A DNA stretch of 42,595 nt from Caldilineaceae bacterium. GTDB taxonomy: Bacteria; Chloroflexota; Anaerolineae; Caldilineales; Caldilineaceae. Location of the stretch: positions 1 to 42,595 of the forward strand of contig JALSIX010000069.1 in NCBI GenBank assembly GCA_026989655.1. The letters are read 5' to 3'. A program made the position numbers and the translations under genes. Shown in pieces: positions 1 to 42,595 of this stretch (position 1 is the first letter of the stretch; each line of letters starts with the position of its first letter). Below the pieces are notes generated by a model. That model was not told where the DNA came from, did not search any database, and saw only the letters and a list, made by a program, of their open reading frames with translations.

Positions 1-1989
1 GGCGCCCATGTGGACCACACGGGCCATGAGCAGATGTTCAGACAGCGCTTCTGGGTCTGTCTGGCGCTGACCGTCCCGGTGCTCCTCTACAGCCCCATGC
101 TCCAGGAATGGTTGGGCTTCTCCATGCCTGCCTTCCCGGGGAGCTCGTGGATCGCGCCGGTCTTCTCGGTGATCATCTTCCTCTACGGCGGGGTTCCCTT
201 CCTCCAGATGGCCCAGGTGGAGCTGCGCAACCGCCAGCCGGGGATGATGAGCCTCATCTCCCTGGCCATCAGCGTGGCCTTCGTCTACAGCCTGGCCGCG
301 CTCTTCCTGGTTCCCGGCACGAGCTTCTTCTGGGAGCTGGTCACCCTGATAGACATCATGCTCCTGGGCCATTGGATCGAGATGCGGAGCGTGCGCCAGG
401 CCTCTGGGGCCCTGGAGGAACTGGCCAAGCTCATGCCGGACACCGCGGAGCGGATTCGGCCGGATGGCACGGTGGAGGAGGTGCCATCCAGCGCCCTGGA
501 GCCCGGCGACCTGATCCGGGTCCGGCCCGGCGCCAGCATCCCCGCGGACGCGGAGGTGGTGGAGGGCGAGTCCGAGGTGAACGAGGCCATGCTCACCGGC
601 GAGTCTCGACCGGTGAAGAAGCGGCCCGGCGACAAGATCATCGCGGGAACCATCAACGTGGGCAGCGGCAGCCTCCGAGCCCGGGTCCTCTCCACCGGGG
701 AGGAGACGGTGCTGGCCGGGATCATGCGCCTGGTCCAGGAGGCCCAGCAGAGCAAATCCCGGACCCAGGTGCTGGCCGATCGGGCCGCGGGTTGGCTCTT
801 CTACATCGCCCTGGCCGTCGCGGCCCTCACGGCCGTGGGCTGGATCGTGGCCACGGGTTTCAACGTGGAGGTCGTCGAGCGGGTGGTCACCGTGCTGGTC
901 ATCGCCTGCCCCCATGCCCTGGGGCTGGCGGTGCCCCTGGTGGTGGCCATCACCACGGCCTTGGGCGCCCGAAACGGGGTCCTCATCCGGGATCGGCTGG
1001 CCCTGGAGGCCATGCGGGAGATCGATGTGGTCCTCTTCGACAAGACAGGCACCCTGACCAAGGGGGAGCAGGGCGTGGTGGGCATGGCCACCGCGGAGGG
1101 CATGGACCAGGTGGAGGCCCTGGCCCTGGCCGCGGCCCTGGAGGCGGACTCCGAGCACATCATCGCCCAGGCCATCCTCCAGGCCGCAGCGGAGCGACAG
1201 ATCTCACCGCCCCGGGTCCAGGCCTTCGAGGCCCTGAAGGGCCGGGGCGTCCAGGGAACCGTGGACGGCACCACCTACTACATGGGCGGTCCTCGGCTGT
1301 TGGAGATGTTGGACGCCCAGCCGCCGGAGACCATCCGGGCCTTCGCGGCGGAGGCCGGACGCAAGGGGCAGAGCGTGGTCTACCTCCTCCGGGAGAGCCA
1401 GGTGATGGCGGCCTTTGCCCTGGCCGATGTGATCCGGCCGGAGAGCTACGAGGCGGTCCGGCGTCTCCACGAGATGGGCATCCAGGTGGGCATGATCACC
1501 GGGGACAGCCGGGCCGTGGCCCAGGCCGTGGCCGAGGAGCTGGGCATCGATGTCTACTTTGCCGAGGTGTTGCCGGAGCACAAGGCGGCCAAGGTGAAGG
1601 AGCTCCAGGCCCAGGGCAAACGGGTGGCCATGGTGGGGGACGGCGTCAACGACGCACCGGCCCTGGTCCAGGCGGATGTGGGCATCGCCATCGGCAGCGG
1701 CACGGATGTGGCCATCGAGTCCGCGGGGATCATCCTGGTGCGCAGCAACCCCCTGGACATCGTGAACATCGTGGAGCTGAGCCGGGCCTCCTACCGCAAG
1801 ATGATCCAGAATCTGTGGTGGGCCGCGGGCTACAACATCGTGGCCTTGCCCCTGGCGGCCGGCGCGCTGGTGCCCCTCGGCGTGCCCGCGCTGACGCCGG
1901 CTGTGGGCGCCATCTTCATGAGCCTGAGCACCATCATCGTGGCCATCAACGCCCAGACCCTCCGTCGGCTCCAGTTCTCCGGAGGCTGA
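1..1989 (+). CDS. copB: CopB-type heavy-metal P-type ATPase, 5' end off window
   Basis: This is a membrane pump of the P1B-3 class, which exports copper or silver using ATP. In window numbering (base 1 = codon 1) it shows the transmembrane CPH motif near residue 303 (bases 907-915), the phosphorylated DKTGTLT near residue 347, TGES in the actuator domain, the [12 protein letters not shown] hinge motif, and CopB-like last helices (YN followed by MSLST). The CPH triplet, in place of CPC, is what separates CopB from CopA. The first available start is GTG at 10, but codons 1-9 (Gly-Ala-His) stay in frame. Relatives carry a His-rich N-terminus, so the gene very probably begins upstream of the window. 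A perfect 12-bp hairpin follows the stop. The family call is firm; Cu(I) versus Cu(II)/Ag specificity is not visible. Confidence 0.92.
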
Positions 1990-1998
1990 GGAAAGATC

Positions 1999-2026
1999 CC
2001 CCGGCCCACCGCGCGGTGGGCCGGGG
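1999..2026 (+). terminator. Stem-loop after copB
   Basis: A perfect 12-bp inverted repeat (1999-2010 with 2015-2026) with a GCGC loop begins 10 bases past the copB stop. There is no T-tract, so it may be a weak intrinsic terminator or an mRNA 3' end stabiliser. Confidence 0.6.
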
Positions 2027-2253
2027 CGCGTCCTGGCCAGCGGAGAGGAGCTCCTGCTCCCTGTTGTGAACCCCGCTACACCCTCCGTGGGAGGCCTGGA
2101 ACCACCGCACGGGATTGGACGCCCTGCGCCTTCTGGCACGGGGATCGAGGGCCTCCGGCACCCCCCAGTGTGCTCCATTTCCGGCAGAGCTGTCTCAAAA
2201 CCCCGCTTTTTCCGGGGAAATTGCCGCAGATGCGCCGTCCTGAAGGGGCAGGG

Positions 2254-2283
2254 TTGCCAGGATGCCGCGGCCTTCCCTAGAAT
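2254..2283 (+). promoter_or_regulatory. Probable sigma-70 promoter for first ABC operon
   Basis: TTGCCA (2254-2259) and TAGAAT (2278-2283) are separated by 18 bp, each 5 of 6 matches to consensus. This gives a leader of roughly 90 nt before the receptor gene start at 2380. Confidence 0.5.
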
Positions 2284-2379
2284 GGAGCTGCCCCCACGCA
2301 ACGAACCGAACCGATGGGCAGCTCGCTGCCGTCCACCCTGTCCGGATCGCATCGGACCCCACACGAAAGGAGTCTCTGT

Positions 2380-4086
2380 ATGGGTCGCAAGGACGTGTTG
2401 CTGACGATGCTCGTGGCCGTGCTCTTCGTGGTGAGCGCCTGCGCCGCGCCGGCTCAGCCGGGCGCGGCCCCGGAAGCCGCCGAGGCCGGCGAGGCCGGAG
2501 GCGGCGCCATGGAGGCCCAGCCGGCCAGCGCGCCGCTCATTGTGGCCATGTACCAGGAGCCCGAGTCCCTGAACCCCTATCTCTCGGTGCAGACGGTGAC
2601 CAACGTGGTGGCCACCGCGGTGCTGGAGGGCCTGCTGAGCATCGGCCCGGACGGGGAGTTCATCCCGGTGCTGGCCACGGAGGTGCCGTCGGTGGCCAAC
2701 GGTGGGCTCTCGGAGGACGGGCTCACCGTCACCTACCGCCTGCGGGAGGGCGTGCTCTGGGCCGACGGCAAACCCTTCACCTCCGCGGACGTGAAGTTCA
2801 CCTGGGAGGCCATCATGGACGACCGCAACGCGGTGGTCAGTCGGGCCGGCTACGACCAGATCGAGAGCATCGAGACGCCCGACGACTACACCGTGGTGGT
2901 CAAGTTCCGGGAGCTGTACGCGCCGGCCCTGACCCTCTTCGAGTACATCCTGCCGGCCCATGGCTTCGACGGCGACAAGGACATGACCGGCGCCGCGTTC
3001 AACCGCACACCCTTCGGCACCGGCCCCTTCGTGGTGAAGGAGTGGACCTCCGGCGAGAGCATCGTCCTGGAGGCGAACCCCAACGCGTGGCGGCCTCCGA
3101 AGGTGGATCGGCTCATCTTCCGCATCACCCCCAGCCGAGAGGCCAGCGTCCTCCTGCTCAAGTCCGGAGAGGCCGAGGTGGTCTGGGACCTGATCGAGGC
3201 CTCCATTCCCGAGCTCCAGGACAACCCGGACATCGCGCTCTGGTCCACTCCCTCCTCCCGGGTGGAGTACCTGGGCCTGAACCTGGCCCAGCGGGGTGAC
3301 CCCGCGGACCCGGACCAGCCTCACCCCATCCTGGGCGACATCCGCGTCCGCCAGGCCATCAGCCTGGCCATCGATCGCAACGTGCTGGTGGACGAGCTCC
3401 TCTACGGCATGTCCACGGTGGCCACCTCCGCCATCGGCATGGGCTGGGCCGCGGATCCCACCATCGCGGTCGCGCCCACGGACCCGGACCAGGCCCGGGC
3501 CCTGCTGGAGGAGGCCGGCTGGATGGACACGGACGGCGACGGCATCCGGGAGAAGGATGGCCAGCGCCTGAGCCTGGAGATCACCACCACCTCGGGCAAC
3601 AAGCTGCGGGAGCTCTCGGAGCAGGTGATCCAGCAGCAGTTGGCCGAGGTGGGCATCGAGCTCGTGATCAACAACGTGCCCTCCTCCACCCTCTTCGGAA
3701 GCTGGGCCTCCGGCGGCGTGCTCCAGCGGGGCAACTTCGACATCGCCATGGACACCTGGGGACCGGACATCGACCCGGATGGCTTCGTCTCCATCCTGTT
3801 CCACTCCTCGGCCATTCCCAGCGAGGCCGGCGGCGGTTGGAACTTCTTCCGGCTGCGGGATCCGGAGATCGACGCGGCCATCGAGGAGGCCCGCTCCACC
3901 CTGGACATCGAGACCCGCAAGAAGGCCTATGCCAAGCTGGCCCGGCTGGTCAACGAGTCCTACGCGTATATCCCGCTCTACAACCGACTCTTGCTCCACG
4001 GCTTCAAGGGCGACGTGACCGGGTGGACACCCAACCCCTGGGAAGAGCTGACCTGGGACGTGGCCCAGTGGGAGCACCGACCGTAG
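2380..4086 (+). CDS. ABC transporter substrate-binding lipoprotein, SBP family 5 (system 1)
   Basis: Extracytoplasmic receptor of an Opp/Dpp-type importer (peptide, nickel or related solutes), 568 residues. The start at 2380 is chosen because GAAAGGAG lies just upstream and the product opens with a lipoprotein signal peptide ending VVSAC. An Ala/Gly/Glu-rich linker follows, then the canonical family order: EPESLNPY near the start of the mature domain, WADGKPFTSADVKF, GTGPF, a LLLKSGEAEVV block, IRVRQAISLAIDR, and a DTDGDGIR loop. Two permease genes follow but no ATPase gene. A pair of stem-loops separates it from the first permease gene. Substrate cannot be read from the sequence; the nearby metal genes do not by themselves argue for a metal. 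Confidence 0.92.
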   Translation: MGRKDVLLTMLVAVLFVVSACAAPAQPGAAPEAAEAGEAGGGAMEAQPASAPLIVAMYQEPESLNPYLSVQTVTNVVATAVLEGLLSIGPDGEFIPVLATEVPSVANGGLSEDGLTVTYRLREGVLWADGKPFTSADVKFTWEAIMDDRNAVVSRAGYDQIESIETPDDYTVVVKFRELYAPALTLFEYILPAHGFDGDKDMTGAAFNRTPFGTGPFVVKEWTSGESIVLEANPNAWRPPKVDRLIFRITPSREASVLLLKSGEAEVVWDLIEASIPELQDNPDIALWSTPSSRVEYLGLNLAQRGDPADPDQPHPILGDIRVRQAISLAIDRNVLVDELLYGMSTVATSAIGMGWAADPTIAVAPTDPDQARALLEEAGWMDTDGDGIREKDGQRLSLEITTTSGNKLRELSEQVIQQQLAEVGIELVINNVPSSTLFGSWASGGVLQRGNFDIAMDTWGPDIDPDGFVSILFHSSAIPSEAGGGWNFFRLRDPEIDAAIEEARSTLDIETRKKAYAKLARLVNESYAYIPLYNRLLLHGFKGDVTGWTPNPWEELTWDVAQWEHRP

Positions 4087-4117
4087 CCAACGCCTCCTCC
4101 TTTCATACCTGGGGTCG

Positions 4118-4155
4118 GGGGTAGGGCCGATGGCGGAGATCCTCGGCCCTACCCC
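4118..4155 (+). terminator. Stem-loop between receptor and permease genes (system 1)
   Basis: A perfect 13-bp inverted repeat (4118-4130 with 4143-4155) and 12-nt loop sits 31 bases after the receptor stop. There is no U-tract, so it is better read as a partial terminator or RNA stabiliser that lets the receptor outnumber the permeases. Confidence 0.55.
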
Positions 4156-4186
4156 ACTGCCGGGGCCCCCGGTGGGTTCCGGCTCC

Positions 4187-4229
4187 GGGCCTGCCCGTTC
4201 CCAACGGCTCTCGGGGAGCGGGCAGGCCC
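4187..4229 (+). repeat. Second inverted repeat in the system 1 spacer
   Basis: A perfect 11-bp inverted repeat (4187-4197 with 4219-4229) follows the first stem-loop and ends 80 bases before the permease start. It makes a double-hairpin spacer. Confidence 0.5.
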
Positions 4230-4309
4230 TCTCCCGGCCGCGCAGGCTGCCTGTCCCGGATCGCTCTCTCCCCCGTGAACCCCATCGGTGATCCCCGGAG
4301 GCCAGACCG

Positions 4310-5278
4310 ATGTTGCCCTATATGATCCGGCGTCTTGCCCTTGCCGTGCCCCTGCTCCTGGCCGTCAGCCTGGTGAGCTTCGTCATCATGCAGAGCGTGC
4401 CCGGAGGTCCTCTGGCCATCTACCGCAACAACCCCAATGTCCGGGCCGAGGACCTGGCCCGCCTGGAGGAGAAGCTGGGCCTGAACCGACCGCTGCCCGT
4501 CCAGTACGGGATCTGGCTGCGGAACTTCGTCACCGGCGACTGGGGCCAGTCCCTGGCCTCGGGACGGCCTGTGACGGAGATGATCGGCGAGCGCCTGCTG
4601 AACACCTTCTACCTCATGGGCACGGCCTTCCTGCTGACCCTGCTCCTGGCCATTCCCATCGGGGTCCTGTCGGCCATGAAGCAGTACTCCCTCTTCGACT
4701 ACCTGGCCACCCTCTTCTCCTTCCTGGGCTTCTCCGTGCCCATCTTCTGGCTGGGTCTGATGGCCATCATCGTCTTCGCGGTGGAGCTGGGGTGGTTCCC
4801 GGCTGGTGGCATGCGCACCATCGGTCTCCCCTTCTCCCTGACGGATCGGCTGCGTTACCTGGTCCTGCCTGTCTCCCTCATGGCCTTCCACTCCGCGGGC
4901 CAGTACAGCCGCTACGTCCGCAGCAGCATGTTGGAGGTCATCCAGCAGGACTACATCACCACGGCCCGAGCCAAGGGCCTTGCCGAACGGATCGTGGTCC
5001 TGCGCCATGCCCTGCGCAACGCCCTCATTCCCCTGATCACCGTGGTCGCGCTGGACCTGCCCGCGCTCTTCTCCGGCACCCTGCTGGTGGAGACGGTCTT
5101 CGCGTGGCCCGGCATGGGGCGCCTGTTCTGGCGTTCGGCCCTCCGTTTCGACTATCCGGTGTTGATGGGGATCATCATCGTCACGGCCCTGCTGGTCATC
5201 CTGTTCAACCTGTTGGCGGATGTCCTGTACGCCCTGGTCGATCCCCGGGTGCGCCTGGTCGCGAAGGGAGCCTTCTGA
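4310..5278 (+). CDS. ABC transporter permease, DppB/OppB type (system 1)
   Basis: Inner-membrane channel subunit of the type of DppB, 322 residues, normal length for the family. The N-terminus MIRRLALAVPLLL is the usual first membrane helix. The cytoplasmic EAA loop that docks on the ATPase reads TTARAKGL followed by RHALRNALIPLI, and the protein ends with the family signature YALVDPRVRL. The start at 4310 has CGGAGG about 8 bases upstream; an in-frame ATG at 4322 is a possible alternative. The next permease gene begins one base after this stop, so the two are translationally coupled. Confidence 0.92.
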   Translation: MLPYMIRRLALAVPLLLAVSLVSFVIMQSVPGGPLAIYRNNPNVRAEDLARLEEKLGLNRPLPVQYGIWLRNFVTGDWGQSLASGRPVTEMIGERLLNTFYLMGTAFLLTLLLAIPIGVLSAMKQYSLFDYLATLFSFLGFSVPIFWLGLMAIIVFAVELGWFPAGGMRTIGLPFSLTDRLRYLVLPVSLMAFHSAGQYSRYVRSSMLEVIQQDYITTARAKGLAERIVVLRHALRNALIPLITVVALDLPALFSGTLLVETVFAWPGMGRLFWRSALRFDYPVLMGIIIVTALLVILFNLLADVLYALVDPRVRLVAKGAF

Positions 5279-5279
5279 C

Positions 5280-6191
5280 ATGGGCGAAGGTCTGCTCACC
5301 TCCTCCAACCCCTCGGCCATCTCCTTCGGGCCCCGGAAGGCGGTCCACGATAGCCCAGGGCGGCGGGCCTGGCTCCGCTTTCGGCGCCATCGGATGGCCC
5401 TCCTGGGCTCGGGGATCCTGGGCCTGATCCTGGCCCTGCTGATCTTCGCCCCCTGGGTCACCGGATACGACCCAAACGCCCAGGACCTGGGCATGCGCCT
5501 GAAGCCCCCCAGCCTCCAGCACCCCATGGGCACGGACGAGCTGGGGCGGGATGTCTTCACCCGGATCCTCTACGGCGGTCGGATCTCCCTGGCCATCGGG
5601 CTGGCGGCCATGGCGGTCAGCGTCACCGTGGGCACTCTCCTGGGGGCCATCAGCGGCTTCTTCGGCGGCTGGGTCGACACGGCCATCATGCGGCTGGTGG
5701 ATGTGGTGGTGGCCTTTCCCAGCCTCTTCCTGCTCATCATGTTGGCCTCCTTCCTGGGCTCCAGCCTGCTCACCATCGTCCTGGTCATCGGCCTCCTGGC
5801 GTGGATGCGGGTGGCTCGGCTGGTGCGGGCCAGCTTCATGGCCATCAAGGGCCACGACTATGTGACCGCGGCCCGCTGCATCGGCTGCAGCCCTCGTCAT
5901 CTCATCCTGCGCCACTTCCTGCCCAATGCCCTGGGGCCGGTGATCGTCGCGGCCACCATCGATGTCTCCGCGGCCATCCTCACGGAGTCTGCCCTCAGCT
6001 ATCTGGGGCTGGGGGTGCAGCCGCCCACCGCCACCTGGGGCAGCATGCTCCGCTACGCCCAGGACCAGATGACCAGCGCGCCCTGGACGGCCTTCTTCCC
6101 GGGCTTCATGATCTTCCTGGTGAGCATCGCCATCAACTTCATCGGCGATGGCCTGCGGGACGCGTTCGACCCGCGGCAGATGGAGAAGTGA
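5280..6191 (+). CDS. ABC transporter permease, DppC/OppC type (system 1)
   Basis: Second membrane subunit of the importer, 303 residues. It carries an N-terminal cytoplasmic tail, a first helix around residues 40-60, the periplasmic block MGTDELGRDVFTRILYGGRISL typical of DppC, an EAA loop (TAARCIGCSPRHLILRHFLPN), and the C-terminal GDGLRDAFDPR. The ATG at 5280 lies immediately after the TGA of the preceding permease, indicating translational coupling. No ATPase gene follows within this operon, so ATP hydrolysis must come from subunits encoded elsewhere, perhaps the pair at 21709-23807. Family assignment is secure; substrate is unknown. Confidence 0.92.
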   Translation: MGEGLLTSSNPSAISFGPRKAVHDSPGRRAWLRFRRHRMALLGSGILGLILALLIFAPWVTGYDPNAQDLGMRLKPPSLQHPMGTDELGRDVFTRILYGGRISLAIGLAAMAVSVTVGTLLGAISGFFGGWVDTAIMRLVDVVVAFPSLFLLIMLASFLGSSLLTIVLVIGLLAWMRVARLVRASFMAIKGHDYVTAARCIGCSPRHLILRHFLPNALGPVIVAATIDVSAAILTESALSYLGLGVQPPTATWGSMLRYAQDQMTSAPWTAFFPGFMIFLVSIAINFIGDGLRDAFDPRQMEK

Positions 6192-6212
6192 CCCGTCTCA
6201 TCCCACCCTGAC

Positions 6213-6239
6213 GGTCGGGACAGGTGCCCGGCCCCGACC
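6213..6239 (+). terminator. Probable terminator after system 1
   Basis: GGTCGGG (6213-6219) pairs with CCCGACC (6233-6239) 22 bases after the permease stop, followed by a C/T-rich stretch. It is a short stem and a modest candidate. Confidence 0.35.
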
Positions 6240-6307
6240 CCTGTTCTCCTCGGCAAAGCCAACGGTCCTCCTGGAACGGCGAGGGACAGCTCGAGATCCC
6301 TCGTCGT

Positions 6308-6347
6308 TTCATGTTTTGCACCTCTGCCCTTCACATCCTCTTCATCC
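6308..6347 (+). promoter_or_regulatory. Putative response-regulator boxes before the Met-rich secreted protein
   Basis: TTCATG at 6308, TTCACAT at 6330 and TTCATCC at 6341 are spaced 22 and 11 bp apart, one or two helical turns, as bound by OmpR/PhoB-family regulators. The TTCACAT element matches the tandem boxes at 15796-15813 in front of the response-regulator operon. No strong -10 was found; GACACT at 6356 is the nearest candidate. Confidence 0.45.
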
Positions 6348-6371
6348 CAGGGCGCGACACTGGAGACAGAA

Positions 6372-6417
6372 GGGACAGGACACCCGGGCCCGACCGGTCG
6401 GACCCAGGACCTGTCCC
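6372..6417 (+). repeat. Nested dyad in the leader of the Met-rich gene
   Basis: GGGACAGG (6372-6379) pairs with CCTGTCCC (6410-6417), and the enclosed DNA contains a perfect 12-bp palindrome at 6390-6401 (CCGACCGGTCGG). It could be RNA structure in the 5' leader or an operator. Confidence 0.4.
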
Positions 6418-6469
6418 GATGTGGGACAAGCGCTGAATCCACGCCCATACAGGGTCCAGGAGGTGCGAG

Positions 6470-6817
6470 ATGCGTGCTCGACAGTGGTTCACCGTGGTAG
6501 GGCTTGCGCTGGTCCTCTCCCTGTTGGCCTTCGGCGGCCCGGCGTGGGCCCACGGGGGTGGGCCCACCGGAGGCGACGATGCCCCGGCAGCCCCCACCAC
6601 CGGTGGATGGCTCCAGCAGATGCAGGAGTGGATGGGGCCGGAGGCCTGGGGCCAGATGATCCAGTGGATGACCCGGTTCCACGGCCCCGAGTTCACCGGC
6701 CAGATGTTGCAGTGGATGGACCAGACCGGCGGCTGCCATGGCGACGGTCTCGGCGGCCTTGGCGGCCGGATGGGCAGCCTCTTCGGCTGGGGCTTCGGCG
6801 GCCGCATGGGGCGTTGA
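6470..6817 (+). CDS. Small secreted His/Met/Trp-rich protein, possible copper binder
   Basis: This 115-residue protein is not a family I can name. It has a clear signal peptide (RARQW start, hydrophobic core, cleavage after PAWA), then HGGG and repeated MQEWM / GQMIQWM / GQMLQWM units, a CHGDG segment, and a Gly-Arg-Met tail. The spaced Met, Trp and His residues resemble periplasmic Cu(I)/Ag(I) binding proteins. AGGAGGTGCGAG just before the ATG is a strong ribosome site. It lies between metal-ATPase genes and has upstream repeats matching those before the two-component operon, suggesting co-regulation. Metal binding is inference. Confidence 0.75.
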   Translation: MRARQWFTVVGLALVLSLLAFGGPAWAHGGGPTGGDDAPAAPTTGGWLQQMQEWMGPEAWGQMIQWMTRFHGPEFTGQMLQWMDQTGGCHGDGLGGLGGRMGSLFGWGFGGRMGR

Positions 6818-6856
6818 GGACGCGCCGGGCCGGCCGCAGCGAGAGGATGCGGAGAA

Positions 6857-6896
6857 CGGTCCAGGGGCTGCCTGGGACCCAGGGGCCCCTGGACCG
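6857..6896 (+). terminator. Stem-loop between Met-rich and NfeD-like genes
   Basis: A perfect 12-bp inverted repeat (6857-6868 with 6885-6896) encloses a second short dyad, CCTGGG/CCCAGG. It ends 24 bases before the next start and probably limits read-through. Confidence 0.5.
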
Positions 6897-6920
6897 CCCG
6901 CGAGGAGCAGGAGGGGACCT

Positions 6921-7334
6921 ATGTGGTGTCACGTGTTGTTGGCCATGCCGGTGATCGGGCTGGGGCTGTTCTTCGTCCTGCCCCTGGCCACTGCGTTGCC
7001 CATCTATCTCCTGGTGGTCGCGCTCTCCTTCGCCCTCTACTACAAGATCACCGAGAGCATGCACGCGCCCGTCCGTACCGGACCGGAGGCGCTCATCGGC
7101 CGGGAGGTGGTGACCACCGAGGACGGGTCCATCCGGTGGCAGGGGGAGTGGTGGACCGCGCAGCCCCGGCTGCCCCGGCAGCGGGTTCGGGTGGTGGGGT
7201 TGAAGGGGCTGAACCTGGTGGTGGAGCCGGTGGAGCCGGCCTCCACCTCCGGCCTCACGTCCCCGGTTCCGGGGACGTCTTCGGGGCCGAGGAGGCCATC
7301 CGTCTGGGGAGCAGGCGCCCACCGAAGGAGTTGA
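6921..7334 (+). CDS. NfeD-like membrane protein
   Basis: A 137-residue protein with two membrane helices (about residues 5-22 and 25-42) and then a soluble block, [11 protein letters not shown] ... [17 protein letters not shown]. That block matches the C-terminal OB-fold of short NfeD proteins, which usually partner stomatin-like proteins or membrane proteases. Here no stomatin gene is adjacent. GGAGGGG precedes the ATG at 6921; a longer in-frame reading from 6738 runs through the hairpin and lacks a ribosome site, so it is rejected. The last ~30 residues look non-conserved, and the gene's final 80 bases overlap the 3' end of the opposing P-type ATPase gene. The role in the metal cluster is unknown. 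Confidence 0.7.
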
Positions 7335-9531
7335 GCAACACCGCGCTGACGCTGGCCGCCATGGCCACCATGGCCCAGACGGGGTGGACCAGCCCGGTGG
7401 TGGCCAGGGGGACGCCGATGCCGTTGAAGGAGAAGGCCAACACCAGGTTCTGGACCGTCTTGCGGTAGGCCCGTCGGCTGATCTGGTAGGCCTCCACCAC
7501 GGCCAGGAGCCGCTCCCCCACCAGGACCACGTCCGCGGATTCGATGGCGATGTCCGTGCCGCTGCCGATGGCGATGCCCACGTCCGCCTGCATCAGGGCC
7601 GGGCCGTCGTTGATGCCGTCGCCCACGAAGGCCACCCGTTCCCCCTGACCGCGTTGCAGACGCCGCACCACCTGGGCCTTCTCCTCGGGCAACACCTGGG
7701 CGATGACCTCCTGGATCCCCAGGCTCTGGGCCACAGCCCGGGCCGGGGTCTCCCGGTCGCCGGTGACCATGACCGGCCGGATCCCCTGTTCCCGGAGGCG
7801 GGCGACGGTCTCCGCCGCGTCGGGCTTGGGCACGTCGGCCAGGGCGATCAGCCCCACCAACACCCCGTCCTGGGCCACGCCGATGACGGTCCGTCCCTGC
7901 TGTTCCCAGGCGAGCACCGAACCTTCCAGTTCCCCCAAGGCCACACCGGCCTCCTGCAGAAAGCCCAGGCTTCCCACCCGGATCTCCCGGCCCTGGAGGG
8001 TTGCGAGGACGCCCTTCCCGGGCACGGCCTGGAAGCCCTCCGCGGCCGGTGGCTGGATCCCGGCCTGGAGTGCGTGGCGATGGATGGCCCGGGCCAGGGG
8101 ATGTTCCGAGTAGAGCTCTGCGCCCGCGGCCAGGCTGAGCAAGGTGGTGGGGTCCACTCCGGGTGGGGTGGCCAGGTCCACCACCTGGGGCTTGCCCACG
8201 GTCAGGGTGCCCGTCTTGTCGAGCAGGACGGTCCGGATCTCCCGGAAGACCTGGAACGCGGCCGGGGAACGCATGAGGATCCCCCGCTGCGCGGCCTCTC
8301 CGCCGCCTCGGATCATGGCCAGGGGTGTGGCCATCCCCAGGGCACAGGGATAGCCCATGACCAGTGCGGCCAGCATGGCGAAGACCGCCCGGGCCAGGTC
8401 CACCTGGCCCCGGAGCACCCACGCGCCCACGGTCCAGACCAGCAGGCCCATCCCGGCGAAGATCACCACCCCGGGCACGTAGTAGCGCAGGATCGCGTCC
8501 ACCAGTTGTAGGATGTTGGGCTTCAGGGCCCGGGCCTCCTCGATGGAGCGGGCCACCCGATACAGGAAGCTCTCGGAGCCCACCCGGGTGGCCTGGACCA
8601 GGAGGGTGCCGGTCTGGTTGATGGAGCCTCCGATGACCTCCTGGCCGGGCTCCTTGTCCACGGGCAGCGGCTCGCCGGTGACGATGCTCTCGTCCACTGC
8701 GGAGACCCCTTCCACCACCACCCCGTCCACGGGGATCCGCTCCCCTGGACGGACCCGAACCCGGTCTCCGGGGTGCACCTGCTCGATGGGCAGCTCCACC
8801 TCGTGGCCATCTCGGAGCACGGTGGCCGTGTCGGGCTGGAGGGACAGGAGCCGGCGCACGGCCTGGGAGGCCCGGGTCCGCACCAGGAGGGAGACGTAGC
8901 CGGAGAGGATGTGGTAGGCGGTGATGAAGACGGCCACGCCGAAGAAGTCGGGCACGGGAAAATCGGCCACCCCAGGGACCAGGCCGTACTGCCCCAGGAT
9001 GCCCAGGACGCCGCCCAGCAGCCCGGCAAACGCGCCGAACTCCATGAGCACGTGCTGGTTCAGGATCCCCCGGCGCAGGGAATAGTAGGCCATGGTCAGG
9101 ATGTGCCAGCCCGGCCCGAAGACCGTGCCCAGGGCCAGGGCCATCATGGCCCACTTGAACCACGGCTGCCGCACGCCGAACCACATGGCCACCATGAGCA
9201 GCGCGGCCCCGCCGGCCAGCACCCCGGTGATCTGGAGACGCCGCCGCTCCCGGGCCAGCTCCTCCTCCTGCTCCTCGAAGGCCCGCACCTTGTCCGGGTC
9301 GCGGATGGTATAGCCCAGCCGGCGGAGGACCTGGAGCAGCTCCTCGGGCCGACGACGGGCCGGGTCGTAGCGGATGAGCGCGTCCTCGTGGGCCAGGCTC
9401 ACGTGGACCTCCACCACCCCCTCCATGCGGCCCAGGGCCCGCTCGATGGTGGCTGTGCAGAAGGAACAGCTCATGCCCCCGACCTTGACCTGCAGGGTGG
9501 CCGATGCAGCAAGGGAAGCGCTCTGGCTCAT
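7255..9531 (-). CDS. Heavy-metal P-type ATPase with YPC membrane motif
   Basis: A 758-residue P1B-type metal pump. An N-terminal HMA domain carries GMSCSFC (about residues 17-23), followed by eight predicted helices, actuator TGEP, the phosphorylated DKTGTLT at about residue 438 and [10 protein letters not shown]. The sixth-helix metal site, normally CPC, reads YPC (residues 394-396, bases 8344-8352; codons TAT CCC TGT). The seventh helix has FN where CopA has YN, and the eighth reads MAASVS. These changes touch known Cu(I) ligands, so a simple CopA label is doubtful. It is last in an operon with a MerR regulator and a CcdA-like protein, 10 bases after the latter. The start at 9531 follows GAGGAG and opens directly into the HMA domain. 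Confidence 0.9.
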
Positions 9532-9541
9532 GGTCAGCTCC

Positions 9542-10210
9542 TCAGGGTCCGAGATATCCACCGGCGCCGGAGAGCCACAGCTCCGCGGCGCCCAGCAGCA
9601 CGAACATGCTCCCCGCGACCACGTAGAAACGGGAGCGGTGCCGTTGGGCAAAGGCCGTCAACGCCTGGGCCGCCCCCTCGGAGACCACCCCCACCAGCAG
9701 CGGAAGGCTCAGGCTCACGCCGAAGAGGAAGAGGGCGACTCCCCCGGCCAGCCAGTTGCCCAGGGTCACTGTCCGGGCCAACAGGCCCAGGACCAGGGGA
9801 CCGATGCACGCGGAGATGTCCAGGCCAAAGAGAAGGCCCAGGCCGGCCGCGCCGGAACGCCCCTGGAGCCATCGGGCTCGGGACAGGTGGAGCCCGGGCA
9901 AGGGCAGGGGCCGGCGGCCGTGGAGGATCAGCAGGAGCCCCAGGCCGACCAGCCCGATGTTCACCGTCACCTGGAACCCCCAGGCCAGGCCCTGGGCCAG
10001 CTCTCCCACCAGGCCAAAGGCCAGCCCCAGCAGGGTGAGGAAGAGGGCCCGGCTCACCGCGAAGACCAGCCAATCTCCCAGCCGTTGGGCCTGGGACCGA
10101 CCCAGGAGCCGCCCCAGGAAGACCGCGTTGATGCCCAGGGCGCAGGGGGTGAACGCACCGGCCAGGCCCAGGACCAGGGGCGCCAGCCACAGGGGCAACA
10201 GCTCAGCCAT
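9542..10210 (-). CDS. CcdA/DsbD-type membrane protein
   Basis: A 222-residue, six-helix membrane protein of the cytochrome c biogenesis/DsbD transmembrane family. The two redox cysteines expected in helices 1 and 4 are present, Cys23 in FTPCALG and Cys135 in ISACIGP. Family members pass electrons from cytoplasmic thioredoxin to outward-facing thiol proteins. Here it sits between a MerR regulator and a metal P-type ATPase, with no TlpA- or CcsX-like partner nearby, so its likely role is metal handling or keeping metal-site cysteines reduced; that is inference. GAGGTG precedes the ATG at 10210. The stop is 10 bases from the ATPase start. Confidence 0.82.
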
Positions 10211-10288
10211 GGTACACCTCGGAACCGGAGAAGATTCCTGGTGGGCCGGCCCTGCGTTCGGCCGGGGGGCGCTCTCGATCTGCCGGGT

Positions 10289-10762
10289 TCATCGAGGGGC
10301 CTCGGCTCGGGAGGGCAGGCGATCCGGGCGGGCGACAACGGCTGCCGCTCCCGTGCCCGGGGGCTCGATGATGCGGCAGATGCAGGCCGTCTCCCCCTGG
10401 GAGGAACCGGCCTCGGGAGCCTGGGCTCCCAGCCGGTGCAGGCGAACCAGCTCCTGCTGGAGCCGACGCAGCTCCGCGATCCGGGTTTCGATGGCCTCCA
10501 GCCGGCTCACAATGCGGTCCCGAACGTAGTCGCAGGGCGGTTCGCCCCGTTCGCGCAGGGCCAGGATCTCCCGGATCTCGTCCAGGGTGAAGTCCAGGGC
10601 CCGGGCTCGGACCACGAAGCGCAGCCGTTCCAGGTCCTCCTCCTCGTAGACCCGATAGCCGTTGGGCTCTCGGCGGGGCGGTGGGAGCAGCCCGATCTGC
10701 TCGTAGTAGCGCACGGTGGACGGGGCCACCCCGGCCCGGGCGGCCAGTGTCTGGATGCGCAT
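10289..10762 (-). CDS. MerR-family metal-responsive regulator
   Basis: A 157-residue DNA-binding protein. Residues 1-70 are a MerR winged helix (TLAARAGVAPSTVRYYEQIGLL, then NGYRVY), followed by a long dimerisation helix and a C-terminal metal loop. Cys77 at the head of the dimer helix and Cys127/Cys129 near the end (ACICRIIE) are the candidate ligands. In this family a Cys at the position of Cys77 goes with divalent-metal sensors such as ZntR and MerR, whereas CueR-type Cu(I)/Ag(I) sensors have Ser there. That makes Hg, Cd, Pb or Zn more likely inducers than Cu(I). It is first in the operon and reads from the 19-bp-spacer promoter at 10804-10834, so it is probably self-regulated. AGGAGG precedes the ATG. 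Confidence 0.9.
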   Translation of the reverse strand: MRIQTLAARAGVAPSTVRYYEQIGLLPPPRREPNGYRVYEEEDLERLRFVVRARALDFTLDEIREILALRERGEPPCDYVRDRIVSRLEAIETRIAELRRLQQELVRLHRLGAQAPEAGSSQGETACICRIIEPPGTGAAAVVARPDRLPSRAEAPR

Positions 10763-10803
10763 GGCGCAGCCTCCTGGTTATCGTGACGTGGGTTCCAGAG
10801 GCC

Positions 10804-10834
10804 ATTATAGACCTTCAAGTAGCTTGAATGTCAA
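10804..10834 (-). promoter_or_regulatory. MerR-type promoter and operator of the merR-ccdA-ATPase operon
   Basis: On the minus strand, TTGACA (10829-10834) and TATAAT (10804-10809) are both perfect consensus boxes but 19 bp apart, the over-long spacer that MerR proteins untwist when metal is bound. A perfect dyad, TTCAAG-3-CTTGAA (10814-10828), fills the spacer. The transcript would start about 35 nt upstream of the merR start codon. Confidence 0.9.
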
Positions 10835-10871
10835 GGGGGCATGGGGCCGGAGATCTCGCGGCCTCGAAACC

Positions 10872-10891
10872 GACCCTTCTGGCAAAGGGTC
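10872..10891 (-). terminator. Terminator of the six-gene minus-strand operon
   Basis: GACCCTT (10872-10878) pairs with AAGGGTC (10885-10891). On the minus strand the stem is followed by GGTTTCG. It ends 8 bases past the last stop codon and separates this operon from the MerR promoter. Confidence 0.55.
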
Positions 10892-10899
10892 TGCCGAGC

Positions 10900-11370
10900 T
10901 CACCAGTCGGCCCCGCGGAGGCCCTGGCGGGCCCACCACAGGAAGAGGGCCACGATGGGCAGGAAGGCCACGTTGATGAGGAGGTAGCCGGGCAGGTTGG
11001 TGGACGTCCACGCGCCGCTGGCCCAGGTGGCGTAGTCGAAGACCAGGGCCGCGTACACCGAGACCGTCAGGGTGACGGTTCCCAGCCACCGATGCCATCC
11101 GCGATGTCGGACGTATCCGTACACGAAGAGCAGGGCCAGCAACGCGTTCCCCAGGTCCACGGCGGCCATTCCAGTGAAGAAGTGGAGCACCTGGTCGCTC
11201 CACCCCCCGGGCGGTGGCGGGGCCGGGAAGTCGATGGCCTGTTCCTGGGTGAGCAGCCACAGCCCCCGGACGTTCACGAAGACGTGGACGAGCTGGTAGA
11301 GCCCGTACCAGAGCACGGCTGCCTGGACCAGCCGGGATCTCTTGCCGTCGACGGGGGTGCGCGCATCCAT
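10900..11370 (-). CDS. Four-helix membrane protein, unknown function
   Basis: I do not recognise this 156-residue protein. It has four hydrophobic segments (about residues 15-35, 60-82, 92-112 and 125-147), a Pro-rich loop (PAPPPPGGW) between the first two, and His residues near membrane borders (YQLVHVF, VLHFFTG, RHRGWHRW). It is the last gene of the six-gene operon, 43 bases after the MFS gene, so it may act with that transporter or in the metal response. The start at 11370 is preceded by a purine-rich AGAGGAG site. Upstream in-frame codons overlap the MFS gene and are not used. Confidence 0.65.
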   Translation of the reverse strand: MDARTPVDGKRSRLVQAAVLWYGLYQLVHVFVNVRGLWLLTQEQAIDFPAPPPPGGWSDQVLHFFTGMAAVDLGNALLALLFVYGYVRHRGWHRWLGTVTLTVSVYAALVFDYATWASGAWTSTNLPGYLLINVAFLPIVALFLWWARQGLRGADW

Positions 11371-11413
11371 GGTCGGCTCCTCTGGGGTTGTGTCCCGGGC
11401 TGTTCCCCGTCCA

Positions 11414-12658
11414 TCAGGTCTCTCGGACCAGGGTCTCGTACATGACCGCGGCCACCACCAGCCCTGAGAGCCCGGTGAGGGCTGCGATGGCGCCGATGGC
11501 CCAGGACATGTCCAGGGCATCGGCCAGGAGGCCGGAGAGCAGCGCACCCACCGCGTAGCCGCCATCCCGCCACAGGCGATAGACCCCCACCGCAGAGCCT
11601 CGCCACTCCGGGTGGGCCACGTCGCTGATCGCGGCCAGGAGGGTGGGGTAGACCAGGGCCGTGCCCAACCCCATGAATCCCGCCGCGAGCACCCAGAGCT
11701 CGAAGCGGCGAACCGCCAGCACCAGGGCAATGCCGAGGGCCTGGACCCACAGGCCGCCCACGATCAGGGGCTTGCGCCCCCAGCGGTCGCTCAGCGCGCC
11801 GGTGACCAACTGGCCCATGCCCCACACGCCGGGATAGACCGCGGCCACCACCCCGATGCGTTCCACCCCCAGGCCGGCCCTGGCCAGGAAAAGGGGGAGG
11901 AGGCCCCAGACCATGCTGTCGTTCAGGTTGTTGACCATGCCGGCCTGGCTGGCCGCGAACAGGGCCCGGTCTTTCCAACTGGTGAGGAGAAGGACCTGGG
12001 CAAAGGAGGGCCTCGCCGTTTCGGCTTCCCCATCTCGGAGCTGGGCCTCCCGGCGGGCATGGCTCTGGGTCTCCTGGACGAAGAAGAGGGAGAGGACCAG
12101 GCCGGCCAGGGCGAAGCCGATGCCCAGGTAGAAGGGATGGGGGCGCAGCGCATAGGTCGCGGCCAGGTACCCGGTGGCCAGCGCCGAGAGGGAGACGGCC
12201 ACGTAGCCGGCGAACTCGTTCAGGCCCATGGCCAGGCCCCGCTGTCGAGGCCCCACCAGGTCTATCTTCATGATCACGGTGGTGGACCAGCAGAGGCCCT
12301 GGTTGATCCCCAGCAGCGCGTTGGCCCCCAGGACCCAGTTCCACGAAGGGGCCCAGATGAGCAGCAGGGGAACGGGCAGGCCCACCACCCAGCCGGCTAC
12401 CAGCACCCACTTCCGTCCCCATCGGTCGCCCAGGCCGCCGGCGGCCAGGTTGGCCAGGGCCTTGACCAGGCCGAAGGTGAGAATGAAGGCCAGGATGGCG
12501 GTCCGGGAGGCCAGGCCGAACTCCTCCTCTGCCAGGAGGGGCACCACGGTCCGTTCCAGGCCCACCATGGCCCCGACAAAGGCGTTGACGACGACCAGCA
12601 AGAGGAACTGGGACCAGTTGGCTCGGAGGCCCAGGCGGATCTTGGATGTCCCCTCCAT
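11414..12658 (-). CDS. MFS transporter
   Basis: A 414-residue, twelve-helix major facilitator. The loop 2-3 signature GGLGDRWGRKWVL and its pseudo-repeat GALSDRWGRKPLI in the second half mark the superfamily, and a charged central loop (about residues 205-225) separates the halves. The N-terminal block NWSQFLLLVVVNAFVGAMVGLERTVVPLL looks highly conserved, but I cannot assign a substrate. Position in the operon with a Met-rich two-component system suggests metal or metal-complex transport; this is inference. CAGGAGGATCCC precedes the ATG at 12658. Confidence 0.85.
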   Translation of the reverse strand: MEGTSKIRLGLRANWSQFLLLVVVNAFVGAMVGLERTVVPLLAEEEFGLASRTAILAFILTFGLVKALANLAAGGLGDRWGRKWVLVAGWVVGLPVPLLLIWAPSWNWVLGANALLGINQGLCWSTTVIMKIDLVGPRQRGLAMGLNEFAGYVAVSLSALATGYLAATYALRPHPFYLGIGFALAGLVLSLFFVQETQSHARREAQLRDGEAETARPSFAQVLLLTSWKDRALFAASQAGMVNNLNDSMVWGLLPLFLARAGLGVERIGVVAAVYPGVWGMGQLVTGALSDRWGRKPLIVGGLWVQALGIALVLAVRRFELWVLAAGFMGLGTALVYPTLLAAISDVAHPEWRGSAVGVYRLWRDGGYAVGALLSGLLADALDMSWAIGAIAALTGLSGLVVAAVMYETLVRET

Positions 12659-12707
12659 GGGATCCTCCTGTGTTCGGAGGGACAGGTGGCGCGGCGGTGT
12701 TGGAAGC

Positions 12708-14111
12708 TCACCCCGGCGACCTGGTGGGCAGCCAGACATGGAAGCACGCCCCCTGGGAGGCACCCGGGGGAGGGCTCTCCACCCAGATCCGGCCTCCGTG
12801 GGCCTCTACCAGATGGCGTGCAATGGCCAATCCCAGGCCCGTGCCGCCGGTCTCCCGGCTGCGGGAACGGTCGCCTCGGTAGAAGCGCTCGAAGATGTGA
12901 GGCAGATCCTCGGGAGGGATGCCCTCGCCCGTGTCCTGCACCTGGAGCTCCACGCCATCATGCCCTTCGGCCACCCGGATGGTTACCTGGCCACCGGGGG
13001 GGGTGTGGCGGATGGCGTTGCTCAACAGGTTGTTCAACACCTGTTCCATGCGTCGGGGATCGCACAGGGCGGTGGGCCCCGGGGACGGGGCCACCACCTG
13101 GATGTGGATGCCCTTGGCCGCGGCCTGGGAGCTCAGCCCGGTGGCTGCCCGCGCCGCGAGCTGGGCCAAATCCACCTGGTCCAGCTCCAGGGCCAGTTGG
13201 CCGGCCTCCGCGTGGGCCAGGGTGCGGAGGTCCTCCACCAGCCGAGCCAGCACTTCCACCTGCTGGTGGATGGGGGCCAGGTTCTCGGGGGTGAGGGGGA
13301 AGACGCCGTCCTCCAGGGCCTCCACCGTGCCTTGGATGGCCGCGAGGGGGGTGCGGAGTTCGTGGGCCACATCGGCCACCATCCGGCGGCGGAGCTCCTC
13401 CTGTTGCTGGAGGGCGTCGGCCATGCGGTTGAAGGCCATGGCCACCTGGCCCAGCTCGTCTCGGCTCTCCACCGGCACCCGGGCCGAGAGGTCGCCCTGG
13501 GCGATCCGGCGAGAGGCCTGGGCCAGGGCGGTCAACGGCCGGGTGATCTGGCGGACCAGGAGCCCTCCGAGCCCCAGGCCGATGGCGCTGGCCACCAGGC
13601 CGGCGATGAGCACGGCCCGGGTCACGCCGGCCAGCAGGGGCTGGATCTGGGCGGCGGACATCTGCATCATGGTGCCTTCCACCAGCAGGGTGCCCACCGT
13701 CTCCCCATCCACCTGGATGGGCCAGCCTCGGGCGGCCAACAGGGTGAAGAGCTGCTCCCCGGGTGGGCCGTGGCTGTCGGCCACCACCCGGCCCGTGGCG
13801 TCGGTCACCCGGATGCGGCTCTCCCACATGCCCATCATGCCGCCCATCATGCCACCCATCATGCCGCCGTCGGACGCGGCCCAGATCACCTCCTCCAGGG
13901 CGGCATCCAGCCCTTCCCAGCCGTCGTACTGGCGATAGTACTCGGCCAACACCTGGGCCAGCACCTGAGGGCGGACCATCTGGTTGCCCACCATGAAGTG
14001 GGAGAACTGGGTTGCAGCTCCCTGGCGCGTCAACACCACGGTGACCAACACGCCCACCGTGATGACCATCACGAAGGCTCCCATCAGCTTGACCCACAGG
14101 CGCTGCGTCAT
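12708..14111 (-). CDS. Sensor histidine kinase with Met-rich extracytoplasmic domain
   Basis: A 467-residue membrane kinase. Helix 1 spans about residues 10-28, the extracytoplasmic sensor 30-165, helix 2 about 166-187, and HAMP 188-240. The phospho-acceptor is His250 in VAHELRTPL. The ATP-binding domain shows [10 protein letters not shown] (N box), DTGEGIP (G1) and GGTGLGLAI (G2). The sensor domain contains three MMGG repeats (residues 83-95, bases ~13827-13865) and a later GTMMQM, residues suited to soft monovalent metals such as Cu(I) or Ag(I). Its ATG overlaps the response-regulator stop by four bases (ATGA), so the pair is coupled. The kinase call is certain; the ligand is inferred from composition. 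Confidence 0.94.
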
Positions 14112-14848
14112 GGGGAGTCCGGCGCCTCGCTCCGGGAGGGCTGGGGCACGAAGCGGTAGCCCACGCCGTGGACGGTCTCGATGTAGCGGCTGTTGCGGGG
14201 GGAGTCGCCCAGCTTCCGGCGGATGTTCTTGATGTGGACGTCGATGGTCCGTTCGTAGGCCACATCGCCCAGGCCGTCGTCCTGGGTCGCGTCCAGGAGT
14301 TCGGCCCGGGTGAAGGGCCGCCCTGGGTAGCGCATCAGGTGGTGGAGCAGTTCGAACTCCGTGGCTGTGAGGTCGATGGGGCGGCCGGCCAGGGTGACGG
14401 TGCGGTAGATGGGGTCCAGCCGCAGGTCGCCGGCCTCCAGGGGACGGACGTCGCCCAGCTCTCTGGCTGCGTGGAGGCGTCGCAGGGCCGCCCGCACCCG
14501 GGCCACCAGCTCTCGAGGGCTGAAGGGCTTGATCACGTAGTCGTCCGCGCCCAGCTCCAGCCCCACCACCCGGTCGGTCTCGTCCACCCGGGCGGTCAAC
14601 ATGAGGATGTAGAGCTGAGCCAGCTGGGGATCCTGGCTGGCCCGCAGGCGGCGACAGATCTCCCATCCGCTCAGCCCGGGCAGCATCAGGTCCAGCACCA
14701 GCAGGTCGGGTTTCTCCTGCTGGACCAGGGCCAGGCCGGTGGTGCCGTCCGTCGCGGAGAGCACCCGATAGCCGGCCTGGCGCAGGTAGCCCTCCACCAC
14801 CCGTCGGATCTGGTGGTCGTCCTCGATGACCACGATGGTCTCGGACAT
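14108..14848 (-). CDS. OmpR/PhoB-family response regulator
   Basis: A 246-residue regulator. The receiver domain (1-120) has the acidic pair Glu9/Asp10-Asp11, phospho-acceptor Asp53 in VLDLMLPG, and the Lys of YVIKPF. A winged-helix DNA-binding domain (about 145-235) carries [11 protein letters not shown] and the recognition helix region [16 protein letters not shown], ending GVGYRF. It should be phosphorylated by the kinase encoded immediately downstream. The tandem TTCACAT repeats upstream of the operon (15796-15813) are good candidates for its binding site, and a related set lies at 6308-6347. The start at 14848 ([11 protein letters not shown]) is chosen by alignment with the receiver fold; upstream in-frame codons are non-homologous. 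Confidence 0.94.
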
Positions 14849-14873
14849 GGCCGTTCGTCCGCTCGTTGTGTGG

Positions 14874-15392
14874 TCAGTTCTTCGGGGCCCCCTCCGCGAT
14901 CCAGCGGCGGACGAGCTCGATGCGATCTGGGGGCAGCGGTGGCCCTCCCAAGGGCATGGCCGGCTGGCTGGCACCGGTGAGGCGGCGGACCAGCTCGCTG
15001 GCCTCCGGATCTCCGGGGATCACCACCGGGCCGTGCCGGCTCCCCGCCATGAGATGCTCGTACGAGGTCAGCCACAGGCCGGCCTGGCCGCCGTGGCAGG
15101 CCACGCAGTACGCGTCGAAGAGGGGCTGGATGTCCCGGCGATAGCTCACCGTGGCCGGCCCCCCTGGGGTGGCCGTGGGGACCACGGTCACTGCCGGCGG
15201 GGGTTCCAGCCGTCCTCCCATCATGCCCGGCCCCATCATACCACGGCCCATCATTCTGCGCATGTGGCCGGGCCCCATGGGGCCCATGGGGACGCAGCCG
15301 GCCAGGGCCACCAGGGCCAGGCCCACAGCAGCCCCCACCATCCAAGGACGTCTTCGGGGGGGCCGGGGTTTCATGGGTGCCGGAGAGCCCAT
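14874..15392 (-). CDS. Met-rich c-type cytochrome lipoprotein
   Basis: A 172-residue secreted haem protein. A lipoprotein signal ends LVALAGC (Cys33). It is followed by a Met/Gly-rich stretch (residues 36-60, with [11 protein letters not shown]) and then a cytochrome domain, [19 protein letters not shown]. The haem site is CVACH (96-100) and Met146 in PAMPLGG is a possible axial ligand. The domain resembles the single-haem modules often fused to planctomycete proteins. It sits inside an operon with a two-component system whose sensor shares the Met-rich pattern, so a role in copper capture or redox signalling is plausible but unproven. ATG at 15392 is used; ATG at 15374 is an alternative. Confidence 0.82.
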
Positions 15393-15402
15393 GGGCCCGC
15401 CC

Positions 15403-15669
15403 TCAGGAGGCCAGCCGTCGGCGCAGCCGCTCGTACTCCTCCTCGCTGATCTCTCCCCGGGCCAGACGCAGCTTCAGGATCTCCTCGGCGGTCTGGGCGG
15501 GTGGCGCGGGCACGCCGTCGGCCTGGCCCCGGCTGCCGCCTCCGCCGAGCTGGCGTACCATCCACACGATGCCCAGGATGATCAGGGTCAACAGGGCAAG
15601 CCAGAAGATCCAGCCGATGACCATCATGATCCACCCCCAGGTTCCCCACATGCCGTATCCACCCATCAT
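15403..15669 (-). CDS. SHOCT-domain small membrane protein
   Basis: An 88-residue protein. The N-terminus MMGGYGMWGTWGW is Met/Gly/Trp-rich, one membrane helix spans about residues 14-38, and after a Gly/Pro linker the C-terminus AEEILKLRLARGEISEEEYERLRRRL is a SHOCT domain, an oligomerisation module. It is the first gene of the six-gene minus-strand operon, with AGGAG upstream of two adjacent ATGs (15669 and 15666). Its stop lies 10 bases before the cytochrome start. Proteins of this shape are common beside copper and cytochrome genes, but their function is not established. Confidence 0.82.
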   Translation of the reverse strand: MMGGYGMWGTWGWIMMVIGWIFWLALLTLIILGIVWMVRQLGGGGSRGQADGVPAPPAQTAEEILKLRLARGEISEEEYERLRRRLAS

Positions 15670-15795
15670 GGTCTCCTCACCTCCCTCCTCGTTGCTCCCC
15701 TGCAGCGTTCCCGAGCTCCTTCCAGATCGCTGCGGGGGGCGGCGTGTCTCGCCGAGAGGACCTCCCAGGCCCTCCTCTCCCACCATAGAGTGGGG

Positions 15796-15813
15796 ATGTG
15801 AAGGAAATGTGAA
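15796..15813 (-). promoter_or_regulatory. Tandem 11-bp-phased repeat upstream of the SHOCT-cytochrome-TCS operon
   Basis: On the minus strand TTCACAT-4-TTCACAT is a perfect direct repeat with 11-bp period, the layout bound by OmpR/PhoB-family dimers. It lies about 127 bases upstream of the first gene. The first TTCACA with TCTATG 18 bp downstream could double as the -35/-10 of the promoter. Likely bound by the response regulator encoded in this operon. Confidence 0.6.
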
Positions 15814-15907
15814 GGGTGTGGAGTTTCTCCCAGGTTCGAGCGCAGCGCCGACAATCCCGTGCTCCCTGGGCCTGGCCCGCCATGAGGTTCCCCGAGGTCT
15901 GTGTAAA

Positions 15908-15936
15908 TTGACAACGATCTGTCTCGGTGCTACTAT
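15908..15936 (+). promoter_or_regulatory. Sigma-70 promoter for ABC system 2
   Basis: TTGACA (15908-15913) and TACTAT (15931-15936) with a 17-bp spacer. Predicted transcription start is near 15943, leaving about 350 nt of untranslated leader. Confidence 0.75.
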
Positions 15937-16292
15937 TGGCGTCGGAAGCGTTCCCGAGTCGCGGAGATGGTGGACTCGGCCCCCACAACGACGGTGGCTT
16001 CTGTCCAGTGCCCTCGCAGCCGATCGGTTGGGTGAGCTGGGCCCCTTCGGTGACCGCCTCTGGGCCCGGACCCGAACCGGGGCTGCACATCTCCTCCCCT
16101 CGGCCCAGGGACCGCCGTGGCGGCACGGGGTCCGGCGTGTGGCGAGAGCGCGACCGGGCGCTTCTCCTGGGCGGCCCGCCCCTCTCGGGCCGTTCGGCAT
16201 CGCGCTGCACCGCCGAACCTGGATCCAGTGTACCGAGTGGCATCCCTGTTCAGCCGGAGTATCCACCCATCAACACCCCACAGGAGGTGCGT

Positions 16293-18902
16293 ATGCGCAG
16301 ACAGACGAAGATCCGCTGGATGGTGCTGGCCTGGGCTGTGATCCTGGCCCTGTTGGTCGCGGCCTGCCAGCCCTCCGAAACCCCTACCCCGGAGCCCGAA
16401 GAGCCGGCAGCGGCCGTGGAGGAGCCCACGGCCACCCCGGTGCCTGAGGAGCCCACCCCCACCCCAGTCCCCGAGGAGCCCACCCCCACCCCTGAGCCCA
16501 TGATGGAGGAGGAAGAGGAAGGGGAGCGCATGGGCGCGTGGGTGGACCAGGTGGTCTTCACCATCCAGCCCGAGGCCAACGCGGCGGTGGCCCAGCTCCA
16601 GGCCGGGGATATCGACATCTACGGGGCTCCTGCCATCAACGATCCGGAGCTCTTCCCCCGGGTGCGGGACGACGAGAACCTGACCTACTTCCAGTCCTTC
16701 GGCTCGTACAACGAGCTGACCATGAACCCCGCGGAGTTCACCGACGGCCGCCTGAATCCCTTCACCAACCCCCGGATCCGGGAGGCCATGAACTGGCTCA
16801 TCGACCGGAACTACGTGGCCCAGGAGATCTACGGCGGCCTGGCCGTGCCCAAGTTCGAGCCCATCACCTCCGCGTTCCCCGACTACGCCCGCTACGTGGA
16901 CAAGGTCCGGGAGATCGAGGCCAAGTACGCCTACGACCTGGAGAAGGCCCGGGAGGTGATCACGGCCGAGATGGAGGCCATGGGCGCGGAGATGGTGGAC
17001 GGGGTGTGGAGCTACAACGGGGAGCCCATCACCCTGGTCTTCCTCATCCGGGTGGAGGATCGCCGGCGCATGATCGGCGACTACATCTCCAACCAGTTGG
17101 AGGAGCTGGGCTTCCAGGTGGATCGGCAGTACAAGACCAGCTCCGAGGCCGCGGCCCTGTGGATCCGCTCGGACCCGGCTGAGGGCGGCTGGCACCTCTA
17201 CACCGGCGGCTGGATCACCACCGCGGTGAGCCGAGACCAGGGCGGCAACTTCAGCTTCTTCTACACGCCTCGCGGCCTGGGCGTGCCCCTGTGGCAGGCC
17301 TACACCCCGGACGAGGAGTTCGACCAGGTGAGCCTCCGCCTGGAGAACAACGACTTCGCCACCCTGGAGGAGCGGGATGAGCTCTTCCGCCGGGCCCTGG
17401 AGCTGGCGCCCCAGAACGCCTTCCGGGTCTGGATCGTGGACACGGTGGGCTTTACCCCGGCCGCCGCGGGCCTGCAGGTGGCCTACGACCTGGCCGGTGG
17501 CGTGGCAGGCTCCTCCCTGTGGCCCTACACCATCCGCTACGAGGGCCAGGTGGGCGGCACCGTCCGCTGGGCCCAGCAGAACGTCCTGGTGGAGCCCTGG
17601 AACCCCATCGCCGGCTCCAACTGGATCTACGACACGGACGTCCAGCGGGCCACGGGCGAGTTCGCGGTGAACTCCAACCCCTACACGGGGCTGGGCGTGC
17701 CCAACCGCATCGAGCGGGCCGAGGTGGTGGCCCAGACCGGCACCCCCATGGGCAAGACCCTGGACTGGGTGACCCTGGAGTTCCAGGACGAGATCGTGGT
17801 GCCCGAGGACGCCTGGGTGGACTGGGACCCGGTGGAGCAGCGCTTCATCACCGCGGCCGAGAAGTACACGGAGACCGTCACCGCCAAGACCAAGGTCACG
17901 GTCTACTACCCCGCGGACCTGTACGAGAAGGTGAAGTGGCAGGACGGCAGCCCCTTCTCCGTGGCCGACGTGGTCATGGGCATGATCCTGACCTTTGACC
18001 GGGGCAAGGAGGAGAGCGCCATCTTCGATGAGTCCGCCAAGCCCAGCCTGGACTCCTTCCTGAGCCACTTCAAGGGCGTGCGCATCGTCTCCACCGACCC
18101 GCTGGTCATCGAGACCTACGACGATGCCTTCGCGCTGGACGCGGAGAACACGGTGACCGCCTGGTGGCCCTACTACGACCAGGGCCAGGCCGGCTGGCAC
18201 GCGCTGGTGCCCGGCATCCTGGCCGAGGAGAACCAGGAGCTGGCCTTCTCCTCGGACAAGGCCGACGCCCTGGAGGTGGAGTGGATGAGCTACGTGGCCG
18301 GGCCCAGCCTGGAGATCCTCCAGAAGTACCTGGACCAGGCCATGGCCGAGGGCTACATCCCCTACGCCAACACCCTGGGCCAGTTCATCACCCCGGAGGA
18401 GGCCGCGGCCCGCTACCAGAACCTGGCCGACTTCTTCGCGGAGTGGGGCCACTTCTGGGTGGGCACCGGGCCCTTCATCCTGGATGACGTCTCGCCGGTG
18501 GAGGGCACCGTGACCATCGTCCGGAACCCGGACTACCCGGATCCCGCCACCAAGTGGGCCGGCTTCGGCGAGCCCAAGCTGGCCGATGTGGAGGTGGACG
18601 GTCCGGGCCAGGTGGTGGCCGGCCAGGAGGTGGTCTTCGACGTCTTCGTCACCTTCAAGGATGCCCCCTATCCGGCCGCGGAGATCAGCGCGGTGAAGTA
18701 CCTGGTCTTCGACGCCACGGGCACCCTGGTGGCCACGGGGACGGCCGAGGCCATCGCGGACGGCGAGTACATGGTCACCCTGGGCGGTGACGTCACCGAG
18801 CAGATGGAGGCCGGCGCGGCCAAGATCGAGGTGGCGGTCACCTCCACGGTGGTCAGCATCCCGCGCTTCAGCACCTTCGAGTTCGTGGTGGTGGCCCCCT
18901 AA
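16293..18902 (+). CDS. Circularly permuted SBP family 5 lipoprotein with Ig-like tail (system 2 receptor)
   Basis: An 869-residue extracytoplasmic receptor. A lipoprotein signal ends LVAACQ, then a Pro/Thr/Glu linker to about residue 78. The conserved blocks of the family then appear out of order. Residues ~83-415 hold what is normally the second part (VDQVVFTIQP, LQAGDIDIY, IREAMNWLIDR, NQLEELGFQVDR). Residues ~421-750 hold what is normally first (GGTVRW, VKWQDGSPFSVADVV, GTGPF near 724, RNPDYP near 744). Residues ~760-869 are a beta-rich Ig-like domain. AGGAGGTGCGT fixes the start at 16293. It is followed by a strong stem-loop and then permease and ATPase genes. Peptide or oligosaccharide uptake is likely; substrate is unknown. 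Confidence 0.88.
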   Translation: MRRQTKIRWMVLAWAVILALLVAACQPSETPTPEPEEPAAAVEEPTATPVPEEPTPTPVPEEPTPTPEPMMEEEEEGERMGAWVDQVVFTIQPEANAAVAQLQAGDIDIYGAPAINDPELFPRVRDDENLTYFQSFGSYNELTMNPAEFTDGRLNPFTNPRIREAMNWLIDRNYVAQEIYGGLAVPKFEPITSAFPDYARYVDKVREIEAKYAYDLEKAREVITAEMEAMGAEMVDGVWSYNGEPITLVFLIRVEDRRRMIGDYISNQLEELGFQVDRQYKTSSEAAALWIRSDPAEGGWHLYTGGWITTAVSRDQGGNFSFFYTPRGLGVPLWQAYTPDEEFDQVSLRLENNDFATLEERDELFRRALELAPQNAFRVWIVDTVGFTPAAAGLQVAYDLAGGVAGSSLWPYTIRYEGQVGGTVRWAQQNVLVEPWNPIAGSNWIYDTDVQRATGEFAVNSNPYTGLGVPNRIERAEVVAQTGTPMGKTLDWVTLEFQDEIVVPEDAWVDWDPVEQRFITAAEKYTETVTAKTKVTVYYPADLYEKVKWQDGSPFSVADVVMGMILTFDRGKEESAIFDESAKPSLDSFLSHFKGVRIVSTDPLVIETYDDAFALDAENTVTAWWPYYDQGQAGWHALVPGILAEENQELAFSSDKADALEVEWMSYVAGPSLEILQKYLDQAMAEGYIPYANTLGQFITPEEAAARYQNLADFFAEWGHFWVGTGPFILDDVSPVEGTVTIVRNPDYPDPATKWAGFGEPKLADVEVDGPGQVVAGQEVVFDVFVTFKDAPYPAAEISAVKYLVFDATGTLVATGTAEAIADGEYMVTLGGDVTEQMEAGAAKIEVAVTSTVVSIPRFSTFEFVVVAP

Positions 18903-18923
18903 CGCCTCCCCCATGTGCGTTCA

Positions 18924-18955
18924 GCTCGGTGGCCCCGACCTCGGGGCCACCGAGC
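18924..18955 (+). terminator. Stem-loop between receptor and permease genes (system 2)
   Basis: A perfect 13-bp inverted repeat (18924-18936 with 18943-18955) with a 6-nt loop, followed by GTCTTTCTTC. It resembles an intrinsic terminator but lies inside the operon, so partial read-through is expected. Confidence 0.7.
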
Positions 18956-18979
18956 GTCTTTCTTCACGGAAACGACCTC

Positions 18980-20116
18980 ATGGCACAGAGTACGGCAGCC
19001 CTGGAGACCCCCTCGGCAGAGACCGCCGGCGGCACCACCAGCACCCTGGCCCGCGTCACCAAGTACACCCTGGTCCGCGGTGTGACCCTCTTCATCACCG
19101 TGATGATCGGGGTCTACCTGACCGTGCTCATCGCGAACATGGGCGGCTACGTGGACGAGATCCGCCGGGGCGAGATCCGGGAACGGGTCTCCATCGCGGT
19201 GATGAACGACCCCGCCCTGCGCAACCTGCCGGGGGAGGAGAAACGCAAGCTCATCGAGGAGCGGATCCGGCTGGAGGAGAAGCGGCTGGGCCTGGATCAG
19301 CCCTTTCTGGTCCGGAGCTTTCGGTTTCTGCGCAACGCCATCACCCTGCAGCTGGGCCGGGCCCAGTACATGACCAGCGACAGCGGCTCCCGGCAGGTCC
19401 GCCTCATCATCCTGGAGCGCCTGCCTCCGACCCTGTTGCTCTTCGGCACCTCGAACTTATTGCTCTTCTTCATCAGCCTGGCCGTGGCCCTGAACCTCTC
19501 CCGGCGATACGGCAGCCTGTTGGACCGGATCTTCGTGGCCCTCTCGCCCACCTCCGCGGCGCCAGGATGGTTCTACGGCATCTTCCTCATCCTCATCTTC
19601 GCGGCCCTGCTCCGCTGGTTGCCCTTCGGCGGCATGGTGGACGCCCCGCCCCCGGAGGCCCCCCTGGACTACGGCCGCAGCGTCCTGGAGCACATGGTGC
19701 TGCCGGTCTTCGCCATCCTGCTCAGCGCCATCTTCGTCAGCGTCTACAGTTGGCGCACCTTCTTCCTCATCTACTCCAGCGAGGACTACGTGGAGATGGC
19801 TCGGGCCAAAGGGCTTCCCGATCGGCTCATCGAGCGGCGTTACATCCTGCGCCCCACCCTGCCCACCATCATCACCAGCTTCGCCCTGACCCTCATCACC
19901 CTGTGGACCGGGGCCCCCATCTTCGAGACGGTGTTCAACTGGCCCGGCCTGGGGCGGACCCTCTTCCAGGCCATTGGCCTCTTCGACACGGCCGTCATCG
20001 TGGGCTCTACGGTGATCTTCGCCTACCTCCTGGCCGTCACCGTCTTCCTCCTGGACATCATCTACGCCCTGGTGGATCCTCGGGTCCGCATCGAGGGCTC
20101 CGGAGGTGGCTCCTGA
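18980..20116 (+). CDS. ABC transporter permease, DppB type (system 2)
   Basis: A 378-residue membrane subunit, longer than the usual 310-330. A Ser/Thr-rich N-terminal tail precedes the first helix (about 35-53). The extracytoplasmic stretch between helices 1 and 2 is enlarged and highly charged (about residues 55-105, with EEKRKLIEERIRLEEKRLGL). The EAA loop reads YVEMARAKGLPDRLIERRYILRPTLPTI and the protein ends YALVDPRVRIEGSGGGS. The ATG at 18980 has only a weak ribosome site. The TGA overlaps the next ATG by one base, so translation of the two permeases is coupled. The enlarged loop may suit the unusual receptor of this system. Confidence 0.88.
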   Translation: MAQSTAALETPSAETAGGTTSTLARVTKYTLVRGVTLFITVMIGVYLTVLIANMGGYVDEIRRGEIRERVSIAVMNDPALRNLPGEEKRKLIEERIRLEEKRLGLDQPFLVRSFRFLRNAITLQLGRAQYMTSDSGSRQVRLIILERLPPTLLLFGTSNLLLFFISLAVALNLSRRYGSLLDRIFVALSPTSAAPGWFYGIFLILIFAALLRWLPFGGMVDAPPPEAPLDYGRSVLEHMVLPVFAILLSAIFVSVYSWRTFFLIYSSEDYVEMARAKGLPDRLIERRYILRPTLPTIITSFALTLITLWTGAPIFETVFNWPGLGRTLFQAIGLFDTAVIVGSTVIFAYLLAVTVFLLDIIYALVDPRVRIEGSGGGS

Positions 20117-21474
20117 TGGGCACCACACTGAAGGACACCCTGCGCGAGCTCCGCAAATATCCCTCGGCCCTGGCCGGCCTGTCCGTGATCCTGGCCCTGG
20201 TGGTCTTCTCGGCCTACACCCTGATCACCATCCCCTACCAGGAGGCCATCACCCTGTGGCGAGGCGGCGCGGAGATCTGGTACCGCCTGCCCCGCAACGC
20301 CCCGCCGGCCTGGATCAACCGCTTCCGCAGCGAGAAGCTGCCCGATACCCTGATCCTGCACTCGGCCGAGGGCGGCGCGGAGAAGGCCACCCAGCCCATG
20401 TCCTCGGGCCAGATCATGATCGATCTGACCTACACCTTCGACTTCACCGCGGACGACTTCCCCCGGGCCCTGGCCCTCTACTTCTCCCCGGTATACCAGG
20501 AGAAGGCCCCCTTCGTCTCCATCACCTGGACCACCCCGGACGGTCGGGAGCTCCGGATCGGGGACTTCGCGGTCACCCGGGGCACGGTCTTCCGCTTCGA
20601 GCAGGACGAGCGGCTCCAACGGCGCCTGCGTCGGCAGGTGGGGGACTACCCGGCCCACGTGGCCCTCTTCATGCAGCCCGAGAGCGATCCCCCCGTCCCC
20701 CTCAAGGGTACCTACACCCTGAAGATCAGCACCGTGGCCTTCGAGGAGGGCTCGGACCTGGACGCGGAGTTCATCTCCTACGGCCAGGTCTACGGCATCG
20801 CGGGCACGGACCACCTGCGCCGAGACCTGAAGATCGCGCTCATGTGGGGGGCGCCGGTGGCCCTGGCCTTCGGCCTGCTGGCCGCGCTGGGCACCACGGT
20901 GACCACCATGGTCATCGCGGCCTTCGGCGTCTGGTACAGCGGCTGGGTGGACGACCTGATCCAGCGGGTCACCGAGGTGAACCTGATGCTGCCCCTGCTG
21001 CCCATCCTGATCATGGTGGGCACCTTCTACTCCCGCAGCATCTGGATCATGTTGGGCGTCACCATCCTGCTCAGCATCTTCGGGGGCAGCATCAAGACCT
21101 ACCGGGCCATCTTCATGCAGACCCGGGAGTCTCCCTACATCGAGGCCGCCCAGGCCTACGGCGCGGGCGACGTCCGCATCGTCCTGCGCTACCTGGTCCC
21201 CCGGATCATCCCGGTCATCATCCCCCAACTGGTGACCCTGATCCCGACCTACGTCTTCCTGGAGGCCTCCCTGGCCGTCCTGGGCCTGGGCGACCCGGTG
21301 TTGCCCACCTGGGGCAAGGTGATCCAGGACGCCCAGAGCAACGGTGCCCTGTACAAAGGGCTCTACTACTGGGTCCTGGAGCCCGCGGGGCTGTTGATGC
21401 TCACGGGCCTGGGCTTTGCCATGGTGGGGTTCGCGCTGGATCGGATCTTCAACCCCCGACTGCGGGGACTGTAG
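20116..21474 (+). CDS. ABC transporter permease, DppC type with large extracytoplasmic insert (system 2)
   Basis: A 452-residue permease, about 150 residues longer than typical DppC. The first helix spans about residues 18-40. Residues ~45-230 form a soluble, beta-rich insert (with LTYTFDF, FVSITWTTPDGREL, GTYTLKISTVAF) placed before a relic of the family GTD-GRD block, here GTDHLRRDL. The transmembrane core follows, with EAA loop YIEAAQAYGAGDVRIVLRYLVPRIIP and a FNPRLRGL end. Translation is coupled to the preceding gene. The insert probably contacts the oversized receptor; that is inference from co-occurrence. After the stop there are 234 bases with no clear gene or promoter before the ATPase genes. 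Confidence 0.85.
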   Translation: MGTTLKDTLRELRKYPSALAGLSVILALVVFSAYTLITIPYQEAITLWRGGAEIWYRLPRNAPPAWINRFRSEKLPDTLILHSAEGGAEKATQPMSSGQIMIDLTYTFDFTADDFPRALALYFSPVYQEKAPFVSITWTTPDGRELRIGDFAVTRGTVFRFEQDERLQRRLRRQVGDYPAHVALFMQPESDPPVPLKGTYTLKISTVAFEEGSDLDAEFISYGQVYGIAGTDHLRRDLKIALMWGAPVALAFGLLAALGTTVTTMVIAAFGVWYSGWVDDLIQRVTEVNLMLPLLPILIMVGTFYSRSIWIMLGVTILLSIFGGSIKTYRAIFMQTRESPYIEAAQAYGAGDVRIVLRYLVPRIIPVIIPQLVTLIPTYVFLEASLAVLGLGDPVLPTWGKVIQDAQSNGALYKGLYYWVLEPAGLLMLTGLGFAMVGFALDRIFNPRLRGL

Positions 21475-21708
21475 CCCAAGGGGCCAGAGGCCCACAGATC
21501 CACCGAGAAGATCGACCGAACGGAGAGAGCGAAGGAGCGGAGACCGAGATCGGAGGGAAGCGGCGCACAGGCCCGGGTCGGCCCCGGATCGGACGGACCG
21601 CAGAGCGGGTTCGTCTCGGGGGGCCGTTCCCGGGGCCGGCAGAGGGCGGCACCCCTGCCCCCGGTGTCCGGTCCCCCGAGAACGCGATGGGAGCACGGAA
21701 ACACGTCC

Positions 21709-22763
<1,055 letters not shown>

Positions 22764-22767
<4 letters not shown>

Positions 22768-23807
22768 CCACCACCGCACCCCAGACCGACATTGCAACCC
22801 AGTCCCCGGCCGCCCCCGCGGACGGCGGCCAGCCGCTGCTCTCGGTCCAGGACGTCCACACTTGGTTCGAGCTGCGCAAGTGGGGCTTCGGCCATGCCGG
22901 CTACGTCCGTGCCGTGGACGGCGTGAGCTTCGACCTGGAGGCCGGCCACACCATTGCCATCGTGGGCGAGAGCGGCTGTGGCAAGTCCAGCCTGATGAAG
23001 ACCATCCTGGGGCTCCATCGCCCCATCAAGGGCGACGTGGTCTTCCAGGGGCGCAGCCTGAGCGGCCTGGACCGCGGGGGCCGGCGCTGGTACCATTCCC
23101 AGGTGGGCTACGTCCAGCAGGACCCCTTCGGCGCGTTGCCTCCCTTCATGCCGGTCAAGCGGATCCTGGAGGAGCCCCTGATCGTCAACGGGGTGCGGGA
23201 GCGGGCCGAGCGGGAGCGCCGTGTTCGGGAGGTGATGGAGGAGGTGCGTCTGTTGCCCGTGGGGGATTTCCTGAACAAGTTCCCCCACCAGCTCAGCGGC
23301 GGCCAGCAGCAGCGGGTGGTCATCGCCCGGGCCATGATCCTGCGCCCCAAGCTCATCGTGGCCGACGAGCCGGTCTCCATGTTGGATGCCTCGGTGCGGG
23401 TGGAGATCCTGCGGCTGATGGAAGCCCTCCAGGAGGCCCATCGGATCGCGGTCATCTACATCACCCACGATCTCTCCACCGTCCGCTACTTCTCCCAGCG
23501 GATCTTCGTCATGTACGCGGGCAACCTGGTGGAACAGGCCGAGGTGGACGAGCTGCTGTCCAACCCTCAGCACCCCTACACCCAGGCCCTGCTGGCCGCG
23601 ATCCCCGATCCCGAGCCGGAGAACGCGCACATCTACCGGGATGTGCCCCCCGGCGAGCCGCCCAGCCTGGTCAATCCGCCTCGCGGATGCCGTTTCCACC
23701 CCCGTTGCCCCCATTTCATGCCCGGCGTGTGCGACGTGGAGATGCCACCGGACTTCGAGACGCGGCCGGGCCACAAGGTGAAGTGCTGGCTGTACCAGGA
23801 GGAGTGA
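22764..23807 (+). CDS. ABC transporter ATP-binding protein, OppF/DppF type
   Basis: A 347-residue partner ATPase. Walker A is GESGCGKS (68-75), signature LSGGQQQR, Walker B LIVADEPVSMLD, and switch YITHDLS. The C-terminal tail again carries CRFHPRCP and KCW cysteines. The motif VSMLD replaces the common TSALD, a known variation in this subfamily. The ATG overlaps the oppD-like stop (ATGA), and the ribosome site for the following small gene lies in its last codons. The two ATPases would form the heterodimer under the permease pair at 18980-21474, and could also serve systems 1 and 3. Confidence 0.9.
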
Positions 23808-23809
23808 CC

Positions 23810-24043
23810 ATGCTCCACATCCACCCCGTCCGCTGGATGGTGGTCGGGGGCACCATGATGGCCTTCGGGGCTGCCGGGCCCTTTCTCATGGTGATCCAGG
23901 TGCTGGAACCCACGTTCCTGCTGGTCTTCGCCAGCTTTGCCGCGTCCACCGGCGGCTTTCTGGTGGGCATGGTGGGCCTGGCCAGCTACGGCGTCCAGCG
24001 GCGACCGCCGCCATCGTCAGGGGGCGGGGAACCCTTCCGTTGA
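23810..24043 (+). CDS. Small two-helix membrane protein, unknown
   Basis: A 77-residue hydrophobic protein. Two membrane helices are predicted (about residues 10-29 and 35-58) with a short loop, and the tail is Arg/Pro/Gly-rich. GGAGGAG in the end of the preceding ATPase gene is a strong ribosome site and the ATG follows that stop by two bases, so it is a real, cotranscribed gene. Small proteins of this shape often end transport operons in Chloroflexota, but I do not recognise a family. Its stop codon lies inside the -35 box of the next promoter. Confidence 0.65.
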   Translation: MLHIHPVRWMVVGGTMMAFGAAGPFLMVIQVLEPTFLLVFASFAASTGGFLVGMVGLASYGVQRRPPPSSGGGEPFR

Positions 24044-24068
24044 CATGATCTTCGGCCTGTGTTAACCT
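24040..24068 (+). promoter_or_regulatory. Probable promoter for ABC system 3
   Basis: TTGACA (24040-24045) is perfect; TAACCT (24063-24068) is a weak -10 at 17-bp spacing. The -35 overlaps the stop codon of the upstream small gene. The leader would be about 160 nt. Confidence 0.5.
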
Positions 24069-24235
24069 GGGCTCGCACCACGGGGGGCCGTGGGGATCGG
24101 GCCTTCCCGTGTCGCTGCTGTGCTGCATCCCTCGCAGCCTCCGGACTGCCCGCGCGTTCGGCGATCGTCTCTCGGTTCCACTCTCTCCTTCCGGCATCTG
24201 CCCGGGAACCACCTCATCCAAAAGGAGGCGAATGT

Positions 24236-25993
24236 ATGTACGCCCATCGCTTCACACCGTTGGCCGTCCTGACGATCCTGGTGGTGGTGCTGGCGGCCTG
24301 TGTCCAACCCACGCCCATCGTCGAAACCGTCCGGGAGACCGTGGTGGTGACCCAGGAGGTGGAGAAGGTGGTGGTGGTCACCCCAACCCCGGTCCCGCCC
24401 AAGAGGGGCGGTGTGTGGGTGGAGGGAAGCAGCGCGGATGCCTCCATCCTGAACCCCATCCTGGCGTCGGATTCGGCCAGCTTCGACGTGCTCAGCTGGT
24501 TCTACCCCAGCCTCATCGGCCAGGATCCCTTCAGCGGTGCCGTGGTGCCCACGGAGATGGCCGAGCGTTGGGAGGTCTCCGAGGATGGGCTGGTGTGGAC
24601 CTTCTACCTCCGTGACGGGGTCCAGTGGAGCGATGGCACTCCGGTCACGGCCCAGGACTTCAAGTTCACCTACGATGCCATCGCCAGCGATCTGGTGGAG
24701 ACCCCTCGGAAGTCCAACGTGGAGCTCATCGAGAGCATCGAGATCCCGGATGACCGGACGGTGGTGGTCACCTTCAAGTCCGTCAAGTGCGATGGCCTCA
24801 CGGATCTGGGCCTGGGCTGGCTGCCCCGACACAAGTTCGCGGAGGACTTCAGCGACATCATGACCAGCCCGGAGAACGAGGCCCCCAGCGTCAGCGCCGG
24901 CCCCTTCGTCTTCAAGGAGTGGGTCCGGGACGACCGCGCGACGGTGGTGCGCAACGAGACCTACTGGAAGGGGGCGCCCTTCATGGACGGCTGGATCTAC
25001 AAGATCGTGCCGGACCCAGGCGCCCGGCTGGCCCAGCTCCAGACCGGCGAACTGGACATGATCGGCCTCCAGCCGGAACAGCTCACCACCGTGGAGCTGG
25101 ACCCGAACCTGAACATCTACAAGTTCAAGGACGACGGCTACAGCTACATCGCCCTGAACATGGGCAACCCGGAGAACCCCATGCCCGGCCGGGACGAGGA
25201 GGGGAACATCGTCGAGCAGGATCCCCACCCCATCCTGAGCGACAAGCTGGTCCGCCAGGCCATCGCCCACGCGCTGGACTACGACACCATCATCAGCAAG
25301 GTCTACCTGGGCCAGGGCTACCGGATGGCCTCCAACGTGCTGCCCGCGGTGGAATGGGCCTATGACCCCACGGTCCCCTTCTACCCCTACGAGCCCGAGA
25401 CGGCCCAGGCCCTGCTGGACGAGGCCGGATGGACCGACAGCGACGGCGACGGCGTCCGGGAGTGCAACGGCTGTGCCACCGCGGAGGAGGGCACCCCCCT
25501 GGAGCTCACCCTGATCACCAATGCGGGCAACACCACCCGCGAGGACCTGGGCGCCCTGGTCCAGGACCAGCTCAACGAGATCGGCTTCCAGATCAACTTC
25601 GAGGCCATCGAGTTCGGCACCCTGGTGCAGCAGCTCCTGGGCCAGACCTTCGACATGGTCATCATCGGCTGGACGGGCCTGGGCTCGGACCCCAACGACG
25701 ATGCCTTCTGGCACACCCGCTTCGACACCCCGGGCAGCGGCTTCAACTTCGTCAGCTACAGCAACCCCAAGGTGGACGAGCTGCTGGAGCAGGGCGTCAG
25801 CGTTCCCGGCTGCGCGCCGGAGGATCGGGCCCCCTACTACAAGGAGATCCAGCAGATCATCCACGAGGATGTACCCTACGTCTTCGTCACCGGCACGGTG
25901 GCCAACATCGGCTACAGCAAGAAGTTCAACGGCGTCAACCCGGGCCCCTGGAGCTTCTACTGGAACATCGAGAAGTGGTCTCTGGCTGAGTAG
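24236..25993 (+). CDS. ABC transporter substrate-binding lipoprotein, SBP family 5 (system 3)
   Basis: A 585-residue receptor with the blocks in normal order. The lipoprotein signal ends VLAACV, followed by a short linker with VVVTQEVEKVVVV. Then come ILNPILASD, WSDGTPVTAQDFKFTYDA, GPFVFKEW, LAQLQTGELDMIGL, VRQAIAHALDYD and the DSDGDGVRECNGC loop. That loop carries two cysteines not present in the system 1 receptor. AAAGGAGG seven bases upstream fixes ATG 24236; the nearer ATG at 24232 is in a different frame. A stem-loop separates it from its permease genes, which lack an ATPase partner in the operon. Likely peptide uptake; substrate not determinable. Confidence 0.92.
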   Translation: MYAHRFTPLAVLTILVVVLAACVQPTPIVETVRETVVVTQEVEKVVVVTPTPVPPKRGGVWVEGSSADASILNPILASDSASFDVLSWFYPSLIGQDPFSGAVVPTEMAERWEVSEDGLVWTFYLRDGVQWSDGTPVTAQDFKFTYDAIASDLVETPRKSNVELIESIEIPDDRTVVVTFKSVKCDGLTDLGLGWLPRHKFAEDFSDIMTSPENEAPSVSAGPFVFKEWVRDDRATVVRNETYWKGAPFMDGWIYKIVPDPGARLAQLQTGELDMIGLQPEQLTTVELDPNLNIYKFKDDGYSYIALNMGNPENPMPGRDEEGNIVEQDPHPILSDKLVRQAIAHALDYDTIISKVYLGQGYRMASNVLPAVEWAYDPTVPFYPYEPETAQALLDEAGWTDSDGDGVRECNGCATAEEGTPLELTLITNAGNTTREDLGALVQDQLNEIGFQINFEAIEFGTLVQQLLGQTFDMVIIGWTGLGSDPNDDAFWHTRFDTPGSGFNFVSYSNPKVDELLEQGVSVPGCAPEDRAPYYKEIQQIIHEDVPYVFVTGTVANIGYSKKFNGVNPGPWSFYWNIEKWSLAE

Positions 25994-26034
25994 TCCAGGA
26001 CGATCCCGGCCACCGGACAACCGCTAGCGGATGC

Positions 26035-26064
26035 AGGGGTGGGGCCCAGGCAAGCCCCACCCCT
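26035..26064 (+). terminator. Stem-loop between receptor and permease genes (system 3)
   Basis: A perfect 11-bp inverted repeat (26035-26045 with 26054-26064) with an 8-nt loop, followed by CCTTC. It occupies the same relative place as the hairpins of systems 1 and 2. Confidence 0.6.
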
Positions 26065-26093
26065 CCTTCACCGGCCAAACCATCGGACGGACT

Positions 26094-27158
26094 ATGACCC
26101 GCTACGTGCTCCGCCGCCTTCTCCAGGCCATTCCCACCCTGATCGGCATCAGCATCATCAGCTTCATCCTGGTGAACTCCACCCCCGGCGATCCCATCGC
26201 CGTGCGCTACTTCGATCCGAACATCACCGAGGAGACCAAGGCCATCCTCCGGCGCCAACTGGGCCTGGACCAGCCTCTCTACCTCCAGTATCTGAACTGG
26301 TTCGCGGGGATCTCCCTGCGCCGAGGCGATGTGGTGGAGGAGTTTGCCGTGGGCCAGACCACCTGCACCTACCTGGCCTGGCTCGACACCACCCTCTGCG
26401 ATACCCAAGGGGGCATCCTCCGGGGCAATCTGGGCACCAGCCTCTCCACCAAGCAGCCGGTCTGGGATCGGCTGCTGGAGCGGATGCCGGCCACCCTGGA
26501 GCTGGGCCTCGCAGCCCTCCTCGTCTCCCTGCTCGTTGGGGTCCCTCTGGGGGTCCTCAGCGCGGTCTATCAGGGCTCCTGGTTCGACAACACGGTTCGG
26601 GTGCTGGCGGTGGTGGGGAACGCCCTGCCCGCGTTCTGGTTCGCCCTCATGCTGATCTTCCTCTTCGGCGTGGTCCTGGGCTGGCTGCCCACCGGGGGAC
26701 GCCAGACCGTCTCCCTGGAGATGCGCTTCGATCCAGTGGACCGGCTCCAGCACCTCATCCTGCCCACGGTGATCCTGGCCCTGGGCCCCATCGCGACCTA
26801 CAGCCGCTTCATGCGGACGGAGACCCTGGAGGTCATCCGCACAGACTATGTGCGCACCGCCAAGGCCAAAGGGCTGTCGCCCTTCTCCGTCTGGTTCGTC
26901 CATGCCCTGCGCAACGCCATGATCCCCCTCCTCACCATTCTGGGGCCGGCCATCACCGGGCTGCTCAGCGGGGCCGTGGTGACCGAGACGGTCTTCGCCT
27001 GGCCGGGGATGGGACGGTTGACCCTCAACGCGGCCTTCCAGCGGGACTACCCCATGGTGTTGGGCGCGGTCATGTTCTTCTCTGCCCTGACCATCCTGGG
27101 CAACCTGCTGTCGGACATCTTCTACGGCATCGTCGATCCGCGGGTGCGCCTGAGCTGA
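26094..27158 (+). CDS. ABC transporter permease, DppB type (system 3)
   Basis: A 354-residue DppB-like permease. It starts MTRYVLRRLLQAIPTLIGI, the standard first helix, and ends YGIVDPRVRLS. The EAA loop reads VRTAKAKGLSPFSVWFVHALRNAMIPLL. Between helices 1 and 2 there is an insert of about 30 residues holding two cysteines (QTTCTYLAWLDTTLCDTQ) before the usual GNLGTS-PV block; these could form an extracellular disulfide. ATG 26094 is preferred; the longer reading from 26031 starts inside the stem-loop. A short hairpin (27187-27201) and 132 bases separate it from the next permease. Confidence 0.9.
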   Translation: MTRYVLRRLLQAIPTLIGISIISFILVNSTPGDPIAVRYFDPNITEETKAILRRQLGLDQPLYLQYLNWFAGISLRRGDVVEEFAVGQTTCTYLAWLDTTLCDTQGGILRGNLGTSLSTKQPVWDRLLERMPATLELGLAALLVSLLVGVPLGVLSAVYQGSWFDNTVRVLAVVGNALPAFWFALMLIFLFGVVLGWLPTGGRQTVSLEMRFDPVDRLQHLILPTVILALGPIATYSRFMRTETLEVIRTDYVRTAKAKGLSPFSVWFVHALRNAMIPLLTILGPAITGLLSGAVVTETVFAWPGMGRLTLNAAFQRDYPMVLGAVMFFSALTILGNLLSDIFYGIVDPRVRLS

Positions 27159-27290
27159 GGGCTCCTCCCCTGGCCGTGGAGGGGCCGCCCCGGCTCGGGG
27201 CTGGGCCAGGGCCGGCTGGCCGTGGATCGTGGGTTCATCGGTTCGCTTGTTTTCCTGGGGAAGATCGCAGGCGTGGATGTGGAGGGTTGG

Positions 27291-28328
27291 ATGAGCGTGC
27301 AATCCGAGAAGGTGGATCGGACCCTGGCTGCCGAACTGGCCGCAAACCCCCAGCTGCAGCGCAAGCCCCAGACCTACTGGGGCATGGCCCTGCGAAGCCT
27401 GCGGCGGGATCGGGTGACCCTGGCTGCCATGGGGTTTCTCCTGCTCGTGGCCTTTCTCTCCTACGCCATGGCGCCGCTGATCGCCGGGGCCGTGGGGACC
27501 GGGCCCAACGACACCAATCCCCAGAACCAGTTTGCCCCTCCCTACATCATCCCCTACATCAAGTGGCGCCTGGGGCTGGATCCCATCACCGCGCCCGTGC
27601 TGCTGGGCCAGTCCGGCGGCATCCCCCACTGGCTGGGCACCGACCAGCTCGGCCGGGATCAGCTGGTCCGCCTCCTCTACGGCGGACGGGTCAGCCTGGG
27701 GATCGCCTTCTCCGCGGCGGCCATCACCCTGGTGGTGGGGGTCACCGTTGGGGCCATCGCGGGCTACTTCGGCGGCTACGTGGACGACCTGATCATGTGG
27801 GTCATCAACACCCTGGTCTCCATTCCGGGGATCTACCTGTTGATCATCGTCACCGCCATCTGGAAGCCCAATCCCCTCACCCTGACCCTCTTCCTGGGCT
27901 TCCTGGGGTGGTTCGGCACCGCACGGCTGATCCGGGGCAACGTCTTCAAGGTCCGGGCCCTGGACTTCGTGACCGCGGCCCGTTCCATCGGAGCGGGGAA
28001 CCTGCGCATCATGCTCCAGCACGTGATCCCCAACGCGCTGCCCATCATCATCGTCAGCGCGGCCATCGACATCGGCGTGCTGATCCTGATCGAGTCGGCC
28101 CTGAGCTTCCTGGGCCTGGGCATCCAGCCCCCCCAGGCCACCTGGGGAAGCATGCTCAACCGGGCCAACAACTTCGTCTTCCTCCGGGACCCCGAGACGG
28201 GGCGGTACATCGCCCTGCACCTGTTGGTGGCTCCCGGGCTCCTGATCACCCTCACGGTCCTCTCCCTCTACCTCATCGGCGATGGCCTGCGGGATGCCCT
28301 GGATCCCATGATGAAGAACACCCGCTAG
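27291..28328 (+). CDS. ABC transporter permease, DppC type (system 3)
   Basis: A 345-residue DppC-like permease. After a cytoplasmic N-terminal tail the first helix spans about residues 44-66. The extracytoplasmic segment holds LGTDQLGRDQLVRLLYGGRVSLGIAF, and the EAA loop is FVTAARSIGAGNLRIMLQHVIPNALPI. It ends GDGLRDALDPMMKNTR. The segment between helix 1 and the GTD block is about 30 residues longer than usual. GGAGGG precedes ATG 27291; an upstream in-frame start at 27222 adds a non-conserved extension and is rejected. The NUDIX gene begins 26 bases later and may be cotranscribed. Confidence 0.9.
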   Translation: MSVQSEKVDRTLAAELAANPQLQRKPQTYWGMALRSLRRDRVTLAAMGFLLLVAFLSYAMAPLIAGAVGTGPNDTNPQNQFAPPYIIPYIKWRLGLDPITAPVLLGQSGGIPHWLGTDQLGRDQLVRLLYGGRVSLGIAFSAAAITLVVGVTVGAIAGYFGGYVDDLIMWVINTLVSIPGIYLLIIVTAIWKPNPLTLTLFLGFLGWFGTARLIRGNVFKVRALDFVTAARSIGAGNLRIMLQHVIPNALPIIIVSAAIDIGVLILIESALSFLGLGIQPPQATWGSMLNRANNFVFLRDPETGRYIALHLLVAPGLLITLTVLSLYLIGDGLRDALDPMMKNTR

Positions 28329-28354
28329 GGCGGGGTGGAACCTGGAGGCGTGCC

Positions 28355-28993
28355 ATGGCCCCTGTGCCCGTCCGTTCCCACATCGTGCCGGTGGAATGGG
28401 CCGAGCTGGCCGAGCTGCAGCGACGGTTCGGCCCCATCCGCCAGGAACATGTGGTCCTGGCGGTGGACTCTCCCTTCCTGGACGGGGAGCACCAGCGTCT
28501 CACCTCTCGGGGGCGCCGGGCCGAGGTCTGTTTCCTGCTCCACCGAGGAGACCCGGAGGCGGGGGTGTTGTTCCACCGCAAGCGGTTCTATCCTCCCGGC
28601 GCCTACCGCCTGCCCACGGGCGGTGTCCAGGCCGGGGAGCCCGTGTTGGACGCCCTGGCCCGGGAGCTGTTGGAGGAGACCGGCCTGGTCCTGGGGCAGG
28701 CCGGGGTCACGGTGGACCGGTTCCTGGGTGTCCTCTCCTACGAGCTGTTCCACCGCACCCAGGCCCGGGTACACCATTTCGCCACCTACGTCTTCGCGGT
28801 GCGGGCGCCGGCCCATGCAGTGATCCAGACCCAGGATCCGGAGGAGGCGGTGGAGGCCTGGGTCTGGCGGCCGTTGGAGGCCCTGGAGGAGCTGGCCCGG
28901 GCCCTGGAGGTCCTGACCCGGGAGGATGTCCGCTGGCGGCATTGGGGGCGCTATCGGGCCCTGGGCCATCGGTTCATCCTGCGGGCCTGGTAG
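28355..28993 (+). CDS. NUDIX hydrolase
   Basis: A 212-residue cytoplasmic enzyme. The complete NUDIX box lies at about residues 89-111: G, five residues, E, seven residues, then RELLEETGL, matching GX5EX7REUXEEXGU with the metal-binding glutamates. Family members hydrolyse nucleoside diphosphates linked to another group X. The sequences around the box do not let me name the substrate. A GGAGG site lies upstream of the ATG. The gene follows the system 3 permeases closely and ends four bases before the converging gene on the other strand. Confidence 0.88.
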   Translation: MAPVPVRSHIVPVEWAELAELQRRFGPIRQEHVVLAVDSPFLDGEHQRLTSRGRRAEVCFLLHRGDPEAGVLFHRKRFYPPGAYRLPTGGVQAGEPVLDALARELLEETGLVLGQAGVTVDRFLGVLSYELFHRTQARVHHFATYVFAVRAPAHAVIQTQDPEEAVEAWVWRPLEALEELARALEVLTREDVRWRHWGRYRALGHRFILRAW

Positions 28994-28997
28994 AGGC

Positions 28998-29693
28998 TCA
29001 GGCCGCGTTCGGGGATCCCCGGGAGCGGTCCCGGTTGTGGATGAAGAAGTGTTCGCAGAGCTCCACCAGGTCCTCGGGGCGGGCCAGCCAGCGCCAGTCC
29101 AGCATGGTGCTGGTCTCCGTGTCGATGACCCCCTCTGTCGTGCGCACCCAGCTCATCACATAGCCCGTCACCGCGGGGATGTCCTTGCCCAGCAGCAGCA
29201 GCATGAGGTCCGTGGCGTGGCTGTGGTACAGGTTCAACAGCCACACCTGCCGCACCTGGGGATGGGGCGGGAGATCGATCAGCCCCTGGAAGCAGCGTCG
29301 ATCCTTGCCGGGCTCCACGTTGATCAGCACGCTGCTGGCCACTGTGGAGCTGGTGGGGCTGACCTCCATCTCCAGCTCCAGCAGGGTGTCGATGTCGGCC
29401 CGGCCGCCGAAGCTGAACATGGTGCGGGTCTCCCGGACACCGGGCACACTGCGCACCACGTCCAGCATGAAGTCGTTGAACTCCCGAACATCCCGGACCA
29501 TGCAGACGAAGCGCAGGTCCGCGCGTTGGCGCAGCCAGTTCACCCACAGGGGGGCGACCCCGGGTGCCCGAAAGCGCTGCACATGGTCCAGCAGCCGTTC
29601 GCGGGCCAGCTCGTCCTGCCCGCTGACGATGTCCACGTCCACGAAGGCCAACAGGGGGTTCACCAGAGGGGGTGTGGACGGGCGTCCAGCCAT
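28998..29693 (-). CDS. Two-domain Lrp/AsnC effector-domain-like protein without HTH
   Basis: A 231-residue protein with two ACT-like/RAM-like units. The first is around residues 60-115 (RFVCMVRDVREFNDFMLDVVRSVPGVRETRTMF). The second is around residues 120-215, with VWLLNLYHSHATDLMLLLLGKDIPAVTG and a closing TTEGVIDTETSTMLDW. These resemble the ligand-binding halves of Lrp/AsnC regulators, in which the C-terminal unit senses amino acids. No winged-helix domain is present, so it probably does not bind DNA itself. AAGGAG precedes the ATG at 29693. Its promoter would lie in the 200-bp divergent region shared with the gene at 29894. Function is unknown. Confidence 0.6.
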   Translation of the reverse strand: MAGRPSTPPLVNPLLAFVDVDIVSGQDELARERLLDHVQRFRAPGVAPLWVNWLRQRADLRFVCMVRDVREFNDFMLDVVRSVPGVRETRTMFSFGGRADIDTLLELEMEVSPTSSTVASSVLINVEPGKDRRCFQGLIDLPPHPQVRQVWLLNLYHSHATDLMLLLLGKDIPAVTGYVMSWVRTTEGVIDTETSTMLDWRWLARPEDLVELCEHFFIHNRDRSRGSPNAA

Positions 29694-29780
29694 GCTCCTT
29701 CTCCTCCACCGGGCATGCCGCGGTCTCCTGGATGGCCCTATTGAACCTCAGGGCCGGAGAAAACGCAAACCCCCGCGACA

Positions 29781-29809
29781 TTGACATGGGAGGAGGTTCG
29801 GGAGACAAT
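29781..29809 (+). promoter_or_regulatory. Promoter for the PEP-utilising-like gene
   Basis: TTGACA (29781-29786), 17-bp spacer, GACAAT (29804-29809). Predicted start near 29816, about 78 nt before the TTG start codon. Confidence 0.6.
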
Positions 29810-29893
29810 GGAGGGTGTTTGTGGGCCCGCCGGCCCGGGTTGGCCGTGCGGAGACGGTCTGTCCCATCCGGGTCCAGAGGAGCGAGGAGAGCC

Positions 29894-31519
29894 TTGTACA
29901 CCTATACCAGCCGTGGCGTGAGCGTGCCCGACCGCTTCCAACACGTGTGGAGCCGCAGCCTGCTCCAGCCCTTCGCGGAGGTGTTGACCCCGTTCAGCTA
30001 CAGCGTGTTGGCGGAGATCACCCCCCGGGCCTGGTTTCGCTACTACAGCCGCGCCGGCCATACCCTGGCCGCTCCACCCCGGGGCATCATCCGCCAGCAC
30101 AAGGGGCGGCCCTACCTGGACATCCGTTGGATCGCGGAACAGGACGCGATCTTCGCCGGCCTCACCCCCCCGGTGCTCCACGTGGATGGCCGGGATATCC
30201 CGGTCTGTGCCTCGCCAGGGAACGGGCTCCTGAGCGGCCTGCGTTTCCGCCGCCATCGCCGTCGGCTGCGCGCCGCGGTGGAGCGGCTCATGGAGGATCT
30301 GCCGGAGATGCGGGCCACGGCTCGGAGCTGGTTCCTGAAGATCCGGGAGATGCGATGGACCCAGGCCGAGATCCTCCAGGTGATGGAGGAGATCGAGCGC
30401 TTCGGGGTCGATACCCTGATGGTCTACTACGGGACCCGCTGGGCCCTGGAAAGGGCCTACGATGTCCTGTTGGAGCTGTTGCGGGACGTGGACGACCTGA
30501 CGGCCACGGTCCGGGCTGTCATGGCCACCCTCTCGGACCTGGAGGGGCTGGAGGAGCTGAACCTGACCCATGCGATGTTGGAGCTGGCGGCCCTGGCCCG
30601 GGAGAACCCGGCGACGATGGAGTGGTTGAAGGGGCGGTCGTTCCACGACTGGCCCCAGACGGCCCCTCCCGGCCCCTTTGCCCGCCGGCTGCAGGAGCTG
30701 ATGGACCGGTACGGCCACTGGGCCCTGGGCTTCAGCGAGCTGCGCAATCCCCGGTGGTTCGAGCAGCCCGAGTTCCTCTTCCACGGGATCTTGGCCTGTG
30801 CCCAGCGGGCCGTGGAGCCGCCGGCTCGCCTGCCCTCGAAGGCCGCCCGAGAACACCTCCTGGGCCAGGTGGACGACCGGATCCGTCCCCAGGTGGAGGC
30901 TCTCTTGGCCGATCTACGTCGCTACACCGTGGTCCAGAGCCAGGCGCTGGACGCGTACGCCTACATCCTGGCCGGGACACGCCTCTGGGCGCTGGCGGCC
31001 AGCCGGGAGGGGTACGGCGATGGCCGGCTCGAGAACCCGGAGGACATCTTCTTCTTCGAGCTGGAAGAGGTAAAGCGGATGATGACGGGGGAGTGGAACA
31101 TCTCGGCCCGGGAGGAGATCCGGGCGGTGGCAGCCCAGCGCGACCAGGCCTACCGCCAGTGGCTCTCGGAACGGCCCGGCGAAGTCCTCCTGGACGAGGT
31201 GGAGCTCTATCCCCTCCACCACGGGCTGCCCGGAGTGGTGGGGCGGGCATCGGGGCCTCTGCGGCGCCAGCAGAACCTGCAGCCGGCCCTGTGCGAGGAC
31301 GCCGTGGTGGGGGCCACCCAGTTGGACAGCGGGTGGGCACCGGCGTTGCCGGTGGCCGGCGGGCTGGTGGAGGCCGCCGGCACTCCCCTGGATCCCATCG
31401 TGGCGGCCGCCCGCATCTGGCACGTCCCCGCAGTGGTGGGCCTGGGGACGGACTACGATGCCCTGGTGGAAGGGGCCCAGACCACCCTGGACGCGGGAAA
31501 GGCCCAGGTGGAGCAGTAG
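29894..31519 (+). CDS. PEP-utilising-enzyme-like protein lacking ATP-grasp domain and catalytic His
   Basis: A protein of about 541 residues related to PEP synthase and rifampin phosphotransferase. The middle (LMDRYGHWALGFSELRNPRW) resembles the linker region of those enzymes. The C-terminal ~110 residues match the swivelling phosphohistidine domain (ATQLDSGWAPALP, then IWHVPAVVGLGTDYDALVEGA, then LDAGKAQVEQ). Where active enzymes have SHAAIVARE the protein reads LDPIVAAAR, so the phosphorylated His is replaced (Asp near residue 500, base 31391). No N-terminal ATP-grasp domain precedes it. TTG 29894 has GAGGAGAG just upstream; GTG at 29918 is an alternative. It may be a non-catalytic or structural homologue. 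Confidence 0.65.
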   Translation: MYTYTSRGVSVPDRFQHVWSRSLLQPFAEVLTPFSYSVLAEITPRAWFRYYSRAGHTLAAPPRGIIRQHKGRPYLDIRWIAEQDAIFAGLTPPVLHVDGRDIPVCASPGNGLLSGLRFRRHRRRLRAAVERLMEDLPEMRATARSWFLKIREMRWTQAEILQVMEEIERFGVDTLMVYYGTRWALERAYDVLLELLRDVDDLTATVRAVMATLSDLEGLEELNLTHAMLELAALARENPATMEWLKGRSFHDWPQTAPPGPFARRLQELMDRYGHWALGFSELRNPRWFEQPEFLFHGILACAQRAVEPPARLPSKAAREHLLGQVDDRIRPQVEALLADLRRYTVVQSQALDAYAYILAGTRLWALAASREGYGDGRLENPEDIFFFELEEVKRMMTGEWNISAREEIRAVAAQRDQAYRQWLSERPGEVLLDEVELYPLHHGLPGVVGRASGPLRRQQNLQPALCEDAVVGATQLDSGWAPALPVAGGLVEAAGTPLDPIVAAARIWHVPAVVGLGTDYDALVEGAQTTLDAGKAQVEQ

Positions 31520-31613
31520 CCCGGCCGGGGGCCCAGCCCTCGGCAAGCACGGGAGGACCGGACCCCCGGACCGCGCCCGGGGGGGCAAGGCACCCCAGAC
31601 CGCGTTATACCCG

Positions 31614-32447
31614 TTACACCTCTTCCTTGCCCTGGGAGAAGGCCGGGGAGGCCTCGGAGCGTTCCCAGGAACCGAAGGGGCTCGAGCCGGCGTTTCCGCC
31701 CGCCATCTTGAACTCGCCCTCGAAGAAGGCGCCCTCCTCCACGATCAGGGCCGGCGCCTGGGCCTTGCCTCGCAGTTCGCCCGTGGCCTTGATGATCAGC
31801 CGCTCCTCGCAGGCGAAGTCGCCGCTGGCGTGGCCGGCGATCACCGCGCTGCGGGCGTGCACGTTGGCGGAGACCGTCGCGCTCTCCTCCACGTAGAGGG
31901 TGCCGGCGCACTCCACCTCCCCCTCCACCGTGCCCTCCACGTAGATGTCGCTCTCCGAGCGCAGCGTGCCGTTGAAGTGGGAGCGGCTGTCGATCCGGGT
32001 CCCCCCAGCCGCCGGGTCGGCTGGGGACGGGGCCGCCGACTCGGCCAGATCCGGATAGGGCAGGTGCTCGCGGCGAACGGGTTCCATGGTCTTCTGTGCT
32101 CCTTTCTGCGAGAATGACGGTACGGCGAACGGCTCCGGTGCCCGGGAGGTGACGCTGGAGGGCCGCGGCCTGGGGGCCGGAGGCGACGGCGGTGCAGGCG
32201 GAGGCCCAGCCGCCCTGGGGGGTTCCGGCCCGGTGTCGACCGCCGTCGGTCCGGGGTCGGGGGACCGGGGGGGCTCCTCTGGGGGCGGCTCGCTGGCCTG
32301 CTCGTGGGTGGGCTCGGGCACCTGCGCGGGCTCCGGAGGCCGGTGGGGCGTGGACGGCCACGGTTGGCTCTGCAGGGTGGTCCGCAGATGTTCGATCCGT
32401 TCCTCGAGATCCGGGTTCTTCCTGGATTGGCGTCGGAAAAGCCGCAT
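31614..32447 (-). CDS. Bactofilin-like polymer-forming protein
   Basis: A 277-residue protein. A short basic N-terminus (MRLFRRQSRKN) leads into a long Pro/Glu-rich disordered region (about 30-150). The bactofilin beta-helix follows, with repeating short strands: TRIDSRSHFNGTLRSESDIYVEGTVEGEV, then ADVHARSAVIAG-like, ERLIIKATGELRGKA and GAFFEGEF turns. Bactofilins polymerise without nucleotide and scaffold cell-shape or envelope proteins at the membrane. AAGGAGG precedes the ATG. The long N-terminal extension is unusual, because most bactofilins are around 120-200 residues. Confidence 0.85.
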   Translation of the reverse strand: MRLFRRQSRKNPDLEERIEHLRTTLQSQPWPSTPHRPPEPAQVPEPTHEQASEPPPEEPPRSPDPGPTAVDTGPEPPRAAGPPPAPPSPPAPRPRPSSVTSRAPEPFAVPSFSQKGAQKTMEPVRREHLPYPDLAESAAPSPADPAAGGTRIDSRSHFNGTLRSESDIYVEGTVEGEVECAGTLYVEESATVSANVHARSAVIAGHASGDFACEERLIIKATGELRGKAQAPALIVEEGAFFEGEFKMAGGNAGSSPFGSWERSEASPAFSQGKEEV

Positions 32448-32561
32448 CGGTAGCCTCCTTTCGGTACGGGCTGCGTAAACGTCGTGGGCCCCCTGCGAGT
32501 TCCGTGGAACGAACGGCCCCCCGTGCCTTGCGCCCAGATATCGTTTCGCTGAACTTGCCCC

Positions 32562-32591
32562 ATTATACGCCAGAAAGCCCCGTCAGGCGAA
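32562..32591 (-). promoter_or_regulatory. Probable bactofilin promoter
   Basis: On the minus strand a perfect TATAAT (32562-32567) lies about 115 bases before the bactofilin start. The best -35 is TTCGCC 18 bp upstream, a weak match. Confidence 0.45.
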
Positions 32592-32632
32592 CCGGGCCCC
32601 GGAGACATCTGGGCGGGTCCAGACTGTCCCGT

Positions 32633-33667
32633 TCATGGACGGACGATCCAGGGCAGCCAGAGGGAGGAGCACCTCTGGGCAAGGAGGGTACCTGTGGGGG
32701 CGGCCGGGCAGTCCCGGCGCAGGGTCCAACGGTCGATCTCCGTGCCCTTCCGGGTGATGAAACGGACCTCCAGGAGGGTGTCGGTGGCCTGGATGAGCAG
32801 CGCGCCATGGTCGCCGTTGAAGCGCACCTGGCTGCCGGCCACCGGCGTGCCGAACCCCCGGATCGCGGCCCCTCCCATCCCGTTGACGATGTAGGTCAGG
32901 CCGTCCACCCGGAGCCGCTCGTAGGTGTGGTCGTGGCCGGTGAGCACCAGGTCGGCCCCCCACTCCCGATAGGGCCACTGGAGGGTGGGGTCGGAGCCGT
33001 GGAGGGAGGAGGAGTAGATGGTGTGGTGCATGTACACGATCTGCCAGGGAGCCGTGGAGCGGCCCAGGGCCTGCTGCAGCCAGCGGGCCTGGCGGGAGCT
33101 GGCACCTCGGCCATGGGGCTCCCGGGGATCGCTGTCCACCGCAAAGAAGTGGAGGGGGCCCACCACGAAATCGTAGTAGCGTTCGTTGCCCGGCAGGGTG
33201 AAGTAGTCCAGATAGGGGCCGGTGCAGCGGTCGCCCTGGCAGGTGATCGAACGCCAGTCGTGGTTGCCCAGGGAGGGGTAGAAGCGGTTGCGATCCGCCC
33301 CCGGGCCGTAGGTTCCGGGGTACGGCGCGATGAACATGTGGTAGAACTGTCCGATGTTCCGGTCGATGGTGTGGGCCTCCCCATCCGGGTAGTTGTTGTC
33401 GCCCAGGGTGATCACGATGTCGGGGTTCCAGCTTTGGACCTGCTGGGCCACATCGGCCGCTGCCGCGGCGCCCGTCCCGTAGTCCCCGATGGCGGCCACC
33501 CGCACAGGAGCTGCGGACAGGGCGGGAGGCGGGGCCGAGGGGGCGGCCGGATCGACCGCGCGGACCGCGGGCAGCCCCGAGCCCTGGCACGCCCCCATGC
33601 TCAACCACAGCCATCCCACCACCAGGCCGCTCCAGAGCCCTATCCGCCCTCTCCGCAGCCAACCCAT
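32633..33667 (-). CDS. Metallophosphoesterase, probable lipoprotein
   Basis: A 344-residue calcineurin-like phosphoesterase. The signal region ends SMGACQ, suggesting lipidation, then a Pro/Ala linker. The two-metal active-site motifs are complete and ordered: AIGDYG, LGDNNYPDG, GNHDW, MHHTIYSS and GHDHTYER. The pattern is that of purple-acid-phosphatase-like (type 7) enzymes, which act on phosphomonoesters outside the membrane. ATG 33667 is chosen because AAGGAGTG lies just upstream; the GTG at 33691 has no comparable site. It is transcribed divergently from the SCP2-like gene. Substrate is unknown. Confidence 0.88.
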   Translation of the reverse strand: MGWLRRGRIGLWSGLVVGWLWLSMGACQGSGLPAVRAVDPAAPSAPPPALSAAPVRVAAIGDYGTGAAAAADVAQQVQSWNPDIVITLGDNNYPDGEAHTIDRNIGQFYHMFIAPYPGTYGPGADRNRFYPSLGNHDWRSITCQGDRCTGPYLDYFTLPGNERYYDFVVGPLHFFAVDSDPREPHGRGASSRQARWLQQALGRSTAPWQIVYMHHTIYSSSLHGSDPTLQWPYREWGADLVLTGHDHTYERLRVDGLTYIVNGMGGAAIRGFGTPVAGSQVRFNGDHGALLIQATDTLLEVRFITRKGTEIDRWTLRRDCPAAPTGTLLAQRCSSLWLPWIVRP

Positions 33668-33709
33668 CCAGCCACTCCTTGGGGCCTCCACCGCTTTTCC
33701 GCCGTTTTT

Positions 33710-33738
33710 TTGACGTGCGGTATGCTCCTTCCTATAAT
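33710..33738 (+). promoter_or_regulatory. Promoter for SCP2-like gene
   Basis: TTGACG (33710-33715), 17-bp spacer, TATAAT (33733-33738). Predicted start near 33745, about 72 nt before the gene. Confidence 0.8.
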
Positions 33739-33816
33739 AGCATAGCCTGTCCAGCTCAAGGCCACGGTGGACCGTCTCCGGCCGTCCTGGGGCCGTGTCG
33801 CTTTTCCTCCGGTGCG

Positions 33817-34230
33817 ATGACCATGCCTGTCTACACTTCCGCGGAACAGCTCTACGAGGTTCTCGGCGAGGTGTTCGACCGCCTCCGGCGGCGTCCCGAG
33901 CAGATGGCCGACTTCCCGGGCAGCAACCTGGTCATCCGGATGCGCTTCACGGAGCCTGCGGCCGAGGTCTTGCTGGACGGACGTCACCCGGCTCTGGAGG
34001 TCTTCTTCGGCCCCCGACCGGGCCGCGCGGACCTGGAGCTGAGCATGCCCGCGGACCTGCTCCACGAGATCTGGACCGGCCGCACGCGCCTGCGGGAGGC
34101 CTTCTTCCGCGGCCAGATCCAGACCCAGGGCAACGTGTTCCGGGCCATGAAGCTGGCCGATCTCTTTCGCGCGGCCGAGGAGACCTATCCCCAGGTATTG
34201 GCTGAAAAGGGATTTGACAACATTGAATGA
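33817..34230 (+). CDS. SCP2 sterol-binding-domain-like protein
   Basis: A 137-residue cytoplasmic protein built of a single SCP2-type fold: an N-terminal helix (SAEQLYEVLGEVFDRL), strands (NLVIRMRFTEPAAEVLLDG, LELSMPADLLHEIWTGR), and a C-terminal helix with GQIQTQGNVFRAMKLADLF typical of the family. SCP2 domains bind hydrophobic ligands such as lipids. ATG 33817 or 33823 are both possible starts. It precedes dnaG but has its own promoter, and dnaG has a separate one, so they are not necessarily cotranscribed. Confidence 0.78.
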   Translation: MTMPVYTSAEQLYEVLGEVFDRLRRRPEQMADFPGSNLVIRMRFTEPAAEVLLDGRHPALEVFFGPRPGRADLELSMPADLLHEIWTGRTRLREAFFRGQIQTQGNVFRAMKLADLFRAAEETYPQVLAEKGFDNIE

Positions 34231-34246
34231 GCGGGTCCGGTCGGCT

Positions 34247-34275
34247 TTGACATCCCCTCACCCGGTCGCTATAAT
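34247..34275 (+). promoter_or_regulatory. Consensus promoter of dnaG-rpoD
   Basis: TTGACA (34247-34252) and TATAAT (34270-34275), both perfect, with a 17-bp spacer. Transcription should begin near 34282, about 39 nt before the dnaG ATG. Confidence 0.9.
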
Positions 34276-34320
34276 GGACCCCAGGCAGCCCCTGACCTGT
34301 TCCTCAGGCGGCCCAGACGC

Positions 34321-36300
34321 ATGAACGTCACCGACGAGATCAAAGCCCGCATCGACATCGTCGACTTCATCTCCCGCTACGTTCCGCTCCAGCGATCCGG
34401 ACGCCTGTACCGGGCCCTGTGCCCGTTCCACCAGGAGCGTACGCCCAGCTTCATCGTCTTCCCCGAACGGCGGACCTGGCGTTGCTTCGGAGCCTGTGGC
34501 ACAGGGGGCGACATCTTCGACTTCCTGATGCGCCGGGAGAACCTGGTCTTCCGGGAGGCCCTGGAGCTGTTGGCTCGGGAGGCTGGCGTGGCGCTCCGTC
34601 CCCCCGGGGGAGGTACAGCCCACAGCCAGCGGGAACTCCTCTACGAGATCAACGCGGGCGCGGCCCGATATTTCCGGGAGATCCTCCAGCGACATCCCGC
34701 TGCCCAGGCTGCTCGGAGCTACCTGGCCCGCCGCGGCGTGGACGAGGCCACCGCAGAGGCCTTCCAGCTGGGCTACGCGCTGCCCTCCTGGGAGCACCTC
34801 CAGGAACACCTGATGGGCCAGGGCTACTCCGTGGCGCAGCTCCTGCAGGCGGGGTTGGTCAAACACCAGGAGGAGCGGGACAGCTACTACGACACCTTTC
34901 GCGGGCGGCTGATCTTCCCCATCCACGACTACCGGGGCCGGGTCATCGGCTTCGCGGGTCGGGTGTTGGACGACTCGGTGCCCAAGTACCTGAACATCCC
35001 AGAGACCCTGCTCTTCCGCAAGTCCCGGGTGGTCTACGGCCTGGACAAGGCCCACCGGGCCATTCGGGCCGCGGAAGAGGCCGTCATCGTGGAGGGGTAC
35101 ATGGATGTCATCGCCGCCCACCAGCATGGTTGCCACAATGTGGTGGCCTGCATGGGCACCGCGGTGACCGCAGAACAGCTTCGACTGTTGCAGCGATACG
35201 CCCGCCGCTTCATCCTGGCGCTGGATGCCGACACCGCCGGCCAGCAGGCCACCCTGCGGGCCCTGCACCAGGCCCGCCAGGCCCTGGCCCGACAGCCCTT
35301 CCCCGGGGTACGGGCGGGGGGAGGGATCCAGACGACACCCCGATTGGCCGCGGAACTGCGGGTGGCCACCCTGCCCCCGGGCCAGGATCCGGACGACATC
35401 CTCCGCCAAAACCCGCAACAATGGGCCGGGTTGATTCAGAACGCCCAGCCCCTGGTCGATTACTATATGGACGTGGTGGCCCGCCAGTACGACCTGACCA
35501 CCGCGCAGGGCAAGAGCCAGGCGGTCACCGAGGTCGTGGCCCTCATCGCAGAGCTGGGCGATGCGCTGGAGCGCGACCACTACATCCAGCGGTTGAGCCG
35601 TCTGGTCCACGTGTCCGAGGAGATCATCGAACAACAGGTTGGCGCCCGGATCCGGGCGCTGCGTCTGGCCTCTCGGCATCGCGGCTCCGGCGCCCCTGGC
35701 GCCCAGCGGGAAGAGGCAGACAGGGGCCGGTCGAACGGAGCCGCTCCGGGCGCGGCCCTCCACCGCCTCCTGGAGCCCACGGCCCTCCAGGAGCGGTTCC
35801 TCATGGCCCACCTGTTGCGGGAGCCCTATCTGCTCATCTGGTTGGCCGAGGCCGTGGAGGCCTACGAGCTGGCCCCGCTGGATCCGGCCGATCTCCGCAG
35901 GATCGAGTACAAGGAGATCCTGCGTGGGCTCAAGCGTTTCCTGGCCAGCGACGAACCCTGGGCCCTGGACCATTTCCAGGACACCCTGAGCCCAGAGCTC
36001 CACCCCACCTTGGCCGACCTGGTGGTCTACGCCGAGCAGTTGCCCGACTCCACCCTGCCGGAGATGCAGGTGGCCGTGTTGAAGACCCTGTTGCGCATCC
36101 GCATGCTGCGCCTGCGGGAGGAGCTCCAGACCCTGCAGTTCCTGTTGGAGGAGGCCCAGGAGGGTCAGGCCTTCCAGGATCTCTCGGCGGCCATCAACAC
36201 CATTCGGCGCGATCGCCATCACCTGGAACGGGTGTTCTCTCGGGTGAGCCGAACCCTTTCCCCCCCCGACCCCGGAGGGACCGGGGCGGCCCTTCCCTGA
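34321..36300 (+). CDS. dnaG: DNA primase
   Basis: Makes RNA primers for DNA replication, 659 residues. The N-terminal zinc-binding domain has Cys34, His37, Cys55 and Cys59 ([11 protein letters not shown], then [10 protein letters not shown]). The last pair is spaced CX3C rather than the common CX2C. The RNA polymerase core and TOPRIM domain follow, with [12 protein letters not shown] (about 255), GTAVT and ALDADTAG (about 300). After residue ~450 comes a variable C-terminal domain that would contact the replicative helicase. rpoD begins 20 bases downstream, the classic dnaG-rpoD arrangement, although no rpsU is present upstream. Confidence 0.97.
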
Positions 36301-36320
36301 GATCGAGGTTGAAAGGACCC

Positions 36321-37616
<1,296 letters not shown>

Positions 37617-37640
37617 GCCCGGGAAGGAGGTCCAGGGATT

Positions 37641-37668
37641 TTGACATTTCCCCCTTCCCGAGTATACT
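37641..37668 (+). promoter_or_regulatory. tRNA-Asn promoter
   Basis: TTGACA (37641-37646), 16-bp spacer, TATACT (37663-37668). It lies within an imperfect dyad (CGGGAAGG at 37620-37627 with CCTTCCCG at 37653-37660) that could also serve as the rpoD terminator. Confidence 0.8.
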
Positions 37669-37689
37669 GAAAGGGAACATCGTTCCGCG

Positions 37690-37766
<77 letters not shown>

Positions 37767-38091
37767 GAAGAGCGCCTCACGGCGCTCTTTTGTTTTGTCC
37801 CGGTCCCGCGTCTCCCCTGTCCCCTCCACAGCCGCCGTCTCCTCCGACCTCCCGATAAACGCACCGAGGCCCTCCGGCGCCCCGGCTTGGACGCCGATGC
37901 AGGGCCCTGGGTAGGCTCGCCTACGGTACGCCGGGGCCACCCTCTCGTATCCTGTCCCCAGGGCCGTCGGACCGCGCGCGGCCGCAGGGTGGGTGGCCCG
38001 GCCGGCCCGATGCCGTCGCGGGCTCGGTGATCGAGCGTGCCGCGGCGATCCCCGTATCGACCATCGACCTGGAGCCGAGGAGCGAGTCCCC
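37767..38091. other. Gap between tRNA-Asn and DUF3179 gene
   Basis: Apart from the tRNA terminator I see no gene here. A weak -10-like TATCCT occurs near 37949, but no matching -35 is convincing. The region is GC-rich and without repeats. Confidence 0.5.
37769..37798 (+). terminator. Intrinsic terminator after tRNA-Asn
   Basis: An 8-bp perfect stem (AGAGCGCC with GGCGCTCT, TCAC loop) is followed by TTTGTTTTG. It is the clearest rho-independent terminator in the window. Confidence 0.93.
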
Positions 38092-39393
38092 ATGTCCCTT
38101 CTCCCCTTCTCCCCACCCCGCGGGCTGTGGGCCCTGGTGTTCGCCGTGTGGGTCCTGGGGGCCTGCGTGGCATCCACCCCCTCGGGGGAGCCGATCCCCG
38201 GGAGGGCGTCTGCCCTGGAAGCCGCCCCGCCCGGCCCGCCAGCCCCCGAGCGGAGCGCATCCGCCCGGGGGCTGGACGCGACGGCCGACGTGGTGTCCCT
38301 GGGGGTGCCCCAGGCCAGCCCTCGTCTGGTGGAGGACGACACACCGCCGCCCTTCAGCACGGATGGCTGGCAGACGGACTTCACCAAGCGCAGCGTCCCC
38401 TGGGAGGAGATCGTCTCCGGCGGCGTTCCCAAGGACGGCATACCCGCCATCGATGCCCCTCAGTTCGAGAGCGTCCAGGTCGCTGGCGAGTGGCTGGAGG
38501 ATCCGGATCCCCTGATCCTCTTCGAGCACGGGGACACGGTCCGGGCCTATCCCCTGGCCATCCTCATCTGGCACGAGATCGTCAACGACCAGGTGGGCGA
38601 TCTCCCCATTGCGGTGACCTTCTGCCCTCTCTGCAACGCGAGCATTGTCTTCGAGCGCCGCCTGGACGACACGATCCTGGATTTCGGCACCACAGGCAAC
38701 CTCCGCCACAGCGATCTCATCATGTACGATCGGCAGACCGAGAGCTGGTGGCAGCAGCTCACCGGCGAGGCCATCGTGGGCACCTTCACCGGCCGACAGC
38801 TCCGTTTCCTGCCCAGCCAGGTCATTTCCTGGAGGGACTTTCGGGCTCGGTTCCCCGATGGCCAGGTGTTGGCTCGGCCCCAGCGCAACGGTCGGTTCCT
38901 GCGCAGCTATGGGCGCAACCCCTACATCGGCTACGACAGCTCCGACCAGCCCTTCCTCTTCCTGGGCAAGCCCGATCCGCGGCTTCCTGCCACGGAACGG
39001 GTGTTGGGCCTGACCACCAAGACCAGAGCCCGGGCCTATCCCTTCTCCCTTCTGGCCCAGACCCGGGTTCTCCACGACGAGTTCGACGACATTCCCCTGG
39101 TGATCTTCCACAGCCCCGGCATGGCCAGCGCGTTGGACACCGCCCGAATCAGCACGGGCCAAGACATCGGCAGCGTGGCGGTCTACGATCGGCGTCTGGC
39201 GGATCGGGTGCTCACCTTCCGGCCCGACGGCGAGGAGCACTTCGTGGACGAGCAGACAGGGACCCGGTGGAACATCCTGGGCGAAGCGGTGGCAGGTCCG
39301 CTGCAGGGGAAGCAGTTGACGCCCATCCTCCACTTCGACCACTTCTGGTTCGCCTGGGCCGCCTTCTTCCCCGACACAGAGCTCTATCCATGA
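38092..39393 (+). CDS. DUF3179 domain lipoprotein
   Basis: A 433-residue exported protein. A lipoprotein signal ends VLGACV (Cys around residue 25), then a Pro/Ala-rich linker to about residue 65. The remainder is a DUF3179 domain: RAYPLAILIWHEIVND, the hallmark VTFCPLCNASIVFER with a CX2C pair, TGNLRHSDLIMYDR, SWWQQLTGEAIVG, and a C-terminal HFWFAWAAFFPDT. The biochemical role of this widespread bacterial and archaeal family is not established to my knowledge; the Cys pair suggests metal or redox function. GAGGAG lies 10 bases before the ATG. It converges on the next gene with a shared terminator hairpin. Confidence 0.88.
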   Translation: MSLLPFSPPRGLWALVFAVWVLGACVASTPSGEPIPGRASALEAAPPGPPAPERSASARGLDATADVVSLGVPQASPRLVEDDTPPPFSTDGWQTDFTKRSVPWEEIVSGGVPKDGIPAIDAPQFESVQVAGEWLEDPDPLILFEHGDTVRAYPLAILIWHEIVNDQVGDLPIAVTFCPLCNASIVFERRLDDTILDFGTTGNLRHSDLIMYDRQTESWWQQLTGEAIVGTFTGRQLRFLPSQVISWRDFRARFPDGQVLARPQRNGRFLRSYGRNPYIGYDSSDQPFLFLGKPDPRLPATERVLGLTTKTRARAYPFSLLAQTRVLHDEFDDIPLVIFHSPGMASALDTARISTGQDIGSVAVYDRRLADRVLTFRPDGEEHFVDEQTGTRWNILGEAVAGPLQGKQLTPILHFDHFWFAWAAFFPDTELYP

Positions 39394-39408
39394 GGAGCCG
39401 GAGCACAG

Positions 39409-39456
39409 GCCCTCGGTCCCGCCATGGCGGGGCAAGGCCGTTCCGGGACCGAGGGC
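39409..39456. terminator. Bidirectional terminator hairpin
   Basis: A perfect 13-bp inverted repeat (39409-39421 with 39444-39456) lies between two converging stop codons. Its symmetry would serve both strands, though neither side has a T-tract. Confidence 0.6.
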
Positions 39457-39481
39457 TGGAGGCACCGGAGACGGCTTCCCC

Positions 39482-40252
39482 TCAATACTGCCAGCAGCTT
39501 CCGGCCAGGGGAAGGGGCTCCATCTGCACGGGCGTGACCCCAACCCGGTCCAGGGTGATGCGATAGCGCTGCCAGGGGATGTAGAAGTAGGTGTAGCCCC
39601 GGAGACAGACCTGGGCCTGGGGTTGGCCGATGCCCTGCAACACCGCCGGCACCTGGATGGGGATCCAGCGGACATCCTCCAGGGCCAGTCGCTGGACCCA
39701 GAGTCCGGTGATCCGATAGGTGACCTCGGCCACCCGTTGCGCGTTGACGGCCACCCGCAGGGCCTCGCCCTGGACCGGTGGCTGGGGGGGCGGGGCAAAA
39801 CGGGGCAGCAGGGCCCAGGGCAGCAGCACCGCGAGGAACAGGAACAGGGCCTTGCCCCGCAGGGTTCGCCGGGGCAGGTCCACGGCCAGGGCCAGAAAGC
39901 GCCAGGCCACGCTGGAGCCCAGGACGGCCAGCCAGAGGAGCTCCATGTTGAGCAGGAAGTCCCCCAGGAAGATCCGGGATCGCTCCCCTCCGGGTCCGAG
40001 CTGGCCAAAGGGAAGGGGATAGCCAAGCTGGCCCGGACAGATCTCCTCGACACAACCCACCAGACGTGGTGGCAGCACGAAGAGGTACGCGCTGCCCAGG
40101 GCCAGCAGGGCACTGGCCAGGAGGCTGCCGGCCAGGACCCCGTACCAGGAAGGGCTCTGCTCCCGCCACCAGAGGACCATCAGCACCCCCAGGGCCAGGC
40201 CGATGCCGGCGAAGAGCTGATCCGTGCGATCGCTGAAGTAGAACCAGGTCAT
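39482..40252 (-). CDS. Membrane protein with C-terminal extracytoplasmic domain, unknown
   Basis: A 256-residue protein that I do not recognise. It has four or five hydrophobic segments in residues ~10-165, with a loop containing VGCVEEICPGQLG between the second and third. The last ~100 residues are soluble and beta-rich (EALRVAVNAQRVAEVTYRITGLWVQRL, then CLRGYTYFYIPWQRYRITLDRVGVTPVQMEPL, ending GSCWQY). The conserved-looking paired cysteines suggest an outward-facing, disulfide-bonded domain. GGAGG precedes the ATG at 40252. It lies 52 bases after the large SH3-domain gene on the same strand, so the two are probably cotranscribed. Confidence 0.6.
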   Translation of the reverse strand: MTWFYFSDRTDQLFAGIGLALGVLMVLWWREQSPSWYGVLAGSLLASALLALGSAYLFVLPPRLVGCVEEICPGQLGYPLPFGQLGPGGERSRIFLGDFLLNMELLWLAVLGSSVAWRFLALAVDLPRRTLRGKALFLFLAVLLPWALLPRFAPPPQPPVQGEALRVAVNAQRVAEVTYRITGLWVQRLALEDVRWIPIQVPAVLQGIGQPQAQVCLRGYTYFYIPWQRYRITLDRVGVTPVQMEPLPLAGSCWQY

Positions 40253-40304
40253 GGGGACTCCCTCCTGCCACCCTCCGGGGAGGGTCGGGCTCCCTGGCCC
40301 CTGT

Positions 40305-42595
40305 TCATGGCCCTTGGATCTCCACCGGTGCCGCGGGCATCTGCCAGCACACGTAGGCCCGATCCAGGGAGAGGGGCAACGACGCCACCAGGGACGGCGC
40401 GCCCCGGCCGTCCCACCGTCCCAGGGTGGGGCGTTCCTCTGGGCGCTGGGCCAGGACCAGGACCGCCCGGTCCTGGGCACAGCCGACGAAGTCCAGCACC
40501 TGGGAGCCCAGGGGGAAGAGGTAGCTGTGGGCTCGGGGCTCGTCGTCCTCCAGGTCCACCTGGACCAGCCCGAAGCGCGTCAGGGTGAAGGGGCTTTCCG
40601 GGCCGAAGCGGCTGCGGGCCAACACCAGGGTGCGTCCGTCCCGCCAGACCAGTTGCGGGGCCAGGAATTCGAAGCGGGTCTCGACCGCGTAGACCCCCCG
40701 GGCCGCTCCTCGCGCCAGGAAGGGCCGCACCCAGAGCCGGTTGGCCGGACGCACGAACGCGGTGGTCAGGCTGGGGAGACCGGCGTCGTAGGAGAAGTAG
40801 GCCACCTCCTGGAAGTCCGGGCCGAGTACCAGGGGGCTCCGGTAGCTGTCCGGTGCCAGGAAGGGCTCCGGCGTCAGAGGTGCCCGGAGCCGGGGACGGC
40901 CGAGTCGGAGCCGGAACGCGCCGGTATGGGCCCGCTGTTCCGTTGGGCTCTCCGTGTCCACCAGGAGCACGACACCTTCCTGGGTGGTCACGGCCGCGAT
41001 CAGGGTAGGAGTCCGAGACGTCTGGGCCTCTGTGGCCAGTTCCGTTCGACGCCCGACCCCCCGCAGGTAGATGCGGTTGGTGGTTGGATCGTACTGCCAG
41101 AGGAACCAACGGTCCACTTCCGGTGGAATGGGGACCTCCAGCCACCATAGGTTGCCCAGGTTGTCGCCCACAACCCCCTGGAGCGCGTGGAAGGGACGAG
41201 TCGAGATCTCCAGCCAGGCCCCATCCTCTCGGACATAGGCGAAGCGCTGGTGTCCATGCTTGGGGTTGATGGCCTCCACCAGGATGCCCCCCGCCCCGCC
41301 GGACACCGGACGGACCCGTTGTCCCTGGAGCGGCAGGAGAAGCAGACGGCCATCGGTCCGCAACAGGTATAGGGTGGCCGCGTCCCGCCGACCGAGGAGC
41401 GCCAGGCGTTGGCCCGGTTCCCCCCATCGGGCCAGCCGCTCCAGCCGGGCCCGCTCTATCTCCGGAAGGGCCACCACTCGGATCCGGGCAGCCACCCGGA
41501 TCTCCGGCTCGGCGGACCCTTCCCGAGGGAGGACCCGGACCTGGGTGCCGGGCCACAACAGGGTCGGAGGCAGGGCGATCCAGCGTCCCTCCGGATCGCC
41601 CAGGAGACCGCTCCAGATCTGGACCGTGCTCTCCTGGATGTCCAGCCGGCCCTCGAGCCGGTCGCCCCGTCGAGCGGGCAGGGGCTGGGACACCGAGGCC
41701 GGGATCGAGCTGCCCAGAATGGTCCACGGCTCCTCCTGGGCTTGGATCGGTGGGACGGTCGGCCCCCCTCTCCATCCGATCTCCCGGGGAGGCACCTGTG
41801 GCGGGGGCGGCGGTGTCCGGGTGGGCACGGCCATGGGTGTGTTCGCCGGGCGGGGGGACGGGGTTGGGGCGGGCGCAGGTGTCGCGGGCCTGGCGCCCGC
41901 AGCAGGGGGGGTGCGCACAAGCCCCTGCTCGTCGAAACGGGGCAGTTCCTCGGGGTTTCCCTCCAGCTCCAGCAACTGCAGCGCCATCCAGCCCTGCAGG
42001 CCGTTCCACTCATTCCGCTCGTCGGTCACCCGGATGCGGCCCCAGGTGGCACTGGCGTTGATCCCGGTGACCCGGAGGCGGGTTCCTCCCGGCAGCCGGG
42101 CCAGGATCTCCGCGTCGGTGTTGGGCGCGGCCCGGACCCGTGCGGGGAAGAGGACCACTGTGGCCGTGATGAAGGGCCCTTGATCGATGGCCGGGGCCAC
42201 CTGGGTAGCCGTCACCGGTGTGGAGACCTGGACGGAGACCGCGGTGGCCGTGGGTGTGTTGGTGGCTGTCGCGGTGGCGGTCTCCGTGGCCGTGGCGGTG
42301 GGCCTGCGGGTGGGCTCCCCGGTGTCCGTGGGGGTGGGCATCGGGGTAGCCGTGTCCGTCGTCGTGGCCGTGGGCGTTGCGGTGGGTGTGGCCGTGGGCG
42401 TGGGCGTTGCGGTGGGCGTGGCCGTGGGCGTGGGCGTTGCGGTGGCCGTGGCGGTAGCTGTATCCGGTGCCAGGGGGATACCGGTCTCTGCCGCTGCCAC
42501 GGGACCGGGGCTCGGGGTCCGCGGGGGCGGAGTCGTCCTCTCCGGGGTGCTGGGAGCCTGGGCCAGGGGGGCGGTGGCCGTGGCCGGGCGATCGG
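40305..42595 (-). CDS. Large secreted SH3-domain protein with Thr/Pro repeats, N-terminus off window
   Basis: At least 763 codons. The frame stays open to the right edge, so the start and presumably a signal peptide lie outside the window. The visible order starts with a Thr/Pro/Ala-rich stretch with decapeptide repeats (about 42364-42452). A bacterial SH3 domain follows (VLFPARVRAAPNTDAEILARLPGGTRLRVTG, then GLQGWMALQLLEL). After a second Pro-rich linker there are about 480 residues with repeated strand-like Trp/Leu motifs (TLYLLRTDGRLLLLPL, LWWLEVPIPP, FLWQYDPTTNRIYLRG), suggestive of a beta-propeller. Such linkers and SH3 domains are common in Chloroflexota surface proteins that bind the cell wall. 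Exact function is unknown. Confidence 0.75.
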   Translation of the reverse strand, partial: DRPATATAPLAQAPSTPERTTPPPRTPSPGPVAAAETGIPLAPDTATATATATPTPTATPTATPTPTATPTATPTATTTDTATPMPTPTDTGEPTRRPTATATETATATATNTPTATAVSVQVSTPVTATQVAPAIDQGPFITATVVLFPARVRAAPNTDAEILARLPGGTRLRVTGINASATWGRIRVTDERNEWNGLQGWMALQLLELEGNPEELPRFDEQGLVRTPPAAGARPATPAPAPTPSPRPANTPMAVPTRTPPPPPQVPPREIGWRGGPTVPPIQAQEEPWTILGSSIPASVSQPLPARRGDRLEGRLDIQESTVQIWSGLLGDPEGRWIALPPTLLWPGTQVRVLPREGSAEPEIRVAARIRVVALPEIERARLERLARWGEPGQRLALLGRRDAATLYLLRTDGRLLLLPLQGQRVRPVSGGAGGILVEAINPKHGHQRFAYVREDGAWLEISTRPFHALQGVVGDNLGNLWWLEVPIPPEVDRWFLWQYDPTTNRIYLRGVGRRTELATEAQTSRTPTLIAAVTTQEGVVLLVDTESPTEQRAHTGAFRLRLGRPRLRAPLTPEPFLAPDSYRSPLVLGPDFQEVAYFSYDAGLPSLTTAFVRPANRLWVRPFLARGAARGVYAVETRFEFLAPQLVWRDGRTLVLARSRFGPESPFTLTRFGLVQVDLEDDEPRAHSYLFPLGSQVLDFVGCAQDRAVLVLAQRPEERPTLGRWDGRGAPSLVASLPLSLDRAYVCWQMPAAPVEIQGP
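42364..42452. repeat. 30-bp tandem repeat encoding a Thr/Pro linker
   Basis: The element TGGGCGTTGC recurs at exactly 30-bp intervals (42371, 42401, 42431) within near-identical surroundings. It encodes 10-residue units of the ATPTPTATPT type on the minus strand. Confidence 0.75.

Follow-up and report, generated by a model that had tools for sequence, protein, structure and literature searches.

A small methionine-rich secreted protein of Caldilineaceae in a predicted copper-responsive regulon

In Synechocystis, the copMRS genes are described as coupling a methionine-rich, secreted copper binder to CopRS (PMC4335983), and the putative CopR site has been given as TTCAT-N4-5-TTCAT (PMC4182526). 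In CusS, the sensing of periplasmic copper is reported to be aided by a Met-triad loop (PMC10100754). A literature search, with most subscription journals outside its reach, found no account of a copper circuit in Chloroflexi or Caldilinea, nor of a copper-SHOCT two-component system. Systems of this kind are already known. What looks new is the protein family, the layout of the promoter within this group, and the sharing of methionine motifs by sensor and effectors. The window, which is the whole stretch of 42,595 nucleotides analyzed here from a Caldilineaceae bacterium (contig JALSIX010000069.1), carries at 6470–6817 (+ strand) the gene of a small exported protein. Taken jointly, the observations below make it likely that this protein binds Cu(I) outside the cytoplasm, much like CopM and PcoE, and belongs to a regulon of the CopRS type, which is our best reading of the locus.

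The protein, characterized from the ORF list, its homologues, a repeat analysis and a model, is 115 amino acids long, secreted and Met-rich. Judged by its sequence, the ORF is real: an AGGAGGT Shine-Dalgarno motif precedes the ATG with a spacer of 5 bases, a signal peptide is recognizable by eye at around residues 1–27, and homologues can be aligned. Alternative reading frames across these positions were dropped, as the Shine-Dalgarno motif and the homologues fix the start. An earlier note on this DNA had pointed out M..WM repeats and a CHGDG site, and both are indeed present, with MQEWM at residues 51–55, MIQWM at 63–67, MLQWM at 79–83 and CHGDG at 89–93. When the mature sequence was shuffled 20,000 times, its three occurrences of the M..WM pattern were never reached. 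The “His-rich ends” of the same note are overstated, as the whole protein contains only three His.

The core is built as a 16-residue tandem repeat (LQQMQEWMGPEAWGQM / IQWMTRFHGPEFTGQM / LQWM...), whose self-alignment score was reached by 0 of 5000 shuffles. MQEWM is out of register with MIQWM and MLQWM in this repeat. An offset of 16 is the best self-alignment offset in all 15 members of the family; of the 1000 shuffles made for each member, between 0 and 14 reached the score. AlphaFold2 predicts three helices (47–55, 57–71 and 73–86) in the repeat core (47–86), with pLDDT block means of 92–96 over residues 51–80, for a whole-model mean of 68.8 and a pTM of 0.40. The predicted helical core is followed by a single cysteine (Cys89) and a Gly-rich/Met tail. 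With nine Met, the window protein has the fewest of the family, the other members having 11–20. Downstream, at 6920–7334 (+, putative start), lies the gene of a small membrane protein resembling those encoded 3′ of the gene copies in genomes G008 and G013. A Pfam scan gave no match for this window protein, and its relative in L025 matches NfeD weakly (29.4 bits, cut-off 29.1).

One copy of the gene is present in the window genome, which comprises 4.09 Mb in 150 contigs; two more matches, weak ones at E 6e-4 and 0.6, fall inside long open frames. Searching 61 genomes with the single sequence brought up 14 additional copies, all with E values of 7e-10 or lower, for a family of 15 aligned copies from 14 genomes, with one row per copy in the alignment (A1). 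With a profile of these 15 members, the gene was detected in 13 of the 46 genomes of the taxonomic family and in one genome outside it. Four genomes of a 400-genome sample of the phylum were matched: the own genome, G050 (a copy-bearing genome from another family of the class) and two distant ones. The latter two matches (E ~2e-4) resemble other small secreted proteins and were excluded from the members. A scan of contigs with the single protein alone found no relative; with the alignment as query, 12 loci came up, including a 16th copy (L040), which was used in the neighbourhood comparison and left out of the alignment, the promoter set and the counts. Among the 12 named relatives, eight come from Caldilineaceae or Litorilinea MAGs. 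A distant Chloroflexota genome (G251) encodes another small secreted protein (L052, 1495–1932, +), ~200 bp from an OmpR-type regulator; this secreted protein may resemble DUF2680/YckD proteins.

Searches of the 15 members against Pfam and NCBIfam gave no consistent family, only scattered weak matches with at most four members per family. The single sequence-profile match in the PDB (E 0.73, a glyoxalase family protein) was rejected. Foldseek returned four PDB matches (best E 5.4), for which the best Z obtained with VIA-align on those four chains was 3.8; no fold was named from these comparisons, in which a missing match does not count as evidence. A tblastn search of plasmids with one member found none. 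On these sequence comparisons, the family of the product has no name as yet and occurs chiefly in Caldilineaceae.

Upstream of the gene, a direct-repeat box (TTCACATCCTCTTCATC, 6330–6346, +) carries 10 of the 12 consensus letters of a predicted binding site of an OmpR-type regulator. A −10-like hexamer, GACACT, is located at 6356–6361 (+), exactly 9 bp past the box. A perfect box (TTCACATTTCCTTCACA, 15797–15813, − strand) lies in the same window, 5′ of a run of SHOCT, cytochrome c, regulator and kinase genes, and is again followed, after 9 bp, by a hexamer (TATGGT, 15787–15782, −). An 11-bp direct repeat, whose consensus is TTCACA-N5-TTCACA, is present in all 15 gene promoters. The shorter pattern TTCA-N7-TTCA occurs in 15 of 15 upstream regions, starting between −157 and −100 (shuffle mean 0.2, maximum 3), and each other TTCA spacing from N0 to N19 in at most two, the genomes having a shared ancestry that makes the 15 promoters, like the genome counts below, non-independent. 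A hexamer xAxxxT sits exactly 9 bp past the 17-bp box in all 15 promoters, any other spacing from 0 to 25 being found in at most one. The layout of box and hexamer is also present in 9/9 other boxes from these loci and in 10/10 recurrent distant boxes, against 2/7 boxes before unrelated genes. The nine other boxes were chosen from the hits of a position weight matrix (PWM), leaving out scores below 20 and the repeats at L091 5173, L095 3012 and L095 3023; the multicopper oxidase has tandem half-sites, of which the final pair (L106 6303) was tabulated in place of the pairs at 6281 and 6292, which score higher.

The box of the window gene is the lowest-scoring of the 15. For a PWM built from the 14 other boxes, it is the second-best place in the window, with a score of 15.2 (best 32.5, next 6.5). 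The number of window matches with at most two mismatches, two, is not unusual (shuffle mean 0.87; two or more in 21 of 100 shuffles). An OmpR/PhoB-type activator would be expected to sit over the −35 region, ahead of a −10 hexamer, as in this layout, and we infer from the sequences that the OmpR-type regulator binds the box.

The rule TTCA-N7-TTCA-N12-A-N3-T, for which only three source promoters came from the window genome (the two in the window and that of the multicopper oxidase), finds six sites in its 4.09 Mb, and none in the reversed control. Two of these predicted regulon sites are in the window, before the 6470–6817 gene and before the operon that encodes a SHOCT protein, a Met-rich cytochrome c, the response regulator and the kinase. 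The others lie ahead of the genes of a multicopper oxidase that has Met-rich inserts, a 323-aa secreted protein (12.1% Met), a DUF302 protein and a protein resembling SHOCT (25.6 bits against a Pfam cut-off of 27). The last three are independent of the building of the rule. When one mismatch in the box is allowed, 10 sites are found in the own genome against two in the control; four of the ten were followed up. Exact boxes amount to 32 in the 14 regulator-bearing genomes (control 2) and to 20 in the 32 genomes without the regulator (control 8; Mann-Whitney p 7e-6). A pattern of box plus hexamer slightly stricter than the six-site rule gives 35 (control 5) and 16 (control 3) in the same two sets. 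Of the 32 exact boxes counted where the regulator is present, 24 are ahead of regulon-type genes and eight are not; seven of these eight were tabulated, and the hexamer is present in two. In other genomes, boxes precede genes of a DUF305 protein (G003), a Gly/Trp/Met repeat protein (G012) and SHOCT-type proteins (G008 and, by eye, G013).

Several further proteins were noticed around these boxes. In genus g6 (L139, L140, L141, L143 and L146), a box lies 111–114 bp upstream of the gene of a small membrane protein with a NERQIPRW-like start; the one copy tested gives a sub-threshold match to the Ctr copper transporter (17.9 of 25.3 bits). A secreted protein of G034 (L142, 1233–2852, −) has 132 Met in 539 residues (24.5%), with relatives in L144, L145, L147 and L024. 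An exact box is placed 101–102 bp ahead of the start in this family. In its four complete copies, Met-rich repeats lie between an N-terminal domain and a C-terminal one similar to it, and the three copies tested (L142, L147 and L024) have no Pfam match. In G012, a secreted Gly/Trp/Met tandem-repeat protein with one Cys (L095, 6362–6823, −) is encoded under a box, adjoining a related regulator on its 5′ side; it is unrelated to the 6470–6817 family yet occupies the equivalent slot. A beta-propeller/rhodanese lipoprotein-like protein with a Met-rich stretch is encoded upstream of the multicopper oxidase of the own genome (L106, 4449–6146, +) and has a relative (L025, 6936–8561) near the small gene in G013.

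The boxed operon of the window starts with a SHOCT-domain membrane protein with a Met/Gly/Trp N terminus (15403–15669, −; Pfam scan), followed by a lipoprotein-like c-type cytochrome with a Met cluster and one CxxCH (14874–15392, −; PSCyt1). The OmpR-type response regulator (14108–14848, −) is 73% identical to that of G011 and the sensor histidine kinase (12708–14111, −) 59% to its G011 orthologue; the next own-genome matches by E-value reach 45% and 42%, respectively. This pair, the genome's best match to that of G011, lies ~6 kb from the 6470–6817 gene. A Met cluster of the kinase's sensor loop is encoded at 13827–13862 (−); in each of the 15 orthologues examined, a stretch of 14 loop residues includes 4–8 Met.

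Regulator and kinase adjoin the gene in nine of the 15 loci, six as one operon in the order gene, regulator, kinase and three divergently; in one divergent locus, a DUF302-like gene adjoins the regulator. Four copies (G008, G030 and two in G013) are located on contigs other than that of the regulator. The regulator (E≤1e-80) is present in 13/13 genomes of the taxonomic family with the gene and in 1/33 without it (G003); by genus, these figures are 6/6 and 1/11 (p=0.0006). They cover family genomes only, and a NarL-type pair is found near the G050 locus. The kinase (E≤1e-90) occurs in 15 of the 46 genomes, i.e., in 12 of the 13 gene-bearing ones and in G003, G010 and G012; in G034 it is cut by a contig end and hence falls outside this count.

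Such adjacency and co-occurrence would also suit a role of the protein as an accessory sensor, binding the outer domain of the kinase and either presenting the metal or holding the kinase off. CpxP acts in this way on CpxA, and MMG-type motifs occur both in the kinase loop and in most tails of the family proteins. A comparable role appears as a suggestion for SilE and SilS (PMC5008109). Nevertheless, G003 has regulator, kinase and boxes with no copy of the gene detected, and in G012 the slot ahead of the regulator is taken by the unrelated Gly/Trp/Met protein. From these two arrangements, the family protein seems dispensable for the system, and we consider a sensory role rather unlikely.

Two P-type ATPases are encoded in the window. 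One is a CopB-type P1B ATPase with a CPH motif (10–1989, +; TIGR01511 above cut-off). A P-type ATPase, 69–78% identical to it, follows the kinase in G013, G010 and G003; in G003, it comes after the DUF305 gene and is in two overlapping pieces. The CPH motif is present in the copies checked (window, G013 and G010). The second, a heavy-metal ATPase with an HMA domain and YPC instead of CPC (7255–9651, −), has no box; DsbD_TM (9542–10210) and MerR (10289–10762) genes lie upstream of it, and L026 has a similar set close to its copy of the 6470–6817 gene. Cu(I) and Ag(I) are the ions that Met clusters prefer. This preference, the likeness to the Met-triad loop of CusS, and the multicopper oxidase and CPH ATPase, both copper genes, make Cu(I) the likeliest signal of the kinase.

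Both components score below the NCBIfam heavy-metal cut-offs (kinase, TIGR01386, 203.4 of 292.55 bits; regulator, TIGR01387, 160 of 279.2). The best-scoring model of the kinase is BaeS, of envelope stress (302 bits, below the cut-off of 500), and BaeR is among the top matches of the regulator. These scores bring to mind an envelope-stress chaperone like Spy, CpxP or ZraP, with a Met-rich helical surface, in a BaeRS-type response to which copper would be one inducer. The protein is small, secreted and predicted to be helical, and one family member matches Spy weakly (E 0.017). Against this, LTXXQ (PF07813) is absent from the matches listed at E≤1 for all 15 members, and the first genes at the six sites encode Met-rich, SHOCT-type and DUF302 proteins and a multicopper oxidase, with no proteases or porins. 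A chaperone is therefore improbable in our estimation.

Several unrelated Met-rich secreted proteins, with up to 24.5% Met, share the promoter type. They would fit an oxidant sink as well, with hypochlorous acid or peroxide taken up by Met at the protein surface and with oxidation of Met as the signal of the Met-rich kinase. The system is accompanied, however, by a multicopper oxidase and copper-type ATPases, and methionine sulfoxide reductase is never the first gene at the six own-genome sites, so that we regard this explanation as very unlikely.

Members of the family begin with a signal peptide and a variable linker, followed by a conserved core, one Cys per member (15/15) and a Gly/Met tail. 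M51, M63, M67 and M83 are present in all 15 members, M79 in 13 and M55 in eight (otherwise Leu in five and Phe in two). Within the repeat, M51, M67 and M83 fall in one phase and M63 and M79 in a second. Over core residues 45–93, four of six Met columns are invariant against four of 43 others (p=0.004). L80 is likewise invariant, and the conserved Met could partly serve packing. H71 is found in 14 of 15 members, which have 2–8 His each.

The earlier note had singled out Trp-Met pairing as the distinctive feature and suggested a metal chaperone or sponge, with Cu(I) chemistry like that of CusF as a possibility. The general idea, a secreted chaperone or sponge probably for Cu(I), is backed by the promoter, kinase, ATPase and multicopper oxidase context; the Met/Trp pairs are contradicted by the alignment, in which Trp is free to vary at these positions. 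W54, W66 and W82 adjoin Met in the window protein, but W54 occurs in six of the 15 members, W66 in one (the window protein) and W82 in five, with Arg as the commonest replacement; homologues lacking the Met/Trp spacing were what the note had itself named as a refutation. The one conserved aromatic, which the note does not mention, is at position 60 (W in 11, F in two, Y in two), three residues ahead of M63, where an aromatic-Met contact is possible from the sequence. On the alignment, the conserved feature of the family is methionine, not tryptophan, and with a core predicted to be helical, binding of Cu(I) by cation-pi contact of Trp-Met pairs is hardly credible.

We return to the Cu(I) binder of a CopRS-type regulon. 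The 6470–6817 protein is probably a Cu(I) binder because its promoter puts the gene in a predicted copper circuit whose sensor has a Met cluster. The partner kinase would sense Cu(I), or Ag(I), via the Met cluster in its outer loop, and the OmpR-type regulator would then switch the gene on. Once exported, the protein would bind Cu(I) outside the membrane through thioethers, together with His71 and Cys89, its helical core offering Met pairs spaced MxxxM. Both the multicopper oxidase and the CPH ATPase may be supplied with Cu(I) buffered in this way. The role of the protein would be that of an induced Cu(I) buffer or carrier, as is proposed for CopM and PcoE (PMC4335983, PMC5008109).

More tentatively, the whole circuit of the Caldilineaceae might be of one chemistry, with a kinase that senses Cu(I) by an MMG-type Met cluster and a regulator that turns on unrelated secreted or membrane effectors, which carry similar motifs and would compete with the sensor for the same Cu(I). 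These effectors would be the helical-repeat family, the proteins with up to 24.5% Met, the SHOCT protein, the cytochrome c and the inserts of the multicopper oxidase. If so, the secreted proteins would set the threshold of the response and shut it off. The system allows the sharing of one binding motif by sensor and buffer to be addressed simply. An ORF that had no annotation is now placed in a defined regulon, which can be tested and for which the promoter rule is exact, and one predicted role can be proposed for several unnamed Met-rich secreted proteins and for some SHOCT and DUF302 genes.

In comparison with known systems, Spy, CpxP and ZraP are likewise small, helical, secreted proteins tied to an envelope-sensing two-component system, but they form the LTXXQ family, to which the present members give no match. 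CusF, also small, secreted and a putative Cu(I) binder, is a beta barrel with a conserved His/Met/Met/Trp site, in contrast to the helical repeat modelled here, and its family is absent from the Pfam matches of the 15 members. Its Trp has no conserved counterpart in the residues first proposed, although the WxxM spacing of W60 and M63 presumably resembles the CusF site. SilE and PcoE, small Met/His periplasmic proteins, are likewise encoded near a two-component pair; they are described as becoming helical upon binding Ag(I) or Cu(I) and as having ten spatially conserved His (PMC5008109), whereas only H71 is near-invariant here. The 16-residue repeat and the single conserved Cys also set this family apart from them. 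CopM of the Synechocystis copMRS system, as described, is likewise Met-rich, secreted and encoded with a regulator and a kinase, with a TTCA-type repeated promoter element (PMC4335983, PMC4182526). It has two domains of the DUF305 type, marked by an HH motif, however, and a DUF305 match at E≤1 was obtained for 0/15 members of this family. In Synechocystis, the RND pump copBAC is under the control of the system too, while the partners here are a CPH ATPase and a multicopper oxidase. As for a CopRS/CusRS-type system, a shared operator for copper genes is predicted here from six sites, with the multicopper oxidase among them.

What the first reader, a model, noticed from the sequence alone, without database searches (positions are those of the whole stretch)
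16293..18902. Receptor with circularly permuted SBP-family-5 blocks plus an Ig-like tail
In ordinary Opp/Dpp receptors (such as those at 2380 and 24236 in this window) the order is GGTLRxA, W-DGxPFTAxDV, GTGPF, RNPxY, then VxF-PD, LQxGEIDI, VRQALxxAIDR, L-LGI-V. Here the second group (residues ~83-415) comes first and the first group (~421-750) follows, ending at RNPDYP. That is a circular permutation of the fold, not a duplication, because each block occurs once. An extra beta-rich domain follows. I do not know of a described example, though related uncharacterised proteins may exist in databases.
Basis: partly seen in the sequence, partly recalled or inferred. Interest (0 to 1): 0.78.

Follow-up and report, generated by a model that had tools for sequence, protein, structure and literature searches.

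The report
Circularly permuted peptide-import receptor
A bacterial nutrient-uptake receptor whose two halves are encoded in swapped order, yet which is predicted to fold from the same two halves as the normal protein; the swap is old, shared by many uncultured bacteria, and has been repeated at least three more times in related proteins.

Summary
The gene at 16293-18902 (869 aa, lipoprotein) has each half of a family-5 solute-binding protein once, in swapped order: residues 83-313 match Pfam SBP_bac_5 positions 147-352 and residues 543-748 match 23-140. Predicted structures of the two blocks match successive parts of one solved protein, Thermococcus OppA 7fi3, in reverse order (334-755, Z 26.4; 34-347, Z 29.3). 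This is no artefact: 36 loci from Chloroflexota and other phyla hold relatives, and 33 of 33 tabulated genome loci have the swapped order. The gene heads a conserved OppB-OppC-OppD-OppF operon, so peptide import is the likely job. The Ig-like tail is predicted beta-rich but only weakly supported as Ig, and some relatives lack it. Beyond the finding: calling the native order N-C1-C2, this family is C1-C2-N; two Dehalococcoidia paralogues moved on to C2-N-C1, separately by tree and AU test, one with a linker scar pointing to tandem duplication; and an ordinary Dpp-like receptor elsewhere in the same genome is also C2-N-C1, conserved in ten genomes. Circular permutation of other binding-protein families is published; I found none for family 5. 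Ligand and whole-molecule closure remain untested.

The parts
16282..16287 (+). Shine-Dalgarno-like AGGAGG, 5 bases before the ATG
   Evidence: sequence read
16293..18902 (+). gene of the circularly permuted family-5 solute-binding lipoprotein (869 aa)
16293..16367 (+). signal peptide ending in lipobox VAAC, Cys25
   Evidence: sequence; lipoboxes also in many relatives
16368..16532 (+). disordered Pro/Thr/Glu linker, residues 26-80
   Evidence: pLDDT under 50 for residues 1-76
16533..17540 (+). native C-terminal half (C1+C2), residues 81-416; placed first here
   Evidence: Pfam 147-352; model residues 77-419 match 7fi3 334-755, Z 26.4
17541..18572 (+). native N-terminal half (N), residues 417-760; placed second here
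   Evidence: Pfam 23-140; block model pLDDT 93.8 matches 7fi3 34-347, Z 29.3, 299 residues
18573..18899 (+). beta-rich, possibly Ig-like C-terminal tail, residues 761-869; absent in some relatives
   Evidence: secondary structure; sub-threshold FlgD_ig; L029 and L040 end before it
18980..20116 (+). OppB-type permease
   Evidence: BPD_transp_1
20116..21474 (+). OppC-type permease with a long insert between the OppC_N and BPD_transp_1 domains
   Evidence: OppC_N 5-42 and BPD_transp_1 267-450; insert conserved in relatives
21709..22767 (+). OppD-type ATPase with oligo_HPY
22764..23807 (+). OppF-type ATPase with oligo_HPY; exact start not determined

Best explanation
This is the substrate receptor of an Opp-type ABC importer whose family-5 (cluster C) binding fold has been circularly permuted. 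Old N and C termini are joined by a few residues and the chain is opened at the loop between the RNPxY strand and the VDxVxF strand. The protein is lipid-anchored at its new N terminus, closes into the usual two-lobed clamp around a peptide (inferred), and hands it to the OppBCDF complex encoded downstream. The permutation most likely arose by tandem duplication and in-frame fusion of a receptor gene, followed by loss of the outer parts. It is old and fixed in a family found mainly in Anaerolineae. Shown: swapped order, conservation, operon, confident model of each half. Inferred: closure as one clamp, peptide ligand, origin by duplication.
For: Swapped Pfam segments. Family profile against 7fi3: chain 63-307 matches the second block (E 2.4e-14) and 331-584 the first (E 1e-32). 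Whole model mean pLDDT 88.5, pTM 0.83 despite 76 disordered residues; blocks match 7fi3 334-755 at Z 26.4 and 34-347 at Z 29.3. When the two halves are put back in native order as a search query, ordinary receptors match in single stretches running across the rejoined point at 344/345 (for example 290-544, 302-551, 303-489). Homologues: 36 loci, 55 of 199 genomes of the class match the N block, 33 of 33 tabulated loci have C before N. Conserved order receptor-OppB-OppC-OppD-OppF. 7fi3 was solved with a bound pentapeptide. For duplication: a tandem pair in L130 and a scar in L094, where the C-terminal end of the window-order form is followed by a proline-rich linker and its mature N terminus.
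Against: No ligand or transport data; family-5 receptors also bind sugars and metals. The N block is long and resembles only the archaeal OppA closely (other chains Z under 10). The duplication route is seen for the secondary permutations, not for the first one.
Confidence: 0.85

Rival explanations
1. The blocks do not close within one chain: the swapped order makes a domain-swapped dimer, with N and C blocks of different chains completing each clamp.
For: Domain swapping is known in this fold (8qlh, AliC, listed).
Against: The monomer model is confident across both blocks with pTM 0.83, and the native termini are joined by only a few residues in both block alignments.
Confidence: 0.08
2. The receptor serves another ligand (oligosaccharide or metal chelate) or is a sensor, not a peptide importer.
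For: Family-5 receptors for sugars are among the structural matches (TM1223 with mannobiose, chitin-binding proteins).
Against: The nearest solved relative in both halves is 7fi3 with a bound pentapeptide, and the operon encodes a full OppBCDF set.
Confidence: 0.2
3. Assembly or frameshift artefact: parts of two neighbouring ordinary receptor genes read as one.
For: The window comes from a 150-contig draft assembly.
Against: One uninterrupted frame with its own start signal, and the same order in dozens of independent assemblies of several phyla.
Confidence: 0.005

Closest known systems
Archaeal OppA of Thermococcus kodakaraensis (PDB 7fi3)
   Same: Both halves match it best, by sequence and predicted structure, including the long N-terminal block.
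   Different: 7fi3 has native order N-C1-C2; here C1-C2-N, plus a tail.
Ordinary Opp/Dpp receptors (SBP_bac_5), for example window 2314-4086 and 24059-25993
   Same: Same Pfam family, lipoprotein-type receptor, Opp operon.
   Different: Linear order of the fold; N block longer (about 340 residues); extra C-terminal tail.
Circular permutants among glycine-betaine- and molybdate-binding proteins (CPSARST study, PMC2395249)
   Same: Natural circular permutation in periplasmic-binding-type proteins.
   Different: Other binding-protein families; there under 24% identity and detected by structure. Here detected by sequence, and with more than one cut point among close paralogues.

Membership tests
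SBP_bac_5 (Pfam PF00496, cluster C solute-binding proteins) | profile match above the curated cut-off | tested here: met
   121.2 bits against 32.4; 32 of 33 family members match
SBP_bac_5 (Pfam PF00496, cluster C solute-binding proteins) | canonical linear order, profile start to end along the protein | tested here: not met
   147-352 precedes 23-140; hence filed as a permuted derivative, not an ordinary member
SBP_bac_5 (Pfam PF00496, cluster C solute-binding proteins) | both halves have the fold of solved members | tested here: met
   Z 26.4 and 29.3 to 7fi3
SBP_bac_5 (Pfam PF00496, cluster C solute-binding proteins) | the halves close into one two-lobed clamp | tested here: inconclusive
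   pTM 0.83, but no whole-molecule superposition was possible
Opp/Dpp-type ABC importer receptor | exported or lipid-anchored, encoded with two permeases and two ATPases | tested here: met
   lipobox; OppB, OppC, OppD, OppF
Opp/Dpp-type ABC importer receptor | binds oligopeptides | not testable with these tools
   inferred only from 7fi3 and the operon
FlgD_ig / Ig-like domain (tail) | profile match above the curated cut-off | tested here: inconclusive
   18.8 bits against 27; beta-rich in the model; tail not folded or searched alone

The most novel reading that the evidence does not exclude
Family-5 receptors undergo recurrent, serial circular permutation: N-C1-C2 to C1-C2-N (this family), then independently to C2-N-C1 in two Dehalococcoidia paralogues, and separately N-C1-C2 to C2-N-C1 in a Dpp-like lineage of the same phylum. 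Few cut points are used, and tandem duplication leaves linker scars. All rotations of a three-segment cycle then exist in nature, in one case perhaps back in native order (L157, incomplete).
Probability: 0.7. Interest if true: 0.72.

Novelty: new variant of a known kind. Interest (0 to 1): 0.62.

Why it matters
Natural circular permutations are usually inferred between distant proteins. Here close paralogues in one genome differ by a rotation, with a tandem pair and a fusion scar still visible, so the duplication model can be tested stepwise. The permutants show where nature finds it safe to cut a binding clamp, which matters for sensor engineering, where permuted and split binding proteins are built by trial. 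Linear domain searches that report only the best stretch per protein do not show such order changes.

Tried and rejected
Assembly artefact: rejected by homologues. Two full receptor domains: rejected, each profile part occurs once. Common origin of the two C2-N-C1 paralogues of this family: rejected on the tree, with the caution that both sit on longish branches. Native-order close relatives on plasmids: none, no record covers 80% of the query. A survey of all SBP_bac_5 proteins of 20 relatives for further permutations was cut short by the list limit. Literature: searches for circular permutation with substrate-, solute-, periplasmic-, oligopeptide- or extracellular solute-binding proteins gave mostly engineered sensors and no natural family-5 case in the titles and abstracts listed; three papers on detecting or reviewing permutations, searched by term, do not mention such proteins.

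Full report
Observation. Pfam SBP_bac_5 matches residues 83-313 with profile positions 147-352 (E 1.8e-26) and residues 543-748 with positions 23-140 (E 6.5e-9) when the halves are scanned apart. A six-frame scan of the whole genome found 27 SBP_bac_5 matches, and this gene is one of only two with the parts out of order. The receptors at 2314-4086 and 24059-25993 have one full stretch in normal order.

Structure. A profile of 33 relatives (alignment A1) finds 7fi3, the OppA of Thermococcus kodakaraensis, with two stretches in swapped order: chain 63-307 on the second block (E 2.4e-14) and 331-584 on the first (E 1e-32). AlphaFold2 on the whole protein gives mean pLDDT 88.5 and pTM 0.83, with only residues 1-76 disordered. 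In this model residues 77-419 match 7fi3 334-755 (Z 26.4, rmsd 2.6, 338 aligned), and they match many other family-5 receptors up to their native C termini, for example 1xoc 208-520. The second block folded alone (residues 417-760, pLDDT 93.8) matches 7fi3 34-347 (Z 29.3, rmsd 2.6, 299 aligned), far above all other chains (under 10). The old C terminus therefore meets the old N terminus around residues 417-422, and the new termini lie between the RNPDY strand and the VDQVVF strand.

Conservation. A scan of genome contigs gave 36 loci encoding relatives, from Anaerolineae, Dehalococcoidia, Bipolaricaulota/Acetothermia, Caldatribacterium, and single bins labelled Bacillota, Caldisericota and Neomarinimicrobiota. 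In the class, 55 of 199 genomes match the N block. With the halves rejoined in native order as query, 57 of 400 phylum genomes match. All 33 loci that I tabulated from that list with both blocks in one frame have C before N (the Dehalococcoidia loci treated below and weak matches to ordinary receptors were not in that count). Ordinary receptors match the rejoined query in single stretches across the rejoined point, which shows that N-C1-C2 is the general order. A second permuted subfamily, about 30% identical, has the same order (L061-L066, L132, L135).

Operon. Where the flanks are long enough, the receptor is as a rule followed by OppB, OppC, OppD and OppF in that order (domains). OppC carries a long insert between its first membrane helix region (OppC_N 5-42) and the transport domain (267-450); the insert is conserved at roughly 30-53% identity in the main-family loci. 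An interaction of this insert with the permuted receptor or its tail is only a guess.

Other rotations. Write the native order as N-C1-C2. The window family is C1-C2-N. L094 (genome G213) and L129 (genome G580) are relatives of the same family with order C2-N-C1, each with its own lipobox signal peptide directly before C2. On a tree of 46 proteins brought into one order, L129 is sister to L131 of its own genome (100/99), and L094 to L040 of its own genome (100/100) (the genome assignment of L040 is). Forcing the two together costs 165 log-likelihood units (AU p 3e-47). So the second rotation happened twice under this tree, though both proteins have fairly long branches. In L094 the N-C1 junction reads RFFFLMED-HEGDDQGRVPPVEPIPAA-RTGAWID, that is the C-terminal end of the window-order form, a proline-rich linker like a lipoprotein linker, and the mature start of that form; its signal peptide closely resembles that of L095, a window-order paralogue in the same genome. 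This is what tandem duplication, fusion and trimming would leave. L130 holds two window-order copies in tandem. L157, cut by a contig end, reads N(tail)-linker-C1-C2-stop, either a return to native order or a partly duplicated intermediate.

An unrelated event lies in the window's own genome. G000:C92 (L075:2624-4342) is a 573-residue Dpp-like lipoprotein in which positions 395-519 of a profile of ordinary receptors precede positions 72-378. Nine relatives in other genomes of the class show the same order (segments with E 1e-14 to 1e-21 and 1e-45 to 1e-71). Its cut falls near profile position 378-395, and L129 is cut near 378 as well.

Comparison. Circular permutation among binding proteins of ABC importers is published for glycine-betaine- and molybdate-binding proteins (PMC2395249). 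I found no natural case for family 5 in the held papers, which exclude most subscription journals, so priority is not established. The two main models for how permutations arise (duplication; fission and fusion) are reviewed in PMC3320104.

Verdict. The receptor is best filed as a circularly permuted derivative of SBP_bac_5, a new variant of a known kind. The ligand, the role of the tail and whole-molecule closure are open.

Noticed in passing
L075:2624-4342 (G000:C92:5623-7341), same genome: A second, unrelated circular permutation (C2-N-C1) in a Dpp-like receptor, with relatives of the same order in nine other genomes of the class.
   Followed up: partly
L094:215-2554 (-) and L129:1349-3622 (+): Relatives of the window protein re-permuted to C2-N-C1, separately by tree and AU test, each with a window-order paralogue in its own genome.
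   Followed up: partly
L157:2-1339: Contig-edge relative with N-linker-C1-C2 order: native order regained, or a duplicated intermediate.
   Followed up: partly
window 20116-21474: OppC has an insert of very roughly 160-200 residues between OppC_N and BPD_transp_1, conserved with the permuted receptor.
   Followed up: partly
window 18925-18954: Perfect 13-bp hairpin CTCGGTGGCCCCG-ACCT-CGGGGCCACCGAG between receptor and OppB genes, of the kind that can lower expression of permeases relative to the receptor (sequence).
   Followed up: no
L034, L067, L068, L127, L128: Some window-order relatives carry an insertion of about 90-115 residues inside the N block, at or near the same place.
   Followed up: no
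L038:5839-8585: The relative in this MAG is spread over three frames, so frameshifted or misassembled.
   Followed up: no
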